Part shown: in pieces, positions 1 through 64,000 of the stretch | Layout: each line of letters opens with the position of its first letter | Numbering within the stretch: the first letter of the stretch is position 1 | Source of the DNA: Limnochorda sp. L945t | Lineage (GTDB): Bacteria; Bacillota; Limnochordia; Limnochordales; Geochordaceae | DNA length: 64,000 bases | Assembly: GCF_035593305.1 (NCBI RefSeq) | Contig: NZ_CP141615.1 | Coordinates: 2,511,722-2,575,721 of the forward strand | Reading direction: 5' to 3' | Program-made: the position numbers and the translations under genes | Notes under the pieces: model-generated | What the model saw: only the letters and a program-made list of their open reading frames with translations | Databases searched by the model: none | What the model was told of the DNA's origin: nothing

Positions 1-185
1 CCGAAGAGGACGCGCCCCCGGCGCGGGTGTAACAGCCCCGAGACGGCTCGCAAGGCAGTCGTCTTGCCGGCGCCGTTGGCGCCCACCAGCGCGACCTTCT
101 CGCCGCGCTCGACCCGGAAGCTGACGCCCCACAGCGCCTGGACGTCGCCGTAGTAGACATCGATCCCGTCAACCTCCAGCAGCAC
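1..185 (-). CDS. livF: LivF-type ABC transporter ATPase, N-terminal fragment
   Basis: The gene runs off the left edge of the window, so only about the first 61 residues are visible. They hold the start of an ABC ATPase: a beta-strand motif ending in YYGDVQALWGVSF, then Walker A GANGAGKT at about residues 35-42. This is the pattern of LivF, one of two cytoplasmic ATPases that power branched-chain amino acid (or amide/urea) import. I chose the GTG at 185 because a GGAAGGGGG ribosome-binding site lies about 9 bases upstream. The start overlaps the 3' end of the LivG-type gene by 17 bases, which fits translational coupling in one operon. The specific substrate cannot be read from this fragment. 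Confidence 0.85.
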   Translation of the reverse strand, partial: MLLEVDGIDVYYGDVQALWGVSFRVERGEKVALVGANGAGKTTALRAVSGLLHPRRGRVLF

Positions 186-942
186 GGGACGCTGCCCCCT
201 TCCCGGCGCCGCTCTCCTGGGTACCCAGGTACGCCTCGACGACGAGGGGGTTGGAGGCCACCTCGCCCGGCGGGCCCTCGGCGATCTTCTCGCCGTGGTG
301 CAGCACGACGATGCGGTCGGAGATCTGCATGATGACCCGCATGATGTGCTCGACGGCCACGATGGTGATGCCGCGCTCGCGGATGGCCAGGATGAGCCTG
401 ACCGTGGCGTCCGCCTCGGAAGGGTTGAGGCCGGCGACCACCTCGTCCAGCAACAAAAGACGCGGCCGCAGCGCCAGCGCCCGCGCGATCTCCAGGCGCT
501 TGCGGCCCGCCAGGGTGAGCTCCCGGGCCGCCGCATACGCCCGATCGGCAAGCCCCGTCCACTCCAGGATCTCCAAGGCCGCCCGCCGCGCGCCCGCCCG
601 CCGGCCCTCCGCCAGGAAGGCCCCCACCATCACGTTTTCCAGCACCGACAGCTGTGGAAAGGGGCGCACGATCTGGAAGGTGCGGGCGATACCCATGCGG
701 GCCAGGAGGTACGGGGGTCGACCCGTGACCCTGTGCCCGTCGAACCACACCTCCCCCGAGCGGGGCCAGAGGTACCCGCTCACCGCGTGGAACAGCGTGG
801 TCTTGCCCGCACCGTTAGGGCCGATGAGCCCCACGATCTCCCCCGGGTAGACGTCGAAGCTCACGTCACGAAGGGCGAGAAGCCCCCCGAAGGCCACGCT
901 CAAGCCCTTCAACCGCAGGATGGGCTGCCGCATCCCGTTCAT
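169..942 (-). CDS. livG: LivG-type branched-chain amino acid ABC transporter ATPase
   Basis: This 257-residue protein is a full-length cytoplasmic ABC ATPase. Walker A GPNGAGKT is at 41-48, the Q-loop region RTFQ is near 87-90, the signature region reads LTLAGRKRLEIARAL (a LivG-type variant rather than LSGGQ), Walker B LLLLDE is at 162-167 and the H-loop histidine sits in VEHIM. The C-terminal EVASNPLVVEAYLG motif is typical of LivG. It would pair with LivF and the LivH/LivM permeases. Its start overlaps the end of the LivM gene by 77 bases, which is long for an operon overlap but leaves both proteins with family-typical termini. About ten extra residues after YLG are Gly/Ala rich. Confidence 0.93.
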   Translation of the reverse strand: MNGMRQPILRLKGLSVAFGGLLALRDVSFDVYPGEIVGLIGPNGAGKTTLFHAVSGYLWPRSGEVWFDGHRVTGRPPYLLARMGIARTFQIVRPFPQLSVLENVMVGAFLAEGRRAGARRAALEILEWTGLADRAYAAARELTLAGRKRLEIARALALRPRLLLLDEVVAGLNPSEADATVRLILAIRERGITIVAVEHIMRVIMQISDRIVVLHHGEKIAEGPPGEVASNPLVVEAYLGTQESGAGKGAASRAAGG

Positions 943-1918
943 GACGGGCGCGCCACCTCCTCTCCAGGCCGCCGAGCGTCCCCACGATCCCCTGGGGAGC
1001 GAAGCGCACCACCAGCACGATGAGGATGCCGTAGATCAGCAGGTTGGCCTCGCGGAACGAGGCCCGGAAAAACTCCGCCGACAACACCAGCACCGCCGAC
1101 CCGATGAGCGGCCCGAAGAGGGTACCCGTGCCCCCGATGATGGCCACCAGCGCGATCTGGATGCTGAGGCCGATGTCGAAGACGCCGTGGGGCTCGAAGA
1201 AGGAGAGGAAGACGGCGTAAAGCGCTCCGCCGAGCGCCGTCGCCACCCCGCTCAAGGCAAAGGCCTGGAGCTTGTAGCGCAAGGGCGCGATGCCGAGCGC
1301 CATGGCCGCGTCCTCGTCTTCCCGGATCGCCTGCAGGTAGTAGCCGAACCGGCTGCGCGACAGCCACCACGCGCCCGCCATCGCTGCCCCCAACAACACC
1401 AGCGCCGCGTAGTACTCGACCGTGCGGTCGAAGGGGTCGAGCCCTGCCACGGGCGGGAGATTGGCCAGGAAGAGCCCCTCGGCGCCCCCTGTCCAGCGCC
1501 GTTCGTTGGTGGCGACCAGCCGCAGGATCTCGGCCACCGCAATGGTCGACAGCGTGAAGTAGGGGCCCCGCAGACGGAAAGCAATCCATCCCCAAAGGAG
1601 CGTCGCCACGGCCGCTACGGCAGCGGTGGCGGCCAGGGCCAGCCCGATCCCCTCCGCCCCGAAGCGCGCCCATGCCGGCGACTGCGTCAGCAGCCCGAAC
1701 GTGTACGCCCCGAGGCCCACCAGGGCCGCATGGCCCAAGGAGAGCTGGCCGGCCCAGCCGCCCAGCACGTCCCAGGCGTACGCCAGCGCCGCGAACAGCA
1801 CCAACGTCACGCCGACGTTGAGCGCCCCAGGGAAGAGCAGCGGGTAAGCCACGAGCAGCAAGGCCACGCCCGTGGCGGCCCCGAGCCGCGCCCACATGGG
1901 CTTCGCGTCGTTGCTCAT
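866..1918 (-). CDS. livM: LivM-type branched-chain amino acid ABC transporter permease
   Basis: A 350-residue, strongly hydrophobic membrane protein of the LivM family, which forms half of the import pore. The family hallmark GQLSLGHAALVGLGAY lies near residue 60, and the EAA-like segment AIREDEDAAMALGIAPLRYKL is in the cytoplasmic loop that contacts the ATPase. It also has IIGGTGTLFGPLIG near the C-terminal end. The frame is open further upstream, but I chose ATG 1918 because GGACGAAAGG precedes it at a normal distance and it lies 55 bases after the LivH stop. An ATG at 1942 is an alternative. It sits between livH and livG in one operon. Confidence 0.9.
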   Translation of the reverse strand: MSNDAKPMWARLGAATGVALLLVAYPLLFPGALNVGVTLVLFAALAYAWDVLGGWAGQLSLGHAALVGLGAYTFGLLTQSPAWARFGAEGIGLALAATAAVAAVATLLWGWIAFRLRGPYFTLSTIAVAEILRLVATNERRWTGGAEGLFLANLPPVAGLDPFDRTVEYYAALVLLGAAMAGAWWLSRSRFGYYLQAIREDEDAAMALGIAPLRYKLQAFALSGVATALGGALYAVFLSFFEPHGVFDIGLSIQIALVAIIGGTGTLFGPLIGSAVLVLSAEFFRASFREANLLIYGILIVLVVRFAPQGIVGTLGGLERRWRARHERDAAAHPAVEGLERGLRGASRPS

Positions 1919-1973
1919 GCGCCTTTCGTCCTCTCGTGGCATGCTGGCGCCGGAACCCGCCGCGCCGCGGGCC

Positions 1974-2849
1974 CTATACCCTGCTCTTGCCGAAGAGCCC
2001 GGCAGGGCGAGCCAGCAGCACCAGCAAGAAGGCAAGCAGGCCGAAGGCGTCTCGGTAGCCGCTCGACACGTAGGTCGCCCCCAGGCTCTCCGCCAGCCCC
2101 AACAAGAGCCCGCCCCCGATGGCCCCGGCCACGTTGCCCATCCCGCCCAGCACGGTCACGACGAACGCCTTGAGCGTGAAGACGCCCCCGATGGTCGGGA
2201 TGACGTACAAGATGGGCAGCATCAACGTGCCCGCCACGGCCGCCAGCGCCACGCCCAACCCGAACACCACCGCCCGGATCCGGGCCGTGTCGATCCCCTG
2301 GAGCTCGGCCGCCTGGGGGTTTTGGGCCGTCGCCCGGATGGCCCGGCCCAGCTCGGTGCGCAGCAACAGATAGTACAAGAGCGCGATGACCAGGACCGTG
2401 ACGCCGAAGGAGGCCGAGAGCGCCCGGCTCAGGCTGACGCCGCCCACGTGGAACGTGGCCGTGGAGTACGCCGTGTAGATGCTCTGCGGATGGGCACCGA
2501 AGGCGAAGAGCAGCAGGTTGCTGAGGATGAGCCCGAGGCCGACGGTCATCAGGATGAGCGACTGCTCCGGGGCCCGGGCGAGCGGGGAGAGCAGGCCCCT
2601 CTCGACCCCGTATCCCAGCACGAAGCCGGCCGGCAAGATGGCCAGCACCGAGGCGAACGGGTCCACGTGCCAGCGATTGAACAACAGCAGCGCCCCGTAC
2701 ATCCCCAGGGCCAGGAACTCCCCGTGCGCGAAGTTGACCACCCTCATGACCCCGAAGATGAGGCTCAACCCGATGCCCACCAGGGCGTAGAGGCCTCCGG
2801 TGAGAAGACCGGAGGCCACCACCTGCAACAGCGCCGTCCACCGATCCAT
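1974..2849 (-). CDS. livH: LivH-type branched-chain amino acid ABC transporter permease
   Basis: A 291-residue membrane permease starting MDRWTALLQVV. It carries the LivH-type motifs GLLTGGLYALVGIGLSLIFG at the N-terminus, VNFAHGEFLALGMY next, and RAIRATAQNPQAAELQGID in the cytoplasmic coupling loop. With LivM it forms the heterodimeric channel of a HAAT-family importer. It follows the substrate-binding protein gene by six bases (2850-2855), so the two are very likely co-transcribed. Length and motifs are normal for the family. The permease does not reveal whether the substrate is leucine-type amino acids, urea or short amides. Confidence 0.93.
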   Translation of the reverse strand: MDRWTALLQVVASGLLTGGLYALVGIGLSLIFGVMRVVNFAHGEFLALGMYGALLLFNRWHVDPFASVLAILPAGFVLGYGVERGLLSPLARAPEQSLILMTVGLGLILSNLLLFAFGAHPQSIYTAYSTATFHVGGVSLSRALSASFGVTVLVIALLYYLLLRTELGRAIRATAQNPQAAELQGIDTARIRAVVFGLGVALAAVAGTLMLPILYVIPTIGGVFTLKAFVVTVLGGMGNVAGAIGGGLLLGLAESLGATYVSSGYRDAFGLLAFLLVLLARPAGLFGKSRV

Positions 2850-2855
2850 CGGGTA

Positions 2856-4082
2856 TCACCGCTTCGCCCACGCCGGGGTGGGAAAGCGCGGCTGGCCGGC
2901 GGCCACCTCTTCGGGGAACACCGTGACGAACCGGCCGTCCTGCACCTGCTCCACCACCATGGAGATGGGGTTTTGGTTGCGGAAGCCGTCGTAATCCTTG
3001 AACTCGACGGGCCCCGCTGCCGTCGTCAGGCGGGTGGCCCGCAGCGCATCGCGGATCGCCGCCTTGTCGAGCTTGCCCGCACGGTTGATGGCGTCGGCCG
3101 CGACGATGAGCGCCATGTACGCCTCGGCGGCATGGTAGGACGGTTCGGTGCCGTGGAGCTCGGCCTTGAGCTTCTCGTACAGCTGTTGCGCTCCCGGATA
3201 GCGCACCTGCGGCGTCCACGACGTCGCGGAGAAGACCCACTCCGCGGCGTCGCCGGCTCCTTTGACGAAGGACTCCAGCGCGAACCCGGCCGCGCCTCCT
3301 GCGAACATCCGGGCGTTGAGATTGACCTCCTTCACCTGCCGCATGATGGCGACGGCGTCCTCCTCGTAGGACACCATGAACAGGATGTCAGGGTCGAGCG
3401 TCCGGAAGCGGTTGAGGATGGGACGAAAGTCGGTGAGACCCCGGTCGTACGCCTCCCTCGCCACGACCCGGTAGCCGCGCTGGCCCGCCAGCCGCTCGGC
3501 GGCGTCCGCCACCGATTGCTCGAAGGCCCCCGAGCCGGCGAGGATCGCGATCCGCTTCATCCCGCCCAGCCGATCGGCCAGGTCGAGCAACGAGCGGGCG
3601 TAGGCCGACGCGTTGGTCTTGGCCCGGAAGACCCACTCCGACCCGGGCCGGGTGATGGCGTCGTCGGCACTGCCCGTCACCAGGAGCGGGGCCTGCCGGC
3701 GGGCCATGTACTGCGCCAGGGGCTTGCTGATGCCGCTCGCGTAGGTGCCCAGGATCACCGGCACCCCGCGCCGGAGCAGCCGCTCGGCGGCCGAAAGGGC
3801 CGCGTTCTGGTCGCTGGCGTCGTCTTCGACCAGCAGCTTGAGGGGCCTGCCCAGCACGCCGCCCCGGCTTTCGATTTCCTCCAGGGCGACTCGATACCCG
3901 GCCATTTGCATGGTTCCAAAGGTTGCAAAACGGCCACTTAACGAGGTGATGACGCCGATTTCAACCGGCTCTCCCTGTGGCGCCGCAAGAGCGACGCCTC
4001 CTGCGAGGTGTGGGACCTGCCACAGCACGAAGATACTCGAAGCGATTGCAAGCAGTCCCAAGGTGCGCTTTACCCTGCTCAT
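2856..4082 (-). CDS. Substrate-binding protein of Liv-type ABC importer (type I periplasmic fold)
   Basis: A 408-residue exported binding protein. Residues 1-33 form a Sec signal peptide (basic MSRVKR, hydrophobic core, cleavage near VALA-APQG). The mature part starts EIGVITSLSGRFATFG, the classic opening of Peripla_BP_6 (LivJ/LivK/AmiC-like) proteins, and continues with GRPLKLLVEDDASD and a VILGTYAS hinge segment. It would capture substrate outside the membrane and deliver it to LivHM. The same frame stays open far upstream, but only ATG 4082 gives a signal peptide. It heads the liv operon and is divergent from the PAP2-GDPD gene, with a 162-base shared upstream region. The ligand is unknown. 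Confidence 0.9.
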   Translation of the reverse strand: MSRVKRTLGLLAIASSIFVLWQVPHLAGGVALAAPQGEPVEIGVITSLSGRFATFGTMQMAGYRVALEEIESRGGVLGRPLKLLVEDDASDQNAALSAAERLLRRGVPVILGTYASGISKPLAQYMARRQAPLLVTGSADDAITRPGSEWVFRAKTNASAYARSLLDLADRLGGMKRIAILAGSGAFEQSVADAAERLAGQRGYRVVAREAYDRGLTDFRPILNRFRTLDPDILFMVSYEEDAVAIMRQVKEVNLNARMFAGGAAGFALESFVKGAGDAAEWVFSATSWTPQVRYPGAQQLYEKLKAELHGTEPSYHAAEAYMALIVAADAINRAGKLDKAAIRDALRATRLTTAAGPVEFKDYDGFRNQNPISMVVEQVQDGRFVTVFPEEVAAGQPRFPTPAWAKR

Positions 4083-4155
4083 CGCGTTTCTCGTGAGCCC
4101 CCCGCCCCATCGGATCCAGCATCGCGCCTCGTCTTCGATAAAGATACTAGTTCCT

Positions 4156-4179
4156 CCTGCGTTATCCGCCCAACGCAGG
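4156..4179. repeat. 8-bp inverted repeat in divergent liv / PAP2-GDPD promoter region
   Basis: CCTGCGTT and AACGCAGG form a perfect 8-base inverted repeat with an 8-base spacer. It lies in the only non-coding region upstream of both the liv operon and the PAP2-GDPD gene. It could be a repressor operator or a leader hairpin. There is no run of T after it on either strand, so a terminator is unlikely. Confidence 0.4.
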
Positions 4180-4244
4180 GACGAAACGCCGGAAGGCCGA
4201 ACCCCGGAGTCCAGGCGCACGGCACGGGAGGGAGTTCGGGCTCC

Positions 4245-6065
4245 ATGTGGGATACCGGGATCATCCATGGGCTGCAGCAGTTCCGGTCGCCGTTCCTCGA
4301 TCAATGGTTCCTGGCGTTCACGAACCTGGGCACCGAGTTGGCCTACATCCTCCTCATCCCGGTGGTGTACTGGGGGATCGACCGGTACAAGGGGCACCGC
4401 CTCGCGGTCATCTTCCTGCTGTCGATCTGGCTCAACGGGGTCGTGAAGGAGTGGATGGCCATGCCCCGGCCGGAGCCCGGGGTGGGAGGGATCCTGCGGC
4501 TGGCCGAGGCCGCGGGCGCCGGCTTTCCTTCGGGTCACGCCCAGGGAAGCATGACGCTGTGGGGCTGGCTCGCCATCGAGTTCCCCCGCCCTTGGGTCAT
4601 CGCGCTCGCAGGGTTGATGGTCGCCATGATCTCGCTTTCCCGCCTGTACCTCGGAGTGCACTTCCTGGGGGACGTGCTGGGCGGGTGGGCCCTCGGCCTC
4701 CTCGTGATCGCCGCCGGCGCCGTGATCTTCGCCCGGCAGCCCGGGGAGCGATGGGGCCGGGGATGGAAGATGGGGCTGGCCGTGGCCGTGCCGCTCCTGT
4801 TGTTCCCCCTCTCCCCCTCCGGCACGTCGGAGCGGGCCCTGGGTTTCCTCATCGGCCTGCTCACCGCCGACATGGTGGCGCTGCCGGGGATCCCGTACGG
4901 GGAGCGCGCAAGCGCTGTCCAGCACGTCGCCCGATCGCTGGTGGGGCTGGCGGGGCTCGTGGGAATGGCCCTGCTCATCCAGCGCGTGGTGCCACCCGGC
5001 CTTCCCGCCGTCCTCGCCTACGCCGTCGCAGCGGTCTGGGTGGCCGTCGTGGCGCCGCTCGTCTTCCTGCGTACGGGGTTGGCGTCACCTCCCAGGGAGC
5101 TCTCCGAGCGCGCCCGCCAGCGGCGTATCCCGAGCATTGCTTCGTCGAGCCGCGTACCCGTCGGACCGTACGTGGGCATCGCGGCCGTGGCGGCGGTGCT
5201 GGTGGCGGCGGCGAGCGCAGCGGCCCCGAGCCCCGTCCCTCTCACCGAAGCATCCCGGTCGCTGTGGGCCACTTCGGCAGGTCCCCTCAACATCGCCCAT
5301 CGCGGCGGCGCGGGCCTCGCGCCGGAAAACACCCTGGCCGCCTTCCAGGAAGGCCTGCGCTGGGGCGCCAGCTACCTGGAACTGGATGTCCGGCCCACCC
5401 GAGACGGCGAGGTGGTCGTGCTGCACGACGAGCGGGTCGACCGGACGACGGACGGCACCGGCGAGATCGCCTCCATGGACCTCGGGCAGGCGGAGGCCCT
5501 CGACGCCGGGTACCGCTTCAGCCCGGACGGCGCCAGCTTCCCGTATCGCGGCAAGGGAGTGCGCATTCCCCGGCTGGAGGACGTGCTGCGCGCCTTCCCC
5601 GAGGCGCGCTTCGTCGTGGAGATCAAGCCGGACGACCCCGGCTTCGCCGCCAGGGTGCTCCAGGCCATCGATGCTGCCGGGGCACGCGGCCGCGTCGTGG
5701 TCGCCTCTTTCAGCGACCGGGTGCTCCAGCAGGTGCGCCGGGACGCGCCCGGCGTCCTCACCTCCACCGGTGCCGGCGAGGCGCTGCGTATGGTGATCAT
5801 GGTAAGGTTGGGCCTGGGCGGTTTCTGGACACCGCCGGGCCAGGTGGTACAGGTACCGGAGCGACAGGGGGTCCTTCCCGTCGTGACGGAGAGCTTGATC
5901 CGCGTCCTGCACCGGCGTGGCGTACCGGTCCACGTCTGGACCGTCGACGACGTCGCCTCCATGCGCCGGCTGGCCGCGTTGGGAGTGGACGGCATCATCA
6001 CCGACTACCCGGATCGCATGGCCTCGGTCCTCTCCACCCGGGCGGAGAGCCATGGTCACGATTAG
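4245..6065 (+). CDS. PAP2-family lipid phosphatase fused to glycerophosphodiester phosphodiesterase
   Basis: This 606-residue protein joins two lipid enzymes. The N-terminal half is a multi-spanning PAP2 phosphatase with all three signature motifs: K68-x6-R75-P76 (KEWMAMPRP), PSGH at 95-98 and SR-x5-H-x3-D at 132-143. More membrane segments follow to about residue 320. The C-terminal part (about 347-600) is a GDPD domain with AHRGG, APENT, LELDVRPTRDG, VLHDE and VVEIKPD, so the general acid/base histidines and metal ligands are present. GDPDs cleave glycerophosphodiesters to sn-glycerol-3-phosphate and an alcohol. PAP2 enzymes dephosphorylate lipid phosphates such as undecaprenyl-PP or phosphatidate. 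ATG 4245 gives a clean PAP2 N-terminus. The next gene overlaps by 14 bases. The combined substrate is unknown. Confidence 0.88.
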   Translation: MWDTGIIHGLQQFRSPFLDQWFLAFTNLGTELAYILLIPVVYWGIDRYKGHRLAVIFLLSIWLNGVVKEWMAMPRPEPGVGGILRLAEAAGAGFPSGHAQGSMTLWGWLAIEFPRPWVIALAGLMVAMISLSRLYLGVHFLGDVLGGWALGLLVIAAGAVIFARQPGERWGRGWKMGLAVAVPLLLFPLSPSGTSERALGFLIGLLTADMVALPGIPYGERASAVQHVARSLVGLAGLVGMALLIQRVVPPGLPAVLAYAVAAVWVAVVAPLVFLRTGLASPPRELSERARQRRIPSIASSSRVPVGPYVGIAAVAAVLVAAASAAAPSPVPLTEASRSLWATSAGPLNIAHRGGAGLAPENTLAAFQEGLRWGASYLELDVRPTRDGEVVVLHDERVDRTTDGTGEIASMDLGQAEALDAGYRFSPDGASFPYRGKGVRIPRLEDVLRAFPEARFVVEIKPDDPGFAARVLQAIDAAGARGRVVVASFSDRVLQQVRRDAPGVLTSTGAGEALRMVIMVRLGLGGFWTPPGQVVQVPERQGVLPVVTESLIRVLHRRGVPVHVWTVDDVASMRRLAALGVDGIITDYPDRMASVLSTRAESHGHD

Positions 6066-8112
6066 CTTCGACCTGGATGGGGTGCTGATGCGCAACCCCT
6101 TCCGGGACGGTATCTTCCCCCAGGTGACCCGGGCCCTTGCCCCCGCCTTCGGCGGCAGCGAGGCCATGGCCATGGAAGCGCTGACCGAGGAGTACCGGCG
6201 CCGCCTGGCCGCGAGCCGGGAGGCCGCCGCCTCCGGGCCGCCCGCGGGATCGCTTGCGGCCTGGGCGTACGACTGGACCGACATCATCGCGGCCGTCGCG
6301 GGCCGCCACGGCGTCCCGGGCGTTCCCGAGGAGCCGGTTGAAGCTACGGTGGAGCGCCTCGCCAGGGCCGGCACCGCCATCTCCTTCATGCACGCAACGG
6401 TACCGGCCGCCCTGGCCGCCTTGCGCCGGGATGGCCACCAGCTCGTGGTGACCACCAACGGTCTATGGGCCTACCAGCGCCCGGTGCTCGAGGCGCTGGG
6501 CATCCTCGACGCCTTCCAACGCTTCGGCGCGCCCGACCTGACGGGATGGGCCAAGCCCGATGCCCGGGCTTTCACCTGGGTCGAAGGCGGCCAAAGCCGG
6601 CGCCCCTTCGTGCACGTAGGCGACGACCTGCTGTACGACGTCGCCGCCGCGCGGGCGGCCGGCATCCGGGCCGTCTGGGTCATCCCGCCGCGCCTTTCCC
6701 GTTTCGAGCTCCTCGCCCGGCGGCCGCCCTGGGAGCGCCCTGAAGTGCTGGACGGGATGCCCGAATGGCACACGGAGGTGGCGGCCATCGCCGATCGGAG
6801 GCCTGCGGCCGACCGGTGGCTCCTCCCTTACGCCCTGCCGGACGCGGCCGTGCTGCACGTCGGGGAGGTGCCCGAAGTCCTGGCCCGGTGGGAGTCCCAG
6901 GGAGCCTCCGAGGAGAAAGCAGGCCATAGGGCCGGGGCCGCGGGGCGCCAGGCGGCCCGGTGGAAGGAGGACACTTTGCCCATCCCCGAGCTCGGAGAGG
7001 CCCTGGTGCGCTGGTTCGAAGGCGCGAAGAGGGCGCTTCCGTGGCGCGACCGTCCCGACCCGTATCGGGTCATGGTTTCGGAGTTCATGCTGCAGCAGAC
7101 CCAGGTGCAGACCGTCGTGCCGTACTTCGAGCGCTTCGTGCAGCGGTTCCCGACCTTGCAGGCTCTGGCCGAGGCGCCGCTGGAGAGCGTCCTCGAGGTC
7201 TGGCAGGGGCTCGGCTACTACCGGCGGGCCCGGTACCTCCACCAGGCGGCCCGCACCATCGTCCAACGGTACGGCGGGCGGGTCCCCGACGACCCGCTCG
7301 TCCTCGAGACGCTCCCGGGCGTCGGCCCGTACATGGCCAGGGCCATCGCGAGCATCGCGTACGGCAGGCCGGAGCCGGCCATCGATACCAACGCCAGCCG
7401 GGTGCTCTCCCGGGTGCTCATGGTCTGGGATCCCCCCGGGCCGGGCTCGATGCGCCGGCTCGGGGCGTGGGCCAGAGGGATGGTGCCCGAGGGCCGGGCG
7501 GCAGACTTCACCCAGGGCCTCATGGAGCTGGGCAGCCGCATCTGCCGGCCGGCCCCGGAGTGCGGACCATGCCCGATCCGGCGTTTCTGCGCGGCGTGGG
7601 CGTACCGGCTGCAAGAGGAGCTGCCGGCCAAGCGAAGAGGCCCCGCCCCCTCGCCGGTGGTGAGAGTGGCGGCCGTGGCGGCCTTCGATTCGGCAGGCCG
7701 GTTGCTGCTGGTGGAGCGGCCGCCCGACGGGTTGCTGGGCGGCTTGTGGGCCCTGCCTGCCGTCGAGCTCCAGCCCGGGGAGGAGTGGGAGGCAGGGGCG
7801 CGCCGGGCCATGCAGCAGGCCGGCCTGGAAGGCGCCCTCGGCACGGCGGTCGCCGAAGGGCGCCACGTCTTCAGCCACCGGATCTGGGAGATGCGGGCAT
7901 TTCGCGTGCAGGCCCGAGGGAGGGGCCTTCCCCCACGAAACGGCGGCGCCGCCCGGGCCGCGGAAGAGCGTCCCGACTATGCCCCCCCTCTTGCAACCCG
8001 GTGGGTGGGCCCCGGCGAACTCGAGCGCGTGCCGATGGGGCAGGCTTTCCGGCGGCTGGTGAGGGCCCTCGTGCCCGCCGGCCGAACGGCGCAGGAGCAG
8101 GTGGCCCCATGA
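6052..8112 (+). CDS. mutY: HAD hydrolase fused in frame to MutY adenine-DNA glycosylase
   Basis: One uninterrupted 686-codon frame encodes two enzymes. Residues 1 to about 230 are a HAD-superfamily hydrolase (FDLDGVL nucleophile Asp7/Asp9, VTTNG motif II, K in WAKPDARAF, HVGDDLLYD motif IV). After a linker, residues 309-686 are MutY, which removes adenine mispaired with 8-oxoguanine: SEFMLQQTQ with catalytic Glu344, helix-hairpin-helix LPGVGPYMARAI, catalytic Asp445 in IDTNASR, an iron-sulfur cysteine set at 498, 504, 507 and 513, and a C-terminal NUDIX-like domain (GGLWALPAVEL). The first cysteine spacing is five residues, not the usual six. A strong ribosome-binding site and TTG inside the frame could yield MutY alone. 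The end overlaps the PHP gene as ATGA. Confidence 0.85.
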   Translation: MVTISFDLDGVLMRNPFRDGIFPQVTRALAPAFGGSEAMAMEALTEEYRRRLAASREAAASGPPAGSLAAWAYDWTDIIAAVAGRHGVPGVPEEPVEATVERLARAGTAISFMHATVPAALAALRRDGHQLVVTTNGLWAYQRPVLEALGILDAFQRFGAPDLTGWAKPDARAFTWVEGGQSRRPFVHVGDDLLYDVAAARAAGIRAVWVIPPRLSRFELLARRPPWERPEVLDGMPEWHTEVAAIADRRPAADRWLLPYALPDAAVLHVGEVPEVLARWESQGASEEKAGHRAGAAGRQAARWKEDTLPIPELGEALVRWFEGAKRALPWRDRPDPYRVMVSEFMLQQTQVQTVVPYFERFVQRFPTLQALAEAPLESVLEVWQGLGYYRRARYLHQAARTIVQRYGGRVPDDPLVLETLPGVGPYMARAIASIAYGRPEPAIDTNASRVLSRVLMVWDPPGPGSMRRLGAWARGMVPEGRAADFTQGLMELGSRICRPAPECGPCPIRRFCAAWAYRLQEELPAKRRGPAPSPVVRVAAVAAFDSAGRLLLVERPPDGLLGGLWALPAVELQPGEEWEAGARRAMQQAGLEGALGTAVAEGRHVFSHRIWEMRAFRVQARGRGLPPRNGGAARAAEERPDYAPPLATRWVGPGELERVPMGQAFRRLVRALVPAGRTAQEQVAP
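6964..6978 (+). promoter_or_regulatory. Internal Shine-Dalgarno and TTG start for MutY
   Basis: AAGGAGG at 6964-6970 is followed five bases later by an in-frame TTG at 6976. This lies exactly at the junction between the HAD part and the MutY part of the continuous reading frame. It is one of the strongest ribosome-binding sites in the window. It suggests that MutY is also, or mainly, made as a separate polypeptide starting with residues (M)PIPELGEAL. Confidence 0.6.
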
Positions 8113-9026
8113 ACCGGGTGCGCTGGCTGAAAGGCCAGCTGCACGTGCACACCTCCCGGTCCTTCGACGGGCGGGTGCCGCCCGAGGACATGTTCGCGGC
8201 GTACCGGCTCCGGGGCTTCGATTTCCTGTGCGTGACGGATCACGACCGCGTGTGGGAGCGGGCGGCGGTCGTGGATGGCATCCTGGTCGTGCCGGGCGAA
8301 GAGAGCACCCTGGTCCGCCCTTTCCCGCCCCTGGGCCGCCACCTGGTGAGGCTGTTCACGACGGAGCCGGTGCCGCTGCTGGCGAGCGCCCACCGCAAGC
8401 TGGAGGCGACCCGGCGGCAGGGCGCCCTGGCGATGGCCGCCCATCCGGCCTGGGACGGCAATTTCGGCACCGGGCGCTGGCGGATCGAGGCGCTGGCCGA
8501 TCCCCTGCTCGACCTCGTCGAGATCGTCAACCACCACTCTCGGACGGGCGCCAACGTGGCCCTGTGGGACGAGGCGCTCGCGAGGCGTGGCCCGGCGCTG
8601 CCGCTGTGGGCGACGGCCGTCGACGACTCGCACCGTCCCGAGCAGGTGGGACGGGCGTGGGTCTGGGTAGCGGTCGAACAGACCTGGGACCTCTCCCTGC
8701 CGGCCGCCCGGCTGGCAGGCATGGTGCGGGAGGCGCTGCGTCGTGGGGCCTTTTACCCCAGCACGGGCGCCCGCGCCATCTTCCGGTGGGAACGGGACGG
8801 CGGTCGCTCCCGGGTCGTCGTCGAGGCAGTCCCCCCGGAAGACGAGGCGGCGCCGGGCGTGCCGCCTCGCATCCGGTTGATGGGAAAGGGGGGTCGGCTG
8901 CTCGTCCAGGTGGAGGGCCGCCGGGCGAGCTACGCCGTCCGGGGCGACGAGGGCTACGTCCGGGCCGAGGTCATCGAGCCGGACGGCCGCGCCGCGTGGT
9001 CCCAGCCGTGGTGGATCGAGGCCTGA
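8109..9026 (+). CDS. PHP-domain metal-dependent phosphoesterase
   Basis: A 305-residue PHP-family protein. Metal-binding motifs are GQLHVHTSRSFDG (HxH) near residue 10, FLCVTDHDR near 38, GEE near 57, MAAHPAWDG near 113, EIVNHH near 139 and DDSHRPEQ near 175. These are the histidine and acidic ligands expected for a trinuclear PHP phosphoesterase (DNA polymerase PHP and histidinol-phosphatase relatives). The last 80 residues look like a beta-rich accessory region. The start ATG 8109 overlaps the MutY stop as ATGA, so the two are translationally coupled. A nuclease or nucleotide phosphatase role next to MutY is plausible but is inference. Confidence 0.85.
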   Translation: MNRVRWLKGQLHVHTSRSFDGRVPPEDMFAAYRLRGFDFLCVTDHDRVWERAAVVDGILVVPGEESTLVRPFPPLGRHLVRLFTTEPVPLLASAHRKLEATRRQGALAMAAHPAWDGNFGTGRWRIEALADPLLDLVEIVNHHSRTGANVALWDEALARRGPALPLWATAVDDSHRPEQVGRAWVWVAVEQTWDLSLPAARLAGMVREALRRGAFYPSTGARAIFRWERDGGRSRVVVEAVPPEDEAAPGVPPRIRLMGKGGRLLVQVEGRRASYAVRGDEGYVRAEVIEPDGRAAWSQPWWIEA

Positions 9027-9055
9027 GGACGGCACGCCCCCGGCAGGTCCTCAGG
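9022..9055. terminator. Shared hairpin spanning both stop codons of convergent genes
   Basis: CCTGAGGAC (9022-9030) and GTCCTCAGG (9047-9055) form a perfect 9-bp stem around a 16-base loop. The left arm contains the stop codon of the PHP gene and the right arm contains the stop codon of the OsmC-family gene on the other strand. It is well placed to act as a bidirectional terminator, although no U-run follows. Confidence 0.55.
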
Positions 9056-9596
9056 GCGTGATGCGCTGGACCTCGGTCTGGAGAGGCACGGGGTTGCGCA
9101 GGCACCAGGTGGCGGGGCACCGCTCCTCTGCCAGCACCCGCAGCCGGTCGAGGGTTTCCATGCCGGCGTCGGCATCGGCCAGCACCGTCCACTTCATCGA
9201 CTCGACGACCGGGGCGTCGCCCGCGCCCAGGAACCGCTGCATGTTGAGGCGGGCAGAGAGCTTCACCTTCAGGGAACGCAAAGCCACCCCTTCGAGCGCC
9301 GCCACCAGGGCGTACGTCGAGAGGAAGCACCCCGTGGAGGCGTAGAGGCAGTACTGGATAGGGCTCGGCGCCTCGCCCCACCCTCCGTACTGGGGAGGGA
9401 AGTCGGCCACGAGCTCGACGGGCCCGCGCGCCGGAGTGGCGACGGAGCCCTTGTACTGGGGCTGGCCCTCGGTGAAGTCCCAGCTGCCCTCCATCTCGAC
9501 CTGGAGGACCGCTGCGGAGGGATTCTCCGCCGCCCGGCGCATGCTCTCCCGCAGCCGGTCCACCTGGACGTTACCCAACACCTGCCCTGACGCCAC
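9051..9596 (-). CDS. OsmC family protein
   Basis: A 181-residue OsmC/Ohr-fold protein. It has the typical features: an N-terminal strand with the [14 protein letters not shown] pattern, [34 protein letters not shown] containing the redox-type cysteine after ASTG, a [11 protein letters not shown] strand, and a C-terminal [15 protein letters not shown] where a second reactive cysteine is expected. OsmC-family members reduce organic hydroperoxides, or handle persulfides, with thiol chemistry. I chose GTG 9596 because GGAGGTGG precedes it at 6 bases. An upstream ATG at 9644 would add a Cys/His-rich segment without family support. It is divergent from the YjbQ gene, with palindromes between the two. 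Confidence 0.85.
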
Positions 9597-9616
9597 GACG
9601 TTCCACCTCCGCCTTA

Positions 9617-9632
9617 CACTGTGGGAACAGTG
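9617..9632. promoter_or_regulatory. Perfect palindrome CACTGT-GGGA-ACAGTG between OsmC and YjbQ genes
   Basis: A 6-4-6 perfect inverted repeat lies 21 bases upstream of the OsmC GTG start, on the side of that gene. Its size and position fit a dimeric repressor site or promoter element. No matching regulator gene is adjacent. Confidence 0.4.
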
Positions 9633-9644
9633 ACAGCATACCAT

Positions 9645-9674
9645 GGCAGGACGGTACCGTACCTGCCAGGGTAC
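9645..9674. promoter_or_regulatory. Nested palindromes with a GTACC...GGTAC operator-like repeat upstream of yjbQ
   Basis: GGCAGG (9645-9650) pairs with CCTGCC (9662-9667) around a self-complementary ACGGTACCGT core. Overlapping this, GTACC-TGCCAG-GGTAC (9659-9674) is a second inverted repeat. The core TACCTGCCAGGGTA differs at only two positions from TACCTCCTAGGGTA upstream of the DsrE gene at 24118. This suggests one regulator acting at both loci. Confidence 0.45.
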
Positions 9675-9697
9675 TTCTCGATCGGGAGGTGCCCGCC

Positions 9698-10111
9698 ATG
9701 AAATGGCACACCGAATACCTGACCTTCCATACGCCCACCAAACGCCAGTACGTCAACATCACGGAGAAAGTACAGGAGGCCATTCGCAAGAGCGGAATTC
9801 GCGAAGGCTTGGTGCTGGTCTCGGCCATGCACATCACCGCCGGGGTATGGGTCAACGACGCGGAGGACGGGCTCATCCAGGACATCGACGAGTGGCTGGA
9901 GAAGCTGGCGCCGTACCGCCCGGACTACCGGCATCACCGCACGGGCGAGACCAACGGCGACGCCCACCTCAAGAGCCTGCTCGTGCACCACCAGGTCATG
10001 GTCCCGGTCACCGGCGGGAGAGCCGACCTGGGCCCCTGGCAGCAGATCTACTACGCGGAGTTCGACGGGCAGCGCCCCAAGCGCGTGATCCTCAAGGTCA
10101 TGGGAGAGTGA
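9698..10111 (+). CDS. yjbQ: YjbQ family protein (UPF0047)
   Basis: A 137-residue protein of the YjbQ/UPF0047 family. The hallmark blocks are present: [14 protein letters not shown] near residue 50, [22 protein letters not shown] near 90, and a C-terminal [16 protein letters not shown] that closes the family barrel. YjbQ proteins form small trimers with conserved His/Asp/Glu residues. A weak thiamine-phosphate synthase activity has been reported for the family, but the physiological role is unsettled. ATG 9698 follows GGGAGGT at a good distance. A GTG at 9689 is an alternative. It is divergently paired with an OsmC gene. Confidence 0.88.
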
Positions 10112-10128
10112 GACAAACGGGCCCAAGC

Positions 10129-10151
10129 AGCCGGGCCGGCGCGCCGGCTTT
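10129..10151. terminator. GC-rich hairpin between convergent yjbQ and beta-lactamase-like gene
   Basis: AGCCGG and CCGGCT flank a GC-rich centre that includes the 14-base perfect palindrome GCCGGCGCGCCGGC (10135-10148), followed by TTT. It sits in the 39-base gap between the two convergent stop codons, so it is probably a terminator for the plus-strand gene. Confidence 0.5.
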
Positions 10152-11062
10152 CAGCGGACGGCCACCTTTTCCTGGAAGTCGTAGACCATGCGGGAGATGC
10201 GGGCGATGTCGGCAAAGCCGCTTTCGATGTCCTGCACGCCCTCCGACATGATGGCCAGGATGTACGGCTGACGGGCGAAGACGATGCCGACGTCGTCCGC
10301 CACCCCTTGCACGTCGCCTTCTTTGTGGGCAACCCGTACCGTGGGCGGCAATCGCCCCGGGAGGCCGACGTGCCAGATCGTGTGCGACAGGTCGTCCAGG
10401 AGCCGGTTGCCGAGATCGGGGTGGCGGCTTGCGAAGTCCAGCACGGCCTGCATGTAGGCCCCCATGTCGCGGGCCGTGCTGACGTTCTCCCCCCCGGGGA
10501 AGACGGTCTTGCCCCCGAGCTGGCGCATGTAGGCGGCGATGGTCTCCTTCCCCAAAAAGCGCGTCAGCATCTGCCAGGCTACATTGTCGCTCACGGTAAT
10601 GAGCAGGTTGGTGAGGACCCGCAGGGAGTAGGACGTCCCGTCGATGCCGTCGAACTGTAGCACGCCCGCGCCGCCGGAGTAGTCCAGGTCCTTCCGATAG
10701 GTGATCCGGTCGGACCAGTGCAGCTTGCCCTCTGCCACCAACTGGTTGACGAGCAACGCGATGGGTACCTTCACCGTGCTCGCCGCCTGGAAGGGCCGAT
10801 CGGCGTCCATGCCCCACTCCTGGCCCGACCGCACGTCTTTGAAGTAGATCCCGAAGCGTTGGGGCCTCGTCTCGATGAACCCCAGGATCTGGCGCTGCAA
10901 CGGCCCGTAGTCCACGCTCCTCGCCCGCGCCTGCGGCAAGGCCCGGCTCAGGGCATAAGCCAGCGCGATGACCGCTACCGTGGCCCCCAGCACACGCCAC
11001 GGGCCACCCGGCGGGGCTCCTCGACCGTTCATGGGCTCATGGCCGCCTCTCTGGCCCGTCAC
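10151..11062 (-). CDS. Class A beta-lactamase-like serine hydrolase, membrane anchored
   Basis: A 303-residue exported serine hydrolase of the PF13354 type. A single hydrophobic segment (about 22-42) anchors or exports it. The catalytic motifs are S95-T-V-K98 (nucleophile and general base), S158-D-N160, and HKEGDV in place of KTG. These residues fit the DD-peptidase/beta-lactamase fold. The omega-loop Glu166 equivalent is not obvious, so penicillin hydrolysis is uncertain, and a cell-wall peptide hydrolase role is equally possible. The GTG at 11062 has an AAAGGA site upstream; ATG 11032 is the alternative. It is convergent with yjbQ and divergent from the decarboxylase gene. Confidence 0.82.
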   Translation of the reverse strand: MTGQRGGHEPMNGRGAPPGGPWRVLGATVAVIALAYALSRALPQARARSVDYGPLQRQILGFIETRPQRFGIYFKDVRSGQEWGMDADRPFQAASTVKVPIALLVNQLVAEGKLHWSDRITYRKDLDYSGGAGVLQFDGIDGTSYSLRVLTNLLITVSDNVAWQMLTRFLGKETIAAYMRQLGGKTVFPGGENVSTARDMGAYMQAVLDFASRHPDLGNRLLDDLSHTIWHVGLPGRLPPTVRVAHKEGDVQGVADDVGIVFARQPYILAIMSEGVQDIESGFADIARISRMVYDFQEKVAVR

Positions 11063-11153
11063 GGCTGTCCTTTCCGAACCCGGCCATCCCCTCGGGCATA
11101 GCGTGAAGGGCGGATGTTCTCAGGAACAGATTGTCAGCCAGAACAGGGGGCGT

Positions 11154-12689
11154 ATGCACGTGATCGGAGTAAGGCCCTTCCAGGGCCACGCCCGCGCCCT
11201 TCCCAGGGTCGACGTATCGCGCCAGATCCGCACGCCACTGCTCGACGCCGTGGTGGACTACTGGCAAAGCGGGGTCGTGCGGTTCCACATGCCGGGGCAC
11301 CGGGGCGGGCCCGGAGCGGACCCCCGCATCACGCAGGTGATGGGCCGGGACGTGTTTGGCATGGACGTCACCGGGGTGCTGGGGCTCGACGACCTCCACC
11401 AGCCGCGGGGCGTCATCCAGGAGGCGGAAGAGCTCGCGGCCGAGGCGTTCGGGGCCGATCACTCCTTCTTCCTGGTCAACGGCACCTCCGCCGGCGTGCA
11501 GGCCATGATCCTCTCGGCGTGTGACCCGGGCGACCGGCTCATCGTCGCCCGCAACGTCCACAAGTCCATCATCGGGGGGCTCATCTTGAGCGGCGTCGTC
11601 CCGGTCTACGTGACGCCGGAGGTCGACACCGAGTGGGGCATCGCCCTGGGCGTCACGCCGGAGGAGGTTGGCCGGGCTCTCGAGCGCTCCCCCGATGTGC
11701 GTGGCGTCCTGCTGGTCAGCCCTACCTACCACGGGGTGACCAGCGACCTCGAGGCAATCGCCGCCATGGTGCACGAGCGAGGCAAGGTCCTGCTGGTAGA
11801 CGAGGCCCACGGGCCGCACTTCCGCTTCCACGAAGCCTTCCCCACCCCGGCCCTGGAGGCCGGCGCGGACGCCTGCGCCCACGGTATCCACAAGATGCTG
11901 AGCGGCTTCACCCAGGCCTCGATGCTGCACGTCAAGGGCGACCGGATCGACCTCGGGCGGGTGCAGGCGGTCTTGCGGCTGCTGCAGAGCACGAGCGCTT
12001 CGTACCTGCTGATGAGCTCCCTGGATGCGGCACGCATGCAGATGGCCACGGGCGGGCACGAGCTCCTCGATCGGGCCCTTTCCCTGTCACGGCTCCTGCG
12101 CCAACGCGTCGAGGGCATCGAGGGCGTCGTCGCCTTCGAGCCGGCGCCGGGCGCCCCGGGGGCCGCCGGCTTCGACCCGACCAAGGTGGCCGTCCTGGTC
12201 AAGCACCTGGGTCTGACAGGGCACCAGGTCGAGCGGCTGCTGCGCGAGCTGGGGCCGGTGCAGCCCGAGATGCCCGACCTCTTTTACGTGCTTTTCATCG
12301 TGAGCTACGCCAACGACGAAGACGACGTCCAACGGCTGGCGGAGGTGCTGGCAGAGATCGCCGCCCACGCCGACGAGCACTCCACGCCCGAGACCCGGGC
12401 GCTGTTGCGGGCGGCACAGCCGCTGGCCGCCGACGTGGTGCGGCAACCGGTGGTCGAGTTGCCACCCCGGGAAGCCTTCTTCGGTCGTCACCGAGCGGTC
12501 GGCCTGGAGCAGGCCACCGGGCGCATTGCCGCCGAGGTAGTCACCTGCTACCCGCCGGGCATCCCCCTTCTCTGCCCGGGCGAGCGCATCACGCCCGAGG
12601 TGGTGGACTTCTTGAAGCTCGTGCGCAGCGCCGGCGCATCCGTCTCCGGGCCCAAGGATCCCAGCCTCGAGACCCTGGAGGTGCTGTGA
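11154..12689 (+). CDS. Orn/Lys/Arg decarboxylase family PLP enzyme
   Basis: A 511-residue fold-type I PLP decarboxylase like Bacillus SpeA/YaaO. It has RFHMPGHRGG at the N-terminus, FLVNGTSAGVQAMILSA for phosphate binding, VSPTYHGV, LVDEAHGPHF with the PLP-ring aspartate, and HGIHK247 as the Schiff-base lysine. The C-terminal domain carries CYPPGIPLLCPGE, where the substrate and active-site loop lie. Known members decarboxylate arginine, lysine or ornithine in polyamine synthesis, and the exact substrate cannot be assigned here. ATG 11154 follows AACAGGGGG. The downstream amidase gene starts 37 bases after the stop. Confidence 0.92.
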   Translation: MHVIGVRPFQGHARALPRVDVSRQIRTPLLDAVVDYWQSGVVRFHMPGHRGGPGADPRITQVMGRDVFGMDVTGVLGLDDLHQPRGVIQEAEELAAEAFGADHSFFLVNGTSAGVQAMILSACDPGDRLIVARNVHKSIIGGLILSGVVPVYVTPEVDTEWGIALGVTPEEVGRALERSPDVRGVLLVSPTYHGVTSDLEAIAAMVHERGKVLLVDEAHGPHFRFHEAFPTPALEAGADACAHGIHKMLSGFTQASMLHVKGDRIDLGRVQAVLRLLQSTSASYLLMSSLDAARMQMATGGHELLDRALSLSRLLRQRVEGIEGVVAFEPAPGAPGAAGFDPTKVAVLVKHLGLTGHQVERLLRELGPVQPEMPDLFYVLFIVSYANDEDDVQRLAEVLAEIAAHADEHSTPETRALLRAAQPLAADVVRQPVVELPPREAFFGRHRAVGLEQATGRIAAEVVTCYPPGIPLLCPGERITPEVVDFLKLVRSAGASVSGPKDPSLETLEVL

Positions 12690-12726
12690 GCGGCCAGGCC
12701 TCGGTTGCGGGCCTGCCGCCGACCCT

Positions 12727-13671
12727 ATGGATCCCAAGCTGACCAACCTGCGCGCCCGGGTGACGCCGCCGCCGCCGGAGAAGACCGCCGTGTCCGTGGT
12801 GGAGCTCGAGTCGACGCGTCCCCCGACGCGCCGGAGCGTGGAGGCCCTGGGCCCCCGGACGTTGCTCGTGCGGTTGGAGGGGCTGGCGCTCAACATGGAC
12901 CCGTTCGAGCGGCTGGTGCTGGACGGGGTGGTCCGGTCCGTCCGGCTCGACCAGGGCCGGACGGGCGGGGTGCTGTGCCGTCTTGAGCTCGAGTTCCCTG
13001 TCTCGAGCGCGCGCCCCCGGATCGAGGTCGAGACCGGCATTCCCGTCGTCACCCGGATCACCCTCGACCGGCAGCCGCTGCGCGAGGTGCTGGGGGGCCG
13101 GCGCATCGCGATCGACCCCGGGCACGGGGGCCGGGACGCCGGCGCCCGGGGGCCGATCAACCTCGAGGAGCGGCACGTCGTGCTCCAGATCGCGCGCCGC
13201 CTGGCCGTCCACCTGGAAGAGGCCGGCGCAGCCGTGGCTCTGACACGTCGGGACGATCGCTTCGTCGAGCCCCACCGGCGCATGCTGGCCGCGGTCACCC
13301 ACCGGGCCCAGGTGCTGGTCAGCCTGCACACCCTGCACGAACCTCCGGACAGCTGCCAGGGGATGGCCGTCCGGTTCGGGGCGGGCGTGGCCCGGGCCGA
13401 AGCCGAGGCCATCGCCCGGGCCATCGCGAGCAGCCTGCGCCAGCGGCTGGGGTTGCCGGAGCACGGAGTACAGGCCATGCACTGGCCGTCGGCCGCGGCT
13501 ACCCGGGTGCCGGTGGTGCAGGTCGAGGTCCCGTGCATCGCCCACCCGCTAGAAGAGGCGCTCCTGCGGAGCGTGGTCTTCAAAGACCGCATCGCACAGG
13601 CCATCCGCAACGCCCTCGCCGCGCACTGGGGCGCGGCGCACCAGAGCGGGGGTGCCGCCGCTGCGCTATAA
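12727..13671 (+). CDS. N-acetylmuramoyl-L-alanine amidase (AMIN-like region plus Amidase_3)
   Basis: A 314-residue protein with a beta-rich N-terminal region (about 25-115, AMIN-like) followed by an Amidase_3 zinc amidase. The zinc and catalytic residues are visible: IDPGHGGRDAG (His), LEERHVVL (Glu), VSLHTLHEP (His) and VQVEVPCI (catalytic Glu). It would cleave the amide bond between MurNAc and L-Ala in peptidoglycan. No signal peptide is seen with ATG 12727, which is odd for a wall hydrolase; it may be cytoplasmic or use another export route. The F420-ligase-like gene begins within a few bases of its stop, so the two are probably co-translated. Confidence 0.85.
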   Translation: MDPKLTNLRARVTPPPPEKTAVSVVELESTRPPTRRSVEALGPRTLLVRLEGLALNMDPFERLVLDGVVRSVRLDQGRTGGVLCRLELEFPVSSARPRIEVETGIPVVTRITLDRQPLREVLGGRRIAIDPGHGGRDAGARGPINLEERHVVLQIARRLAVHLEEAGAAVALTRRDDRFVEPHRRMLAAVTHRAQVLVSLHTLHEPPDSCQGMAVRFGAGVARAEAEAIARAIASSLRQRLGLPEHGVQAMHWPSAAATRVPVVQVEVPCIAHPLEEALLRSVVFKDRIAQAIRNALAAHWGAAHQSGGAAAAL

Positions 13672-13675
13672 GCCG

Positions 13676-14296
13676 ATGGCCATCAGGACCCACATCATCA
13701 CCGAGAAGGACGATCTGCCGGAGGTGGTCCGCCGCTACACGCGCGGCATCGCACAGCCCGGCGACGTCATCGCGCTCTCCGAGTCGATGGTCGCCATCAC
13801 GCAGGGGCGCGCCGTGCTGCCGCAGAGCGTCAAGGTCGGGCGCTTCGCGGACTTCTTGAGGCGCTTCGCCCACCCCGACGGCAGCCTGGCGACGCCTGCG
13901 GCCATGCAGCTCGCCATCCAGGAGGCGGGGCTGCCTCGGGTGCTGGCAGCGGCCGCGGCGGCGGCCATCGGGCGGCTGTTCGGGCGGCGGGGGGTCTTCT
14001 TCCGGGTGGCCGATCGGGGGCTCAACCTGATCGACGACATCGGGGGTACGCTCTACCCTTACGACCGGACCATCGTGCTGGGACCCGTCAACGGCCAGGA
14101 GGTCGCCCGGCGCGTCAAGGAGGCCACCGGGGTGGACACCCTGATCGCCGACGTCAACGACATCCACTGCGTGGACATCATCGGATTCACGGGCCAGGAG
14201 GATCCGAGAGAGCTCCTGGAGGCGCTGCGCAACAACCCGCAGGGCAACGACGACGAGCAGACGCCCATCGTCGTGCTAAAGCGCGTGGCTTCCTAG
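13676..14296 (+). CDS. Coenzyme F420-0:L-glutamate ligase-like protein (CofE family)
   Basis: A protein of about 206 residues with the CofE/FbiB-type fold. Diagnostic stretches are ITEKDDLPEVV, PGDVIALSESMVAITQGRAV (the conserved GDVI-SE motif), GGTLYPYDRTIVLGPVNG and VADVNDIHCVDIIGF. CofE adds glutamates to F420-0, but stand-alone relatives occur in bacteria with no known F420 pathway and have no assigned substrate. I see no F420 biosynthesis or F420-dependent gene in the window. ATG 13676 lies four bases after the amidase stop. A GTG at 13652 would overlap the amidase by 20 bases. Neither has a strong ribosome-binding site, so translation coupling is likely. Confidence 0.78.
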   Translation: MAIRTHIITEKDDLPEVVRRYTRGIAQPGDVIALSESMVAITQGRAVLPQSVKVGRFADFLRRFAHPDGSLATPAAMQLAIQEAGLPRVLAAAAAAAIGRLFGRRGVFFRVADRGLNLIDDIGGTLYPYDRTIVLGPVNGQEVARRVKEATGVDTLIADVNDIHCVDIIGFTGQEDPRELLEALRNNPQGNDDEQTPIVVLKRVAS

Positions 14297-14310
14297 CCGC
14301 CCGCAGCGCC

Positions 14311-14330
14311 CCGACCCGGCCCGACCCGGC
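14311..14330. repeat. Two tandem copies of a 10-base repeat
   Basis: CCGACCCGGC occurs twice in direct succession in the 75-base gap between the convergent CofE-like and amidase genes. It is short and GC-only and may be a slippage product. No function is implied. Confidence 0.3.
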
Positions 14331-14371
14331 CCGGCCACCGCCCGTTCCCGAAGAGGCGACGGCCCGCGGGG

Positions 14372-15172
14372 TCAACGCACCTCCGGCGGGTAGATCTCCT
14401 GGATGAAGCCCGGCGGCGGCCCGGGCCTGGTCACCGTCGGCCGGTGCTCGGGCACGTCCCCCTGGAAATACCGCACGATGGCCCTGGCAACGGCCTCTCC
14501 CAGGCGCGCCTGGTACGCCGGATCGACCAGCTTGCGCCGGTCGTCGGGGTTGGACAAGAACCCCACCTCGACCAGCGCGGCGGGCACCTGGCTGTTGCGC
14601 AACACGTAGTAGTCCGCTGCCAGGGCTTCCCGGTAGTTCTCGGGCTGCAGCCTGACGAGCTCTTCCTGCACCAGGAGCGCCAGCCGCCGCCCCTCCACCG
14701 AGGACGGGTGATAGAAAGTCTGCGCCCCGAACTGCGACGAGTCGGGGTAGCTGTTGGCGTGCACGCTCACGAAGATCTGCGCCTCCCCCTGGCGGGCGCG
14801 GTACAGCCGCAAGTTGAGGCTCGTGCGTGGGTCGGTGAAGGGCCCGTCGTCGCCGGTACGGGTCATGACCACCCGGGCCCCCAGGCGCTCGAGGCCGGCT
14901 GCGAGGTGAAGGCTCACCTGCAAGTTGACGTCCTTTTCCAGGACGCCTCCATGGATCACGCCTCCGTCGTCGCCCCCGTGCCCCGGGTCCACCGCGATCA
15001 CGAGCCCCTCGAGGGGCAGCCGGGCCGCCTGGGGAACGGACGGCGAGGCCGGCGGATGTTTGCCGGGCGGAGGCTGCCTCTCGGCTTGCCGAAAGAAGGC
15101 GAGGAACGAGAGAGCGGTAAGCAGGAGGGCCCCTATGGCCGCTGCGTTGCGTATGCGCGTGCGCCGGTCCAT
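14372..15172 (-). CDS. N-acetylmuramoyl-L-alanine amidase, CwlD-like
   Basis: A 266-residue exported amidase. An N-terminal membrane segment (about 10-28) precedes a Pro-rich linker and a complete Amidase_3 domain: VDPGHGGDDGG (zinc His), LEKDVNLQVS (zinc Glu), VSVHANSYPD (zinc His) and ALVEVGFLSN (catalytic Glu). The layout of one signal anchor plus a single catalytic domain matches CwlD, the amidase that helps make muramic-delta-lactam in spore cortex. Whether this organism sporulates cannot be told from the window, so a vegetative amidase is possible. It starts at ATG 15172 and is convergent with the CofE-like gene. Confidence 0.85.
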   Translation of the reverse strand: MDRRTRIRNAAAIGALLLTALSFLAFFRQAERQPPPGKHPPASPSVPQAARLPLEGLVIAVDPGHGGDDGGVIHGGVLEKDVNLQVSLHLAAGLERLGARVVMTRTGDDGPFTDPRTSLNLRLYRARQGEAQIFVSVHANSYPDSSQFGAQTFYHPSSVEGRRLALLVQEELVRLQPENYREALAADYYVLRNSQVPAALVEVGFLSNPDDRRKLVDPAYQARLGEAVARAIVRYFQGDVPEHRPTVTRPGPPPGFIQEIYPPEVR

Positions 15173-15235
15173 CCACAGGTGTCACAGCGCACACGTATGC
15201 CGGGCAGGCCTTGGACCATGCCGACGCCTCCCGGA

Positions 15236-15856
15236 TCAGGCGACCGGTGCCAGGCCCCGGCGGATCGTCTCGAGCAGGGAGTGGATGATGCGGCCGGTGG
15301 CGCCCCAGATGAAGTGCTCGCCGTGCTCGTAGGCGTAGCTGGGACGGCCCGAAGGGGAGTGCCCCACCTGTTCGTGCCCCGGCTCGAGCAGCCACTCGAC
15401 GGGCACGGTCACGATCTCCGCCACCTCGGCGGGGCTGGGGACAAACCGATAAGGCCCGGGCCGCACGACGCCTGCAACGGGGGTGACTCGAAAACCGCTG
15501 TGGGAGACCAGGACGTCGTCCAGCAGGCCCAGGACCTCCACGTCCCGCGGTTCGAGCCCGATCTCCTCGGCGCTTTCACGCAGGGCGGTCGCTACGGGGT
15601 CGTCGTCCTCGGGATCCGCGGCTCCCCCGGGAAAGGAGATCTGGCCCTTGTGGTACTCGACCTCTTCCGTACGCCGGGTGAGCACGAGGAGATCCTCGTC
15701 GCCAGGACGGTAGATGGGCACCAGCACCGCGGCAGGTCGCCCGCCCTCGAGCTCGAGGCGCGCCCGGCCGGGCGACGCCAGGGCGCGACGCAGGGCCCAG
15801 ACGTAGCGAGAAACGCTGCCGGCGCCAGCGCGAGGGCCATGACCCAAGGCACCCAA
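15236..15856 (-). CDS. NUDIX hydrolase, CoA pyrophosphatase type
   Basis: A 206-residue NUDIX protein. The CoA-diphosphatase signature LLVLTRRTEEVEYHKGQISFPGG leads directly into the NUDIX box GGAADPEDDDPVATALRESAEEIGL, with the REXXEE metal-binding core as RESAEE. Members hydrolyse CoA and its esters to phosphopantetheine and 3',5'-ADP. I chose the TTG at 15856 because AGAAGGG lies 7-8 bases upstream; the nearby ATGs are out of frame. It lies in the same direction as the CwlD-like gene, with a 63-base gap. Confidence 0.85.
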   Translation of the reverse strand: MGALGHGPRAGAGSVSRYVWALRRALASPGRARLELEGGRPAAVLVPIYRPGDEDLLVLTRRTEEVEYHKGQISFPGGAADPEDDDPVATALRESAEEIGLEPRDVEVLGLLDDVLVSHSGFRVTPVAGVVRPGPYRFVPSPAEVAEIVTVPVEWLLEPGHEQVGHSPSGRPSYAYEHGEHFIWGATGRIIHSLLETIRRGLAPVA

Positions 15857-15980
15857 CCCATGCCCTTCTGGGAAGATATTGTACCGCCGCTATTCGCTCG
15901 CCACCATCCCGCATCTTGCCATACCACCGCCTCGCCGTCGAGCAGGGGAGGGCGCGCTCGGTGACGAATGGGAGGAAATG

Positions 15981-15990
15981 CAACCGGTTG
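15981..15990. promoter_or_regulatory. LacI-type operator (CAACCGGTTG) upstream of the LacI regulator
   Basis: A perfect 10-base palindrome with a central CpG lies 24 bases before the regulator start. The flanks extend it to 14 bases with one mismatch pair (TGCAACC/GGTTGTA). LacI-family operators characteristically have this AACCGGTT-like centre. This is likely an autoregulatory site. Confidence 0.55.
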
Positions 15991-16014
15991 TATTGGGCGG
16001 GAAGCGACGGAAGC

Positions 16015-17112
16015 ATGGTCACCAAGACCAGCATGGCCGACGTGGCGCGAGCGGCGGGGGTTTCCAAGTCTACCGTTTCTCGCGCGCTGGCCGGCGACAG
16101 CCGGGTCAAGGAGGCGACCCGCCTGCGGATCGAGCAGGCGGCTCAGGAGCTCGGGTACATCCCCAACCGGATCGCCCGGGCGCTGGCCCGCGGCCGCACC
16201 GAGATGATCGCCGTGGTGACGCCCACGCCGCCCCGTAGCTTCTCGGATCCCTTCTACCTGGAGTTCCTGGGCGGCCTGGGCGACCGGGTCATGGAGGCCG
16301 GGTACAGCCTGGTGATCACCTCTCCCGGCGCCGGCGGTTCGCCTGCCAACAGCCTGGCGGAGCTGGCAGCCGGACGAGTGGTCGACGGGGCCGTCTTGAC
16401 GGAGGTGCAGGTGGACGATCCCCGGCTGGCCCTGCTGCGGCAGGCACCTCTTCCTTTCGTAGTGCTGGGCACGCCGGAGGACGCCTCCGGCGGGGTCGTG
16501 CCCGGCGTCTGGTTCGTGGACGGCGACAACGAGGGTGGGGCGCGGCAGGTGGTGGAGCACCTGCTCTCCCTGGGCCACCGCCGGATTGCCTGCATCACCG
16601 GCCCCCTGCACCTCGTCTCCGCCCGGCGCAGGCTCGCAGGGTACCTGCAGGCCTTGCAGGCGGCCGGCGTCGCCCCGTCGCCCGAGTGGGTCGTCGAGGG
16701 CGACTTCACCCGCGAAGGAGGCCTGCGGGCGGGGCAACGGCTGCTGGAGGCCCGGCTCCTCGACCTCCGGGAGCCGGGATCCCTGACCGCGATTTTCGCA
16801 AGCAACGACCTGATGGCCATCGGCGTGCTCGAGGCCCTGCGCGGCGCCGGGCTGCGCGTGCCGGAGGACGTCTCGGTAGCAGGTTTTGACGGGATCTACC
16901 TGGCCGATCTCCTGGAGCCTTCGCTGACCACGGGAGCCCAGCCCATCCGCGCGCTGGGCCGGATGGTGGCGGAGCTGCTCCTCGGTCGACTGGGTGCGGC
17001 AGGTGGGGACAGGGCCGCCGTCCCTGAGCAGATCGGGGCGGTAGGCCGGCGAGTCGTCGTACCGGTGCAGCTGCGGGTCAAGGGGAGCACGGGCCCGCCG
17101 CGAGGGAGGTGA
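16015..17112 (+). CDS. LacI-family transcriptional regulator
   Basis: A 365-residue LacI/GalR regulator. The N-terminal helix-turn-helix reads MADVARAAGVSKSTVSRALAG, followed by the hinge helix IPNRIARALARG. The periplasmic-binding-like sensor domain follows, with VDGAVLTE, HRRIACITGP, FASNDLMAIGVLEAL and SVAGFDGI. It would bind a sugar or sugar-phosphate effector. It sits 71 bases before a sugar ABC importer in the same direction, so that operon is its most likely target along with its own promoter. ATG 16015 was chosen because it places TSMADVA at the normal distance from the start. Confidence 0.92.
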   Translation: MVTKTSMADVARAAGVSKSTVSRALAGDSRVKEATRLRIEQAAQELGYIPNRIARALARGRTEMIAVVTPTPPRSFSDPFYLEFLGGLGDRVMEAGYSLVITSPGAGGSPANSLAELAAGRVVDGAVLTEVQVDDPRLALLRQAPLPFVVLGTPEDASGGVVPGVWFVDGDNEGGARQVVEHLLSLGHRRIACITGPLHLVSARRRLAGYLQALQAAGVAPSPEWVVEGDFTREGGLRAGQRLLEARLLDLREPGSLTAIFASNDLMAIGVLEALRGAGLRVPEDVSVAGFDGIYLADLLEPSLTTGAQPIRALGRMVAELLLGRLGAAGGDRAAVPEQIGAVGRRVVVPVQLRVKGSTGPPRGR

Positions 17113-17183
17113 GGCAGCCCCGAGGGCGGGTGGGGACCGCGGCGTCGTTCCACACAAGCTCAGTACGTAGAGAGGGGATCCCC

Positions 17184-18485
17184 ATGGCTGAGAGGAGACA
17201 TCCGGGCAGGCTCGGGTTGCGGGCGCTCGTGTGGGTGACACTTGCCGCGTTGTTCGTCGCCATGGTGGGTGCCCAGGCGCTGGCGGCCCGCACGGTGACC
17301 ATGTTGGGCACCTGGGGCGGCCAGGAGCTGGAGGCGTTCCGCAAGGTACTGGAGCCGTTCGAGAAGGAGACCGGCATTCGAGTGGAGTTCACCGGGACCC
17401 GGGACCTGCCGGCGGTGCTGACGACCCGGGTGCAGGCCGGTAACCCGCCGGATCTGGCCGCGCTTCCCAACCCCGGCCAGATGCGGGAGTTCGCCCGGGA
17501 GGGGCACCTGGTCGATCTGAGCAAGGCGCTCGACGTGAAGGTGCTCAGGCAACAGTATGCTCCGGTCTGGCTCGATCTGGGCAGCTACGACGGCAAGCTC
17601 TACGCCATCTTCATGTCGGCCGACCTGAAGAGCCTGGTCTGGTACAGCCCGAAGGCCTTTGCCGCCAAGGGCTATGCCGTGCCCAAGACGTGGGACGAGA
17701 TGATGGCCCTCTCCGACCGGATCGTCAAAGACGGCGGCACCCCGTGGGCCATCGGCCTGGAGAGCGGCGCCGCCAGCGGCTGGCCGGGCACCGACTGGAT
17801 CGAGGACATCATGCTGCGCACCGCCGGGCCCGAGGTCTACGACAAGTGGGTAGCCCACCAGATCCCGTGGACCGACCCTGCCGTCCGGCGGGCCTGGGAG
17901 ACCTTCGGCAAGATCGCCCTCAACCCCAAGTACGTCTACGGTGGCCCCACGGGTGAGCTGACCACCAACTTCGGCGACAGCGTCAACGCCCTGTTCACCT
18001 CGCCGCCGAGGGCCTACATGCACCGGCAGGCCACGTTCATCCAGAGCTTCATCCTCAAGGCCAACCCGGGCCTCAAGGCCGGCACCGACTACGACTTCTT
18101 CGCCCTCCCGCCCATCGACCCCAAGTGGGGCACGCCGGCCCTGGGCGCCGCGGACATGGTGGGCATGTTCAAGGACTCGCCCGAGGCCCGCATGGTGATC
18201 CAGTACCTCGCCTCCCCGAAGGCTCAGGAACGGTGGGTGGCGGCTCTCGGCAAGCTCTCCGCCAACAAGGCGGTCAGCATGAACGCCTACCCGGACCCCC
18301 TCACCCGCAAGGCGGCCAAGATCCTGGTCGACGCCCAGGTATTCCGCTTCGACGGCTCGGATCTGATGCCGGCTGCGGTCGGGTCCGGCTCGTTTTGGAC
18401 CGGGATCCTGGATTACGTCGGTGGTGAGGACCTCGACAGCGTGCTCGAGAAGATCGAGCGGTCCGCCGAAGAGGCGTATCGTTGA
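17184..18485 (+). CDS. Sugar ABC transporter substrate-binding protein
   Basis: A 433-residue extracellular solute-binding protein of family 1. The first about 34 residues form a signal peptide (MAERRHPGRLGLRA, hydrophobic core, cleavage near ALAA). The mature protein opens VTMLGTWGGQELEAFRKVLEPFEKETGIRVEFTG, typical of CUT1 carbohydrate binding proteins, and has no lipobox cysteine. It delivers sugar to the two permeases downstream. A 123-base gap with a very stable hairpin separates it from the first permease, which could keep its mRNA level above that of the permeases. The sugar cannot be assigned. Confidence 0.92.
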   Translation: MAERRHPGRLGLRALVWVTLAALFVAMVGAQALAARTVTMLGTWGGQELEAFRKVLEPFEKETGIRVEFTGTRDLPAVLTTRVQAGNPPDLAALPNPGQMREFAREGHLVDLSKALDVKVLRQQYAPVWLDLGSYDGKLYAIFMSADLKSLVWYSPKAFAAKGYAVPKTWDEMMALSDRIVKDGGTPWAIGLESGAASGWPGTDWIEDIMLRTAGPEVYDKWVAHQIPWTDPAVRRAWETFGKIALNPKYVYGGPTGELTTNFGDSVNALFTSPPRAYMHRQATFIQSFILKANPGLKAGTDYDFFALPPIDPKWGTPALGAADMVGMFKDSPEARMVIQYLASPKAQERWVAALGKLSANKAVSMNAYPDPLTRKAAKILVDAQVFRFDGSDLMPAAVGSGSFWTGILDYVGGEDLDSVLEKIERSAEEAYR

Positions 18486-18548
18486 AACGGGGAGTTCCGT
18501 AGCAAGGACCAAGGGTGAACCACAACGACCCCAAACGGCTGCCGGTGA

Positions 18549-18581
18549 GGTGCGGGCGCGCGGGAGGCCGGCGCCCGCACC
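18549..18581 (+). other. Intercistronic stem-loop between binding-protein and permease genes
   Basis: GGTGCGGGCGC (18549-18559) pairs perfectly with GCGCCCGCACC (18571-18581) around an 11-base loop. It is an 11-bp GC-rich stem in the gap after the binding-protein gene. Such hairpins often stabilise the upstream message or partly attenuate transcription. There is no U-run, so complete termination is unlikely. Confidence 0.6.
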
Positions 18582-18608
18582 GCCGGCCCTCGAAGGGAGT
18601 GAGGCGAC

Positions 18609-19478
18609 GTGCGGCGGGGCGGAGCCTGGGCCTGGGGGTTCGTGGCGCCCGCGCTCTTGCTCATCGGCTTCTATCTCGCCTACCCCACGGTCCAGACCAT
18701 CTACCTGAGCTTCATGGACCGCCGCTCGGAGCACTTCGTGGGGCTCTCCAACTACGTGCGGCTGTTGACGTCGACCGCGATGCTCACCGCCTTTCGTAAC
18801 AATCTCTTGTGGCTGGTGGTCTTCACGGCCGGCACGGTAGGCCTGGGTCTGCTCATGGCGGTGCTGACGGATCGGGTGCGCTACGAGGCGGCGGCCAAGG
18901 CGCTCATCTTCCTGCCGATGGCCATCTCCTTCGTGGGCGCCGGGGTGATCTGGAAGTTCATGTACGCCTATCAGCCGCCGGGGGTACCCCAGATCGGGCT
19001 CGCCAACCAGGTCATGGTGATGTTGGGGCAACAGCCCAGGGGCTGGCTCGTCGAGCGGCCCTGGGTCAACAACCTGGCTCTGATTGCGGTCGGGGTCTGG
19101 ATCTGGACCGGGTTTGCCATGGTGGTGCTGTCGGCCGCCTACAAAGCCATCCCCAAGGAGCTCCTCGAGGCAGCCCGAGTAGACGGCGCCACCGAGTGGC
19201 AGGTCTTCTGGCGCATCAGCCTTCCCGTCATCCAGTCCACGGTGGCCGTCGTGGCGACGACCATGATCATCAACGTGCTCAAGGTCTTCGACATCGTGTA
19301 CGTCATGACCAACGGCAACTTCGGCACCGAAGTGATGGCCAACCGGATGTACAAGGAGATGTTCGAGTACCAGGACTTCGGGCGGGCCAGCGCCATCGCG
19401 GTCATCCTCTTCCTGGCCATCGTGCCGATCATGCTGGCCAACATCCGGCGCTTCCGGCGACAGGAGGCGACCCGATGA
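18609..19478 (+). CDS. Sugar ABC transporter permease (MalF/UgpA type)
   Basis: A 289-residue permease with about six membrane segments. The binding-protein-dependent transport motif EAA loop reads EAARVDGATEWQVFWRISLPVI, where the ATPase docks. It starts at GTG 18609 behind GGGAGTGAGG. It overlaps the second permease as ATGA. Together they form the CUT1-family channel. No MalK-type ATPase is encoded in the cluster, so a shared ATPase elsewhere in the genome is likely, as in many Gram-positive sugar importers. Confidence 0.92.
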   Translation: MRRGGAWAWGFVAPALLLIGFYLAYPTVQTIYLSFMDRRSEHFVGLSNYVRLLTSTAMLTAFRNNLLWLVVFTAGTVGLGLLMAVLTDRVRYEAAAKALIFLPMAISFVGAGVIWKFMYAYQPPGVPQIGLANQVMVMLGQQPRGWLVERPWVNNLALIAVGVWIWTGFAMVVLSAAYKAIPKELLEAARVDGATEWQVFWRISLPVIQSTVAVVATTMIINVLKVFDIVYVMTNGNFGTEVMANRMYKEMFEYQDFGRASAIAVILFLAIVPIMLANIRRFRRQEATR

Positions 19479-20410
19479 GGAGCGCACCGCACGACCTTCC
19501 GGCAACGGCGACGACGAGGCCTGCCGCTCGGCGTCGGGCTGCCACGGCGGCGCCGGCGGGCGTGGGAGAGTGGACCTCGCAGGCGCTCGTGCACCTGGTC
19601 GTGGTGCTGATGGCGCTGGCGTGGGTGCTGCCCACGTTGGGGCTGTTGGTGAGCTCGCTGCGACCGGCTCCCGACGTGGCCCGCACGGGATGGTGGACCG
19701 TCTTCGCCAACCCGTTCGACCTCACGCGCTGGACGCTCGCCAACTACCGGCACGTGCTGGGGCAGCAGGGGCTGGCGCAGGCGTTCCTCAACAGCTTCAT
19801 CATCACGGTGCCGGCGACGGTGCTGCCCATCCTGGTGGCGTCGTTCGCCGCGTTCGCCTTCGCGTGGCTCGACTTCCCCGGGCGCTCGTGGCTCTTCCTG
19901 GTGGTCGTGGGGTTCCTCGTCGTGCCCCTGCAGATGACGTTCGTGCCGATCCTGAAGATCTACAGCGAGACCGGGCTCGCCGGCACGTTCGTGGGGATAT
20001 GGCTGGCGCACACGGGCTACGGGCTGCCCTTCGCCGTATACCTGATGCGCAACTTCTTCGGCTCGCTGCCGGGGGAGCTCTTCGAGTCGGCGTACATCGA
20101 CGGGGCGTCTCCGCTGTCGGCGTTCTTCCGGCTGGCACTGCCGATGTCGACCCCGGCTCTGGCGTCGCTGGCGATCTTCCAGTTTCTGTGGGTGTGGAAC
20201 GACCTGCTGGTCGCCCTCATCTACCTGGGCGGCGGCGCCCGGACCGGCCCGTTGACCCTGAAGCTGTCGAGCCTGGTCGGCAGCTACGGGCAGGAGTGGC
20301 ACGTGCTGACGGCGGCGGCCTTCATCTCCATGCTGGTCCCGGTCGCCCTCTTCTTCGCGCTCCAGCGCTACTTCGTCCGGGGCATCCTGGCCGGCGCGGT
20401 CAAGGGCTGA
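19475..20410 (+). CDS. Sugar ABC transporter permease (MalG/UgpE type)
   Basis: A 311-residue permease. After a Pro/Ala/Arg-rich cytoplasmic N-terminus of about 35 residues there are about six membrane spans. The EAA motif is ESAYIDGASPLSAFFRLALPMSTPAL. The pattern of a final short GILAGAVKG tail is standard for MalG-type permeases. ATG 19475 overlaps the upstream permease stop and follows CAGGAGGCG. It is the last gene of the importer operon, and its 3' end overlaps the convergent meaB gene by 11 bases. Confidence 0.92.
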   Translation: MRSAPHDLPATATTRPAARRRAATAAPAGVGEWTSQALVHLVVVLMALAWVLPTLGLLVSSLRPAPDVARTGWWTVFANPFDLTRWTLANYRHVLGQQGLAQAFLNSFIITVPATVLPILVASFAAFAFAWLDFPGRSWLFLVVVGFLVVPLQMTFVPILKIYSETGLAGTFVGIWLAHTGYGLPFAVYLMRNFFGSLPGELFESAYIDGASPLSAFFRLALPMSTPALASLAIFQFLWVWNDLLVALIYLGGGARTGPLTLKLSSLVGSYGQEWHVLTAAAFISMLVPVALFFALQRYFVRGILAGAVKG

Positions 20411-21443
20411 GATCCTGCCCGGAGAGGGCCTGGCGCAGGAGGAGGCCGGCGGCGTCTCGGGCCGACAGCTCGCCGTCTGCCAGGCGCCGCGCCAGGTCGG
20501 CCCAAAGCCCGCGTTGCCGGGCCGGCGCCACCACGTGGCGCTCCACCGCCGCTGCGAGGGCCGCCCGGAGCTCCCATTCGGCCCGAAGGCGGCGCCGCTG
20601 CTGGGCGGAGGGGGCCGACTCCAGATAGCGCCGGTGCGACTCCAGCGCTTCGACGAGCTGGCCCAGCCCCTCCCGGCGGGTCGAGGAGACCAGCACCACG
20701 GGAATCTGCCAGGCGCCCGTATCGGGCGGCGAGAGGTGGAGGATCCCCGCGATGGCCCGGTAGGCCTCGTGAGCGCCCGGGAGATCGGCCTTGTTGACCA
20801 CCATCACGTCGCCGATCTCGACGATGCCGGCCTTGAGCGCCTGCACCTCGTCTCCGGAGCCCGGGTTGAAGACCAGCACGACTGTGTGGGCCACGCCCAG
20901 CACGCCGACGTCGTTTTGGCCGGCGCCGACGGTTTCGACCAGGACGACGTCCATGCCGGCCGTGTCGAGCACCCGCACCATCGCGAAGACCGAGAGTGCG
21001 AGGCCCCCCTGCTGCCCGCGGCTGGCCACGCTGCGCATGAAGATCCCCGGATCGTCCACCGGCAGGCTCATTCGCAGCCGGTCGCCCAACACCGCTCCAC
21101 CGGTGAAAGGGCTCGTGGGGTCCACCGCGAGAATGCCCACCTTGCGGCCGCGCCGGCGAAGCTCCAGGGCGAGCTGGCCGATGAGGGTGCTCTTGCCAGC
21201 GCCGGGGCTGCCCGTGACGCCCACCACGTGAGCGCGCACGACCCCGGTCAACAGAGGGGCGAGTTCGTCGCAGGCGCGAGCTGCTTCCCGGCTCGTGCCG
21301 GCGACCCCGTCGTGCAGGCTCGCCTCGGCCAGGCTGAGCGCCCTGGCGAGCGCCCCCCGGTCTCCTGCCCGCACCCGGTCGGCCAGCGACACCGTCCGGG
21401 CGGCGGCACCACGTGGTTCACGCATGCCGGAGTGCTGCTGCAA
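20400..21443 (-). CDS. meaB: MeaB-type GTPase (methylmalonyl-CoA mutase chaperone family)
   Basis: A 347-residue G3E/MeaB-family GTPase. Motifs: Walker A GVTGSPGAGKSTLI, VDPTSPFTGGAVLGDRLRM (switch I), VETVGAGQNDVGV (switch III/Walker B region) and VVNKADLPGA (NKxD). MeaB guards the B12 cofactor of methylmalonyl-CoA mutase and related mutases. No mutase gene is in this window, but biotin carboxylase and carrier genes lie immediately upstream in the same direction, which hints at propionyl-CoA metabolism. The TTG at 21443 has GGGAGGCG upstream; ATG 21425 is the alternative. Its 3' end overlaps the convergent sugar permease. Confidence 0.9.
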   Translation of the reverse strand: MQQHSGMREPRGAAARTVSLADRVRAGDRGALARALSLAEASLHDGVAGTSREAARACDELAPLLTGVVRAHVVGVTGSPGAGKSTLIGQLALELRRRGRKVGILAVDPTSPFTGGAVLGDRLRMSLPVDDPGIFMRSVASRGQQGGLALSVFAMVRVLDTAGMDVVLVETVGAGQNDVGVLGVAHTVVLVFNPGSGDEVQALKAGIVEIGDVMVVNKADLPGAHEAYRAIAGILHLSPPDTGAWQIPVVLVSSTRREGLGQLVEALESHRRYLESAPSAQQRRRLRAEWELRAALAAAVERHVVAPARQRGLWADLARRLADGELSARDAAGLLLRQALSGQDLSP

Positions 21444-21513
21444 GGCTGGACGCCTCCCAAGAGCGAAGCCCCTTCACGATGGGGGATGCAGGGCGCATCG
21501 CGCCTGCGTCACT

Positions 21514-22047
21514 TCAAGACGCTCCGGCCGGCGCCCGCAGCGCCACCAGGCTCTCCCCCGTGTTGACCGTCTGCCCCACGCGGACGGCGACGTGGCTCAC
21601 CACGCCGGCTTCCGGGCTTTTCACCTCGTTTTCGAGGTTCATCGCCGACAGCACCAGCAGGAGATCCCCCTTCCCCACGGCCTGGCCGGGAGTAACGGCG
21701 ACCGACAGCACCAGGCCGGGCATCGGGGCTTTCACCACGCGGGCTCCCGCCGAGGTGCCGGCCGGCGCCGCCGGGCGGGACACGGCGGAAAGAAGGGGCG
21801 GCCAGGCCACGCCGGCCTCCGCCGGGTGGGGCCGGGGCCGGGCCGCCGTGGATCCCGGCAGGGCACCTCGCTCGTACCCTACCCGGGTGGCCGCTTCGTC
21901 GACCTGCCCGGGTACCGGATCCGCTAGCTCCTCTACCTCGACGATGTACGGCACTCCGTCCACGTGCACCCGGAAGCGCCGGCGCGACCCATGCCCCGCG
22001 CCGGGCGTCCCCCCCTCTTCCCCGTACAGAGCCGGGCTCCACGTCAC
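21514..22047 (-). CDS. Biotin/lipoyl-attachment domain protein lacking the biotin lysine
   Basis: A 177-residue protein shaped like a biotin carboxyl carrier subunit. It has an N-terminal strand pair (RRRFRVHVDGVPYIVEVEE), a Pro/Ala linker (about 85-103) and a C-terminal biotinyl domain from VVKAPMPGLVLS to the end. The biotin loop, normally AMKMENEVKSP, reads AMNLENEVKSP: Asn137 (codon AAC, 21637-21639) replaces the lysine that carries biotin. Unless this is an error, the protein cannot be biotinylated at the usual site. GTG 22047 follows GAGGGGAGG. It sits between biotin carboxylase and meaB and would partner the former in a propionyl- or acetyl-CoA carboxylase. Confidence 0.8.
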   Translation of the reverse strand: MTWSPALYGEEGGTPGAGHGSRRRFRVHVDGVPYIVEVEELADPVPGQVDEAATRVGYERGALPGSTAARPRPHPAEAGVAWPPLLSAVSRPAAPAGTSAGARVVKAPMPGLVLSVAVTPGQAVGKGDLLLVLSAMNLENEVKSPEAGVVSHVAVRVGQTVNTGESLVALRAPAGAS

Positions 22048-22105
22048 GCAGGTACGCCTCCCCTCTTGCGGTCCCGGAGGGCGCTCCGGGCGGCCCGCCG
22101 GCGTT

Positions 22106-23743
22106 TCACCGGGCCCGGTGCGCCGGCCCGTGGCCGCCCCCACCTTCCGGGTCGGGGTAAATGGCCCGGATCCTCCACCGCCGGCGGCTCCCCGCATCGC
22201 GGTCATGCGGCGCCGCTCCGGCCCTGGTCCGTGGGGCGCCCAGGTAGGCCTGGAGCGCCGCTGCCGCCGCGGCAGCCGCTTCGGGGGAAACGCCCTCCCT
22301 GCGCGCTCCCGGGGCGAGCTCGACCCGCGCTGCGGCGGCCCCCTCCCCGTTTCTCCCCGGGGCTGCCTCCCCCGGCCCCGGGCCATCGGGGGGCAGCTGG
22401 TCGGGCGTGAAGTGCTGCTCCACGAACCGGGTGGTCACTTCCCCGTCGCGAAACTCGCGGCGCCCGACCAGCCACCGGTGGAAAGGCAGCGTCGTCCGCA
22501 CCCCGTCGATCGCGAACTCCTCGAGCGCCCGGCGCGCCCTCGCCAGCGCCTCGCGCCGGGACGGTGCCCATACGACGAGCTTGGCGACCAGCGAGTCGTA
22601 GAACGGAGGGATGACCCACCCGGGGAACGCGGCCGAATCGACCCGCACGCCGGGCCCTCCCGGCGGCAGGTAAGCCTCGATGGTCCCCGGATTGGGAAGG
22701 AAGCCCCGGCGGGGGTCCTCGGCGTTGATGCGAAACTCGATGGCGTGGCCCCGCAGCACCACGTCCTCCTGCCCGAGGGGCACCGGCTGCCCGGCCGCGA
22801 GCGCCATCTGGAGCTGCACGAGGTCGGTCCCCGTTACGAGCTCCGTCACCGGGTGCTCGACCTGAATGCGGGCGTTGACCTCGATGAAGTAGAAGCGCCG
22901 TTCCTCGTCCACCAGGAACTCGGCCGTTCCGACCCCCACGTAGCCCGCCGACGCGGCGAGCCGCACCGCCGCCTCTCCCATGCGCCGCCGCAGCGTACCG
23001 TCGAGCACCGGGGACGGCGCTTCTTCTGCGAGCTTCTGGTGGCGCCGCTGGATGGAGCAGTCCCGCTCCCCGAAGTGGACGCCCTTACCGTACCGGTCGA
23101 CGGCAAACTGGATCTCGACGTGGCGCACCCGCTCCAGCCACTTCTCCAGATAGAGGGAGCCATCGCCGAACGCCTTCGCCGCCTCGGAGGAGGCCCGATC
23201 CCACGCGCTCTCCAGCGACTCCGGCCCGTCCACGCGGCGCATACCGCGGCCGCCCCCGCCCGCCACCGCCTTCAGCAGCACCGGATAACCCAGGCGCTGC
23301 GCCTCCCGCCGGGCCTCCTCGACGCCGGGCAGGGCAGCGGCGCTGCCGGGGATGGTCGGGATGCCGAGGCGCTCGGCCTGCCGGCGAGCGGCGTCCTTGT
23401 TGCCGAAGTGCGCCAGCACCTCTTCCGGCGGTCCGATGAAGGTCAGCCCGGCCTCCCGGCAGAGCCGGGCCAGCACCGGGTTTTCGGACAGGAAACCGTA
23501 ACCGGGGTGTACGGCGTCGGCCCCTGCCGAGCGGGCCGCCTCCACCACCGCCCGGGCATCCAGGTAGACCAGCGGGTCGTCCCGGACCACCACGCCATCC
23601 GCCAACCGCGCCGGGAGGCTCTCCCGATCGGGGCCGGATGCCAGCAGCACGGCCCGGATGCCGAGCTCCCGCAAGGCGCGGATAACCCGCAGGGCGATCT
23701 CTCCCCGGTTGGCCACCAGCACGCTCGAGAAGATGGGGCCCAC
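22106..23743 (-). CDS. accC: Acetyl/propionyl-CoA carboxylase, biotin carboxylase subunit
   Basis: A 545-residue biotin carboxylase, longer than the usual roughly 450. The first 450 residues are normal: VLVANRGEIALRVIRA, HPGYGFLSENP, FGNKDAARRQAERLGIP, KAVAGGGGRGMR (Gly-rich ATP loop), RDCSIQRRHQKLAEEAP, FYFIEVNARIQVEHPVTE (metal and bicarbonate site) and FRINAEDP. The last 95 or so residues are a low-complexity Gly/Ala/Pro/Arg tail with no clear fold. The enzyme carboxylates biotin with ATP and bicarbonate. The carrier-like gene follows after 58 bases. No carboxyltransferase gene is adjacent. A palindrome lies upstream at 23818. Confidence 0.93.
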   Translation of the reverse strand: MGPIFSSVLVANRGEIALRVIRALRELGIRAVLLASGPDRESLPARLADGVVVRDDPLVYLDARAVVEAARSAGADAVHPGYGFLSENPVLARLCREAGLTFIGPPEEVLAHFGNKDAARRQAERLGIPTIPGSAAALPGVEEARREAQRLGYPVLLKAVAGGGGRGMRRVDGPESLESAWDRASSEAAKAFGDGSLYLEKWLERVRHVEIQFAVDRYGKGVHFGERDCSIQRRHQKLAEEAPSPVLDGTLRRRMGEAAVRLAASAGYVGVGTAEFLVDEERRFYFIEVNARIQVEHPVTELVTGTDLVQLQMALAAGQPVPLGQEDVVLRGHAIEFRINAEDPRRGFLPNPGTIEAYLPPGGPGVRVDSAAFPGWVIPPFYDSLVAKLVVWAPSRREALARARRALEEFAIDGVRTTLPFHRWLVGRREFRDGEVTTRFVEQHFTPDQLPPDGPGPGEAAPGRNGEGAAAARVELAPGARREGVSPEAAAAAAAALQAYLGAPRTRAGAAPHDRDAGSRRRWRIRAIYPDPEGGGGHGPAHRAR

Positions 23744-23817
23744 CGCTCTTCACCTGCCTGCCGTCCGAGCACCCGCCCTCACAGGGGTTTCTCGAAGGTC
23801 GATCCCGTCGTCGAGCT

Positions 23818-23843
23818 GTCAACCAAACGGCCGGTTGGTCGAC
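23818..23843. promoter_or_regulatory. 26-base palindrome, TetR-type operator candidate upstream of accC
   Basis: The 26 bases match their own reverse complement at 22 positions. The half-sites are ACCAAACG and CGGTTGGT. On the minus strand the right part supplies TTGACA, a consensus -35 element pointing to accC. Size, symmetry and the ACCAA...TTGGT arms resemble operators of TetR/FadR-type regulators of acyl-CoA metabolism. Confidence 0.5.
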
Positions 23844-23926
23844 GGCTCCGCCACGCGCGCCACCGCTTCCGAGGCGCCGGCTAAATAATGCGAATTGCGG
23901 TTACGGTTCGCCCTCCAGTCTACCAT

Positions 23927-23989
23927 GCATCCGGCACGGCCGGAAGCGTCCCGCAGCCGCGGCCCATGCTGGCCCGGATGCGCGGGACG
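23927..23989. repeat. Two crossed 8-bp inverted repeats (pseudoknot-like topology)
   Basis: GCATCCGG (23927-23934) pairs with CCGGATGC (23974-23981), and CGTCCCGC (23947-23954) pairs with GCGGGACG (23982-23989). The four arms come in the order A-B-A'-B', so the stems cross, and A' and B' are directly adjacent. Both stems are perfect. It may be an RNA structure or a coincidence in GC-rich DNA. Confidence 0.35.
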
Positions 23990-24101
23990 GGAGCCGGGAA
24001 CCGCCGCGCCTCGCGCTGGGTGTCATTCGACCCGGACGTATGACCTCCGGAGAAAGGGTCACGGTTCTCTTGGTGCATCCCTTCACAAACGGGTATGGAT
24101 G

Positions 24102-24131
24102 GGTAGGGACAGTACCCTACCTCCTAGGGTA
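24102..24131. promoter_or_regulatory. CsoR/CstR-like operator cluster upstream of the sulfur operon
   Basis: TACCCTA-CCTCC-TAGGGTA (24113-24131) is a perfect 7-5-7 inverted repeat. GGTAGGG (24102-24108) also pairs with CCCTACC (24115-24121), so two mutually exclusive dyads are nested. TACCC...GGGTA arms are characteristic of CsoR/CstR-type repressors, some of which sense persulfides. It lies about 35 bases before the DsrE start. A close relative is present at 9659-9674. Confidence 0.5.
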
Positions 24132-24164
24132 GAGTTCCCAGGCGAGAGGTGAGGGGTGGATGCT

Positions 24165-24569
24165 ATGCCGGAGCAGCAGGTACCCAAACTCTCCATCGTG
24201 CTCATGTCACCCCAGCTGAGCAAGCTGCACGCGGCGGCCATCATGGCATCGACGGCCGCGGCGGCAGGCATGAGGGTGCAGGTCTTCGCCACCATGGATG
24301 CCCTCGGGCAGTTTCGCAAGGAGGTCGTCGAGCGGCGCGCTTTCGTCCTGGACGAGGTGGGCCGCGAGCTGGTCGCAAAAGGCGTGCCCCTTTTCTACGA
24401 CTTGCTCGCGCAGGGCAAGGAAGTCGGCGATCTGCACGTCTTCGGGTGCGCGATGGCGGCCGACCTCATGGGCTGGCGCCAGCCCGACTTCATCGACCTG
24501 GTGGAGGACGTCATCGGAGTGACCGCATTCTTTGGCAAGTCCGAAGGCGCCCAGATCCTGACCATCTGA
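24165..24569 (+). CDS. DsrE/DsrF-like family sulfur-transfer protein
   Basis: A 134-residue DsrE/DrsE-family protein of the DsrE2 kind: KLSIVLMSPQLSKLHAAAIMASTAAAAGM (flavodoxin-like first strand and helix), VQVFATMDAL, and a VGDLHVFGCAMAADLMG segment with the conserved cysteine (CxM) that carries sulfane sulfur. These proteins pass persulfide sulfur between TusA and other carriers in the cytoplasm. It starts at ATG 24165 with GAGGGG upstream and precedes tusA by 22 bases. A candidate thiol-responsive operator lies just upstream. Confidence 0.9.
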   Translation: MPEQQVPKLSIVLMSPQLSKLHAAAIMASTAAAAGMRVQVFATMDALGQFRKEVVERRAFVLDEVGRELVAKGVPLFYDLLAQGKEVGDLHVFGCAMAADLMGWRQPDFIDLVEDVIGVTAFFGKSEGAQILTI

Positions 24570-24591
24570 GAGACAGGAGGAGGGGGCACCC

Positions 24592-24879
24592 ATGGCCGTC
24601 GAGCAGGGCAAACCCCAGGCTGCGCTCCGCGGGACCAACCACGCCCAGCTGCGGCCCGACAAGGTCGTAGACGCGCGGGGCGCCTACTGCCCGGGCCCGC
24701 TCATGGAGCTCATCAAGGCCATCAAGGCGCAGCCGGTCGGCAGCGTCGTCGAAGTCTGGTCGAGCGACCAGGGCTCGAGCAAAGACATTCCCGAGTGGGT
24801 CAAGAAGGCGTCCCACGAACTGGTGTACGTCGTGGAGGAAAGCGGGTACTGGCGTATCGCCGTTCGCAAGGGACACTAG
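24592..24879 (+). CDS. tusA: TusA family sulfurtransferase
   Basis: A 95-residue TusA-like protein. The sulfur-carrying motif is CPGP with Cys33, preceded by VVDARGAY and followed by LMELIKAIKAQPVGSVVEV, the alpha-beta fold of the family. It accepts persulfide sulfur and donates it to partners such as DsrE-type proteins. AGACAGGAGGAGG lies upstream of ATG 24592. A Gln/Ala-rich N-terminal extension of about 20 residues is present. It is followed by a 24-base perfect palindrome before the flavoprotein gene. Confidence 0.93.
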   Translation: MAVEQGKPQAALRGTNHAQLRPDKVVDARGAYCPGPLMELIKAIKAQPVGSVVEVWSSDQGSSKDIPEWVKKASHELVYVVEESGYWRIAVRKGH

Positions 24880-24898
24880 GAGGCCCGGCCCGAGACGA

Positions 24899-24922
24899 CG
24901 GCCCCCGGCGCGCCGGGGGCCG
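24899..24922 (+). other. 24-base perfect palindrome between tusA and the SQR-like gene
   Basis: The run is its own exact reverse complement and would form a very stable GC hairpin in the 54-base intercistronic gap (centre CGGCG/CGCCG). There is no U-run, so it is more likely an mRNA-processing or stability element, or an attenuator, than a terminator. Confidence 0.55.
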
Positions 24923-24933
24923 GTCGAAGGAGC

Positions 24934-26091
24934 GTGGTGAGGGTGTTTGGCCGCAAGCGAGTCGTGATCCTGGGAGGCGGGCCCGGCGGCACCATGGTCG
25001 CCAACCACCTCGCCCGGCGGTTCAACGGGTCGTTGACGGGCGACCGGGTGGAGATCGTGCAGATCACCGCTTGCACCAAGCACACCTACCAGCCGGGCTT
25101 TCTGTTCGTGGCGCTCGGCGACGCGCCGCTCGAGCACTTCGAGCGGGACCAGGCCTCGCTGCTGTTGCCCGGCATCCGGCTGGTCGTCGACCCCGCGGAG
25201 TCCATCGACCCGCAGGCCGGGCACGTCATCACCGAGAGCGGCGCCGTCTACGCTTATGACTACCTCATCATCGCCACGGGGTCGTACCCCGATCCTTCCG
25301 CCGTCCCCGGCCTGGCCCAGGGCGCTCTTGGGTTTTACACCGCCGAGGATGCGGTGCGGCTGCGCGAGGCGCTCGGCCGGTTCGAGAAGGGCCGCATCGT
25401 GCTGACCGTGGACGTGCCCCACAAGTGCCCGGTGGCGCCCCTCGAGATGGTCTTGAGCCTGGATGCCTACTTCCGCCGGATGGGGCGCCGGCACGACGTC
25501 GAGCTCGTCTACACCTACCCCATCAACCGGGTCCACTCGCTGCCGCAGGTGGCCGAGTGGGCCCAGGCGGAGTTCGAGCGGCGGGAGATCCGGTGGGAGA
25601 CGTTCTTCAACGTGGATCGGGTCGATCCGGAGCAGCGGGTCGTCTACAGCGCCGAGGGCGGCGAGTACCCGTACGATCTGCTCATCTCGGTGCCGCCGCA
25701 CCGGGGTGCCCCGGTGGTGGCCGCCTCGGGCCTCGGCGACGAGCAGGGCTTCGTCCCCACCGACCGCTACACGCTCCGGGGGGCGGGGCTGGAAAACGTC
25801 TACGTCGTGGGCGACGCCACCAACCTGCCGGTCAGCAAGGCCGGCTCGACCGCCCACTACGAGGCCGACATCGTGGCGGACAACGTCGCCGCCGCCATAG
25901 CCGGCGAGCCGGCGCTGCGGCGGTACGACGGGAAGGTCTTCTGCTTCATCGAGGCGGGCGATGACCGCGGCACCTACATCGAGTTCAGCTACACCCGGCC
26001 GCCGAGGCCGGCGCCGGCATCGGTCATGTTGCACCAGTTCAAGATGGCCTACAACGAGATGTACTGGCTTTCGGCCCGGGGTGTCTTGTAG
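24934..26091 (+). CDS. Sulfide:quinone oxidoreductase-like FAD flavoprotein
   Basis: A 385-residue FAD-dependent oxidoreductase of the SQR/FCSD family. The dinucleotide-binding motif VVILGGGPGGTMVANHLARR is at 9-29, ATGS at 115-118 and the second FAD motif NVYVVGDATNLPVSKAGS at 288-305. Cys165 (PHKCPVAP) and Cys337 (VFCFIE) sit where the redox cysteine pair of SQRs is expected; the third cysteine (Cys47) is placed differently. The C-terminal YNEMYWL segment fits a peripheral membrane anchor. It would oxidise sulfide and pass sulfane sulfur to TusA/DsrE. GTG 24934 has AAGGAG upstream. Confidence 0.85.
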   Translation: MVRVFGRKRVVILGGGPGGTMVANHLARRFNGSLTGDRVEIVQITACTKHTYQPGFLFVALGDAPLEHFERDQASLLLPGIRLVVDPAESIDPQAGHVITESGAVYAYDYLIIATGSYPDPSAVPGLAQGALGFYTAEDAVRLREALGRFEKGRIVLTVDVPHKCPVAPLEMVLSLDAYFRRMGRRHDVELVYTYPINRVHSLPQVAEWAQAEFERREIRWETFFNVDRVDPEQRVVYSAEGGEYPYDLLISVPPHRGAPVVAASGLGDEQGFVPTDRYTLRGAGLENVYVVGDATNLPVSKAGSTAHYEADIVADNVAAAIAGEPALRRYDGKVFCFIEAGDDRGTYIEFSYTRPPRPAPASVMLHQFKMAYNEMYWLSARGVL

Positions 26092-26124
26092 GCGTGCCGG
26101 GAGCCGTCACGGCCGGTGGCCGGG

Positions 26125-26151
26125 ACCGGCATGCCGGTGATCCGGGCCCGG
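26125..26151 (+). other. Two adjacent perfect palindromes between SQR-like and DUF1641 genes
   Basis: ACCGGCATGCCGGT (26125-26138) and CCGGGCCCGG (26142-26151) lie in the 100-base gap. With the palindrome after tusA, both larger gaps of this operon contain strong GC dyads. Confidence 0.45.
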
Positions 26152-26191
26152 TATCCCGGCAGGACGGCACAACCGCGAGGGGGCACATGGG

Positions 26192-26680
26192 ATGCTGGAG
26201 AAGGTCGAGGGCAGCGGCACCGGCGGCCATCGCGCGGACGGCGGGCCCGGGCAGCGCCCGGAGACTCCCGCCGCCGTCGCGCTGCAGGAGCGGCCGGTGA
26301 CGACCGAGCCTTCGCAGGTAACGACGAGGGTCATGGCCAGGCTGGAAGCGCTGGAGGCGTCGGGTGCGCTCGATACCCTGGTCGAGGCGGCCGGCGCCTT
26401 CAAGGCGCTCATGGATTCCATGACGCCGGGCGTCCTGGCGCGGATGGCGGGCCTCGCCTCCGATGCAGGGCTGTTACTGGACGAGGTCTTGCAAAGCGGC
26501 CGGCCGGTGCTGGTCGACGCCGTCCGGGCGCTGGGGGATGCAGCGCGGGAAAGCCGCGGCCGGACGCGTGCACCGGGCATACGGGAGCTGTGGCAGATGG
26601 CCAGGGACCCCGACACCCGCCGGGGGCTCGCCTTCCTGCTGGGCTTGGCCCGAGCGCTCGGCGCGCGGATGCGGGCCTGA
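26192..26680 (+). CDS. DUF1641 domain protein
   Basis: A 162-residue protein. After a Gly/Pro-rich N-terminus of about 40 residues, the C-terminal region is helical: MARLEALEASGALDTLVEAAGAFKALMDSMTPGVL and LWQMARDPDTRRGLAFLLGLARALG, matching DUF1641. This family is often encoded beside SQR-like flavoproteins and formate-dehydrogenase accessory genes and may help membrane or quinone coupling, but no activity is established. It ends the sulfur operon and is convergent with the GntR regulator. Confidence 0.75.
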   Translation: MLEKVEGSGTGGHRADGGPGQRPETPAAVALQERPVTTEPSQVTTRVMARLEALEASGALDTLVEAAGAFKALMDSMTPGVLARMAGLASDAGLLLDEVLQSGRPVLVDAVRALGDAARESRGRTRAPGIRELWQMARDPDTRRGLAFLLGLARALGARMRA

Positions 26681-26703
26681 AGGCGTGCCGGCAGGCGCGG
26701 CGC

Positions 26704-27516
26704 TCACGGGACGGACCGGGGCGGCGGGCCGGCCGGCACGCTCTTGAGCTCCACGTGCAGGGTGTACCGATCCGCCCGCAGCAGCGACTCCGTGTACTCC
26801 ACCGGCCGCCCGTCGCCGAACGCGCCGAAGCGGCGTACCGCAAGGCAGGGGCTACCGTCGGGCACCCCGAGCCTGGCCGCGTCATCCCCGGCCACGACCA
26901 CGGCCGTGTATTCCTCTCGCCCCTGCGTGGGTCTCTGGCCGAAGCGCCGCTCCATGGCCTCGTACAGGGAGCCCGTCGCCACGACGGGGTCGTCGACGAG
27001 CTCCGCCATGGTACCGGGCAGGAAGCTGGTTTGCAGGGCGATGGGTGCCCCGTCCACCAGGCGCCGGCGGGTGATACGGACCACCGGCGTGCCGGCGCTC
27101 ACCCCAAGGGCCGAGGCCACGTGACGGGCAGCAGGCACGAGGCCGGCCTCCAGGAGCTCGGTCGCGAGCGTGTGCCCCCGCTGGCGCATCTCCTCGTGGA
27201 AGCTGATCAGCCCGTCGAAACGGCGCGGGATGCGGGGCTGGCTCACGAAAGTCCCTTTGCCCTGGACCCGGTAGACCAGCCCGGCATGGACGAGCCGCTG
27301 GATCGCCTGCTTCACCGTGGTGCGGCTCACCCCGAATCGGGCGCTCAGCTCCGCTTCGGTGGGGATCCGGTCGCCCGGCCGCAGCACCCCTGACTCGATG
27401 TCGTCCCGCAGCTGATCGTGCAGGCGGTGGTAGAGCGGCACCCGGCTGTCGCCCGGTATCCCACCGCCGTTTTGCGCCTGCGCGCTTTCGCCCATGCGCT
27501 GTGTTTCCCCGCGCAC
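26704..27516 (-). CDS. GntR/HutC-family transcriptional regulator (UTRA effector domain)
   Basis: A regulator of about 270 residues. The winged helix-turn-helix is typical of GntR: PLYHRLHDQLRDDIESGVLRPGDRIPTEAELSARFGVSRTTVKQAIQRL, followed by GKGTFV. The C-terminal UTRA domain (RFDGLISFHEEM, VVRITRRRLVDGAPIA) binds small ligands; DasR/NagR members bind GlcN-6-P or GlcNAc-6-P. It is divergent from ROK kinase, SIS isomerase and AnmK genes, so amino sugars are the likely signal. GTG 27516 has a GGGGAGGGG site; GTG 27537 and ATG 27495 are alternatives. A DasR-like palindrome is found at nagB (61848). Confidence 0.88.
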   Translation of the reverse strand: MRGETQRMGESAQAQNGGGIPGDSRVPLYHRLHDQLRDDIESGVLRPGDRIPTEAELSARFGVSRTTVKQAIQRLVHAGLVYRVQGKGTFVSQPRIPRRFDGLISFHEEMRQRGHTLATELLEAGLVPAARHVASALGVSAGTPVVRITRRRLVDGAPIALQTSFLPGTMAELVDDPVVATGSLYEAMERRFGQRPTQGREEYTAVVVAGDDAARLGVPDGSPCLAVRRFGAFGDGRPVEYTESLLRADRYTLHVELKSVPAGPPPRSVP

Positions 27517-27595
27517 GTCGGCCCCTCCCCTTCGCACCGGCCTTGACGGCCCGGGCCGATGGCAGGATTCCTGCCCCAGCAGTCGAAACGTTCAG

Positions 27596-27616
27596 TTGAT
27601 ATAACAATGCGTTGTT
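27596..27616. promoter_or_regulatory. Overlapping AT-rich inverted repeats between gntR and ROK genes
   Basis: TTGATATAACAA (27596-27607, symmetric except one pair) overlaps AACAA-TGCG-TTGTT (27603-27616, perfect). This is the only A/T-rich island in the 189-base divergent region. It probably holds the promoter and operator for one or both directions. Confidence 0.4.
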
Positions 27617-27705
27617 CGATGACCGCCGGCCAATCCCTTCCCGGCACCCGTTATCGCCTGCCGTGGAGGAGCCCGGGCGGCGCGGCAGGAGGAGCCGGTA
27701 GCCAC

Positions 27706-28638
27706 ATGCCTGCCCAGGACAAGCCCACGTCCGTGATAGCCGTCGACGTCGGCGGCACGCAGTTGCGAGCCGCCCGGGTGACCCGCGACGGACGGGTCGT
27801 GGAGCGGGCGGCCCTACCCGTCTCAGCCCCGGACGATGGAGCAGCCCTCACCCGGCAGCTCCTGGACCTGGTGCGGCCCCTGCTCGTACCGGACGCAGGC
27901 GCCGTCGGCGTGGGCCTGCCTGCCGTCATCGACCGCATGTCGGGCCGGGTGGAGTGGGCCCCTCACCTGCCAGGCTGGAACGGCACCCCGCTGGCCCGCG
28001 CGCTGGCCGAGGAGCTGGAGATGCCGGTGGTGCTCGAGTACGACGGCCACGCAGCGGCCCTCGGTGAGCACTGGGCCGGTGCCGGACGTGGCGTGGAGGA
28101 CATGGTCTGCCTCGTCGTCGGCACGGGCGTCGGAGGCGGTATCATCGCGGGTGGCCGACTCATCCGTGGACACACCAACCTCGCAGGGGCCACCGGATGG
28201 ATGGGCGTCCCGACCCGGGTGGACGTTCGTGACCCGGAGCTCTCAGGCATGGGCGTTCTCGAAGGGCTCATCGCCGGGCCGGGCATCGAGCGGGCAGCTG
28301 CCCGTAGGATCGGGCGCCCCGTCCCATCCAAAGAGGTGTTCGACAAGGCCGCGGCCGGCGACCCCGATTGCGGCGCGATCGTCCGGGACGCCCTGGAGCA
28401 CCTCTCGTGGGGGTTGGTCAACGTGGTGTCCATGCTCGACCCGGCGCTGGTGCTCTTGGGAGGAAGCGTGGGGCTGCGTCTGGGCGCATACGCCGCCGAC
28501 CTGGAGGCCACGGTCCGGAAGTTCGCCCAGCCGTGGTCCGCCCGGCGCGTCCGGATCGCCCCGGCGGGGCTCGGAGGCGACGCGGGCCTGCTGGGTGCGG
28601 CGCGCTCGGCGCTCGACTACCTGGAAACCCGGCGTTGA
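27706..28638 (+). CDS. ROK family sugar kinase
   Basis: A 310-residue ROK-family protein: IAVDVGGTQLRAARV (phosphate-1 motif) at the N-terminus, VGLPAVIDRMSGRVEWAPHLPGWNG, catalytic-loop EYDGHAAALGE with the base Asp, LVVGTGVGGGIIAGGRLIRG (phosphate-2) and VLLGGSVG (adenosine motif). It would phosphorylate a hexose or amino sugar at O6. The usual CxCGxxGCxE zinc motif is absent; the region reads GATGWMGVP...DPELSGMGVLEG. The catalytic-loop Asn before Asp is Tyr. It starts at ATG 27706 behind AGGAGGAG and leads the ROK-SIS-anmK operon. Confidence 0.87.
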   Translation: MPAQDKPTSVIAVDVGGTQLRAARVTRDGRVVERAALPVSAPDDGAALTRQLLDLVRPLLVPDAGAVGVGLPAVIDRMSGRVEWAPHLPGWNGTPLARALAEELEMPVVLEYDGHAAALGEHWAGAGRGVEDMVCLVVGTGVGGGIIAGGRLIRGHTNLAGATGWMGVPTRVDVRDPELSGMGVLEGLIAGPGIERAAARRIGRPVPSKEVFDKAAAGDPDCGAIVRDALEHLSWGLVNVVSMLDPALVLLGGSVGLRLGAYAADLEATVRKFAQPWSARRVRIAPAGLGGDAGLLGAARSALDYLETRR

Positions 28639-28664
28639 CGAAGGCCGTAGCAGGAGGGGTGACG

Positions 28665-29438
28665 ATGTCCCCATCGACGGTGGCAGCAGAGACCTACTTG
28701 CGCTCGGTGGAGGCGATCCTGGCCCGCATCCGGGAAACCCAGACGCCCGCCATCGCCCGTGCAGGCGAGATGATGGCGACGGCCATCGCCGGCGGGCGCG
28801 GCGTCTTCGTCTTCGGGAGCGGCCACTCCGTGATCCCCGTGCTGGACGTCTTCCCTCGATACGGGAGTTTCGTGGGTTTTTATCCCCTCACCGACCCCCG
28901 GCTGATGTGGTTCAGCCCGGTCGGGCCGGGAGGGGCCCGGGAGCTCCTGTGGCTCGAGCGCAAAGAGGGGTACGTGGCGCAGTTCCTCAAGAGCCACCCG
29001 CTCGGCACCGGCGACGTCACCCTGGTCTTCTCCCACGGCGGGCTCAACGCGGCGCCCGTCGAGGTGGCCCTGGGAGCCAGGGAGCGCGGGAGTGCGGTCG
29101 TGGCCGTCACATCCCTCGCCAACGCCCGCGCCCACCGGCCCGCCCATTCCTCGGGAAAGCATCTGGCGGATGTCGCGGACGTCGCGATCGACAACTGCAC
29201 CGCTCCGGAGGATGCCCAGGTCGTCGTCGAGGGCTGGCAGCATCCTGTGGCCGCCGCCTCCACGGTCGCCTTCGTGGCCATCGCCCAGGCCCTGGTGGCC
29301 TCGACGGCCCAGCAGCTCGCGGCCCGGGGCGTTCGAAAGGACGTCTTCGTCTCGCCCAACGTCCAGGGGGTGGAGCCGGGCCACAATGAACGGATCTTCG
29401 AGCAATACGAGGCCTGGATCCGCACCCTCGCCCGCTGA
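28665..29438 (+). CDS. SIS-domain sugar isomerase (UPF0309-like)
   Basis: A 257-residue SIS-domain protein. VFVFGSGHSVIPVLDVFPRYGS near residue 45 is the sugar-phosphate loop, VTLVFSHGGLNAAPVEVALGARERG and VVAVTSLA form the second SIS motif, and the C-terminal FVSPNVQGVEPGHNE is typical of the UPF0309 group. SIS enzymes isomerise or cleave phosphosugars (MurQ is one example), but this subgroup has no proven reaction. ATG 28665 follows CAGGAGGGG. It sits 26 bases after the ROK gene and 22 bases before anmK. Confidence 0.82.
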   Translation: MSPSTVAAETYLRSVEAILARIRETQTPAIARAGEMMATAIAGGRGVFVFGSGHSVIPVLDVFPRYGSFVGFYPLTDPRLMWFSPVGPGGARELLWLERKEGYVAQFLKSHPLGTGDVTLVFSHGGLNAAPVEVALGARERGSAVVAVTSLANARAHRPAHSSGKHLADVADVAIDNCTAPEDAQVVVEGWQHPVAAASTVAFVAIAQALVASTAQQLAARGVRKDVFVSPNVQGVEPGHNERIFEQYEAWIRTLAR

Positions 29439-29460
29439 GAGGGCCGGTGGCCATGCCGGG

Positions 29461-30753
29461 ATGACGAAGAGCCGGCGGCCGCGCCGTTGGTGCCGCCCCG
29501 CCGGGAAGGACGACCCGGGGGGCCGGTGGCCGGCCTACTTTGCGGCCGTCGCCGGCCGCTCCCGGGAAGAGCGTCTGGTGCTGGGGGCCATGTCCGGCAC
29601 CTCGTCGGACGGGGTCACCGTAGCCCTGGTGTGCACGCGCGGCCAGGCCCTGGATCGGCAGGTGCGACTTCAGGCGTATCGCACGGTCCCGTATCCTCGG
29701 GCGCTGCGGGACCTCGTTTTCCGCCTGTACCCGCCCAACGTCTTCGACGGCGCCACACTCGCCCGGGCCATGGTGGGCGTGACCGAAGCCTTTGCCGCCG
29801 CGGTTTGCGAGCTTCTCGAGCATGCGGGCACCGCGGCCGGATCGGTCCACCTGTTGAGCGTCCACGGGCCCACGCTCTATTACGAACCGCCGGGGCCCGA
29901 CAACGCCGGCAGGGGTGCCTTCGTCGAACTCATGGAGCCGTCGCTCTTGGCCGAACTCACGGGTATCCCGGTGCTCTCGGATCTGCGTTCCGCGGACCTG
30001 GCCGCCGGCGGCCTCGGCGCGCCGTTGAGCGCGTTCGCAGACCTGGTGCTCTTCCGGCATCCCGAGCGAGGACGCATCATCCAGAACGTCGGCGGCATCG
30101 CGAACCCGACGGTCATCGGGCCCGGAGCCTCGTGGGACACGTTGCTCTGCTTCGACACGGGGCCGGGCAACGTGCTCATCGACGGCGTGGTCAGCATCAT
30201 CACCGGCGGCGCGGAGGCGTTCGATCGGGACGGCGAGCGTGCCGCACGGGGCCACGTGCACGAGGGCCTGCTCGCCGAGTTGATGGCTCACCCTTACATC
30301 CACCGCCCCCCGCCCAAGACGACGGGTCGCGAGGTCTTCGGCCTGCCCATGGCGCGGGAGTTGGTGTGCAAGGCCCGAGCGCTCGGGTTGACGGACGACG
30401 ACCTGGTGGCCACCGTCACGGCCTACACGGCCGAGTCGATCGCCTTCCAGTACCGGCGGTTCGTCTTCCCGAGGTTCCCTATCCATGAAGTGTTCCTGAC
30501 CGGGGGCGGTGCCAGCAACCCGACGCTGCGCCGCATGCTGGCCGAGCGCTTACCCGGCCTCGAAGTCAAACTCCTCGACCAACTCGGGATGCCCTCCGAA
30601 GCCCGGGAAGCCGTGATCTGGGCCGTGCTCGGCGACGAAAGCGCGCTGGGGCTACCGGCCAACGTGCCATCGACCAGCGGAGCCAGTCATCCCGCCATTC
30701 TCGGGAAGCTCGCACCCGGCCGGCGTTTCTCGCCGGGCGGCTCGCGGCCGTAG
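29461..30753 (+). CDS. anmK: Anhydro-N-acetylmuramic acid kinase
   Basis: A 430-residue AnmK. The family motifs are clear: LGAMSGTSSDGVTVAL (ATP-binding start), VHGPTLYYEPP, LSDLRSADLAAGGLGAPL, IIQNVGGIANPTVI, CFDTGPGNVLIDGV and the C-terminal LTGGGASNPTLRRML. AnmK opens 1,6-anhydro-MurNAc and phosphorylates it to MurNAc-6-P during peptidoglycan recycling. About 38 residues before the first motif are extra and basic; ATG 29461 is the only good start near the gap. A MurQ etherase, the next enzyme in the pathway, is not identified in the window unless the neighbouring SIS protein fills that role. Confidence 0.92.
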   Translation: MTKSRRPRRWCRPAGKDDPGGRWPAYFAAVAGRSREERLVLGAMSGTSSDGVTVALVCTRGQALDRQVRLQAYRTVPYPRALRDLVFRLYPPNVFDGATLARAMVGVTEAFAAAVCELLEHAGTAAGSVHLLSVHGPTLYYEPPGPDNAGRGAFVELMEPSLLAELTGIPVLSDLRSADLAAGGLGAPLSAFADLVLFRHPERGRIIQNVGGIANPTVIGPGASWDTLLCFDTGPGNVLIDGVVSIITGGAEAFDRDGERAARGHVHEGLLAELMAHPYIHRPPPKTTGREVFGLPMARELVCKARALGLTDDDLVATVTAYTAESIAFQYRRFVFPRFPIHEVFLTGGGASNPTLRRMLAERLPGLEVKLLDQLGMPSEAREAVIWAVLGDESALGLPANVPSTSGASHPAILGKLAPGRRFSPGGSRP

Positions 30754-30950
30754 CGCCGCGCGCGGAGCCGGCCGGTGCGCGGGTCGTAAGCATTCGTTCA
30801 TCTTGACGACAGCGGCCGGTAAGGTTCTGCGATTAGCCTGGCGTCGCAGCGGCCGCAGGATGCGGGCCTGATCGCGCCGCCGCGGCCGCCTGCGTGACCC
30901 TGGGTGAACCGCCCAAGCCTGTCAGGTGACACACCCTCCGGGAAGGCGGG

Positions 30951-32390
30951 ATGGATGACATGGCAGCCGACGCGTACCGCGCGGGCCCCGTGGCCGTATC
31001 GGGACGCCCGGCGGTCGGAGGGCTACTGGGGCTGGCCGGGCGCCAGCTCAAGAGCCGCTGGCTCGAGACCCTGCTCATCGTGGCGGGGCTTGCCGTGGGC
31101 AGCGCCGTGCTGACGGCCGGGGTCTCCTTCGTCTCTTACACGGGCGCGCTCACCAGCCGCCAGATCGCCCTGGTGCCCGACCTCCGGGCCATCACGGTGC
31201 GGCCCAAGGGGATCGACTGGCAGAGCCTCTTCAGCGGTCAGGCGCCGCCGGCGCAGCGGATCGAGCCCCGGTTGCTGGAGCCCGTGAAGCTCACCCGGGC
31301 GGACCTGCGGGCGGTCAAGTCCACCGTCCCCGGCATCGCGTACGTGGCCACCGGCATGACCGAGCCCCAGGGGTTGCGGGCGATCGACGACCGCCCCGTC
31401 GCCACGATCCCCGCTCCGGCGAACAACGACCGGCCGGCGAGCGGCGGGCAAGGGGCGGCCACCGGGCCGAGCGCCGGGCCGCCCGAACGCCTGATGTTGC
31501 GGACCACGACACCGGACGTCTTCGGCTATCTCAACTTGCGCACGCTGGCGGGAGCGCCGTTCACGTGGGAGGACTACGACGCCGGCCGGCAGGTGATGGC
31601 GGTCGACGAGATCCTGGCCAAACGGCTCTTCCCCGGGCTCGAGCCGGGCCAGGTCGTGGGGCACACGGTCTCCACCGAAAAGGCCCGGTGGAGCGTGGTG
31701 GCCGTGGTCAGCGCCGATCCGCTCACCCAATTTGCCCCCGAGCTCAAGGCCAGCGGCCTGGGCTACGTACCCGACACCGCGCTGGCGCAAAGCTCGGGCG
31801 CTTTGAGCGACGTGCTCCCTGCCATCGCCGTGGTGCCGCAGGACCCGGCCCGCACCGGGGAGGTCATCCAGGCGCTGCAGACTTACTTCGACGGCAAGTA
31901 CGGAGCGGGCCGGGTGCAACTCGACTCGCCCCTCGCCCAGCTCGAAGAGATCACCCGCAACCAGCGAGCGTTCATGGTCAGCGCCATGGTGCTCGCCAGC
32001 CTCGGGATGATCATCGCGGCGGTCAACATCCTCAACCTGTTCATGGCCCGGGTGGTGCGCCGCCGCCGGTTGCTGGGCCTGTCGGTCGCCCTGGGGGCGA
32101 GCCGGCGGCTGTTGTTCGTGCAGACGGCGCTCGAGGCCATCATCCTCGGCATCGCCGGGTCGGCGCTGGGAGTGGCGCTGGCGGCGCCGCTCCTCGGCGG
32201 CCTTTACGGGATGATCCAGGGGAGCATGCAGCAGTTCCTGGAGTTGCTCCAGATGCCCCCGCTCGGTCTCACTCCGGCCGGGGCTGCCGTCGGGATCGGG
32301 TCCGGATTGCTGCTGAGCCTGGTCTTCGGCGCCTACCCGGCCTGGGTGAGTTCGCGGACACACCCCGCGGAGGTGCTCCGGGGCGAGTAG
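30951..32390 (+). CDS. MacB/FtsX-type ABC transporter permease (first copy)
   Basis: A 479-residue permease of the FtsX/MacB superfamily: one N-terminal membrane helix (about 38-58), a large extracytoplasmic MacB_PCD-like domain (about 60-345), and three C-terminal helices (about 345-470) with the FtsX pattern RRRLLGLSVALGASRRLLFVQTALEAIILG. It ends THPAEVLRGE, the usual family tail. It is the first gene of an export operon with a second permease, an adaptor, an ATPase and two TolC-like proteins. A Gly/Pro-rich insertion at about 145-170 is unusual. ATG 30951 follows GGGAAGGCGGG. Confidence 0.88.
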   Translation: MDDMAADAYRAGPVAVSGRPAVGGLLGLAGRQLKSRWLETLLIVAGLAVGSAVLTAGVSFVSYTGALTSRQIALVPDLRAITVRPKGIDWQSLFSGQAPPAQRIEPRLLEPVKLTRADLRAVKSTVPGIAYVATGMTEPQGLRAIDDRPVATIPAPANNDRPASGGQGAATGPSAGPPERLMLRTTTPDVFGYLNLRTLAGAPFTWEDYDAGRQVMAVDEILAKRLFPGLEPGQVVGHTVSTEKARWSVVAVVSADPLTQFAPELKASGLGYVPDTALAQSSGALSDVLPAIAVVPQDPARTGEVIQALQTYFDGKYGAGRVQLDSPLAQLEEITRNQRAFMVSAMVLASLGMIIAAVNILNLFMARVVRRRRLLGLSVALGASRRLLFVQTALEAIILGIAGSALGVALAAPLLGGLYGMIQGSMQQFLELLQMPPLGLTPAGAAVGIGSGLLLSLVFGAYPAWVSSRTHPAEVLRGE

Positions 32391-32424
32391 GAGCCTGCCG
32401 GCGAGGCGGAAGGTGGGGTCATGC

Positions 32425-33762
32425 TTGAAGGTCATTTTCCACGTGCTGCGAGCCCACTGGGGACGCAGCCTCATGGCCGTGCTGCAAATAGGGGTCGCGG
32501 TCGGGGCCGTCGTGGCCATCGTGGCGACCGGGATCCCGACGCTCATGGGCACGGGCATGGGTTCGGCGCAGCTGCTCGAGGCCTCTTACAGCGCGGTCGG
32601 GCAGGAGGTCAACCAGTTCACGCAGGAGACCATCCCCGTCTTCACGCCCGATGACGTTGGGGTGGTCGTCTCCCAGGCGGAGGCCGTGGAAGCCGCGGCC
32701 ATCTTCAGCCCGCAGACCATCGTGCTGGTGCAGGCCGGCCAGGACGTCTACGCCACGCGGGGGTTCGCGGCCGTCACCCCGCAACTGGCCCGCATCGCGG
32801 GGCTCGAGATGGTGGCGGGCAGCTTTTTCACGGATGCCGACATCCAGGAGAGGGAGGCCCGGGTGGCCGCGGTCTCGGAGCCTCTGGCCCGGATGCTCTT
32901 CGGGAGTGCCCAGGCGGCCGTCGGCCAGACGCTGACCATGCGCCCGCTGCGTGAAGCGATGGCGCTGATGGGTTTCGCGGCGCCCGGGGAGCAGAAGGGT
33001 TCCGAGCAGTCGCCCCAGTCCTTGCGGGTCGTGGGGGTTTACCGGCCCCTGACGGGGGACGCGGTGTTCCAGGATCTTCCGATGATGCTCCCCGCCACGG
33101 CCAACCCCGCCATGGGCGAGACCGGCTCGGGCCGCGAACCCCGGTACTCGGCGCTGTACGTGAAGCCCAAGCCCGGGCGGGTGCAGGAAGCGCAGGAGTC
33201 CGTGCGGCTGCTGCTCGCTCCCCGCGTGGAGCAGCGAGCCGCCGATCCCCGCTACAGAGACCGCATCGCCGGGCGCACCTACGAACTCACCGTGCGGGAG
33301 CCGTTCACCAGCTCCACCCTGCGCTCCATCCTGTCCTGGCAGGTCGCCGTGACCGCCGGCGTCGGGCTGCTCGCCGCCGTCGTGGGCGGCATCGCGGTGC
33401 TGACGGTCTCGCTCGTCAACGTGACCGAGCAGGTCCGGGCCATCGCCCTTCGCAGGGCGCTCGGCGCCACCCGGCGGCGCGTCCTCGGCGAGATCCTGGC
33501 CCAAAGCCTGGTCTTGTCCGGGCTGGGAGGCCTGGTGGGCATCCTCCTGGCCTGGCCCATCGAGCGCCTGCTGGAGCCGGCTCTGCCGACCGTGAGCTTC
33601 CTCGGGGGAAGGCTCGGGGAGGCCTACGTGGCGCTCGGATGGATGATCGCCGTCCCGGCCGGGTTGCTGCTTGCGCTCGGCATCGGGACGCTGGCGGGGC
33701 TCTACCCGGCCTGGGACGCCTCCCGCACGGCGCCGGCCGAGGCATGGCGGGAGGTCGCCTGA
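32425..33762 (+). CDS. MacB/FtsX-type ABC transporter permease (second copy)
   Basis: A 445-residue paralogue of the preceding gene with the same layout: N-terminal helix, periplasmic MacB_PCD-like domain, then three C-terminal helices with VRAIALRRALGATRRRVLGEIL and the tail DASRTAPAEAWREVA. I prefer the TTG at 32425, which gives the family-typical start (M)KVIFHVLRAHWGRSL and has GGTGGGG six bases upstream; GTG 32413 is too close to its site. The two permeases probably form a heterodimer driven by the single ATPase at 35144. Confidence 0.86.
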   Translation: MKVIFHVLRAHWGRSLMAVLQIGVAVGAVVAIVATGIPTLMGTGMGSAQLLEASYSAVGQEVNQFTQETIPVFTPDDVGVVVSQAEAVEAAAIFSPQTIVLVQAGQDVYATRGFAAVTPQLARIAGLEMVAGSFFTDADIQEREARVAAVSEPLARMLFGSAQAAVGQTLTMRPLREAMALMGFAAPGEQKGSEQSPQSLRVVGVYRPLTGDAVFQDLPMMLPATANPAMGETGSGREPRYSALYVKPKPGRVQEAQESVRLLLAPRVEQRAADPRYRDRIAGRTYELTVREPFTSSTLRSILSWQVAVTAGVGLLAAVVGGIAVLTVSLVNVTEQVRAIALRRALGATRRRVLGEILAQSLVLSGLGGLVGILLAWPIERLLEPALPTVSFLGGRLGEAYVALGWMIAVPAGLLLALGIGTLAGLYPAWDASRTAPAEAWREVA

Positions 33763-33764
33763 AG

Positions 33765-35147
33765 GTGGGCCACTTGAGCGAACAGCCGCGCTACGACAGG
33801 CCGATCTTCGCGGAGGGGCGACCCTCCACCCCGCCGCCCTCTCGCGGGGCGGGAACGGCAGGGGGGTCAGGGTCTCGCCCGCCCCGTCGGCCGCTTTTGG
33901 GGAGCGCTCAGGCACGCCTGGCCCTGGTCTTCGTAGCCTTCCTCGGTCTGCTCGCCGGCGGCGGGTACGTCGTGGCCGTCCGGCAGAACCCGCCGTACGT
34001 GCTCGACAGCTACGAGTACGCGGAGGTGACGCGGCGTGACTTCCGCCGCCTGATCCAGGTCGAGGGACAGGTCCAGCCCGATCGGGTGTACACCTTGACC
34101 GCTCCGGCGGCAGCCGTGGTGCAGGAGGTACGGGCCCGCGCCGGTGAGGACGTGACGAAAGGCACCGTGCTGGTCACCCTCGACTCGCCGTCGCTGCTCC
34201 AGGATCTGGACGAGGCCCGCTCCGCCTTGATCAACGCCCGGTACTCGCTGGAGGATGCCCACCTCACCACTCAGCGCGACGTGGACGACGCCGAGGCTGC
34301 CCTGGCCGAGGCCCGCAGGGTCGAAGCCGAGGCCGCCCGCAAGCTGCCCCAGCAGGAAAAGCTCTACGAGCTCGGCGGCATCTCCAAGGCCGAACTGGAC
34401 GAGGCGCGCAAGGCCCTTGACGACGCCCGCCGTAAGCGACAGGACGCCCAACGCGCCCTCGAGCTGGCCAACGAGAAGCGTCGCCTCACGCTCGACCAGC
34501 TCGAGGCCAAGCTGGAGACCGCCACCCGGGCCGTGCGGCGCCTGGAGGACCAGGTGGCCCGCCTGACCGTGCGGGCGCCCGTGGCCGGTCGCATCCTCGC
34601 CCTCGACCTCGATCCCGGCGACGAGGTGAAGCCGGGCGACCAGCTCGTACGGGTGGCGGACCTGTCACGCCAGCACGTCGAGGCCGGCGTGAGCGCGCTG
34701 CAGGCCTCCCAGGTTGGCCCCGGGCAGCAGGCCACGGTGACGGCCGACGGTAAGGCCTACCCCGCCAGGGTGACGTTCGTCGCCCCGGAGGCGACCCGCC
34801 AGGGCGACGCGAGCGTCGTCATGGTGCACCTCGCGCTCGAACAGGCGGCACCCCTGCGACCGTTCGCCCCGGTGGGAGTGGAGATCCTGACGGGTGTGCT
34901 GAAGGAGCAGCCCGCCGTCGAACGGGGGCCGTTTTATACCAGCGGGGACGGGGCTTTCGTGTACGTCGTCAGTGCGGACGGGCGCCGGGCCGTGCGCCGG
35001 CCGGTGCGCTACGGGGTGATGGACGGGCCTTACATCCAGGTCGTCGAGGGCCTGGAGGCGGGCGAACGCATCATCACCAGCTCGTACCTGGGATTCCGGG
35101 ACCGCAAGGAGATCCTGCTGTCGCCAGAAGGGGGCCGATCCCGTTGA
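33765..35147 (+). CDS. HlyD/MacA-type membrane-fusion (adaptor) protein
   Basis: About 460 residues. A Pro/Gly/Arg-rich cytoplasmic N-terminus precedes one membrane helix (RLALVFVAFLGLLAGGGYVVAV). Then come a biotinyl-lipoyl hairpin domain, a long alpha-helical coiled-coil hairpin (DLDEARSALINARYSLEDAH to RRLEDQVARL) that would reach TolC, RAPVAGRILALDLDPGDEV, and beta-barrel and membrane-proximal domains. This is the MacA/HlyD adaptor linking inner-membrane pump to outer-membrane channel. GTG 33765 has GGGAGGT upstream; ATG 33744 and TTG 33774 are alternatives. It overlaps the ATPase gene as TTGA. Confidence 0.87.
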   Translation: MGHLSEQPRYDRPIFAEGRPSTPPPSRGAGTAGGSGSRPPRRPLLGSAQARLALVFVAFLGLLAGGGYVVAVRQNPPYVLDSYEYAEVTRRDFRRLIQVEGQVQPDRVYTLTAPAAAVVQEVRARAGEDVTKGTVLVTLDSPSLLQDLDEARSALINARYSLEDAHLTTQRDVDDAEAALAEARRVEAEAARKLPQQEKLYELGGISKAELDEARKALDDARRKRQDAQRALELANEKRRLTLDQLEAKLETATRAVRRLEDQVARLTVRAPVAGRILALDLDPGDEVKPGDQLVRVADLSRQHVEAGVSALQASQVGPGQQATVTADGKAYPARVTFVAPEATRQGDASVVMVHLALEQAAPLRPFAPVGVEILTGVLKEQPAVERGPFYTSGDGAFVYVVSADGRRAVRRPVRYGVMDGPYIQVVEGLEAGERIITSSYLGFRDRKEILLSPEGGRSR

Positions 35148-35974
35148 ACGCGACGAACGCTGCAACGACCGCTCGGCCGGCGGAGGCCGGAGAGCGCGAG
35201 TTCATCCGGCTCGAGAACCTGGGCAAGACCTACTACACGCTGCGAGAGCCCGTCGAAGCTCTCTCCGGCGTCACCCTGACCATCCGCCAGCGCGAGATGA
35301 TCATGGTGATGGGCCCGTCGGGTTCCGGCAAGACGACCTTCCTGCACCTGTTGGGCGCGCTCGACCGGCCGACGGCGGGGAGCTACCTCCTGGAGGGCGT
35401 CGACATGACCCGTCTCTCTGACACCCAGCTCTCCCGGGTGCGCAACCGGCACTTTGGCTTCGTCTTCCAGAGCTACAACCTCTTTCCCGAGCTGACCGCG
35501 GTGGAAAACGTGGAGGTCCCCATGATCTACGGGGGCGTGCCACGCCGGCAGCGCCGGGAGCGGGCAGTGCAACTGCTGCAGCAGCTCGGGCTGGGCCATC
35601 GTCTCAAGCACCGCCCGTCGGAGCTCTCGGGCGGCGAACAGCAGCGGGTGGCCATCGCCCGGGCGCTCGCCAACGGCCCAACGCTGCTCCTGGCCGACGA
35701 GCCCACCGGCAACTTGCCTACGGGGCAGGGCGAGGCCATCATGCAGATCCTCCGGGACCTCAACGAGCACGGGATGACCATCGTGGTGGTCACGCACAAC
35801 CCGGAGGTGGCCCGCTACGGGCGGCGCCTGATCCTGCTGCGGGACGGGCGGGTCGTCGGGGATCACGACGTCGCCTCGGCCTCCTCGGTCGATGCGATCC
35901 TGCGCCAGGTGATGGCGGATACGGCCGGCGTGGCCCCGGGCCCCGTCCCGGCGCAGGAAGGCGAGGCGGTGTGA
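35144..35974 (+). CDS. MacB/LolD-type ABC transporter ATPase
   Basis: A 276-residue ATPase of the LolD/MacB/FtsE class: Walker A GPSGSGKT at 57-64, Q-loop FVFQSYNLFPELTAVENVEVPMIY, signature LSGGEQQRVAIARAL, Walker B LLLADEPTGNL, H-loop VVTHNPE. The ALDRPTAGSYLLEG and TGNL patterns are hallmarks of this class. It energises the two upstream FtsX-type permeases. It starts at TTG 35144 overlapping the adaptor stop, behind AGAAGGGGG. The TolC-like gene follows after three bases. About 18 extra N-terminal residues and a Pro/Glu tail flank the domain. Confidence 0.93.
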   Translation: MNATNAATTARPAEAGEREFIRLENLGKTYYTLREPVEALSGVTLTIRQREMIMVMGPSGSGKTTFLHLLGALDRPTAGSYLLEGVDMTRLSDTQLSRVRNRHFGFVFQSYNLFPELTAVENVEVPMIYGGVPRRQRRERAVQLLQQLGLGHRLKHRPSELSGGEQQRVAIARALANGPTLLLADEPTGNLPTGQGEAIMQILRDLNEHGMTIVVVTHNPEVARYGRRLILLRDGRVVGDHDVASASSVDAILRQVMADTAGVAPGPVPAQEGEAV

Positions 35975-35977
35975 GCG

Positions 35978-37153
35978 ATGCGGGCTCGTGACGTCGCCCG
36001 TCGCACCGGGCTTTGGCTCCTTGGCGCCGGCGCCCTGGCCCTGGCCGTGGCCATCACCGCCGCCCCCGTGCCGGTCGCTCGGGCAGCCCAGGAGGGAACC
36101 CCTGCCACGCCCACGGTCTCCCTCACGCTGAACGAGGCGCTGGCCCGGGCGCTCGCCCGATCCGCCGACGTGGAGCTCGCCCGGGTGGCGGTCGAGGAGA
36201 AGGACCTGGCCGTGACCGAGGCCCAGGTGGGCGAGGCAGAGGGGCAGGCCCGGCGGGAGTTGCGCCAGGCGCTCCAGGACCGGGAGGTGGCCCGCAACGG
36301 CTTTCTCTCGGCGGTTTACGGCGTGGCGGTGCAGGTCGAGGAGTCGTATTACGACCTCCTGCGCCAGCGCGAGACCCTCTCCGTGCGTTCGCAGACCCTC
36401 CAACAGGCCCGCCGCCAGCTGCAGCTGGCCGAAGCGCGGTTCAAGGCGGGGATGATCTCCCGCCAGGAACTGAGCGAGGCGAAGGACGCCGCCCAAAGCG
36501 CCCAGGAAGGGGTCGACCAGGCCAACCGGGCGCTTTCTGTGGCGCAGGCGACGCTGCGCGCCCTGGTGGGGCTGGAACCGGGCGCTCCGTTCACTCCGGC
36601 GGACAGCGTGCCGCTCGAGCTCATCGAACCGGACCTCGAGGCGGGGCTCGAGTCGGCCCTGGCCAACCGGAGGGAAATCCGCGAGGCGGAGGCGGCCGTG
36701 CGTTTCGCTCGAGAGCAGGTGCAGGCCTCCGACAATCCCTACACCCCGCCCGTCGAACTCCAACGCGCGAAGCTCGCCCTGCGGCGGGCCGAGCTGCAGC
36801 TGCAGCAGGCCCAGGACAAGGTGGCCGGCGAAGTGCGTTCGCAGTGGGTGCAGCTTTCGGCGGCCCGGCAAAAGGTAGAGGCGACGCGGCGGGCCCGAGA
36901 GCTGGCGGCCTCCCGGCTCGCCATCGCCCAGGCGCGCTACGACGCCGGGCAGATCGCCATGCTCGACCTGCTGAAGGCGCAGGCGGACGACGCGTCGGCC
37001 CGGCTGGAGGCGGTCGGCGCCGTCTGGGACTACAACCTGCAGAAGGCGCGGTGGCTGCGGGCGATCGCCACGGCGCCGCTGCCGCCGTTGCCGCCTGAGC
37101 TGAAACAGTGGATGGCGGCGTGGCAGGACGGCCGGGAGCGCGTCGAGCCATGA
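35978..37153 (+). CDS. TolC-family outer-membrane efflux protein (first copy)
   Basis: A 391-residue exported protein with a signal peptide (MRARDVARRTGLWLLGAGALALAVAITAA, cleavage near ARA-A). The mature part begins SLTLNEALARALARSADV and shows two TolC repeats of long amphipathic helices: AVQVEESYYDLLRQRE, ARFKAGMISRQELSEAKD, then ARYDAGQIAMLDLLKAQADD. In TolC-family channels these repeats build the trans-periplasmic tunnel. Presence of such a protein implies an outer membrane. It ends as ATGA overlapping the second TolC-like gene. It is slightly shorter than E. coli TolC. Confidence 0.87.
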   Translation: MRARDVARRTGLWLLGAGALALAVAITAAPVPVARAAQEGTPATPTVSLTLNEALARALARSADVELARVAVEEKDLAVTEAQVGEAEGQARRELRQALQDREVARNGFLSAVYGVAVQVEESYYDLLRQRETLSVRSQTLQQARRQLQLAEARFKAGMISRQELSEAKDAAQSAQEGVDQANRALSVAQATLRALVGLEPGAPFTPADSVPLELIEPDLEAGLESALANRREIREAEAAVRFAREQVQASDNPYTPPVELQRAKLALRRAELQLQQAQDKVAGEVRSQWVQLSAARQKVEATRRARELAASRLAIAQARYDAGQIAMLDLLKAQADDASARLEAVGAVWDYNLQKARWLRAIATAPLPPLPPELKQWMAAWQDGRERVEP

Positions 37154-38787
37154 GGCAGCCCTTCCCTGACCGGCGGCGTAGCATCGCCGCAGCCGTTCTG
37201 GCAGCGACGACGATCCTGGCGCCGGCTGCCGGGAGCGTGCACGCAGCCTCCGAAACGACCTACCGGCTCTCCGAGTACTTGCGCGCGGCGCTCTCCTCCG
37301 GGCCCGCCGCGGTACAGGCGCGGATCGACCAGGAGCGGATCCTCCTGCAGGAGCGGCTCGACGGAGAGCGAAAGCGGCCGGTCCTCTCGGCCCACGGCTC
37401 GGCGGCGCTGCAGCCAAACCTCGAGGGCCGCCCGGAGCCCAACGCTGCGGCGAGCCCGCCGGGTGGAGAGGTGGGGTTGACCCTGTCCAAAGGCCCCAGC
37501 CCGGTCGAGGCCATGGCCGGCGCGCAGGGGAGTGCCGGTGCGGCCGGTAGCGCTGCGGCCGGTACCGCCGGTACCGCCGGCGGGCCTGCCTCTTCGGAAG
37601 CCTGGAGCCTCGATCTCTCGGTCGCGTGGCAGGCGCAATCCGACCCCTGGCAGTGGGATCGGCGGCCGGCGCAGCTGAGCGTGACGTATACCCGTCCCCT
37701 GTGGCCGCCCGTGCTGGCCGACCCCACCGGCTTCGAGGCACGCCGGGTGCGCGCCGGGCAGCGGCAACGGCAGCTCACCGTCGACGCGCTCCAGACGTTC
37801 TACGGCCTGCAACAGGCCTTTGCGGCCTATCGCACGACGTGGGGGCGGGCCGCCCTCGCCCAGCAGCGCTACGAAGCAGCTCAGGCTCTCGTCGAGGCGG
37901 GGGCGAGAGGGCCGGCGGACCTGCTCCGGGCGCAGGACGACCTGGCGCAGTCCCGCAAGGAGCTGCGCGAGGCGTGGCGGCGCACCCGTGACGCTCTCGT
38001 GGCTTTCACGAGCACGGCAGGGTTGCCGCTGCCGGGCTTCGCCGGCGCCACCACGCCCCCGGCCCCGGAAGCCCTGGGGCTCGAGCTGGTAGACGATCTG
38101 CGGTGGGAGGGGGCCCTGCGCTCTCTGGCCTCCCTCGTGGGGATCGAGGACGGCTCCCGGCTCGACGCCCTCACCACCTGGCAAAGCACCGGGCAAGAGG
38201 AGGCGCTCATCCAAGCCTGGCACTCCCGTGCGCTCGAGGCCCATCCCGACGTCGCCGACGCCAGGCTGGCCGTGCAGGAGGCGGAGGTGCAGCTCGCCCG
38301 GGCGCGCCAGGCCGCGGGGCCGTCGGTACAGTTGTCGGCGGGAGTCGTGGCCGGCCTCGAACCCGGCCAGCGGGCGGACCCAAGGTTGACCATGAGCCTG
38401 TCCCAACCGCTCTGGGCGCCCGCCGCCAGCCCCGGCGTGCAGGAGGCGGCAGCAGCCCTGGAAGCGGCCCGGCAGCGGCTTCGATCGGCGGAAGAGCAGG
38501 CCATCCGAGAACTGGAACAGGTATGGTGGGACCTGGGGCAGGCGATCGCCGCCGCCGACGACGCCCGCGCCTCCCTTTCCCGGGCCGAACAGACCCTGCA
38601 GCACGCTCTCCGCCGCGAGCAACGGGGCCTGGCCACGCCGATCGACGTAGAGCAGGCGTCCCTCGCCGCCGAGCAGGCCAGGTCGGATGTGGCGGCCGCT
38701 GGCAACCAGATTCGCCTGCAATGGCTGCGGCTCGCCGCCGCGATGGGGCTCGACCCCGCGTGGGTGCTGGAAACCCGCCCCCGCTGA
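37150..38787 (+). CDS. TolC-family outer-membrane efflux protein (second, longer copy)
   Basis: A 545-residue paralogue with a signal peptide (cleavage near VHA-AS). The helices and internal repeats match TolC family (AQQRYEAAQALVEAGARGPADLLRAQDDLAQSRKELREA; later EQVWWDLGQAIAAADDARASLSRAEQTLQHALRREQRGLATPIDVEQ). A low-complexity Gly/Ala/Ser/Thr insert lies near residues 112-138 and an extra region near 300-360 makes it longer than the first copy. Two TolC proteins behind one pump could form a mixed trimer or serve alternative pumps. It is convergent with the peptide-type permease genes. Confidence 0.82.
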   Translation: MRQPFPDRRRSIAAAVLAATTILAPAAGSVHAASETTYRLSEYLRAALSSGPAAVQARIDQERILLQERLDGERKRPVLSAHGSAALQPNLEGRPEPNAAASPPGGEVGLTLSKGPSPVEAMAGAQGSAGAAGSAAAGTAGTAGGPASSEAWSLDLSVAWQAQSDPWQWDRRPAQLSVTYTRPLWPPVLADPTGFEARRVRAGQRQRQLTVDALQTFYGLQQAFAAYRTTWGRAALAQQRYEAAQALVEAGARGPADLLRAQDDLAQSRKELREAWRRTRDALVAFTSTAGLPLPGFAGATTPPAPEALGLELVDDLRWEGALRSLASLVGIEDGSRLDALTTWQSTGQEEALIQAWHSRALEAHPDVADARLAVQEAEVQLARARQAAGPSVQLSAGVVAGLEPGQRADPRLTMSLSQPLWAPAASPGVQEAAAALEAARQRLRSAEEQAIRELEQVWWDLGQAIAAADDARASLSRAEQTLQHALRREQRGLATPIDVEQASLAAEQARSDVAAAGNQIRLQWLRLAAAMGLDPAWVLETRPR

Positions 38788-38830
38788 GGCCGGGGACGCC
38801 CCCCTGGCGCACCGGGCCGCAGGCGGCTCC

Positions 38831-39691
38831 TCAGACCATGTGCCGAATACGGGGGTCGAGGGTGTCCCGCAGCCCGTCTCCCATGAGGTTGATGCCCAGG
38901 ACGAGCAGGACGATCCAGATCCCGGGTAGGAAGGTGAGCCAGGGCGCCTCTCGCAGGTAGACGCGCGCCTCGCCGAGGATGTTGCCGAGGCTCGCCACCG
39001 GAGGCTGGATGCCCACACCGATGAAGCTCAAGCCGGCTTCGGCCAGGATGGCGTAACCGAAGATGAACGTGGCTTGCACCAGGATGGCCGGTACGACGTT
39101 GGGCAATACGTGGTACACGAGCACCCGCCGGTCGGGAGCCCCGAGCGCCCGGGCCGCATCGACGAAGACCAGCTGCCGCACCGACAGGGCTACCGACCGT
39201 ACCACGCGGGCCGTGCGTGGCGTGTAGACGATGGTGAGGGCCACGAGCACGTTCCACGACGTGCGGCCCAGGGCCGCCATGATCCCCAGGGCCAGCAGCA
39301 TCGCCGGAAACGCCATGAAAACGTCCATGGTGCGCATCAGCCACTCGTCGAGGCGCGGGTAGTACCCCGCCAGGAGCCCGACCGCGGTCCCCAGCACGGT
39401 CGTCGTGACCATGGTACCGAGCCCGACCACCAGGGAGATGCGCGTCCCGTACCAGAGGCGGGCCAGCACGTCGCGCCCGAAACTGTCGGTACCGAAGGGA
39501 TGGGCCGCCGAGGGGGGCGCGAGGAAGTCGAGGCTCATGTCCGTCGGGGAACTTCCCGTCAGATATGGCCCGACCATCGCCGCGCCGCTGATCGCCCCGA
39601 CCAAGACCAACCCAACCCACAGGGGGCTCGCCCTGCGAGCTTGCGCGCGTACAGCGGCGCCATCTTTCGCCACGTCCTCGACGGCTGCCAA
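38831..39691 (-). CDS. Peptide/opine-type ABC transporter permease (DppC-like)
   Basis: A 286-residue permease with about six membrane spans. The DppC signature HPFGTDSFGRDVLARLWYGTRISLVVG lies near residue 65, and the cytoplasmic EAA-type loop reads AARALGAPDRRVLVYHVLPNVVPAILV. It ends with GDGLRDTLDPRIRHMV, typical of DppC/OppC. TTG 39691 is preceded by GGAGGGGGAAAG. It is the last gene of a minus-strand operon and would pair with the DppB-like permease. No ATPase gene follows. Confidence 0.92.
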   Translation of the reverse strand: MAAVEDVAKDGAAVRAQARRASPLWVGLVLVGAISGAAMVGPYLTGSSPTDMSLDFLAPPSAAHPFGTDSFGRDVLARLWYGTRISLVVGLGTMVTTTVLGTAVGLLAGYYPRLDEWLMRTMDVFMAFPAMLLALGIMAALGRTSWNVLVALTIVYTPRTARVVRSVALSVRQLVFVDAARALGAPDRRVLVYHVLPNVVPAILVQATFIFGYAILAEAGLSFIGVGIQPPVASLGNILGEARVYLREAPWLTFLPGIWIVLLVLGINLMGDGLRDTLDPRIRHMV

Positions 39692-39713
39692 GGCTTTCCC
39701 CCTCCGACGCCGT

Positions 39714-40655
39714 TCACGAATACCGGATGCGCGGGTCGGACCAGGCGTACAACAGGTCCACCAGCAAGTTGAGCAGCAGCACGCCCGTCGCCACCACCAG
39801 CATGCCGCCCTGCACCAGGGGATAGTCTCGTCGCATGACGGCCGACACCAGCAGATTGCCGAGCCCGGGAAGGCTGAAGACCATCTCCGTCACGAAAGCT
39901 CCCGCCACCACCAGCATGCCCGTGAAGCCGATGACGGTCACGATGGGTGGCATCGCCACTCTCAGCGCGTGCTTGACGATGACCACCCATTCCTTCAACC
40001 CCTTGGCGCGAGCCACCCGGATGTAATCCTCTCCCAGGACTTCGAGCAGGGTCGAGCGGGTCATGCGGGCAACCAGCGCCGCGTTGATGAAACCCAGCAC
40101 GCAGCTGGGCAGCACCAGGTGCCGGAGCCACTGCGCCGGGTCTTCGGTCAGGGCCACGTAGCCGCCGCTCGGGAACCATCCCAGGCCGACGCTCAGCGCG
40201 TACATCAGGAGCAGGCCCAGCAGGAACTCCGGCGTCGAAAGCCCCAGCATGGAGACGAGGGTGAGCAGGGTGTCCAACCCTTTTCGCCGGGACAGGGCCA
40301 CGGCGACTCCCGAAGGAACGCCGAGGAGCACGGCCACCGCCAGCGCCCCCAGGCCGAGGCTCAGGGTCACGGGCGCTCGCTCGGCGATGGCTTCGGTCAC
40401 GGGGCGGTCCAGGAAGATGGACTCGCCCAGATCCCCGCGCACGGCCGCCAGGGCCCAACGCCCGAACCGCTCCGCGAACGGCCTGTCCAGGTGCAGCTGG
40501 GCCGCCATCTGAGCCCGTGCACCCGGCGACGCGTCGGGCCCCAGGATGGAGACCAGAGGATCCCCGGGTACCAGCACCATGATCCCGAACGAGACGAGCG
40601 CCACGGCCAGCCACATGGGAACGAAGGCCAGCACCCGCCGGGTCAGGAACCCCAT
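39714..40655 (-). CDS. Peptide/opine-type ABC transporter permease (DppB-like)
   Basis: A 313-residue permease starting MGFLTRRVLAFVPMW, the standard DppB N-terminus, with VPGDPLVSILG, GDLGESIFLDRPV, and the EAA loop EDYIRVARAKGLKEWVVIVKHALRVAMPPIVTV. About six membrane segments. The end DLLYAWSDPRIRYS is family typical. It lies between the binding-protein gene (24-base gap) and the DppC-like gene (22-base gap), so the three are one operon. Confidence 0.93.
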   Translation of the reverse strand: MGFLTRRVLAFVPMWLAVALVSFGIMVLVPGDPLVSILGPDASPGARAQMAAQLHLDRPFAERFGRWALAAVRGDLGESIFLDRPVTEAIAERAPVTLSLGLGALAVAVLLGVPSGVAVALSRRKGLDTLLTLVSMLGLSTPEFLLGLLLMYALSVGLGWFPSGGYVALTEDPAQWLRHLVLPSCVLGFINAALVARMTRSTLLEVLGEDYIRVARAKGLKEWVVIVKHALRVAMPPIVTVIGFTGMLVVAGAFVTEMVFSLPGLGNLLVSAVMRRDYPLVQGGMLVVATGVLLLNLLVDLLYAWSDPRIRYS

Positions 40656-40679
40656 CGCTCACCCTCACCTTGCCCCATC

Positions 40680-42281
40680 TCAGCCGCGCTGCACGTTCCA
40701 AAAGCGCGGCGTCACGTACCACGGCTCGTATCCCTGGACGTCCGTACGGGTGCCCTCGAGCCCGAAGAGGTCCCCCAGGCGGATGTTGGGCACCGTCTCA
40801 TAGGCGAGGCGCTGGATGGTGTCGAGGATCTTCTTGCGCTCGGCTTGTGGCCGGTGCCTCATCACGGCGTCCAGTGCCTGGTCCATGCGGGGGTCGCTGT
40901 AGCCGTAGCCGTAGGACGCGCCGCTCAGCAGGCTCGCCCTGAGCTGGATCGGATCGAAGCTGAACGACCAGCCCGATTGGTTGATGTGCCACCCTTTGCG
41001 CGTCAGTGCTTTGCCGATCTGAGAGGGCCAGTCGGAAAACTCGAGCTTCACCTTGATCCCTACCTGGCTCAGCTGCGTGACCACGGCCAGGGTCGCCCGG
41101 TACATCCAGTCGTAGTCGCGGTTGGAGAGGAAGACGATCTCGCTCCCGTCGTACCCGGCCTCCTCCAGCAGCCGCTTTGCCTTCGCCGGGTCATGCTGGT
41201 TGTAGAGCTCTTGCGCGGCGACGGAGTGCCATGCCTTCTGTTCCGGGTAGAAGCGGGACGGCTGCAGGCGGTAGAAGGTGGCGTCGTTCATGGCCACCGT
41301 GCGCATGATGACCTCCATGTCGAGCGCGGCGAGCACCGCCTGGCGGAACTTCACGGCGTTGGTGGGCGCCTCCACGTGGTTGAACTCGAGCGCCGGCGCC
41401 CACTGGGGCTTGACCACATGCAGGGCGATGCCCTGGACCTGTTGGAGCGTGCTCCTGGCGCTGATGGGAAGGTTCTCGGCGTACTGGCACTCCCCGACTT
41501 GCAGCGCGGCCATGCGGGCGCCCGGCTCTTTCATGGGCGAGAACCGGATCTCGTCGAGCAACGCCGCCTTGTTTCCTGCGAACCCGCTCGGCGCCCCACC
41601 GGTCGGGACGTAGTAGGGGTTTTTCTTGAGCAGCACGTGGACGTCGGGCTTCCACTCGGCCAGCATGTACGGCCCGGTGCCGATGAGGTTGGGAATCTTG
41701 AGCTCGTCCGCACCGGCCGCCTCCACGATCTCTTTCGGCATGATGGCCTGCCACGTGATGGGGATGGCCATGATGCTGAGGAGTTCGTCCGGCGCTTTGA
41801 GAGCGATTCGTACCGCGTAGTCGTCGAGGACGCGAATGTCGTCGACGGATTCGAAGTAACCCTTGATGGCGGACTGCCGTACGATGCGCTCGAGCGAGGC
41901 CGCCACATCCTGGGCCCGCAGGGGCTGGCCGTTGTGGAACCGCACTCCCTTGCGGATGCGAAACGTATAGACCCGGTCGTCCGAGCTCACGTCCCACGAC
42001 TCTGCGAGTACCGGCACGATCTGGCTGTAGTCGCCGGCGAAGGCGACGAGCGGCTCGAAGACGTGGACGGCGATCTGCTGGGTGGCCGACGCGGTCGTCT
42101 TGTGGGGGTCCAGCGTAGGTGGGTTGGTCTGCATCGCCGCGCGTAGCGTCTTGAGGCCGGCGGCGTGGGTGATGACGGAAAACGTCTTGGAGTACGGCGC
42201 GGCTGCAACGGCCGCACCGGCCAGGACGGCCGACTTCAAGAGCCTTCGCCGGTCGAAAGATGGGGTGCCCGTGGTTGTCAT
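40680..42281 (-). CDS. Peptide/glycan-type ABC transporter substrate-binding protein (SBP_bac_5)
   Basis: A 533-residue family-5 binding protein. The N-terminus SFDRRRLLKSAVLAGAAVAAAPYS is a twin-arginine-like signal (DRRRLL). The mature protein has TNPPTLDPHKTTASATQQIAVHVFEPLV, RKGVRFHNGQPLRAQDVAASLERI, GTGPYMLAEWKPD and RRATL-type segments of oligopeptide/nickel/opine binding proteins. Family 5 also includes MppA-like murein tripeptide binders, which fits the downstream context of cell-wall sugar genes, but the ligand is not known. Permeases follow at once. Confidence 0.9.
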   Translation of the reverse strand: MTTTGTPSFDRRRLLKSAVLAGAAVAAAPYSKTFSVITHAAGLKTLRAAMQTNPPTLDPHKTTASATQQIAVHVFEPLVAFAGDYSQIVPVLAESWDVSSDDRVYTFRIRKGVRFHNGQPLRAQDVAASLERIVRQSAIKGYFESVDDIRVLDDYAVRIALKAPDELLSIMAIPITWQAIMPKEIVEAAGADELKIPNLIGTGPYMLAEWKPDVHVLLKKNPYYVPTGGAPSGFAGNKAALLDEIRFSPMKEPGARMAALQVGECQYAENLPISARSTLQQVQGIALHVVKPQWAPALEFNHVEAPTNAVKFRQAVLAALDMEVIMRTVAMNDATFYRLQPSRFYPEQKAWHSVAAQELYNQHDPAKAKRLLEEAGYDGSEIVFLSNRDYDWMYRATLAVVTQLSQVGIKVKLEFSDWPSQIGKALTRKGWHINQSGWSFSFDPIQLRASLLSGASYGYGYSDPRMDQALDAVMRHRPQAERKKILDTIQRLAYETVPNIRLGDLFGLEGTRTDVQGYEPWYVTPRFWNVQRG

Positions 42282-42341
42282 CGAAGCGCCTCCCCTTTCG
42301 AGATCTCGTACGGTACGGCTAAGGGAGTACCGGCTGCGAGG

Positions 42342-43370
42342 CTACCGGGCTCGGGCTTCGTCCAGGAGGACCGGGGTGCCCAGGCGAAGGGAGCGTTCGA
42401 TCGCTTCCGCCTCCTGAACGGCCAGCAACGCGTCGGCCCCGTCGACGAGCGGCTTCCCCCCCTTCAGGACGGTCTCGACGAACGCCATGATCTCCTCCCG
42501 CACGTCCCCCTTCACTTGCCCGGCCAGAGTGGGCCCGTGGTGGACGTCGGGCGCGTCCGCCCCGTCGTCGGTGGCCACCAGGACGGACTGCCCGTGGTAG
42601 GTGCCGACGGTCGCCATGCCCCTGGTGCCCAGCACCTCCAGGCGCGCGTCCAGCTGGGTCACGGAGCGAGCCGGCAGCACCCAGGAATACTGCAACGTGG
42701 CGACCGCCCCGCTTTCGAACCGCAGGATCGCCGTCACGGCGTCGTCCATGTCCCGATCCCGCAGGCGCTTGCGTACCCGCTCCGCATAGACCCGCACGGG
42801 CCTCGAACCCGTGTACCAGTTGACCAGGTCGAGGTCGTGCACGGCGACGTGCATGGTGAGCGACGTCCCCGGCCGGTAACGGGAGGGCCCCTGGGTCCAG
42901 GGGCTGTTGCGGTGGGCGGTGATGTGGACGATCTCGCCGAGGTCGCCCCGATCGATGGCCTGCTTCACCGAGGCGTACCGGTTGTCGAAGCGAAGCAAGT
43001 GGCCGACCTGCAGGATGACCCCGGCCTGCCGGCACGCCTCGACGATGGCCACCGCTTCGTCCACGCGGGTAGCGATGGGCTTCTCCAGCAGGATCGCCTT
43101 GCCTGCGGCGGCTGCGGCAAGGGCGGCCTCGAGGTGCCGGTCGTCCGGAAGACAGATGGAGACCGCGTCGAGCTCGGCCTCCCGCAGCATGGTGTGGAAG
43201 TCGGTGTAGGCGGCCGCTCCCAGCTCCCCGGCGATGCGCCGGACCCTCTCCTCGTCGACGTCCGCGAGCGCTGCCAGGATGCAGCCCCTGATGCGGGCGA
43301 TCACGCGCGCGTGCCGCTCTCCCATGAGGCCCACGCCGACGACGCCCATGCGCAACGGTTCCTGCGGCAT
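42342..43370 (-). CDS. Gfo/Idh/MocA-family NAD(P)-dependent oxidoreductase
   Basis: A 342-residue oxidoreductase: Rossmann motif MGVVGVGLMGERHARVIAR at the N-terminus, EKPIATRVDEA with the conserved catalytic Lys, and HVAVHDLDLVNWY with the H-x2-x-HD active-site pattern of the C-terminal domain. Members oxidise or epimerise sugars and inositols. It lies between the serine hydrolase gene and the importer genes in one minus-strand run and probably acts on a sugar brought in by that importer. ATG 43370 is the natural start. The 127 bases upstream contain an A/T-rich stretch that may be a promoter. Confidence 0.9.
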   Translation of the reverse strand: MPQEPLRMGVVGVGLMGERHARVIARIRGCILAALADVDEERVRRIAGELGAAAYTDFHTMLREAELDAVSICLPDDRHLEAALAAAAAGKAILLEKPIATRVDEAVAIVEACRQAGVILQVGHLLRFDNRYASVKQAIDRGDLGEIVHITAHRNSPWTQGPSRYRPGTSLTMHVAVHDLDLVNWYTGSRPVRVYAERVRKRLRDRDMDDAVTAILRFESGAVATLQYSWVLPARSVTQLDARLEVLGTRGMATVGTYHGQSVLVATDDGADAPDVHHGPTLAGQVKGDVREEIMAFVETVLKGGKPLVDGADALLAVQEAEAIERSLRLGTPVLLDEARAR

Positions 43371-43497
43371 TCGATGGTCGCTCTCCTTATCACCGGCCCC
43401 CGGATGAGCCTGAGCCCGCTTTCGCGTATGCCGGCGATGGAGAAGGTACGACGGAGGACGTTACATTCCTTCATTCAAGTAGGCTGGAAACGTAGCT

Positions 43498-44655
43498 TTA
43501 CTTCGCATCCACCACGGCGGCGGCCGCCGCGTCATGGAACCATGGTCGCAGTTGCAGGTGGGCGGTGTTGTCCCGGGTCGGGTGGACGCGGTTGGTCAGG
43601 AGGACGAAGAAGGCGCCCGTGACCGGGTCGGCCCAGGCCGAAGTGCCGGTGAAGCCCGTGTGCCCGAACGCCTCGGGGGAGAGCAGCCTCCCGCCCGAGC
43701 CACGAGGGTCGCCGTCCCGCACGACCCAGCCAAGGCCACGGGGCTCGTTGAGGCCCGGCGTCTGGAGCCGGCGCATCTCCCGCACCGTCTCGACCTCCAA
43801 CAGGCGCCCTTTGCTTCCCATCCCCTCGCAAAGCATCATCGCCATGAACCGCGCCACGTCCTCGGCCGTCGAGAAGAGCCCCGCGTTGCCGCTGACACCC
43901 CCCATGGCCCTGGCGTTGCGGTCGTGCACGCGCCCGACGGCTACCTCGCCCGTGTCAGGGTAGCGCTCAGTGGCGGCGCACCGCCCGGCCCATCCTGGAG
44001 GCGGGTTGAACCGGGTGTGCTCCATGCCCAGAGGACGGTAGAAGTGGCGCTCGGCGAAACGGTCCAGCGGCTCCCCGGACGCCCGCTTCACGATCTCTCC
44101 GAGCAGGATGAATCCCAGGCACGAGTACTCGACGGCCACGCCGGGCGGCCGAGACAGGGGCGTCTCGCCGAGCTCTGCGAGCACCTCCGCCGGCCCCTGT
44201 CCCGCGGCGTAAAGGTTGCGGTAAGCCGGGAGGCCACTCGTGTGGGTCAGCAGGTGCCACAGCGTCACTCGGTGAGCCCACTGCCTGCCCTGTGTGCCGG
44301 CGGCGACGTCCGGGAGCCACCGGGCCACGGAATCCTGCAGCGTGAGGACGCCGAGTTCGACCAGCTTCAGGATGGATGGAGCGGTCGCCATCGGTTTGGT
44401 GAGGGAAGCCAGGTCGAACACGGTCCCGTTCGTCATGGGGCGCCTCTCGTGCTCGGGTACCACCTGCGCCCAACCGTAGGCGCGAGGCCCCACGAGCAAC
44501 CCCCGGCGTCCCACGGCCACCACGGCTCCCGGAATGCGGCCGGAGCTGACGAACTCCTCCACGAGCCCGAATGCCCGCTCCAGGCGTGCGGGGTCGAACC
44601 CCGCCTGCTCGGCGCTACCCGCGCGCAGCTCACACGGAGACGGCTCACGCTCCAA
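43498..44655 (-). CDS. AmiE-like serine hydrolase (class C beta-lactamase family)
   Basis: A 385-residue cytoplasmic-looking serine hydrolase. Motifs: S-x-x-K as LASLTKPMATA (nucleophile Ser), Y-x-[NC] as EYSCLGF where the usual Asn is Cys, and HTG in FGHTGFTGTSAW. In Bacillus the amiE product, from the same superfamily, removes peptides from MurNAc in the murein-recycling operon beside an RpiR-type regulator. Here too it follows an RpiR gene, so a muropeptide amidase role is a good inference. TTG 44655 has AAAGGGGTGG upstream; the frame is open further back over the regulator but that part is not homologous. Confidence 0.82.
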   Translation of the reverse strand: MEREPSPCELRAGSAEQAGFDPARLERAFGLVEEFVSSGRIPGAVVAVGRRGLLVGPRAYGWAQVVPEHERRPMTNGTVFDLASLTKPMATAPSILKLVELGVLTLQDSVARWLPDVAAGTQGRQWAHRVTLWHLLTHTSGLPAYRNLYAAGQGPAEVLAELGETPLSRPPGVAVEYSCLGFILLGEIVKRASGEPLDRFAERHFYRPLGMEHTRFNPPPGWAGRCAATERYPDTGEVAVGRVHDRNARAMGGVSGNAGLFSTAEDVARFMAMMLCEGMGSKGRLLEVETVREMRRLQTPGLNEPRGLGWVVRDGDPRGSGGRLLSPEAFGHTGFTGTSAWADPVTGAFFVLLTNRVHPTRDNTAHLQLRPWFHDAAAAAVVDAK

Positions 44656-44684
44656 GGGCGTCCACCCCTTTCGAACGCGGCGGC

Positions 44685-45566
44685 TCAGCCGAGCATGGCC
44701 CGCAGGCCTTCCGCCGTGTCGCGGATGTGCCGCAGGCTGCCCTGGTAGTCGCTCACGAGCAGCGCGACGAAGAGGGCGGCGGTGACCGTCACCTGTGCGA
44801 GGATGGCCGGAATGCCCGTGGCCGGCGGAAGCTCTTCGCCCACGGTCGGCAAGACGACGTCGGCCAGGCGCGCCAGGCGGGAGCGGGGATTGGTGGTGAT
44901 GGCGATCAGCGCCGCGCCCCGCCGCTTGGCGATCTCGCAGGCGACCACCACGTCCTTGGTCTCCCCCGACCGGCTGATGGCGAGTACCGCCGTGTGCGCA
45001 TCCACCAACGTGGCCGACGGGGCTCGCCTGTGGAGGTCCGTCCGGGCAACGGCCTGCAGGCCCAGCCGGCTGAATTTGTACTCGGCATCGAGCGCGGCGA
45101 ACCCGGAGACGCCCGAGGCGTAGATCTCCACGCGCCGCGCCCCCCTGAGCAGGCCGACGGCCTGCTGCACCTGCTCGGGGTCGAGGAGCGCCTGGACGTC
45201 TTCCAGGGTACGGGCAAACGAGGCGAACAGTTTCCCCATCGCCTCTGCCACGGAGTCGCCTGCCCCGATCGCGTCGATGAGGCGCGGCAGGGGTTGGGAG
45301 AGCTCTCGCGACAGCGCGATCTTGAACCGGCCGTAACCGTCGTACCCTATGCGCCGGCAAAAGCGCACGACCGTGGCTTCGCTCACCCCGGTGATCCGGG
45401 CGAGCTCCGCGATGGGCAGGTAGACCACGCGATCCGGCTCTTCCAGCACGCGCTGGGCCACCCGGCGCTCCCCGTCGGGCAGCTGGTGCAGCGCGGCCCG
45501 GACGCGCGCCAGGCTGGCCCCGGGCGCGCCGGTGGTTTCAGCCCGTTGAGCAGTTTTCGAAGGCAT
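44685..45566 (-). CDS. RpiR-family regulator (HTH plus SIS domain, MurR-like)
   Basis: A 293-residue RpiR regulator. The N-terminal HTH_6 domain contains LARITGVSEATVVRFCRRIGYDGYGRFKIALSREL. The C-terminal SIS domain (RRVEIYASGVSGFAALDAEYKFSRLG; AVLAISRSGETKDVVVACEIAKRRGA; IAITTNPRSRLARLAD) senses phosphosugars; MurR senses MurNAc-6-P. ATG 45566 follows GGGGGG. It overlaps the end of the nanE gene by 29 bases and precedes the AmiE-like gene by 29 bases, so it is inside the operon it probably controls. Confidence 0.9.
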   Translation of the reverse strand: MPSKTAQRAETTGAPGASLARVRAALHQLPDGERRVAQRVLEEPDRVVYLPIAELARITGVSEATVVRFCRRIGYDGYGRFKIALSRELSQPLPRLIDAIGAGDSVAEAMGKLFASFARTLEDVQALLDPEQVQQAVGLLRGARRVEIYASGVSGFAALDAEYKFSRLGLQAVARTDLHRRAPSATLVDAHTAVLAISRSGETKDVVVACEIAKRRGAALIAITTNPRSRLARLADVVLPTVGEELPPATGIPAILAQVTVTAALFVALLVSDYQGSLRHIRDTAEGLRAMLG

Positions 45567-46287
45567 GCCGGCCCCCCTGGATGTCTGACGCGGACTCACG
45601 CAGGCTTTTTGCCGCTTGCTGCATGGCCACCACGAAGCGCCGCGCGATGGCCCTCGGGTTGGTGATGGCGGTGCCCACGACCACCGAGTGAGCGCCTCTG
45701 CGCAGAGCCTCGGCCGCCTCTTCGGGATGCCAGTACCGTCCCTCCGCGATGACGGGGACCCGGACGGCTCGTACCAACTCGGAGACCAGGTCGAGGTCGG
45801 GACCCTCCTGCCGGCGAGACCAGGGAGTATATCCCGACAGCGTGGTGCACACGATATCGGCCCCTGCTGCCTCGGCCGCCAACCCTTCCTCGAGCGTCGA
45901 GATGTCCGCCATCACCAGCGTCCCGGGGAGCTCGTCATGAATGCGCCGGATGAGCTCGGGCAGCGTCTGCCCGCCGGGCCGCGGCCTCGCCGTCCCGTCG
46001 AGCGCAATCACGTCGGCCCCCGCCTCCCGCACGGCCCGGGCCTCCTCGAAGCGCGGCGTGATGTAGACCTCGGGGTCCAGGTCCCGGCGCTTGTAGATGC
46101 CGACGATGGGAAGGGTGGTGACGGCCCGGATGGCCCGGATGTCCTCGGGCCCGTCGGCCCGGATGCCCCCGGCGCCCGCCTGCTCTGCCGCCCTGGCCAT
46201 CGCCGCCATGAACACCCAACCGTGCAGCGGGGAGTCGGGCCTCGCCTGGCACGAGACGATGAGTTGCCCGTAAAGTCGTTGGAGCAT
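45538..46287 (-). CDS. nanE: N-acetylmannosamine-6-phosphate 2-epimerase
   Basis: A TIM-barrel epimerase of about 249 residues. The N-terminus MLQRLYGQLIVSCQARPDSPLHG matches the family start, followed by AGAGGIRADGPEDIRAIRAVTTLPIVGIYKRRDLDPEVYITP, ALDGTARPRP, MADISTLEEGLAAEAAGADIVCTTLSGYTPWS and EGRYWHPEEAAEALRRGAHSVVVGTAITNP. NanE interconverts ManNAc-6-P and GlcNAc-6-P. ATG 46287 fits homologues; GTG 46317 would add ten residues. It sits between the kinase gene and the RpiR regulator. Confidence 0.92.
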   Translation of the reverse strand: MLQRLYGQLIVSCQARPDSPLHGWVFMAAMARAAEQAGAGGIRADGPEDIRAIRAVTTLPIVGIYKRRDLDPEVYITPRFEEARAVREAGADVIALDGTARPRPGGQTLPELIRRIHDELPGTLVMADISTLEEGLAAEAAGADIVCTTLSGYTPWSRRQEGPDLDLVSELVRAVRVPVIAEGRYWHPEEAAEALRRGAHSVVVGTAITNPRAIARRFVVAMQQAAKSLRESASDIQGGRHAFENCSTG

Positions 46288-46338
46288 GTCCTGAGAGTCC
46301 ACGCGAGGGCTTCGCACCTTTCCGCCGGGAGACTGGGT

Positions 46339-47382
46339 TCAAGCACTGCCGGGAGCATCGAGCTGCGCCCGGAGCCGGGAGGCGAGATCGGGCGTGATCG
46401 GATGACCCAATTGCCGGTACGCCATGAGAAGCGCCCCGACCAGCGGGGAATTGCGGGCCGGCCATACCCTCGACCCCGCAAGCGCGGTCCGCACGGCCCG
46501 CTCGAAGGGCTCCAACACCGGCCGCCCCGCGGCGAACACGCCGCCCGAGTGGTAGACGGCCGGCGCCGCCATCTCGAGGCGCCGGGCGACGGCCGCCGCC
46601 AGCCCCGCCAGCTCCCCGGCAGCGTGCCGGTAAATGGCCAGGGCCGCCTCGTCGCCCTCCTGCGCCGCTCGGGCCACGAGCCGGGCCAGCCTCGCGACCG
46701 CCGGGCGGTCCAGGCCGTCGTTGGTGTACACGACCCGGACCAGCTCGTCGAGATCCTCCACCTGGAAGTGCTCGAGCAACAGCGAGGTCAGCCGGGTCTC
46801 GGGGCCTCGCCCGTCGGCCGCCCGGAAGACCGCCCGCAGGGCGTGCCGGCCGATGGTGTAGCCGCCTCCCTGGTCGTCGACGAGGTACCCCCATCCCCCG
46901 GCCCTGGCGATGGCACCGCCTGCGTTACGCCCCATGGCGACCGAACCGGTCCCGGCGTAGACGAGGATGCCCGGCTCGCCCTCGGTGGCGCCCTCGAGAG
47001 CCGTCCGGGCGTCCGATACCACCTCGATCCGGGCGCGCAGGCCCGCCTCGAGCGCCCTCGACGGCAGGAGAGGCAGGAGCTCCTCGACCACCCTCCCGGC
47101 CTCCGGGGTCCCGGGGTTGACACCGGTCATGCCCAGAGTAACGGCCTGCAAGCACTCCAGCCGAGAGCCCGCGCCCTCGGAGACGAGGTGCGCCAGCGCC
47201 CCTCCCACCGCGCCCTCCAGGGCCTTGCGCAGCCGCAGCCGGCCGGCCTCGCCGCGCACGTGGTTGGATGGGCCGGCCGCCGCCCTGGCCAGCACGCGGC
47301 CCTCGAGGTCGGCCACCGCCGCCCGCGTCGACGAGGCGCCCCCGTCTACACCGAGCACCCACGCACCTTCGGTTGCACCCAT
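46339..47382 (-). CDS. BadF/BadG-type N-acetylglucosamine kinase
   Basis: A 347-residue ASKHA-fold kinase: LGVDGGASSTRAAVADLEGRVLA (phosphate-1), VVSDARTALEGAT, GILVYAGTGSVAMGRNAGG (phosphate-2), RAGGWGYLVDDQGGGYTIGRHALRAVFRAADGRGPET and a C-terminal YHSGGVF adenosine motif. This is the GlcNAc kinase pattern (NAGK/BadF family) found in sugar-salvage operons; it would make GlcNAc-6-P (or phosphorylate MurNAc). It is the first gene of the minus-strand block with nanE, rpiR and the amiE-like gene. ATG 47382 is the start, divergent from a secreted protein gene. Confidence 0.9.
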   Translation of the reverse strand: MGATEGAWVLGVDGGASSTRAAVADLEGRVLARAAAGPSNHVRGEAGRLRLRKALEGAVGGALAHLVSEGAGSRLECLQAVTLGMTGVNPGTPEAGRVVEELLPLLPSRALEAGLRARIEVVSDARTALEGATEGEPGILVYAGTGSVAMGRNAGGAIARAGGWGYLVDDQGGGYTIGRHALRAVFRAADGRGPETRLTSLLLEHFQVEDLDELVRVVYTNDGLDRPAVARLARLVARAAQEGDEAALAIYRHAAGELAGLAAAVARRLEMAAPAVYHSGGVFAAGRPVLEPFERAVRTALAGSRVWPARNSPLVGALLMAYRQLGHPITPDLASRLRAQLDAPGSA

Positions 47383-47582
47383 GTCTCGTCCGTCTCCCCG
47401 GGCAGGAGTTCGAGGCCGTACGAAGCCTTCCTTCTCACCTTGTCCGGATGGATGCAGTTTTGCTACAAATCGCCCGACTCCCCTTGATCCTGTGCGGCCG
47501 CGGTCGTAAAGTCGCCTGGGAACGAGCGGTGGTGAAACCCGGCAGGCAGCCGGGTACGGTGGGAGGCGGGTGGGGTACGGTC

Positions 47583-48629
47583 ATGCCGCGTCCTGTGGCT
47601 GCCGTTGGGCCGGCCGTCGCGACCATCGGCCTTCTGTTGGGCGTTGCCCTCCCGGACGCGACGGGCGCGCCTGCGGCACAGGCAGCCGAGCTCTCCTGGA
47701 TGCCAGGACCCATCGCGGTGGCGACCCGTCATACCGTCGTGCTTTTCCCTGGCTTCAGCCTCGATCGGGCGCCGACCGGTGAAGAGGTAGGGCCTCGCTA
47801 TACCGCGGTGGGACAGCCCGGGGAAGACGTCTTCGAGGTCGCGCTCGCGCCCCAGGGCGGCCGGTTGTTCGGCGTGCGGCGATCGCCATGCGTGAAGGGC
47901 CGGCAGACGGTCACCTTGTTCAGCCTGGACCTCGCCTCGGGCGAGGTCCGCACGGTGCGCAGCGTCGAGTCAGCTTGCGTGGGCGAGGGGGTCCAGCACC
48001 TGACGGGGCTCGTGGTCGCCCCGGCCGGTGACCGGGTTGCATGGGCGCTCACCGGAGTAGAGTGGTCCGGCTGGGAGATGGCCAGGGCCGACGGGCGCGC
48101 CGAGCCGCTCCAGGCTTTGCCGCCGGAGGACTCCGGACTGTGCGGCAAGCCCGGCGAGTTTTACGGGGGCTGGCCGCTCGCCTGGAGCGACGACGGGCGG
48201 TCGCTGTGGACCTATGAGTTCGGCGGGGACGGGCAAACGACCAACTGCGTCCAGCGCATCGACGTGGCGGCGGGCACCCGGCGCGTGGTGTTCAGCTTCC
48301 TGGGCACGGTGGAAGACCGCAAGGCCGTGCGCGGCTCCCTCTCCGAGCTCGTCGCCTCCATGGGCCTGGCAGCCCGGGGGCTGTACTCGCTGCGGGCCAG
48401 CCGGCCCGATGCCGTCTTGATGCCCCTCGGCAGCGGCCTTCGCAGGCCCAAGGAGCTCTGGTCCCCGGACGGGCGGTGGCGGGTGGCTCGCGACTGGGGA
48501 GACCTGGTGCTCTACGACGCCCGGGGACGCGAGGCGGGCCGCCTCATCGGGGTGGTGCCGGCGCCACCCCTTTGCGGAGAGGTCTGCGTCGACCCCGACG
48601 ACCTGTGGAGCGTGGCCTGGCGGCGCTGA
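47583..48629 (+). CDS. Secreted beta-propeller-like protein of unknown function
   Basis: A 348-residue protein I cannot assign to a named family. Residues 1-33 look like a signal peptide (cleavage near AQA-A). The rest shows repeated strand-turn units such as PQGGRLFGVRR, PAGDRVAWALTG, WSDDGRSLWTYE and SPDGRWRVARD, as in TolB/WD40-like beta-propellers. Six cysteines, two of them in a C-terminal LCGEVC, suggest disulfides outside the cytoplasm. Its stop abuts the stop of the convergent metalloprotease gene (TGATCA). ATG 47583 was chosen because upstream codons lack signal-peptide character. Confidence 0.65.
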   Translation: MPRPVAAVGPAVATIGLLLGVALPDATGAPAAQAAELSWMPGPIAVATRHTVVLFPGFSLDRAPTGEEVGPRYTAVGQPGEDVFEVALAPQGGRLFGVRRSPCVKGRQTVTLFSLDLASGEVRTVRSVESACVGEGVQHLTGLVVAPAGDRVAWALTGVEWSGWEMARADGRAEPLQALPPEDSGLCGKPGEFYGGWPLAWSDDGRSLWTYEFGGDGQTTNCVQRIDVAAGTRRVVFSFLGTVEDRKAVRGSLSELVASMGLAARGLYSLRASRPDAVLMPLGSGLRRPKELWSPDGRWRVARDWGDLVLYDARGREAGRLIGVVPAPPLCGEVCVDPDDLWSVAWRR

Positions 48630-49139
48630 TCACCGGCGGCCGAGCGCGTCCATCAGCTGGCGCTCGCTGCGCCGCAGCCAGCGCCGCCGCTCCCGGTAAT
48701 CCGGGCAGAGCCGGGCGAGCGCCGCCCAGAAGCGGGCCGAGTGGTTGGGTTCCCGCAGGTGTACGAGCTCGTGTAGGATGACGTAGTCGAGCACCTCGGG
48801 CGGCGCCATGATCAGCCGGAAGTTGAACGACAGATTGCCACGGTTGGAGCAGCTGCCCCACCGGGTCCGCTGGTCCCGGATGAAGACCCGCCGGTAGCGA
48901 AACCCGTGCCGGCCGGCCAGGTCGGCCAGCCGCCGGTAGATGACGGCCCGAGCCCGCTCCCGCAGCCACGTCTCCAGCACGGCTTCGGGGCTGCGGCGCT
49001 CCGTGCCGGAGAGCAGCACCCAGAGCGCCCCGTTGACGTGGATGACCTGCGTGTGCCTTACCGGTGCCACCCGCACCTCGATGCGGTGCGGTCGCCCTTC
49101 GAGCAGGATCGCCGGAGGGAGGCCGGGATAGGCGCTCAT
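48630..49139 (-). CDS. YgjP-type M48-like metal-dependent hydrolase (DUF45)
   Basis: A 169-residue YgjP/DUF45 protein with the zinc-peptidase core: TRWGSCSNRGNLSFNFRLIMAPPEVLDYVILHELVHLREPNHSARFW. The HELVH helix gives two zinc histidines and a catalytic glutamate, with the third ligand in the NHS segment. The family resembles SprT-like and Mpr proteases, but targets are unknown. ATG 49139 overlaps the upstream dehydrogenase stop as ATGA, so it ends the addBA operon. Confidence 0.88.
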   Translation of the reverse strand: MSAYPGLPPAILLEGRPHRIEVRVAPVRHTQVIHVNGALWVLLSGTERRSPEAVLETWLRERARAVIYRRLADLAGRHGFRYRRVFIRDQRTRWGSCSNRGNLSFNFRLIMAPPEVLDYVILHELVHLREPNHSARFWAALARLCPDYRERRRWLRRSERQLMDALGRR

Positions 49140-50221
49140 GCAGGAGGCGCCAACCCCAGCTCCCGGGCGAGCGCTTCCAACCGCTCGTACAGCCCGGCGG
49201 GCACCGGGATACCCGAGCCCAGCCGCTCCTTTTGGCGCCGGGCCCCGCCCTCTCCGGGCACCCGCACGGGCCAACGCTCGTCCTGGGGAGGCACCGAGCG
49301 CAGCTGGCGGATGAGCTGATCGACCCGCCGCTTGAAATCCTCGGGGCGCATGAACGACCCCACGTGGATGGCCATCAGGAAATGGCCGGTGTCGTGGCCC
49401 TCGGGCGGGATGAGCGCGCCGAACCCGGCCCCCGTCAAGACCCCCGACAACACGTCGACCAGGATGCCCAGTGCGTAGGTCTTGTACCCGAGGGGCAACA
49501 GCGCCCCCTCGAGGGCCGAGCGCGGGTCGGTCGTGAGACGGCCGGCAGGGTCGATGCCCCACCCGGGCGGGATCGACTCGCCTGCCTCGGCGGCTCTCGC
49601 GATGCGGCGCATGGCCACCACGCTCATGGCGAAGTCCATCACGATCGGTGGCTCCTCGAGCGCCGGCACGGCCGCCGCGAGAGGCATGTTGTGCATGGCC
49701 CGCCGCGCCCCGCCGTGGGGCGCCATGACGGCCGGCCCGTTGCTCCCGGCCACGCCGATCATGTCGTGGGCCAGCGCCATCATGGCGTAAAACGCGCCGG
49801 CGCCGAAGTGGGTGGACCGGCGCACCCCGACCAGGGCGACCCCCGACTGGCGGGCCATGTCGATGGCCTGCTCCATGGCGCGATACGCGGCCACCACGCC
49901 GAGCGCCCGGTCGGCATCGAGCACGGCCGTGGAGGCGCCGCTCACCGTCAGGTGAAGCTCGGGTCGCGCCTTGACCGTGCCGTCCCGCAGGCGCTTCACG
50001 TAGCCGGGAAGCAGCGCCACCCCGTGGGTGTCGATCCCCCACAGGCTCGTCTTGACCAGCACCGAGGCGGCGATGGCCGCGCTCTGGGCGTCGAGCCCGG
50101 CTTTCTCGAACGCCGCCCGGCAAAACTCGTGCAAGGATGCGGCGCTGATCCGGCGCTCCGTTCCTTCGCCGGGCTCCGGAGGAGCGCCGGGGAACCGCGT
50201 CGGTCCTTGTTGCTGCTCCAT
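49136..50221 (-). CDS. Malate/L-lactate dehydrogenase family protein (Ldh_2)
   Basis: A 361-residue NAD(P)-dependent oxidoreductase of the Ldh_2/YlbC/AllD family, unrelated to classical LDH. Motifs: LVKTSLWGIDTHGVALLPGYVKRLRDG, VGVRRSTHFGAGAFYAMMALA with the catalytic-site His, GVAGSNGPAVMAPHGGA, IVMDFAMSVVAMRRI and a C-terminal GHDTGHFLMAI. Members reduce or oxidise 2-hydroxy acids (malate, lactate, ureidoglycolate, sulfolactate); the substrate is not clear here. ATG 50221 is 26 bases after the CDP-alcohol transferase gene. Confidence 0.9.
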   Translation of the reverse strand: MEQQQGPTRFPGAPPEPGEGTERRISAASLHEFCRAAFEKAGLDAQSAAIAASVLVKTSLWGIDTHGVALLPGYVKRLRDGTVKARPELHLTVSGASTAVLDADRALGVVAAYRAMEQAIDMARQSGVALVGVRRSTHFGAGAFYAMMALAHDMIGVAGSNGPAVMAPHGGARRAMHNMPLAAAVPALEEPPIVMDFAMSVVAMRRIARAAEAGESIPPGWGIDPAGRLTTDPRSALEGALLPLGYKTYALGILVDVLSGVLTGAGFGALIPPEGHDTGHFLMAIHVGSFMRPEDFKRRVDQLIRQLRSVPPQDERWPVRVPGEGGARRQKERLGSGIPVPAGLYERLEALARELGLAPPA

Positions 50222-50247
50222 GCCAAGCCCCCCGTGGATGGTTGGGT

Positions 50248-50988
50248 TCACCCGAGCGGGCGCTGGGGGTACCAGCCGCCGAGGCGCAGGACGGCAAGCA
50301 CGCAGGCAATGCCCGCCTCGGCCCAGAGCAGGCCTCGCCCGGCGCCGGCGACCGAACCGCTTCGCATGCTGCTGCCCAGGAGCGTCACCCAGAATCCTAC
50401 GATCACGAGCACGAACTGAAGGCGCGCCAGGCTCGTGGGCCGGGCGGCGAGGGGCGCCCGCCGGAAGGCCGAGCCCGCCGCGGACAAAGCCTCGGGCAGC
50501 ACCATGGCCCCTACCAGGGCGCGGCCGACGAGACCCTCGCCGAGGGCGAGCACGCCCAGGCTGATCCCCAGCACGACGTCCGCGAGCTGGTCGAGGCGGC
50601 CTCCGTTGCCCCCGGTCCTTCCCCGGCATCTCGCCAGGGGTCCGTCGACGAAATCGGTGAGGGCAGCGCCCGCCAGGATCCCCAGCACCGGGCGCAGCGG
50701 CGCCCCCGACGCCCACAGTGCGACAGCGCCCGCGGACAGAAGGGCGCGCAGCACGGTGAGATGGTCCGGAGTCACCCAGGAAGGGAAGGCGTGCAACAGC
50801 ACGCTCAGCATGGCGTCGCGCAGGCGCTCCTCCTGGTGCGTGGCCCGCAGCAAGAACGCTGCGACCGGCCCCGAAGGAGGCTCCTGGCCGTGGTGGCCGC
50901 CAGGGCTGACCCCAGCCTCACCGGGGGTCGGCGGCCCCGGGACCGGGCGGCTTGCGGCGGGCCGACCGATCTTTGCCACTCTCCCCAC
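50248..50988 (-). CDS. CDP-alcohol phosphatidyltransferase family membrane protein
   Basis: About 246 residues with four to six hydrophobic segments. The family signature is exact: DG-x2-AR-x8-G-x3-D-x3-D, seen as VDGPLAR...GGRLDQLAD. It transfers a phospho-alcohol head group from CDP-diacylglycerol or a CDP-alcohol, making phosphatidylglycerol-phosphate, cardiolipin-type or inositol-type lipids. About 50 residues before the domain are Pro/Gly-rich and the true start is uncertain: GTG 50988 has AGGTGG upstream, with ATG 50809 as a short alternative. It lies 20 bases after addA. Confidence 0.8.
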   Translation of the reverse strand: MGRVAKIGRPAASRPVPGPPTPGEAGVSPGGHHGQEPPSGPVAAFLLRATHQEERLRDAMLSVLLHAFPSWVTPDHLTVLRALLSAGAVALWASGAPLRPVLGILAGAALTDFVDGPLARCRGRTGGNGGRLDQLADVVLGISLGVLALGEGLVGRALVGAMVLPEALSAAGSAFRRAPLAARPTSLARLQFVLVIVGFWVTLLGSSMRSGSVAGAGRGLLWAEAGIACVLAVLRLGGWYPQRPLG

Positions 50989-51008
50989 CCACTTCCACCT
51001 GGCGCAGA

Positions 51009-54000
51009 CTATTCGGCCGGCTCGCGGCCGGCCCCTTCGGCCACCACCAGCTGCCCGGCCCTGGCCGCGTAGAGGAAGACGTCGACCGCCCGCCCGGCAG
51101 GCGCCCCGCACGCTCGCCGCGCGGCCTGGGCGTACGCCTCAGCCTGTGCAGCATAGTGTTTGCGCAGCGCGGACGCCGGAGCGGCATCCGTCTTGTAGTC
51201 GACGACCACGAGACCGCCCCCGGGCAAGACACACAGCAGGTCCATGCGCCCCTCCACCAGGGTCCCTGCGTCGTCCACGTACGCGAAAGGGACCTCGGCC
51301 ATGCACCGGGCGCTCCGTCGCGCCAGGGCCCCAACAGGGCCGCGACATGCCTGCTCCACCCACTGCGCGAGCAGCTCCACCTGCCCCCGGCCCAGCCGCC
51401 AGGCGGTCGCCGCCGCCTCTGCCTTCATACGCGCCCACCCCGGGTCCGGCGGGAACCCTTCCCGGGCCGCCCACTCCATCACCTGGTGGAAGGCAAGGCC
51501 GAGCGTCGTGCCGTCGTCGTCCCCGGCCGGCACCGGGGCGTCGCTCGCGGGCACGTCCTCGCCCTGCACCGCCTCTGCCCACTCGCTGCCCGTCACGGCG
51601 TCCTCCCGCCATGCCGGCGCCCGCAGCGAGCGCGCCGCCACGATGGCCCTTCCCTGGGATGCGCGCCGGAGCAGCTCCTGCCGCCGCTCCAGCCACCGGC
51701 GGGCCATCCGCTCGGGGTCGTCCGCCTCCTCCGGCCCTTCGCCCTGCCGATCCAGGGAGACGGCCGCCTCCCTCTGCACCGCCGCGATCGCCTCCCGCCC
51801 GCCGGGAGCCTCGTCTCTCTCTTCGCCATCCGCAATGGTCACGGCCGGCAGCGCGTCGACCGCCGCCTGGCCCGCCACGTCTGAGAGCTCCTTCCAGAAG
51901 CCGCCGTCTCGGGGCAGGCCCGAGAGGAAAAGGTAGTCCCGCGCCCGGGTCAGGGCCACGTAGTAGAGCCTGACCCGTTCTGCCCGGAGCCGCCGCTTCT
52001 CCTGCTCCACCGCCTCCTCGAAGCCGGCCGTCTGGATGCCCAGATCCGAGCGCCCGAGACGCAGCTCGATCCGCCCCGCCTGCCGGTCGACCACGGCCGA
52101 GCCCACGTCGGAGCGGCGCTCGCCCAAATTGGCCACGAAGACGATGGGAAACTCCAGGCCTTTCGCCTTGTGCACCGTGAGGATCCGCACGCTCTCCTCG
52201 TCGTCGGTCAGCGGGGAGTCCTCTTCCTCGGCCGGCGCCGGCCCGCCGGGCCCCCGAGCCCGCAACCACCGCACGAGCCCCCCGAGCGTGACCGTCCCCG
52301 CCTGCTCCAGCGCGGTCACCTGGGCGACCAGCTTGTCCACGTTGGCGACGGACTGGCCGGCGTCACGACGCCGCCGGAGCCAGGCGAGATAGCCGCTTTC
52401 GTCCAGGAGCCCCCGCAGGACCTGCGAAGGCCGGCCTGTCGCCCATCGCCGGTGCCACTCCCCGATGGCCGCCAGGGCCTCCGCGACCCGGGGTGCCGCC
52501 CGGGCCGCGCCTTCGTCCACCCGGAGCCCTCCAAGGCGCCCTCCGGCCCGGTGGAAGGCCCAAAGCTGCGCGTCGCTCACCCCGAAGAAGCCCGATCGCA
52601 GGGTGCCGAGCACCGCCAGCGCGTCCGAGGGGTTGTAGACGGCCGAAAGGGCCAGCGAGATCTCCCGGATCTCCGTACGAGTGTAAAACAGGCGGCCTCC
52701 GACGACTCGGTACGGCACGCCGGCCCGCTCGAGCGCGCTCTCCAGGTGTTCGATGCCGGTGAAGACGGGCAGGAGCACCACCGCGTCGCGCCAGCGGGCC
52801 GTTCGCCACGCGCCGCCGTCCAGGACCTGCAGCCTTCCTTCGCCCACCAGGTGCTGAAGTGCACCGGCGACGAGGCGCGCCTCGAGCCGGCGGGTTTCGT
52901 CCGCAGAAAGCTCGCCCGTCCCGCCGCTGCCGGCCGGCAGCAGCCGGTACGCGCCGGGCGGCCATTCTGCTCCCGGCGGCACCTCGTCCGGGCGGTACGG
53001 CTCCAGAGCCACGTACGCCGGCTGGAAGACCGGACCCCGCCCCCAGGCATCCGCGTCGCCGGCGGCGGCCGCCTCGGCGAGGGCCGGCCGCGCGCCGCCC
53101 ATCCAGGCTTCGAAGAAGGCGTTGACGTGCCGGGCGATGGCCGGCACCGTGCGGAAGTTCTGCCGGATGGTCGCGCGGCGTCCCTGCCGCTCCAGCACCG
53201 ACGCCGCATCCCGGTACGTCTCGATGTCGGCCCGGCGGAAGCGATAGATGGACTGCTTCGGGTCGCCCACCAGGAAAAGCCGCCCCGGCCCCACCTCCAC
53301 GTCCCGCCAGGCGTGCGCCCGGGGTTCCCGTTCCGTCAGGAAGAAGACGATCTCCGCCTGAAGAGGGTCGGTGTCCTGGAACTCGTCGACCAGCACCGCC
53401 CGCCACCGCTGCTGGAAGTGGCGGCGGGCCGCCACGCTCGAGCGCAACAGGTCCCGGCACCACAAGAGCTGGTCGAGGAAGTCGGCCTGGCCACGCCGCT
53501 TCTTCTCCTGCTGGGCCCACTCGACGAAACCCCGTAGCCACGCCACGATCGACGCGGCCAGAGCTTGCCGGGCCGAGCGGGCGGCCTCCTCGACCGCTTC
53601 CCGTACGTCCCGGTAGAGCTCTCGGGCCTTTTCGAGGTCTTCCTTGCGTGTCCAATGTTTCTGAGCACCGAGGCGACTCCCGGGCTTCTTCACCTTTTGC
53701 AGGGCCGCCCCGATACGTGTAGCCCAGGCGAGCGCCTCCGCCAACGGCAAAGCCTCGTCCGAAGCTCCTGCACCGCCCGAAGGCGCGGGGACGGGGTTGT
53801 CCGACAGCGCCCGGGCGAAGCCCGAGACGGCCCTGGCGAGCTCGTCCTCGCCCGTACGGCACGCTCCCTTCACCAGCGCCTCGAGCTCGGCCCCATGCTC
53901 CTGTACGCAATCCCTGGCGTGCTGCAGGGCCCCGTACAGCCGCTGCAGCGCTTCGGCGGCCCGGGCCCCGGCGGATGGGTCGGCGAGGGTCACGTCGCGG

Positions 54001-54545
54001 TGGTCGTAGAGGGCCATTGCCGCCCCCCGAAGCTCCTCCAGACCCAGGCCGGCGCCCATCGCCAGCCGCAGGGGGGTCTCGCCGGGGCCGGCTCGCGAGT
54101 GCGTGCCGGCCTGTTCGTTGAGCCACAGGCGCCACAGCTCCTCGAAGAGCCCGGCGGCCACCGATGGATCCGCCGTCTCGAAGCCGGGATCCAGGCCGGC
54201 CTCGATGGGCCGTTCCTTCAAGATGGCGAGGGCCAGGGAGTGAATGGTGGAAATCTGGGCGCTTTCGATCTCCTGCAGCGCCTGCCGGTGGGCAGGATGC
54301 CTGCTCTGCTCGAGGCGCGACCGCACGCGAGCCTTGAGCTCGGCCGCGGCCAGCTCGGTGAAAGTGATGGCGGCCAGCTGGGAAGCCCGGATGCCGCTCG
54401 TGAGCAGGTGGAGGATGCGCTCGACCAGCAGGGAGGTCTTGCCCGTGCCGGCCGCCGCCTCCACGCAGAAGGAAGAGCCGATCGCTTCGACGACCTCCCG
54501 CCGGACCTCCTCGTCGACCAGGGGGCGCCCACCGCTCGGGGTCAT
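51009..54545 (-). CDS. addA: ATP-dependent helicase/nuclease subunit A
   Basis: A 1178-residue UvrD-type helicase with a C-terminal nuclease, matching AddA. Walker A AAAGTGKT at 30-37, ITFTELAAAELKAR (Ia), VLVDEFQDTDPLQ (II), FLVGDPKQSIYRFRRAD (III), QNFRTVPAI (IV), ILTVHKAKGLEFPIVFV (V) and YVALTRARDYLFLSG (VI). The C-terminal PD-(D/E)XK nuclease shows EGRMDLLCV and VVDYKTD. With AddB it processes double-strand breaks for RecA. ATG 54545 overlaps the addB stop as ATGA. It is near the normal size for Firmicute AddA. Confidence 0.96.
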   Translation of the reverse strand: MTPSGGRPLVDEEVRREVVEAIGSSFCVEAAAGTGKTSLLVERILHLLTSGIRASQLAAITFTELAAAELKARVRSRLEQSRHPAHRQALQEIESAQISTIHSLALAILKERPIEAGLDPGFETADPSVAAGLFEELWRLWLNEQAGTHSRAGPGETPLRLAMGAGLGLEELRGAAMALYDHRDVTLADPSAGARAAEALQRLYGALQHARDCVQEHGAELEALVKGACRTGEDELARAVSGFARALSDNPVPAPSGGAGASDEALPLAEALAWATRIGAALQKVKKPGSRLGAQKHWTRKEDLEKARELYRDVREAVEEAARSARQALAASIVAWLRGFVEWAQQEKKRRGQADFLDQLLWCRDLLRSSVAARRHFQQRWRAVLVDEFQDTDPLQAEIVFFLTEREPRAHAWRDVEVGPGRLFLVGDPKQSIYRFRRADIETYRDAASVLERQGRRATIRQNFRTVPAIARHVNAFFEAWMGGARPALAEAAAAGDADAWGRGPVFQPAYVALEPYRPDEVPPGAEWPPGAYRLLPAGSGGTGELSADETRRLEARLVAGALQHLVGEGRLQVLDGGAWRTARWRDAVVLLPVFTGIEHLESALERAGVPYRVVGGRLFYTRTEIREISLALSAVYNPSDALAVLGTLRSGFFGVSDAQLWAFHRAGGRLGGLRVDEGAARAAPRVAEALAAIGEWHRRWATGRPSQVLRGLLDESGYLAWLRRRRDAGQSVANVDKLVAQVTALEQAGTVTLGGLVRWLRARGPGGPAPAEEEDSPLTDDEESVRILTVHKAKGLEFPIVFVANLGERRSDVGSAVVDRQAGRIELRLGRSDLGIQTAGFEEAVEQEKRRLRAERVRLYYVALTRARDYLFLSGLPRDGGFWKELSDVAGQAAVDALPAVTIADGEERDEAPGGREAIAAVQREAAVSLDRQGEGPEEADDPERMARRWLERRQELLRRASQGRAIVAARSLRAPAWREDAVTGSEWAEAVQGEDVPASDAPVPAGDDDGTTLGLAFHQVMEWAAREGFPPDPGWARMKAEAAATAWRLGRGQVELLAQWVEQACRGPVGALARRSARCMAEVPFAYVDDAGTLVEGRMDLLCVLPGGGLVVVDYKTDAAPASALRKHYAAQAEAYAQAARRACGAPAGRAVDVFLYAARAGQLVVAEGAGREPAE

Positions 54546-57500
54546 GGACGTCCACCCCCCGTCTCGGAGCGGTCGCCCGGAGCGCGCAGATCCACCAGGG
54601 GCCGGACGAGCGCGTCGCTCGCCTTGCGCTCCCCCTGGCGGCGGGCTTCAGGGCCGCACACGACGTAAAAGGTGCAACGCCTGCAATCTTGCTCGTCTCT
54701 CGGCAGGGGCGGGAAGCTGCCGGCCGCCAGCAGGCCCGCCAGGGTGGCCACCGCCCGCTCGACGTGCGGCCACGAGCCTGCCCACTCGGCCCCGTCCAGA
54801 GGAAGCTCCGTCGCCGTGCCGTCCGCCCCCAGGAAGAGAAACGAGGCCCGGCAGGCCGAGGCTTCGAGACCGGCCAACCGGCTTGCGGCGAGCAAGTACA
54901 CCGGCAGCTGGAGGTCCGTACCGGCCTTCAGGCCGGGCCCGTCGAGGCTCGTCCGGGGCCGGGAGGTCTTGTAGTCGATGACCCGGACCGCCACCGGGCG
55001 GCCCGTCTCGCCGGCCCGCTGCTCGTCCACCCGGTCGATGCGCCCGCGCAAGCGTACCTCGAGCCCCGGCACCAGGTCGGCCAGCCTCACGGAGAACGGC
55101 TCCTCGAACCGGATGGGCTGCCACCCATCCCGGCGGAGCGCCTCCACATGCCCGGCGATGAACCGCGCCAGAGCCTCGACGAGGAGGTCGCGCTGGATGC
55201 GGGCCACCCCCGGCAGAGCGGCCACGGCGGGGTAGTTCTGGGCCACGGCCTGGTCCACGGCCTGAGCGAGCACCTCACGCCGCTCCTGGGAAGAGCCCGC
55301 GGCGGCGCCCTGACCCGCCCACCAGCGGAAAAAGAGCTCCAGGGCCCGGTGCACGACCCTTCCGCGGGCAAATCCCTCGAGGCCCTCGCCTTCCTCCGGC
55401 GCCTCCTCCTCCGAGATACCCAGCGCCCGTTCGAAGAAGTAGGCCCGGGGGCAGCGGGCGTACCGTTCGAGCCCGGTCGGCGTGAGCTCGAGGGTTGCCG
55501 GCTGCGACGCATCCGTTGCCTGCGCTACCGCCTCCACCAGGCCGTCCCACTCGGTCAGGCTCCGGCTCCAGCGCTGCCGTTGCGCCAGGGCCCCTGCAGC
55601 CGCCCGGGGGTAGCGGGAGGCGAGATAGGGCTCCGCCCTGGCACCCAGGCGGGCGGCGAGGTGGGCATCGAACGAGGCGAGGTCGAGCGGATCGAGCGAG
55701 GCCCCCCCGCTCTGCCGCTCCTGTACCGCAGGCGCCTCCTGCTGCAGCCACCGCAGCAGCGGCGAGGGCACGCGCTCTCTCCCGGAGATGGCCTCCGCCC
55801 GGGGCCAGCTCACCTGCAAGAGGCGCTCGGCGGCCCCGACCGCCGCCGCGAAGTAGAGCCTTTCCCGGCGAGCGTGCCAGGCGGCCCGCTCTCCCGCGGT
55901 GCCCAGACCGAGCCGCTGGAGGTCCGCCACTCCCAGGAGAGGGTCCTGCTCTGCGGGCCGGGGCCAGCCGGGGTCGTTGAGGCCGGCGACCACGACCGTG
56001 TCGAAGCTGCAGCCTGCGGCCAGCGGGGCATCCAGCACGGCCGGGCGCCCCTGCTCGAAGTGCCCGGTGGGGATGGCGGCGCCGTGTAGAGCGCTGGCCA
56101 GGATCTCGCGAAAGCGCGCGGGCGCGACCCGGGCTTTCTCCTCAGCGCCCACCAGCGCGTCCAGCTCCGAAAGGCCCTGGAGCAGCCCCATCAGCTGCTG
56201 CATCGCTTCGCCCGGCCGGAGCGCCTCCTGCACGAAGCGGCTGCATGCCGCGGCCCACCCTGCCCAGGAGCTCTCCTGCGGCCACTGCCTGGCACGGGCG
56301 ACCAGTGTCCGGGCCGCCCGGGCAAAGTCCGGCCACCCCGGCTCCTCCTGCAGCACGGAGGTCGCCTCGGCAATCCGGCGCTCCCAGGCGTCGAGGCCCG
56401 CCGTGATCCCCGCCCGGGCTGACAGGGCGTCCCAGGCCACGGGCATCCACCGATCCTCGATCGAGCCCAGCCATTCCGGGCGCAACGGCGACGAGGCCAG
56501 CCATTCGATGGTCTGGGCGCGGGGTAGCCCTTGCTCCGTTACTTCGAGCCAGCCGAGCAAAGCCCGCGCCCCGGGCAACTCGGCCACGCGCCGCACGCCG
56601 GGGGCGAAGGGCTCCACGCCCGCTCGCGCGAGCGCGTCCAGCACCGGCCCGGCGGCATCCCTGGAGCGCACGACGACCGCCACGCGGGCCAACGGCACGC
56701 CCCTTCGTGCCGCATCCAGGACGGCCTGGGCCGCCAGCTGCCCCTCCCGCACCTCGTCCGTCGCCGAGACGATCGTGACCGAAGCCGCCTGCACCGCCCC
56801 GGCGCAAGACGCTTCGCCCGCTTCGCCCGCGCCCGGCAGCCCGATCTCCTCCACCTTCGTGCCCGACCCGGCCGCCACCAGCGACGCCCGAAGCAGGTGC
56901 CACAGATGGCCGGGGTCGTACAGCGCGTCGACACCCCAGAGGATGAGGCCGGCGCCTCCCAGCCGCCTGGCGGCTTCGCCCGCCCTGACGGCCTGGCAGG
57001 CCATCCACCAGACGGCCGCCCCGTCGGCCCACTCCCCGCCGCCTCGCATGCCGCCCACCGGCACGAGTCGCTCGCTGATCGCCTCGTACACCGTGGCGAT
57101 CGCCTCCCACCGGGCCCGATCCTCGGACGCCACTGCGGCGGCCAGTTCCCGAAGGCGCGACGGCGGCACCCCGTGATGGCGCAGGAAGCTCACGGTGCGC
57201 GCCAGCACCCGCGCCAGCCCCGGCCGGTCACGGATGGCGTCGAAGTACGCGGGAGCGGACTGCTCGAGCATCTCTTGGACCAGCACGAGCAGCCCGTGGG
57301 GCGGGAGTGCCCGGAGCCCAGTCGCGCCTGCGGGCCATCCGGCCAGGCGGGCCGCCAGCTGGCCGGGGGTCAGCAGGTACAGCCCCAGGCACGAGCGGCC
57401 TTCCAGCCGCTCCGCCAGCCGCCGCAGCACCTGCAAGGCCGCGGCCCAGGAAGGCACCACCACGGTCAGGGGATCGAGCGGGTGCTCCCGGCAGCGCCGC

Positions 57501-57550
57501 GCGAGGCGCTCTACCAGCTGGGACTGGCTCTGGACGCTGTGAACCCCCAT
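54542..57550 (-). CDS. addB: ATP-dependent helicase/nuclease subunit B
   Basis: A 1002-residue AddB-like subunit. It has a degenerate helicase fold with no Walker A motif, a VVVAGLNDPGWPRPAEQDPLL segment, and a C-terminal PD-(D/E)XK nuclease domain (RGRIDRVDEQ, VIDYKTSRPR). Four cysteines expected to hold a [4Fe-4S] cluster are visible: YARCPRAYFFERAL upstream of the nuclease core and DCRRCTFYVVC near the C-terminus. The frame is open upstream to 59017 over the DUF4384 genes but that part is antisense coding; ATG 57550 with GGGGGAGGAG is the real start. It heads the addBA operon. Confidence 0.93.
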   Translation of the reverse strand: MGVHSVQSQSQLVERLARRCREHPLDPLTVVVPSWAAALQVLRRLAERLEGRSCLGLYLLTPGQLAARLAGWPAGATGLRALPPHGLLVLVQEMLEQSAPAYFDAIRDRPGLARVLARTVSFLRHHGVPPSRLRELAAAVASEDRARWEAIATVYEAISERLVPVGGMRGGGEWADGAAVWWMACQAVRAGEAARRLGGAGLILWGVDALYDPGHLWHLLRASLVAAGSGTKVEEIGLPGAGEAGEASCAGAVQAASVTIVSATDEVREGQLAAQAVLDAARRGVPLARVAVVVRSRDAAGPVLDALARAGVEPFAPGVRRVAELPGARALLGWLEVTEQGLPRAQTIEWLASSPLRPEWLGSIEDRWMPVAWDALSARAGITAGLDAWERRIAEATSVLQEEPGWPDFARAARTLVARARQWPQESSWAGWAAACSRFVQEALRPGEAMQQLMGLLQGLSELDALVGAEEKARVAPARFREILASALHGAAIPTGHFEQGRPAVLDAPLAAGCSFDTVVVAGLNDPGWPRPAEQDPLLGVADLQRLGLGTAGERAAWHARRERLYFAAAVGAAERLLQVSWPRAEAISGRERVPSPLLRWLQQEAPAVQERQSGGASLDPLDLASFDAHLAARLGARAEPYLASRYPRAAAGALAQRQRWSRSLTEWDGLVEAVAQATDASQPATLELTPTGLERYARCPRAYFFERALGISEEEAPEEGEGLEGFARGRVVHRALELFFRWWAGQGAAAGSSQERREVLAQAVDQAVAQNYPAVAALPGVARIQRDLLVEALARFIAGHVEALRRDGWQPIRFEEPFSVRLADLVPGLEVRLRGRIDRVDEQRAGETGRPVAVRVIDYKTSRPRTSLDGPGLKAGTDLQLPVYLLAASRLAGLEASACRASFLFLGADGTATELPLDGAEWAGSWPHVERAVATLAGLLAAGSFPPLPRDEQDCRRCTFYVVCGPEARRQGERKASDALVRPLVDLRAPGDRSETGGGRP

Positions 57551-57655
57551 CTCCTCCCCCGTTACCCACGGGTGGATCGCCGATAGATCTTTAACGGGAA
57601 CGCCTGAGTTTCCCTCCGGTGGGTGCGAAGATGCTTTCGGGGGGTGTGCCCCGTC

Positions 57656-58792
57656 ATGAGGAGACGGTGCCGTGCCCGGGCCTGGGGAACGGTCATGTCG
57701 CTGGCCGGATGGATGTTGATCCCGTTGGCCTGCGCCGGGGCGCCGGCCATGCCGGCGCTGGCCCAGAAGGGCGGGAGCGTGGGCCCGGAGGCGATCATCA
57801 TCCAGCCGCCGCCCTCCTCGCAGTTGAAAGTCGGGATCACGACGGACCGGCCTTCGTATCGGCCGGGCGACAGCATCGTGATCACCATCGAGCTCAACCG
57901 GCCCGCCTACGTGTACATCGTCGACATGGACACGGAAGGCCAGGTCCGCCTGCTCTTGCCCAACCGTTACGAGCGCAGCAACCACCTGCCGGCCGGGACG
58001 ACGCGCCTGCCCGGAGGCGGCTACACGCTTCGCATCGCGGGGCGACCGGGGGTCGAGTACCTGCAGGCCATCGCCTCGCTGGCCCCCGTCGACTCCCTCG
58101 ACCCGTTCGGGGCCACGTCCGGCGGCGTGTCCGGCCCGCAGCTCTTCTCCCAGGAGACGTTCCCTGAAGCGAAGGAGCCCACGGGGATCCGGCAACGGAT
58201 CATCCAGCGCATCGAAGCAGTGGTGCCCTCCGGGCAGTGGTCGGTCGCGTGGACGTCGTTCCGCGTCGAGGGGCCCGAGGCCCCGCCGCCTCCGCCGCCT
58301 CCGCCGTCCTTCAATGAGGCGCCGGTGGCGCGGTTCGAAGTGGCACCGGACACCCCTGTGGCCGGTAGCCCGGTGACGCTGGACGCCCGCGGCTCGTACG
58401 ATCGGGACGGTTTCATCACCCGCTACGCGTGGGACATCGACGGCGATCGGCGCCCGGACGCCTATGGAGAGAGAATCTCCTGGACTTTCGACCAGCCCGG
58501 CCGCTACCTCGTGACCCTCACCGTGACGGACAACCGCCGCACCTCGGACTCGGCCAGCCAGTGGGTGGTGGTGCGGGCGGCGTCGTGGGTGGAGCTCAGC
58601 ATCGACTCCCGGCCGGACGACGCGGCGGTGTACGTGGACGGGCGGTTCCTCGGGCGGACGCCGGTGCGCAAGCTCGTGGAGCAGGGCGACCACTCCATCG
58701 AGATCGTGCAGCCCGGGTACAAGACATGGCGGACGCGCATCAACCTCGACGACGTCGAGGCGCTGCGACTGGAGGTGGACCTTGAGCGCTGA
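57656..58792 (+). CDS. Secreted DUF4384-PKD-PEGA protein
   Basis: A 378-residue exported protein. A signal peptide (about 1-36, MSLAGWMLIPLACAGAPAMPALA) precedes a DUF4384 domain (RPSYRPGDSIVITIELNRPAYVYIVDMDTEGQVRLLLPNRYE). After a Pro-rich linker (about 219-226) come a PKD-like domain (PVTLDARGSYDRDGFITRYAWDIDGD) and a PEGA domain (SIDSRPDDAAVYVDGRFLGRTPV). These are surface or periplasmic beta domains that bind protein or glycan partners. It is paralogous to the next gene, with a 11-base overlap, and divergent from addB. The function is unknown. Confidence 0.82.
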   Translation: MRRRCRARAWGTVMSLAGWMLIPLACAGAPAMPALAQKGGSVGPEAIIIQPPPSSQLKVGITTDRPSYRPGDSIVITIELNRPAYVYIVDMDTEGQVRLLLPNRYERSNHLPAGTTRLPGGGYTLRIAGRPGVEYLQAIASLAPVDSLDPFGATSGGVSGPQLFSQETFPEAKEPTGIRQRIIQRIEAVVPSGQWSVAWTSFRVEGPEAPPPPPPPPSFNEAPVARFEVAPDTPVAGSPVTLDARGSYDRDGFITRYAWDIDGDRRPDAYGERISWTFDQPGRYLVTLTVTDNRRTSDSASQWVVVRAASWVELSIDSRPDDAAVYVDGRFLGRTPVRKLVEQGDHSIEIVQPGYKTWRTRINLDDVEALRLEVDLER

Positions 58793-60248
58793 ACGAGCGG
58801 CGCAGGCCCGCAGGGGCCGAGCGCCCGCATCGAGCATCGGACGCATCGCCGTGGCATGGGTGCTGCTCACGGCCGCGGCGTTGACGGCAGGGCCGTGGGC
58901 GCCCGCAGCGACGGCCGACTCCGGTGAGGACGGCGCCAAGGCCGCCGTCGAGGAAGGCACGCCGCCGCTCAAGCCGGAGGCCATCATCGTCCAGCCCGGT
59001 CCCTCGGACCTGCGCACCGGGATCTGGACGGACCGGGCCCGCTACCGCGACGGCGACAAGCTGAAGGTCAGCTTTTTCGTGAGCGCGCCTGCGTACGTGT
59101 ACATTTACGACCTGGACACCGCCGGCAACGTGCGCCTCATCTTCCCCAACCGCTACGAGCCCGACAACTTCGTGCAGGCGGGCACCCACTCGCTGCCGCG
59201 GCGCGGCTACAGTTTCGTGGTACGGGGGCCGGCGGGGGCGGAGTACCTGCAGATCATCGCCTCCTTGCACCCCCTGGAGCTCGCCCCGTCGGGAGCGTTC
59301 GCGACCTCTCCCTTCCCGGAGATTGGCAAGAGCGGCCCCGAGGTGAAGCGGCGGGTCGAGCGCATGCTGCAGGCCTCCGGGGCGGGGTGGGCCGTAGCCT
59401 GGACGGGTTTTTATGTGGTGACGCCGGGACCTCCCTCGCCCCCGCCGCCCCCGCCTCCTCCGCCACCACCGCCACCCCCCATGTATGGGGGCTGGGGCAC
59501 GCTCACCATCGACACCAGCCCTCCCGGCGCCCGGGCCTACGTGGACGGCGACTACGTCGGGATCACCCCGACCGAGACCAGCGTGCGTCCCGGCTGGCAC
59601 CGGATCGCCGTCCGGCTCGACGACTACCCGGAGCGGTCGCTGCGGGTGCACGTCTCTGCCGGGGAGCGCCAGGTCGTCGAGGTGGTGTGGCAGGCCGACG
59701 AGCGGGAGCGCTACACCCCGCCGCCTCCCCCGCCGCCGAGGTTGCAACAACCTCCGCCGGTTTCGCCGCGGCGCGCCGGGCCGCCGCGAGCGCGGCTGGG
59801 GCTATCGGCAGGCGTGGACCCCACTGGCATCTGGAGCCTCGGCATCGAGGGCGGCAGCCGGACCGTCGCGATGGGCGGCTCGGTGCGATTGACGGCGGCG
59901 CCGCTCGATCCGAACTCGCGGGGGCCCGTCGACAACCCCGAGCTCGTCAAGAACGGCCCGGAGTGGGAGCTCTACCTCAAGCTGGCAGCACCCCTGAGCC
60001 CCGAACTCTCCCTCGAGGGCAGCGTTGGCGGCGCCTGGCAGCCCATGGCCGAACAACAGGCCTCTTCGGCGTTGCCATGGACCACCGGACCCTTCGCCGT
60101 CATCCCCACTGCCAACTGGCAGCCTGTGCCCGCCGAGTTCCACATCACCTGGGGTCTGGGGCTGCGGTGGGACTTTCCGTGGAGCTACCTCTCGGCCGGC
60201 TGGCACAACCGCCGGGGCGTGGTGGTGGGGCTGGGCGTACGGTTCTAG
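58782..60248 (+). CDS. Secreted DUF4384-PEGA protein with outer-membrane-like C-terminus
   Basis: A 488-residue paralogue of the previous protein. A signal sequence (about 20-45) leads to DUF4384 (DRARYRDGDKLKVSFFVSAPAYVYIYDLDTAGNVRLIFPNRYE), a run of 14 prolines, a PEGA domain (IDTSPPGARAYVDGDYVGITPTE), another Pro-rich linker, then about 160 residues of alternating beta-strand character ending GVVVGLGVRF. A terminal Phe is typical of outer-membrane beta-barrels. I infer an envelope protein that may anchor in an outer membrane. The TTG start at 58782 has GGAGGT five bases upstream and overlaps the previous gene. Confidence 0.78.
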   Translation: MSAERAAQARRGRAPASSIGRIAVAWVLLTAAALTAGPWAPAATADSGEDGAKAAVEEGTPPLKPEAIIVQPGPSDLRTGIWTDRARYRDGDKLKVSFFVSAPAYVYIYDLDTAGNVRLIFPNRYEPDNFVQAGTHSLPRRGYSFVVRGPAGAEYLQIIASLHPLELAPSGAFATSPFPEIGKSGPEVKRRVERMLQASGAGWAVAWTGFYVVTPGPPSPPPPPPPPPPPPPPMYGGWGTLTIDTSPPGARAYVDGDYVGITPTETSVRPGWHRIAVRLDDYPERSLRVHVSAGERQVVEVVWQADERERYTPPPPPPPRLQQPPPVSPRRAGPPRARLGLSAGVDPTGIWSLGIEGGSRTVAMGGSVRLTAAPLDPNSRGPVDNPELVKNGPEWELYLKLAAPLSPELSLEGSVGGAWQPMAEQQASSALPWTTGPFAVIPTANWQPVPAEFHITWGLGLRWDFPWSYLSAGWHNRRGVVVGLGVRF

Positions 60249-60316
60249 CTCCAATCAAACGTTAGGTAGGTGCCTGCCCGCCGGTGTCGAATCCCTGGTG
60301 CCCGGGTGAGGGGCTG

Positions 60317-60943
60317 ATGAGCAGGGAGCGGCGGCAGGAGATCGTGGCGGCTGCCGCCCGGATCTTCAACGAGCAAGGGTTCCACCGCACCTCCATGGCC
60401 GACGTCGCCCAGGCAGTGGGGATGCTCAAGGGAAGCCTCTACTACTACTTCGAGAGCAAGGACCAGCTGCTCTTCGAGGTGATCCAGACGCCGCTGCAAA
60501 AGCTGGTCGGGGCGCTGGAGGCGGTCCTCGAGCAGGAAGTGGATCCGGGGACCGGAGTGCGGGAGGCCATCCGCCGCCACATCGAAAGCTCGGCGGAGTA
60601 CTACCCGCACCTCTTCGTGATCGCCCAGGAGCGCTTCGACTTCCTGGGCGAGCCGTACCGCTCCCGGATCATGGCCTTGCACCGCCGCTACCGGGCACTG
60701 TGGCTGCAGCTGCTGCGCCGGGGAGCCCAGGCCGGCCGCTTCCGCTCCGACCTGGATCTCTCCCTGGTCGCCTTCGCCATCCTCGGGATGTGCAACTGGA
60801 TGTACCGCTGGTACCGGCCCGAAGGGCGAGCCTCCCCGCGCGTCATCGCCGAGCACTTCGCCGAGGTCGTGCTCTCCGGCCTGCGGGCCCCTGGGGCCGG
60901 CGCCCCGGGCGCCTCGCAGGCATCACTCCCGGGCTCTCAGTAG
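60317..60943 (+). CDS. TetR/AcrR-family transcriptional regulator
   Basis: A 208-residue TetR repressor. The N-terminal helix-turn-helix reads EIVAAAARIFNEQGFHRTSMADVAQAVGMLKGSLYYYFESKDQLLFEV, matching the FadR/AcrR type. The C-terminal ligand domain has the TetR_C pattern with a RFDFLGEPYRSRI segment, as in acyl-CoA-responsive members. ATG 60317 follows GGGTGAGGGG. The upstream gap contains AATCAAACGTT, related to half-sites of the palindrome at accC (23818). It is convergent with nagB and overlaps it by seven bases. Confidence 0.9.
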   Translation: MSRERRQEIVAAAARIFNEQGFHRTSMADVAQAVGMLKGSLYYYFESKDQLLFEVIQTPLQKLVGALEAVLEQEVDPGTGVREAIRRHIESSAEYYPHLFVIAQERFDFLGEPYRSRIMALHRRYRALWLQLLRRGAQAGRFRSDLDLSLVAFAILGMCNWMYRWYRPEGRASPRVIAEHFAEVVLSGLRAPGAGAPGASQASLPGSQ

Positions 60944-61824
60944 GCCCACTCCGGGGGCTCGGCCGTCGCCCGGTCCACCACGATGAGCGCATCCGGGTGC
61001 TCCTGCAAAAACGTCACCGGGTACTCCACCGTCACCGGGCCGAAGAGCGCGATGCGCAGAGCCGTCTGCTTCCACGCCCCCGTGGTGCTGTAGAGGCGGA
61101 TGCGCCGGGCGGCCAGGATCTCCCGCATGCCCAGGGTGATGGCCATGGTCGGCACGAGCTGCACGGCCCCGCCGGCTTCCCGCTGGGCCATGGCGATGAT
61201 GGTGTCGACGTTGAGGCTCACGATGCGGGTCGTCGACTGGCGGAACTGCTCGGCCGAGACCACCGGCCACGGAGCGAGCGGCGGCTCGTTGTAGGCGATG
61301 TGCCCGTGGAAGCCGATGCCGCCGTAAGCCGTGTCGATTCCCCCGGCCGCATCGATGGCCCTGGCCATGCCGTCCAGGTCGTAAGGTGACGGGAAATGCC
61401 TCTGCGACTCGGGCACGTTGAGCTCCGGGTCGACCACGTCGTAGAAGTGGCGGCGCCACCAGCCCTCGAAGCTCCAGGGGCTGTCCAGGGGATACGGCCG
61501 CCCCTGCCAGTCGAGGTGCTCGTCCATGTGGAAGAGGTGCACGTTACGCAGGCTCAGCCGGCGCTCATTGACCATGCGGGCCAGGATGGGGATCGGCTCT
61601 CTCGGCCCGCAGGGAACGATGAGCCGGGTCGGGCGGCCTTCCCGGTTGTTGGCCGCGATCTCGTCGAACACGCTTTGGGCAAAGTGCCGGTGGACGTCCT
61701 CCGGCGTCGGGAGGATCTGCAGGCGGATGCGCGCCTCGGGATGGCCGGGCAGGCGATCCGCGCCGACGCGGAGCCACTGCTCGAGCCGCGCTGCGTCGAT
61801 TGCGGAGTAGGCCAACGATGTCAC
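60937..61824 (-). CDS. nagB: Glucosamine-6-phosphate deaminase family protein
   Basis: A 295-residue NagB/SugIsomerase-fold enzyme. Catalytic motifs: LFHMDEHLDWQG (Asp general base), GIDTAYGGIGFHGHIAYNEPP (His and Glu) and the substrate-loop region LIVPCGPREP. NagB converts glucosamine-6-P to fructose-6-P and ammonia in amino-sugar catabolism. It has about 30 more residues than usual and no N-terminal ATG; GTG 61824 or TTG 61815 are the likely starts. A perfect DasR/NagR-like palindrome lies 24 bases upstream. A nagA deacetylase is not in the window. Confidence 0.85.
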   Translation of the reverse strand: MTSLAYSAIDAARLEQWLRVGADRLPGHPEARIRLQILPTPEDVHRHFAQSVFDEIAANNREGRPTRLIVPCGPREPIPILARMVNERRLSLRNVHLFHMDEHLDWQGRPYPLDSPWSFEGWWRRHFYDVVDPELNVPESQRHFPSPYDLDGMARAIDAAGGIDTAYGGIGFHGHIAYNEPPLAPWPVVSAEQFRQSTTRIVSLNVDTIIAMAQREAGGAVQLVPTMAITLGMREILAARRIRLYSTTGAWKQTALRIALFGPVTVEYPVTFLQEHPDALIVVDRATAEPPEWAY

Positions 61825-61847
61825 GCTCCCCGGTGATGCTATCCAAA

Positions 61848-61861
61848 CTGGTATATACCAG
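61848..61861. promoter_or_regulatory. dre-like operator CTGGTATATACCAG upstream of nagB
   Basis: A perfect 14-base palindrome. With the flanking bases it agrees with the known DasR/NagR binding motif ACTGGTCTAGACCACT at most positions, including the TGGT/ACCA arms. It sits just upstream of the nagB start and probably overlaps its promoter, so a GntR/HutC repressor such as the one at 26704-27516 could control nagB. Confidence 0.6.
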
Positions 61862-61910
61862 GTGGACCGACCCGCGTCCTCTCGCCCTGCCCCCATCCGG
61901 CAGGCAGCCC

Positions 61911-63056
61911 TCAGGCCTGTAATCGCAGGCTCTCCCACACCTCCAGTTTGGCCCTCACCCGCTCGATGACCTCGTCGGTAAACTCCGTGGTCGTCGCCTG
62001 CCCGCCCAGGTCGACCGTTCGCACCCCTGCCCGCACCGCCTCGAGCGCCGCCTCGTAGATGGCCCGCGATGCCCTCTGGCCTGCGCCGCCGGGCACGTAG
62101 CTCAACAGGGCCGCGCCGGCCAGGATCATGGCCAGGGGGTTGGCGACGTTGCGGCCCCGCAGACGAGGTGCCGTACCGTGGGGAGCCTCAGCCATGACGC
62201 ACTTCACCTGCAACTGCTCATCCATCGACAACAGCAGCGACTCCGACCCGGCAATCGTGCCGAACATCTGCAGCACCAGGTCGCTCAGGCAGTCGCCGTC
62301 GCGGTTGAGGGCAGGGATGACCAACGGCTCTCCCGTGTGCGACAGCAGCAGCGCGTAGGTCGCGTCGATGAGCTGCGGCTCGTACGGCACGTCAGGGTGG
62401 CGGCTCGCCGCCGCATCCATCTCCTCTTTGAGCATGCCCTCGTAGATGGGGCTCACGGTGTACTTGGGCCCGCCGAAGACCTTGCCGCCGAGCCGCTTGG
62501 CCTGCAAGAACGAAAACTCGGCCACCGCCCTGCACACCCTCCGGCTGATGGTTTCGGTGCGGAGCGCGATCTCGTCCTGGCCGGACCGTTCTCGCCACTC
62601 CCGGGCACCGTAGGCGTCACCGACGGCCATCCGGATGACGCTGATGGGCGCGTTCACCCCCGCGACGGGCCTGACCCCCGGGATGACCCGCCCCGTCCGC
62701 ACGATGACCGTGCCGTCGATGGCGGCCCGCAGGATGGCGTTGGGGCTGCCCACGTCGTCTCGCCCCTCGGGCGTGATGGTCGCCGCCTTGAGCCCCAGCC
62801 CCGCCTTGCGCAGCGCCTCGGCGGCCTCCAGCACCACCTGGTTCTGGGTGAGGCGGCGGTTTTCCAGGCTCAGATCGAACCGCACGAACTCCAGAGGTAC
62901 CCTGGTCACCCGGGGGTCGAGCACGCGGAGCGCCTCCTCCAGGAGCTCCTGCCCGGTCTCGTCCCCTTCCAGCACCACCATGGTGGCCAGGGGGCGGTCG
63001 CCTGCTGCCGCCTTTGCCCCGCCTCCTGCCTCGATCGTTCGCTTCGAGCCGTTCAT
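61911..63056 (-). CDS. Isocitrate/isopropylmalate dehydrogenase family protein
   Basis: A 381-residue protein of the Iso_dh superfamily. It opens LATMVVLEGDETGQELLEEAL and shares VTPEG, VKCVMAEAPHGTAPRLRGRNVANPLAMILAGAALLSYV and TVDLGGQATTTEFTDEVI with isocitrate dehydrogenases. The substrate-binding stretch differs: it reads RTGRVIPGVRPVAG where NAD(P) isocitrate enzymes have a YANIRP-type segment, so the substrate may not be isocitrate. ATG 63056 has GGAGGAC upstream. It precedes nagB on the same strand with an 86-base gap that holds the nagB operator. Confidence 0.85.
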   Translation of the reverse strand: MNGSKRTIEAGGGAKAAAGDRPLATMVVLEGDETGQELLEEALRVLDPRVTRVPLEFVRFDLSLENRRLTQNQVVLEAAEALRKAGLGLKAATITPEGRDDVGSPNAILRAAIDGTVIVRTGRVIPGVRPVAGVNAPISVIRMAVGDAYGAREWRERSGQDEIALRTETISRRVCRAVAEFSFLQAKRLGGKVFGGPKYTVSPIYEGMLKEEMDAAASRHPDVPYEPQLIDATYALLLSHTGEPLVIPALNRDGDCLSDLVLQMFGTIAGSESLLLSMDEQLQVKCVMAEAPHGTAPRLRGRNVANPLAMILAGAALLSYVPGGAGQRASRAIYEAALEAVRAGVRTVDLGGQATTTEFTDEVIERVRAKLEVWESLRLQA

Positions 63057-63130
63057 GATCGCATGTCCTCCGTCTGCCCCGGATTGCCGAAAGAAGACCG
63101 CCGAAGAGGCCCGGCTGCCGCCAAGCGCGT

Positions 63131-63894
63131 CTACTCCTGCCACCCGGGCCACAGCCACCGCCCGAGCGGCCCCAGCACGCTCATCAACGCCCCGGACCCC
63201 ACCGCCAGCAACCCCCCGGCCACCAGCCCGACGACCACCGCCGCCAGCGCGTAGGCCGCCCCCATCCCGACCAGCACGAACACCCCGTCCCGGCGCAGGA
63301 ACCCGACCCCCACGACCAGCACCACCAGGGCGGGCAGGGTGTTGAAGAAGGGCAGGGGCGCCACCATGAGAACGCCGAGGACGGCGACCGAAAGGGCCGC
63401 CGCCCGGTACACCGGCTCGGTCAGCGCCATCGTGAGCCGCCGCTGCGAGGCCCGCTCGATCCGCTCGAGGCGGGGCAACACCCTGGCCTCCAGAAACTCG
63501 GCGGCCTGCTCCCCGAGCGTCCATCGTCGCACCCGCCGGGGAAGCCACGGGTGGCGCAGGCCCAGGGCGCGCTGCACCCCCAGCCCAACGAACAACAGCC
63601 CGACAAAGGCCGCCGTGCCCGGCGGAAGCACCGGGATCAGCGTGGGCAGCGCCAGCACCGCGAAGAGCAGGCCAAACCCTTGCTCCCGCGCCAGGTCGAC
63701 CAGCTCTCCGAGGGTCACCGGCGGGCGGCCGGGCCCCTTGCTTTCCCGGAGCCGCCGGCGCAGGGCATCCGCCACTGAAGGGACCTGGTCCCGGGCCTCG
63801 GCCTGGGCGGCAGGCGCTCGGCGCTTTCCGGCAGAATAAGAAAACAACCGGGACACCCATGTACCGGCCGCCACGGAAGGGCGGGCTTTTCCCA
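63131..63894 (-). CDS. ExoD-family membrane protein (exopolysaccharide synthesis)
   Basis: About 254 residues. The C-terminal 190 residues match ExoD: DALRRRLRESKGPGRPPVTLGELVDLAREQGFGLLFAVLALPTLIPVLPPG, then four hydrophobic segments with RALGLRHPWLPRRVRRWTL and MSVLGPLGRWLWPGWQE. ExoD is linked to exopolysaccharide production and alkali or invasion phenotypes, but its reaction is unknown. ATG 63894 overlaps the start of the divergent membrane-protease gene by two bases on the other strand; GTG 63855 is an alternative start without overlap. Confidence 0.82.
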
Positions 63895-64000
63895 TGACGT
63901 TCAGCCTGTTCGACCTGTTCTGGATCTTCTTGCTCATCTCGTCCCTATCGCCTGCGCTTCGCCAGCGCGCCATCGAGGCCCAGCGCATCCGCACCATCCG
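63893..64000 (+). CDS. SDH-family ClpP-fold membrane serine protease, N-terminal fragment
   Basis: The gene runs off the right edge, leaving 36 codons: MTFSLFDLFWIFLLISSLSPALRQRAIEAQRIRTI. This is the characteristic start of the SDH/SppA-like membrane-anchored serine protease family: a single N-terminal transmembrane segment followed by an Arg-rich linker. Family members have a Ser/Lys or Ser-based ClpP-crotonase fold farther along, which cannot be seen here. The ATG sits head-to-head with the ExoD-family gene. Confidence 0.6.

Follow-up and report, generated by a model that had tools for sequence, protein, structure and literature searches.

The host is a heat-loving subsurface bacterium. 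The window, that is, the whole stretch of 64,000 nucleotides that was analysed, contains a minus-strand operon encoding a biotin carboxylase (BC) subunit, a homologue of biotin carriers with an asparagine at the biotin attachment position (hereafter, the Asn carrier) and MeaB. The features of this locus are as follows.

22106..23743, minus strand: BC subunit of 545 aa (Pfam N, D2 and C domains; alignment with the genome's own AccC and the BCs of relatives)
22057..22064, minus strand: ribosome-binding-like sequence AGGGGAGG, read from the sequence, 9 nt 5' of the GTG start
21514..22047, minus strand: carrier of 177 aa with Asn at the biotinyl-Lys site (open frame with GTG start; PF00364, 58.7 bits; same protein in Bu05)
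21637..21639, minus strand: codon 137, AAC (Asn), at the biotin attachment position (sequence, Bu05, alignments with 2d5d and homologues, predicted model)
21514..21744, minus strand: biotinyl domain, carrier residues 101-177 (strain comparison; predicted strands and hairpin)
20400..21443, minus strand: MeaB, chaperone GTPase of methylmalonyl-CoA mutase (TIGR00750, 287.7 bits, above cut-off; the only clear copy in the genome)
23744..24155, no strand: intergenic stretch at the position of the relatives' carboxyltransferase (gene order in relatives; sequence; genome-wide search)

The carrier gene and its biotin attachment position

The carrier gene runs from a GTG start at 22047 to a stop codon ending at 21514. 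Residues 104-169 of its product match the Pfam family Biotin_lipoyl (PF00364) far above the cut-off of 22.1 bits, and the predicted model contains the strands and hairpin of the biotinyl/lipoyl fold, with residue 137 in the turn between strands 129-135 and 138-143 (pLDDT about 94); the linker is modelled with low confidence. The hairpin motif reads S-A-M-N-L-E-N-E-V-K-S-P, in which N is Asn137. In a gap-free alignment this residue pairs with the biotinyl Lys of 2d5d (EAMKMENEI), the gamma chain of methylmalonyl-CoA decarboxylase from Pyrococcus horikoshii, and it also pairs with the biotinyl Lys of the other aligned homologues.

According to the chemistry of this family, the hairpin Lys is the only biotin site. 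Both strains that carry the gene have Asn137, encoded by AAC, at this position, and on its sequence the homologue is thus without the residue that defines a biotin carrier. Biotinylation takes place at one particular, conserved Lys of the carrier (PMC3199775). Lacking this Lys, the protein offers the ligase no acceptor and is predicted to be unable to shuttle carboxybiotin; we infer that it is devoid of biotin. The earlier note had suggested a non-biotinylated scaffold or regulator; a lack of biotin would follow from the missing Lys, and the scaffolding or regulatory role may or may not hold. It is very improbable that biotin is attached to another Lys and that the carrier still works. The window sequence does have a Lys six residues downstream of Asn137, but this Lys143 lies off the hairpin turn in the predicted model, the family chemistry allows biotin only at the hairpin Lys, and the residue is Arg in Bu05, by which Lys143 was ruled out as a replacement site.

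Scanning 84,980 species genomes gave 80 related loci, and 79 of these encode Lys (26 judged by eye and the rest by sequence pattern). The exception, which is also the one close relative in the scan, is the Limnochordaceae MAG Bu05 (L049; 95% identical), which was assembled independently from the same species and has the same AAC codon. Published work assigns Bu05 and strain L945T of Carboxydochorda subterranea to one species (PMC11456536). All carriers found in relatives within the class have Lys. Among the 398 genomes of the phylum, the window genome alone contains the pattern AMN[LMI]ENE[VIM]; the Lys version, used as a control, is present in 10 of the 72 class genomes. Both patterns are limited to ENE-type carriers. 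Hence, no further Asn carriers were found in the 398 phylum genomes beyond the window genome, nor among the 80 loci beyond Bu05. Matches in plasmid records all showed less than 60% identity.

A sequencing or assembly error at one base might seem attractive, as AAC differs from a Lys codon at a single position, but the codon recurs in Bu05, which was assembled independently and shows about 6% silent divergence. This second assembly rules out the error, whose probability we consider negligible. As judged from the sequences, the Asn substitution is real and lineage-specific. An earlier note, made from the window alone, had proposed that Asn, encoded by AAC at 21637-21639, replaces the biotinylated Lys, and the sequence, the alignments and Bu05 confirm this. 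That note had also regarded Lys in relatives as reason to abandon the proposal; distant relatives do have Lys, but the sole close relative has Asn, and the substitution stands.

The genome paper on the host does not mention propionyl, methylmalonyl or biotin, and the one paper returned by a literature search for bacterial non-biotinylated carriers does not, going by its title and abstract, concern a natural loss of this Lys.

The operon and the other biotin carriers of the genome

The corresponding operon of four genomes of a sister family (G003, G006, G009 and G011) has the gene order carboxyltransferase-BC-carrier-MeaB, and G012 has the same order as far as the contig end; the operon carrier of these relatives has Lys. 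The window operon consists of the BC, Asn carrier and MeaB genes, and the position of the carboxyltransferase gene is taken by 412 intergenic bases, followed by genes on the opposite strand. A genome-wide search revealed no carboxyltransferase gene of this operon at the locus and no second copy elsewhere. The neighbouring BC is intact, as the earlier note had stated: its Pfam domains are kept, and alignment showed that its catalytic motifs (ATP-grasp and biotin-carboxylase) are as well. The genome encodes one methylmalonyl-CoA mutase, and a second clear MeaB was not found in it; its sole clear MeaB may be what keeps the operon. Neither the loss of the carboxyltransferase nor the single clear copy of MeaB figures in the earlier note.

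The Asn carrier most resembles carriers of the MmdC type. Like MmdC (the gamma chain of methylmalonyl-CoA decarboxylase) and the carrier of propionyl-CoA carboxylase (PCC) (NF047903; P. horikoshii 2d5d), it has an N-terminal strand pair, a long linker and a C-terminal biotinyl domain; its best NCBIfam and PDB matches are of this type, and its position in the operon is that seen in relatives. It differs from MmdC by the Asn in place of the biotinyl Lys, by the operon without a carboxyltransferase, and by scores below the curated equivalog cut-offs (92.4 versus 200 bits for NF047903 and 90.9 versus 199 for NF004173).

Family searches detected five biotinyl/lipoyl domains in the genome. Two of them have the biotin Lys, AccB (EAMKLMNEI) and a carrier of 70 aa with the motif ESMKMEIPV (hereafter, the SMKM carrier); one is the Asn carrier, and the remaining two were read as lipoyl E2 and GcvH. 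An additional lipoyl-type domain of Bu05, ETEKVTSEV (L136, G041:C8:287071-287271), has no match in the window genome by family search.

The gene for the SMKM carrier (C1:2599477) is located 66 kb from the window operon and adjoins that of the only PCC/MCC-type carboxyltransferase of the genome (C1:2597134); the other carboxyltransferase is AccA/AccD. The SMKM cluster also holds enoyl-CoA hydratases, acyl-CoA dehydrogenases, an iron-sulphur protein and Etf-like subunits, the dehydrogenase and Etf names having been read from the sequences without a family search. The SMKM carrier (PRK08225/PRK05889 type) resembles the Asn carrier in its biotinyl domain (47% identity over 66 residues) and differs from it in having kept the Lys and in clustering with a second carboxyltransferase and enoyl-CoA hydratases. 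These results support the suggestion of the earlier note that the true carrier lies elsewhere, and the search it recommended for a second Lys carrier returned the SMKM carrier and AccB, with no further biotin-Lys carrier in the genome.

No BC gene was found in the stretch containing the SMKM cluster, and the genome has two BCs, AccC, encoded beside AccB, and the window BC. The SMKM carrier and its carboxyltransferase must therefore use a BC encoded elsewhere. Going by this inventory, the window BC most likely serves them, although AccC could be an alternative. The genome also encodes two members of the biotin/lipoate ligase family, so that a missing ligase is not the reason for the loss of the Lys.

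Divergence between strains and families

The carrier genes of the window and Bu05 differ by 9 replacement and 8 silent changes, all but one of which lie in the first 100 residues; the biotinyl domain has one replacement and no silent change. The dN/dS of the whole carrier is 0.45. A control pair with Lys carriers (G009/G011) has a dN/dS of 0.35 in the linker and 0.11 in the domain; because the control linker is similar, 0.45 was rejected as a sign of decay for the linker. A neutral domain evolving at the region's mean silent rate would be expected to show about 9.5 replacements (P(<=1) about 8e-4). However, silent changes are missing as well (P about 0.02), which suggests that local divergence is low too, and the neutrality test is thus not clean; the domain evidence on selection after the loss of the Lys consists of few changes between two strains of one species. 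Across families, the domain is 50-57% identical to Lys carriers, compared with 53-57% for BC and 45-52% for MeaB. It thus keeps pace with both, which argues that the carrier is not an old pseudogene.

Another reading has the carrier retained without a catalytic function: as a subunit it would bind BC, with or without the SMKM carrier, and would aid assembly or limit activity. This would make it a bacterial analogue of the plant BADC proteins, BCCP homologues without the AMKL motif, which reportedly assist the assembly of BC with BCCP (PMC11926652). The likeness is that of a BCCP homologue without the biotin-accepting Lys in an organism that has kept true carriers, here AccB and the SMKM carrier. 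The intact frame and ribosome site, the single replacement in the domain against the neutral expectation, its divergence matching that of BC and MeaB, and the plant precedent all favour such a role. On the other hand, local divergence may simply be low, as silent changes are absent too, and the Asn form is limited to one species. Moreover, a plant BADC works beside the true BCCP of the same complex, while the SMKM carrier has no N-terminal part. Plant BADCs are part of the acetyl-CoA carboxylase of plastids, and the entire AMKL motif is missing from them, whereas here a single residue has changed in an otherwise intact motif of a protein encoded in a PCC-type operon. Because the closest relatives found are bacterial Lys carriers, an origin independent of plant BADC is assumed. 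We regard this role as possible, although unlikely; were the protein indeed kept for assembly, bacteria would provide a counterpart of the plant BADC subunits in much simpler surroundings.

A different prospect is that the whole BC-carrier pair is decaying, with only MeaB being needed and AccC supplying the SMKM system. The ratio of replacement to silent changes in BC is above that of the adjacent genes (10/28 versus 5/52, p = 0.04), and the BC gene of Bu05 (L049:3306-4942) lacks one base that the window BC has at nucleotide 494, which breaks the frame. This break, however, may be an assembly error, the catalytic motifs are intact, and the dN/dS of the BC core (0.13) is on a par with the value for the Lys-carrier control pair (0.12). 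Decay of the pair is, in our judgement, improbable.

Two further observations concern the neighbours of the carrier gene. The C-terminal tail of BC (window 22106-22390), about 95 residues past the BC domains, is loosely constrained (dN/dS of 0.61), and the BCs of relatives have a similar Ala-rich tail. MeaB (20400-21443) differs between the window and Bu05 by 9 replacement and 10 silent changes, compared with 5 and 52 in the adjacent genes, and its dN/dS is 0.344 versus 0.145 in the control pair.

Proposed fate of the Asn carrier

Two fates of the Asn carrier come into question, that of a recent relic and that of a partner of BC without catalytic function. We lean towards the former, that is, a remnant of a PCC-type operon in which the Asn protein is the dead former carrier, the BC is reused by the SMKM system and MeaB is kept for the mutase. 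On the most parsimonious reading, an operon of the propionyl-CoA-carboxylase type would first have lost its carboxyltransferase; the carrier, released from constraint, would then have lost the biotinyl Lys and with it the ability to carry biotin or CO2. The window BC would carboxylate the biotin of the 70-aa SMKM carrier, which would hand the CO2 to the sole PCC/MCC-type carboxyltransferase 66 kb away, and MeaB would be retained for the single methylmalonyl-CoA mutase of the genome. The absence of the operon's carboxyltransferase and the availability of another carrier for the job probably led to retirement of the Asn carrier, and reduction of the operon would largely explain the loss of the Lys. 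As a relic it is probably fairly recent, and some structural role may perhaps persist. Arguing against a relic are the domain being almost unchanged between the strains and having diverged no faster than BC and MeaB across families. Both the order of events and the pairing of the window BC with the SMKM carrier are what we infer, the Asn being carried by two strains of one species.

The loss of the catalytic residue, as read from the genomes compared, is real, rare and restricted to this lineage. It amounts to a knockout by nature of a residue that catalysis almost universally relies on, within a reading frame that is otherwise intact. Split biotin-dependent carboxylases may swap parts, given a BC without its own carboxyltransferase and another cluster without a BC. 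The SMKM cluster of G006, whose operon is complete, is also without a BC, and sharing of a BC may thus predate the loss of the carboxyltransferase. In G004, the SMKM carrier adjoins a BC with 49% identity to the window BC.
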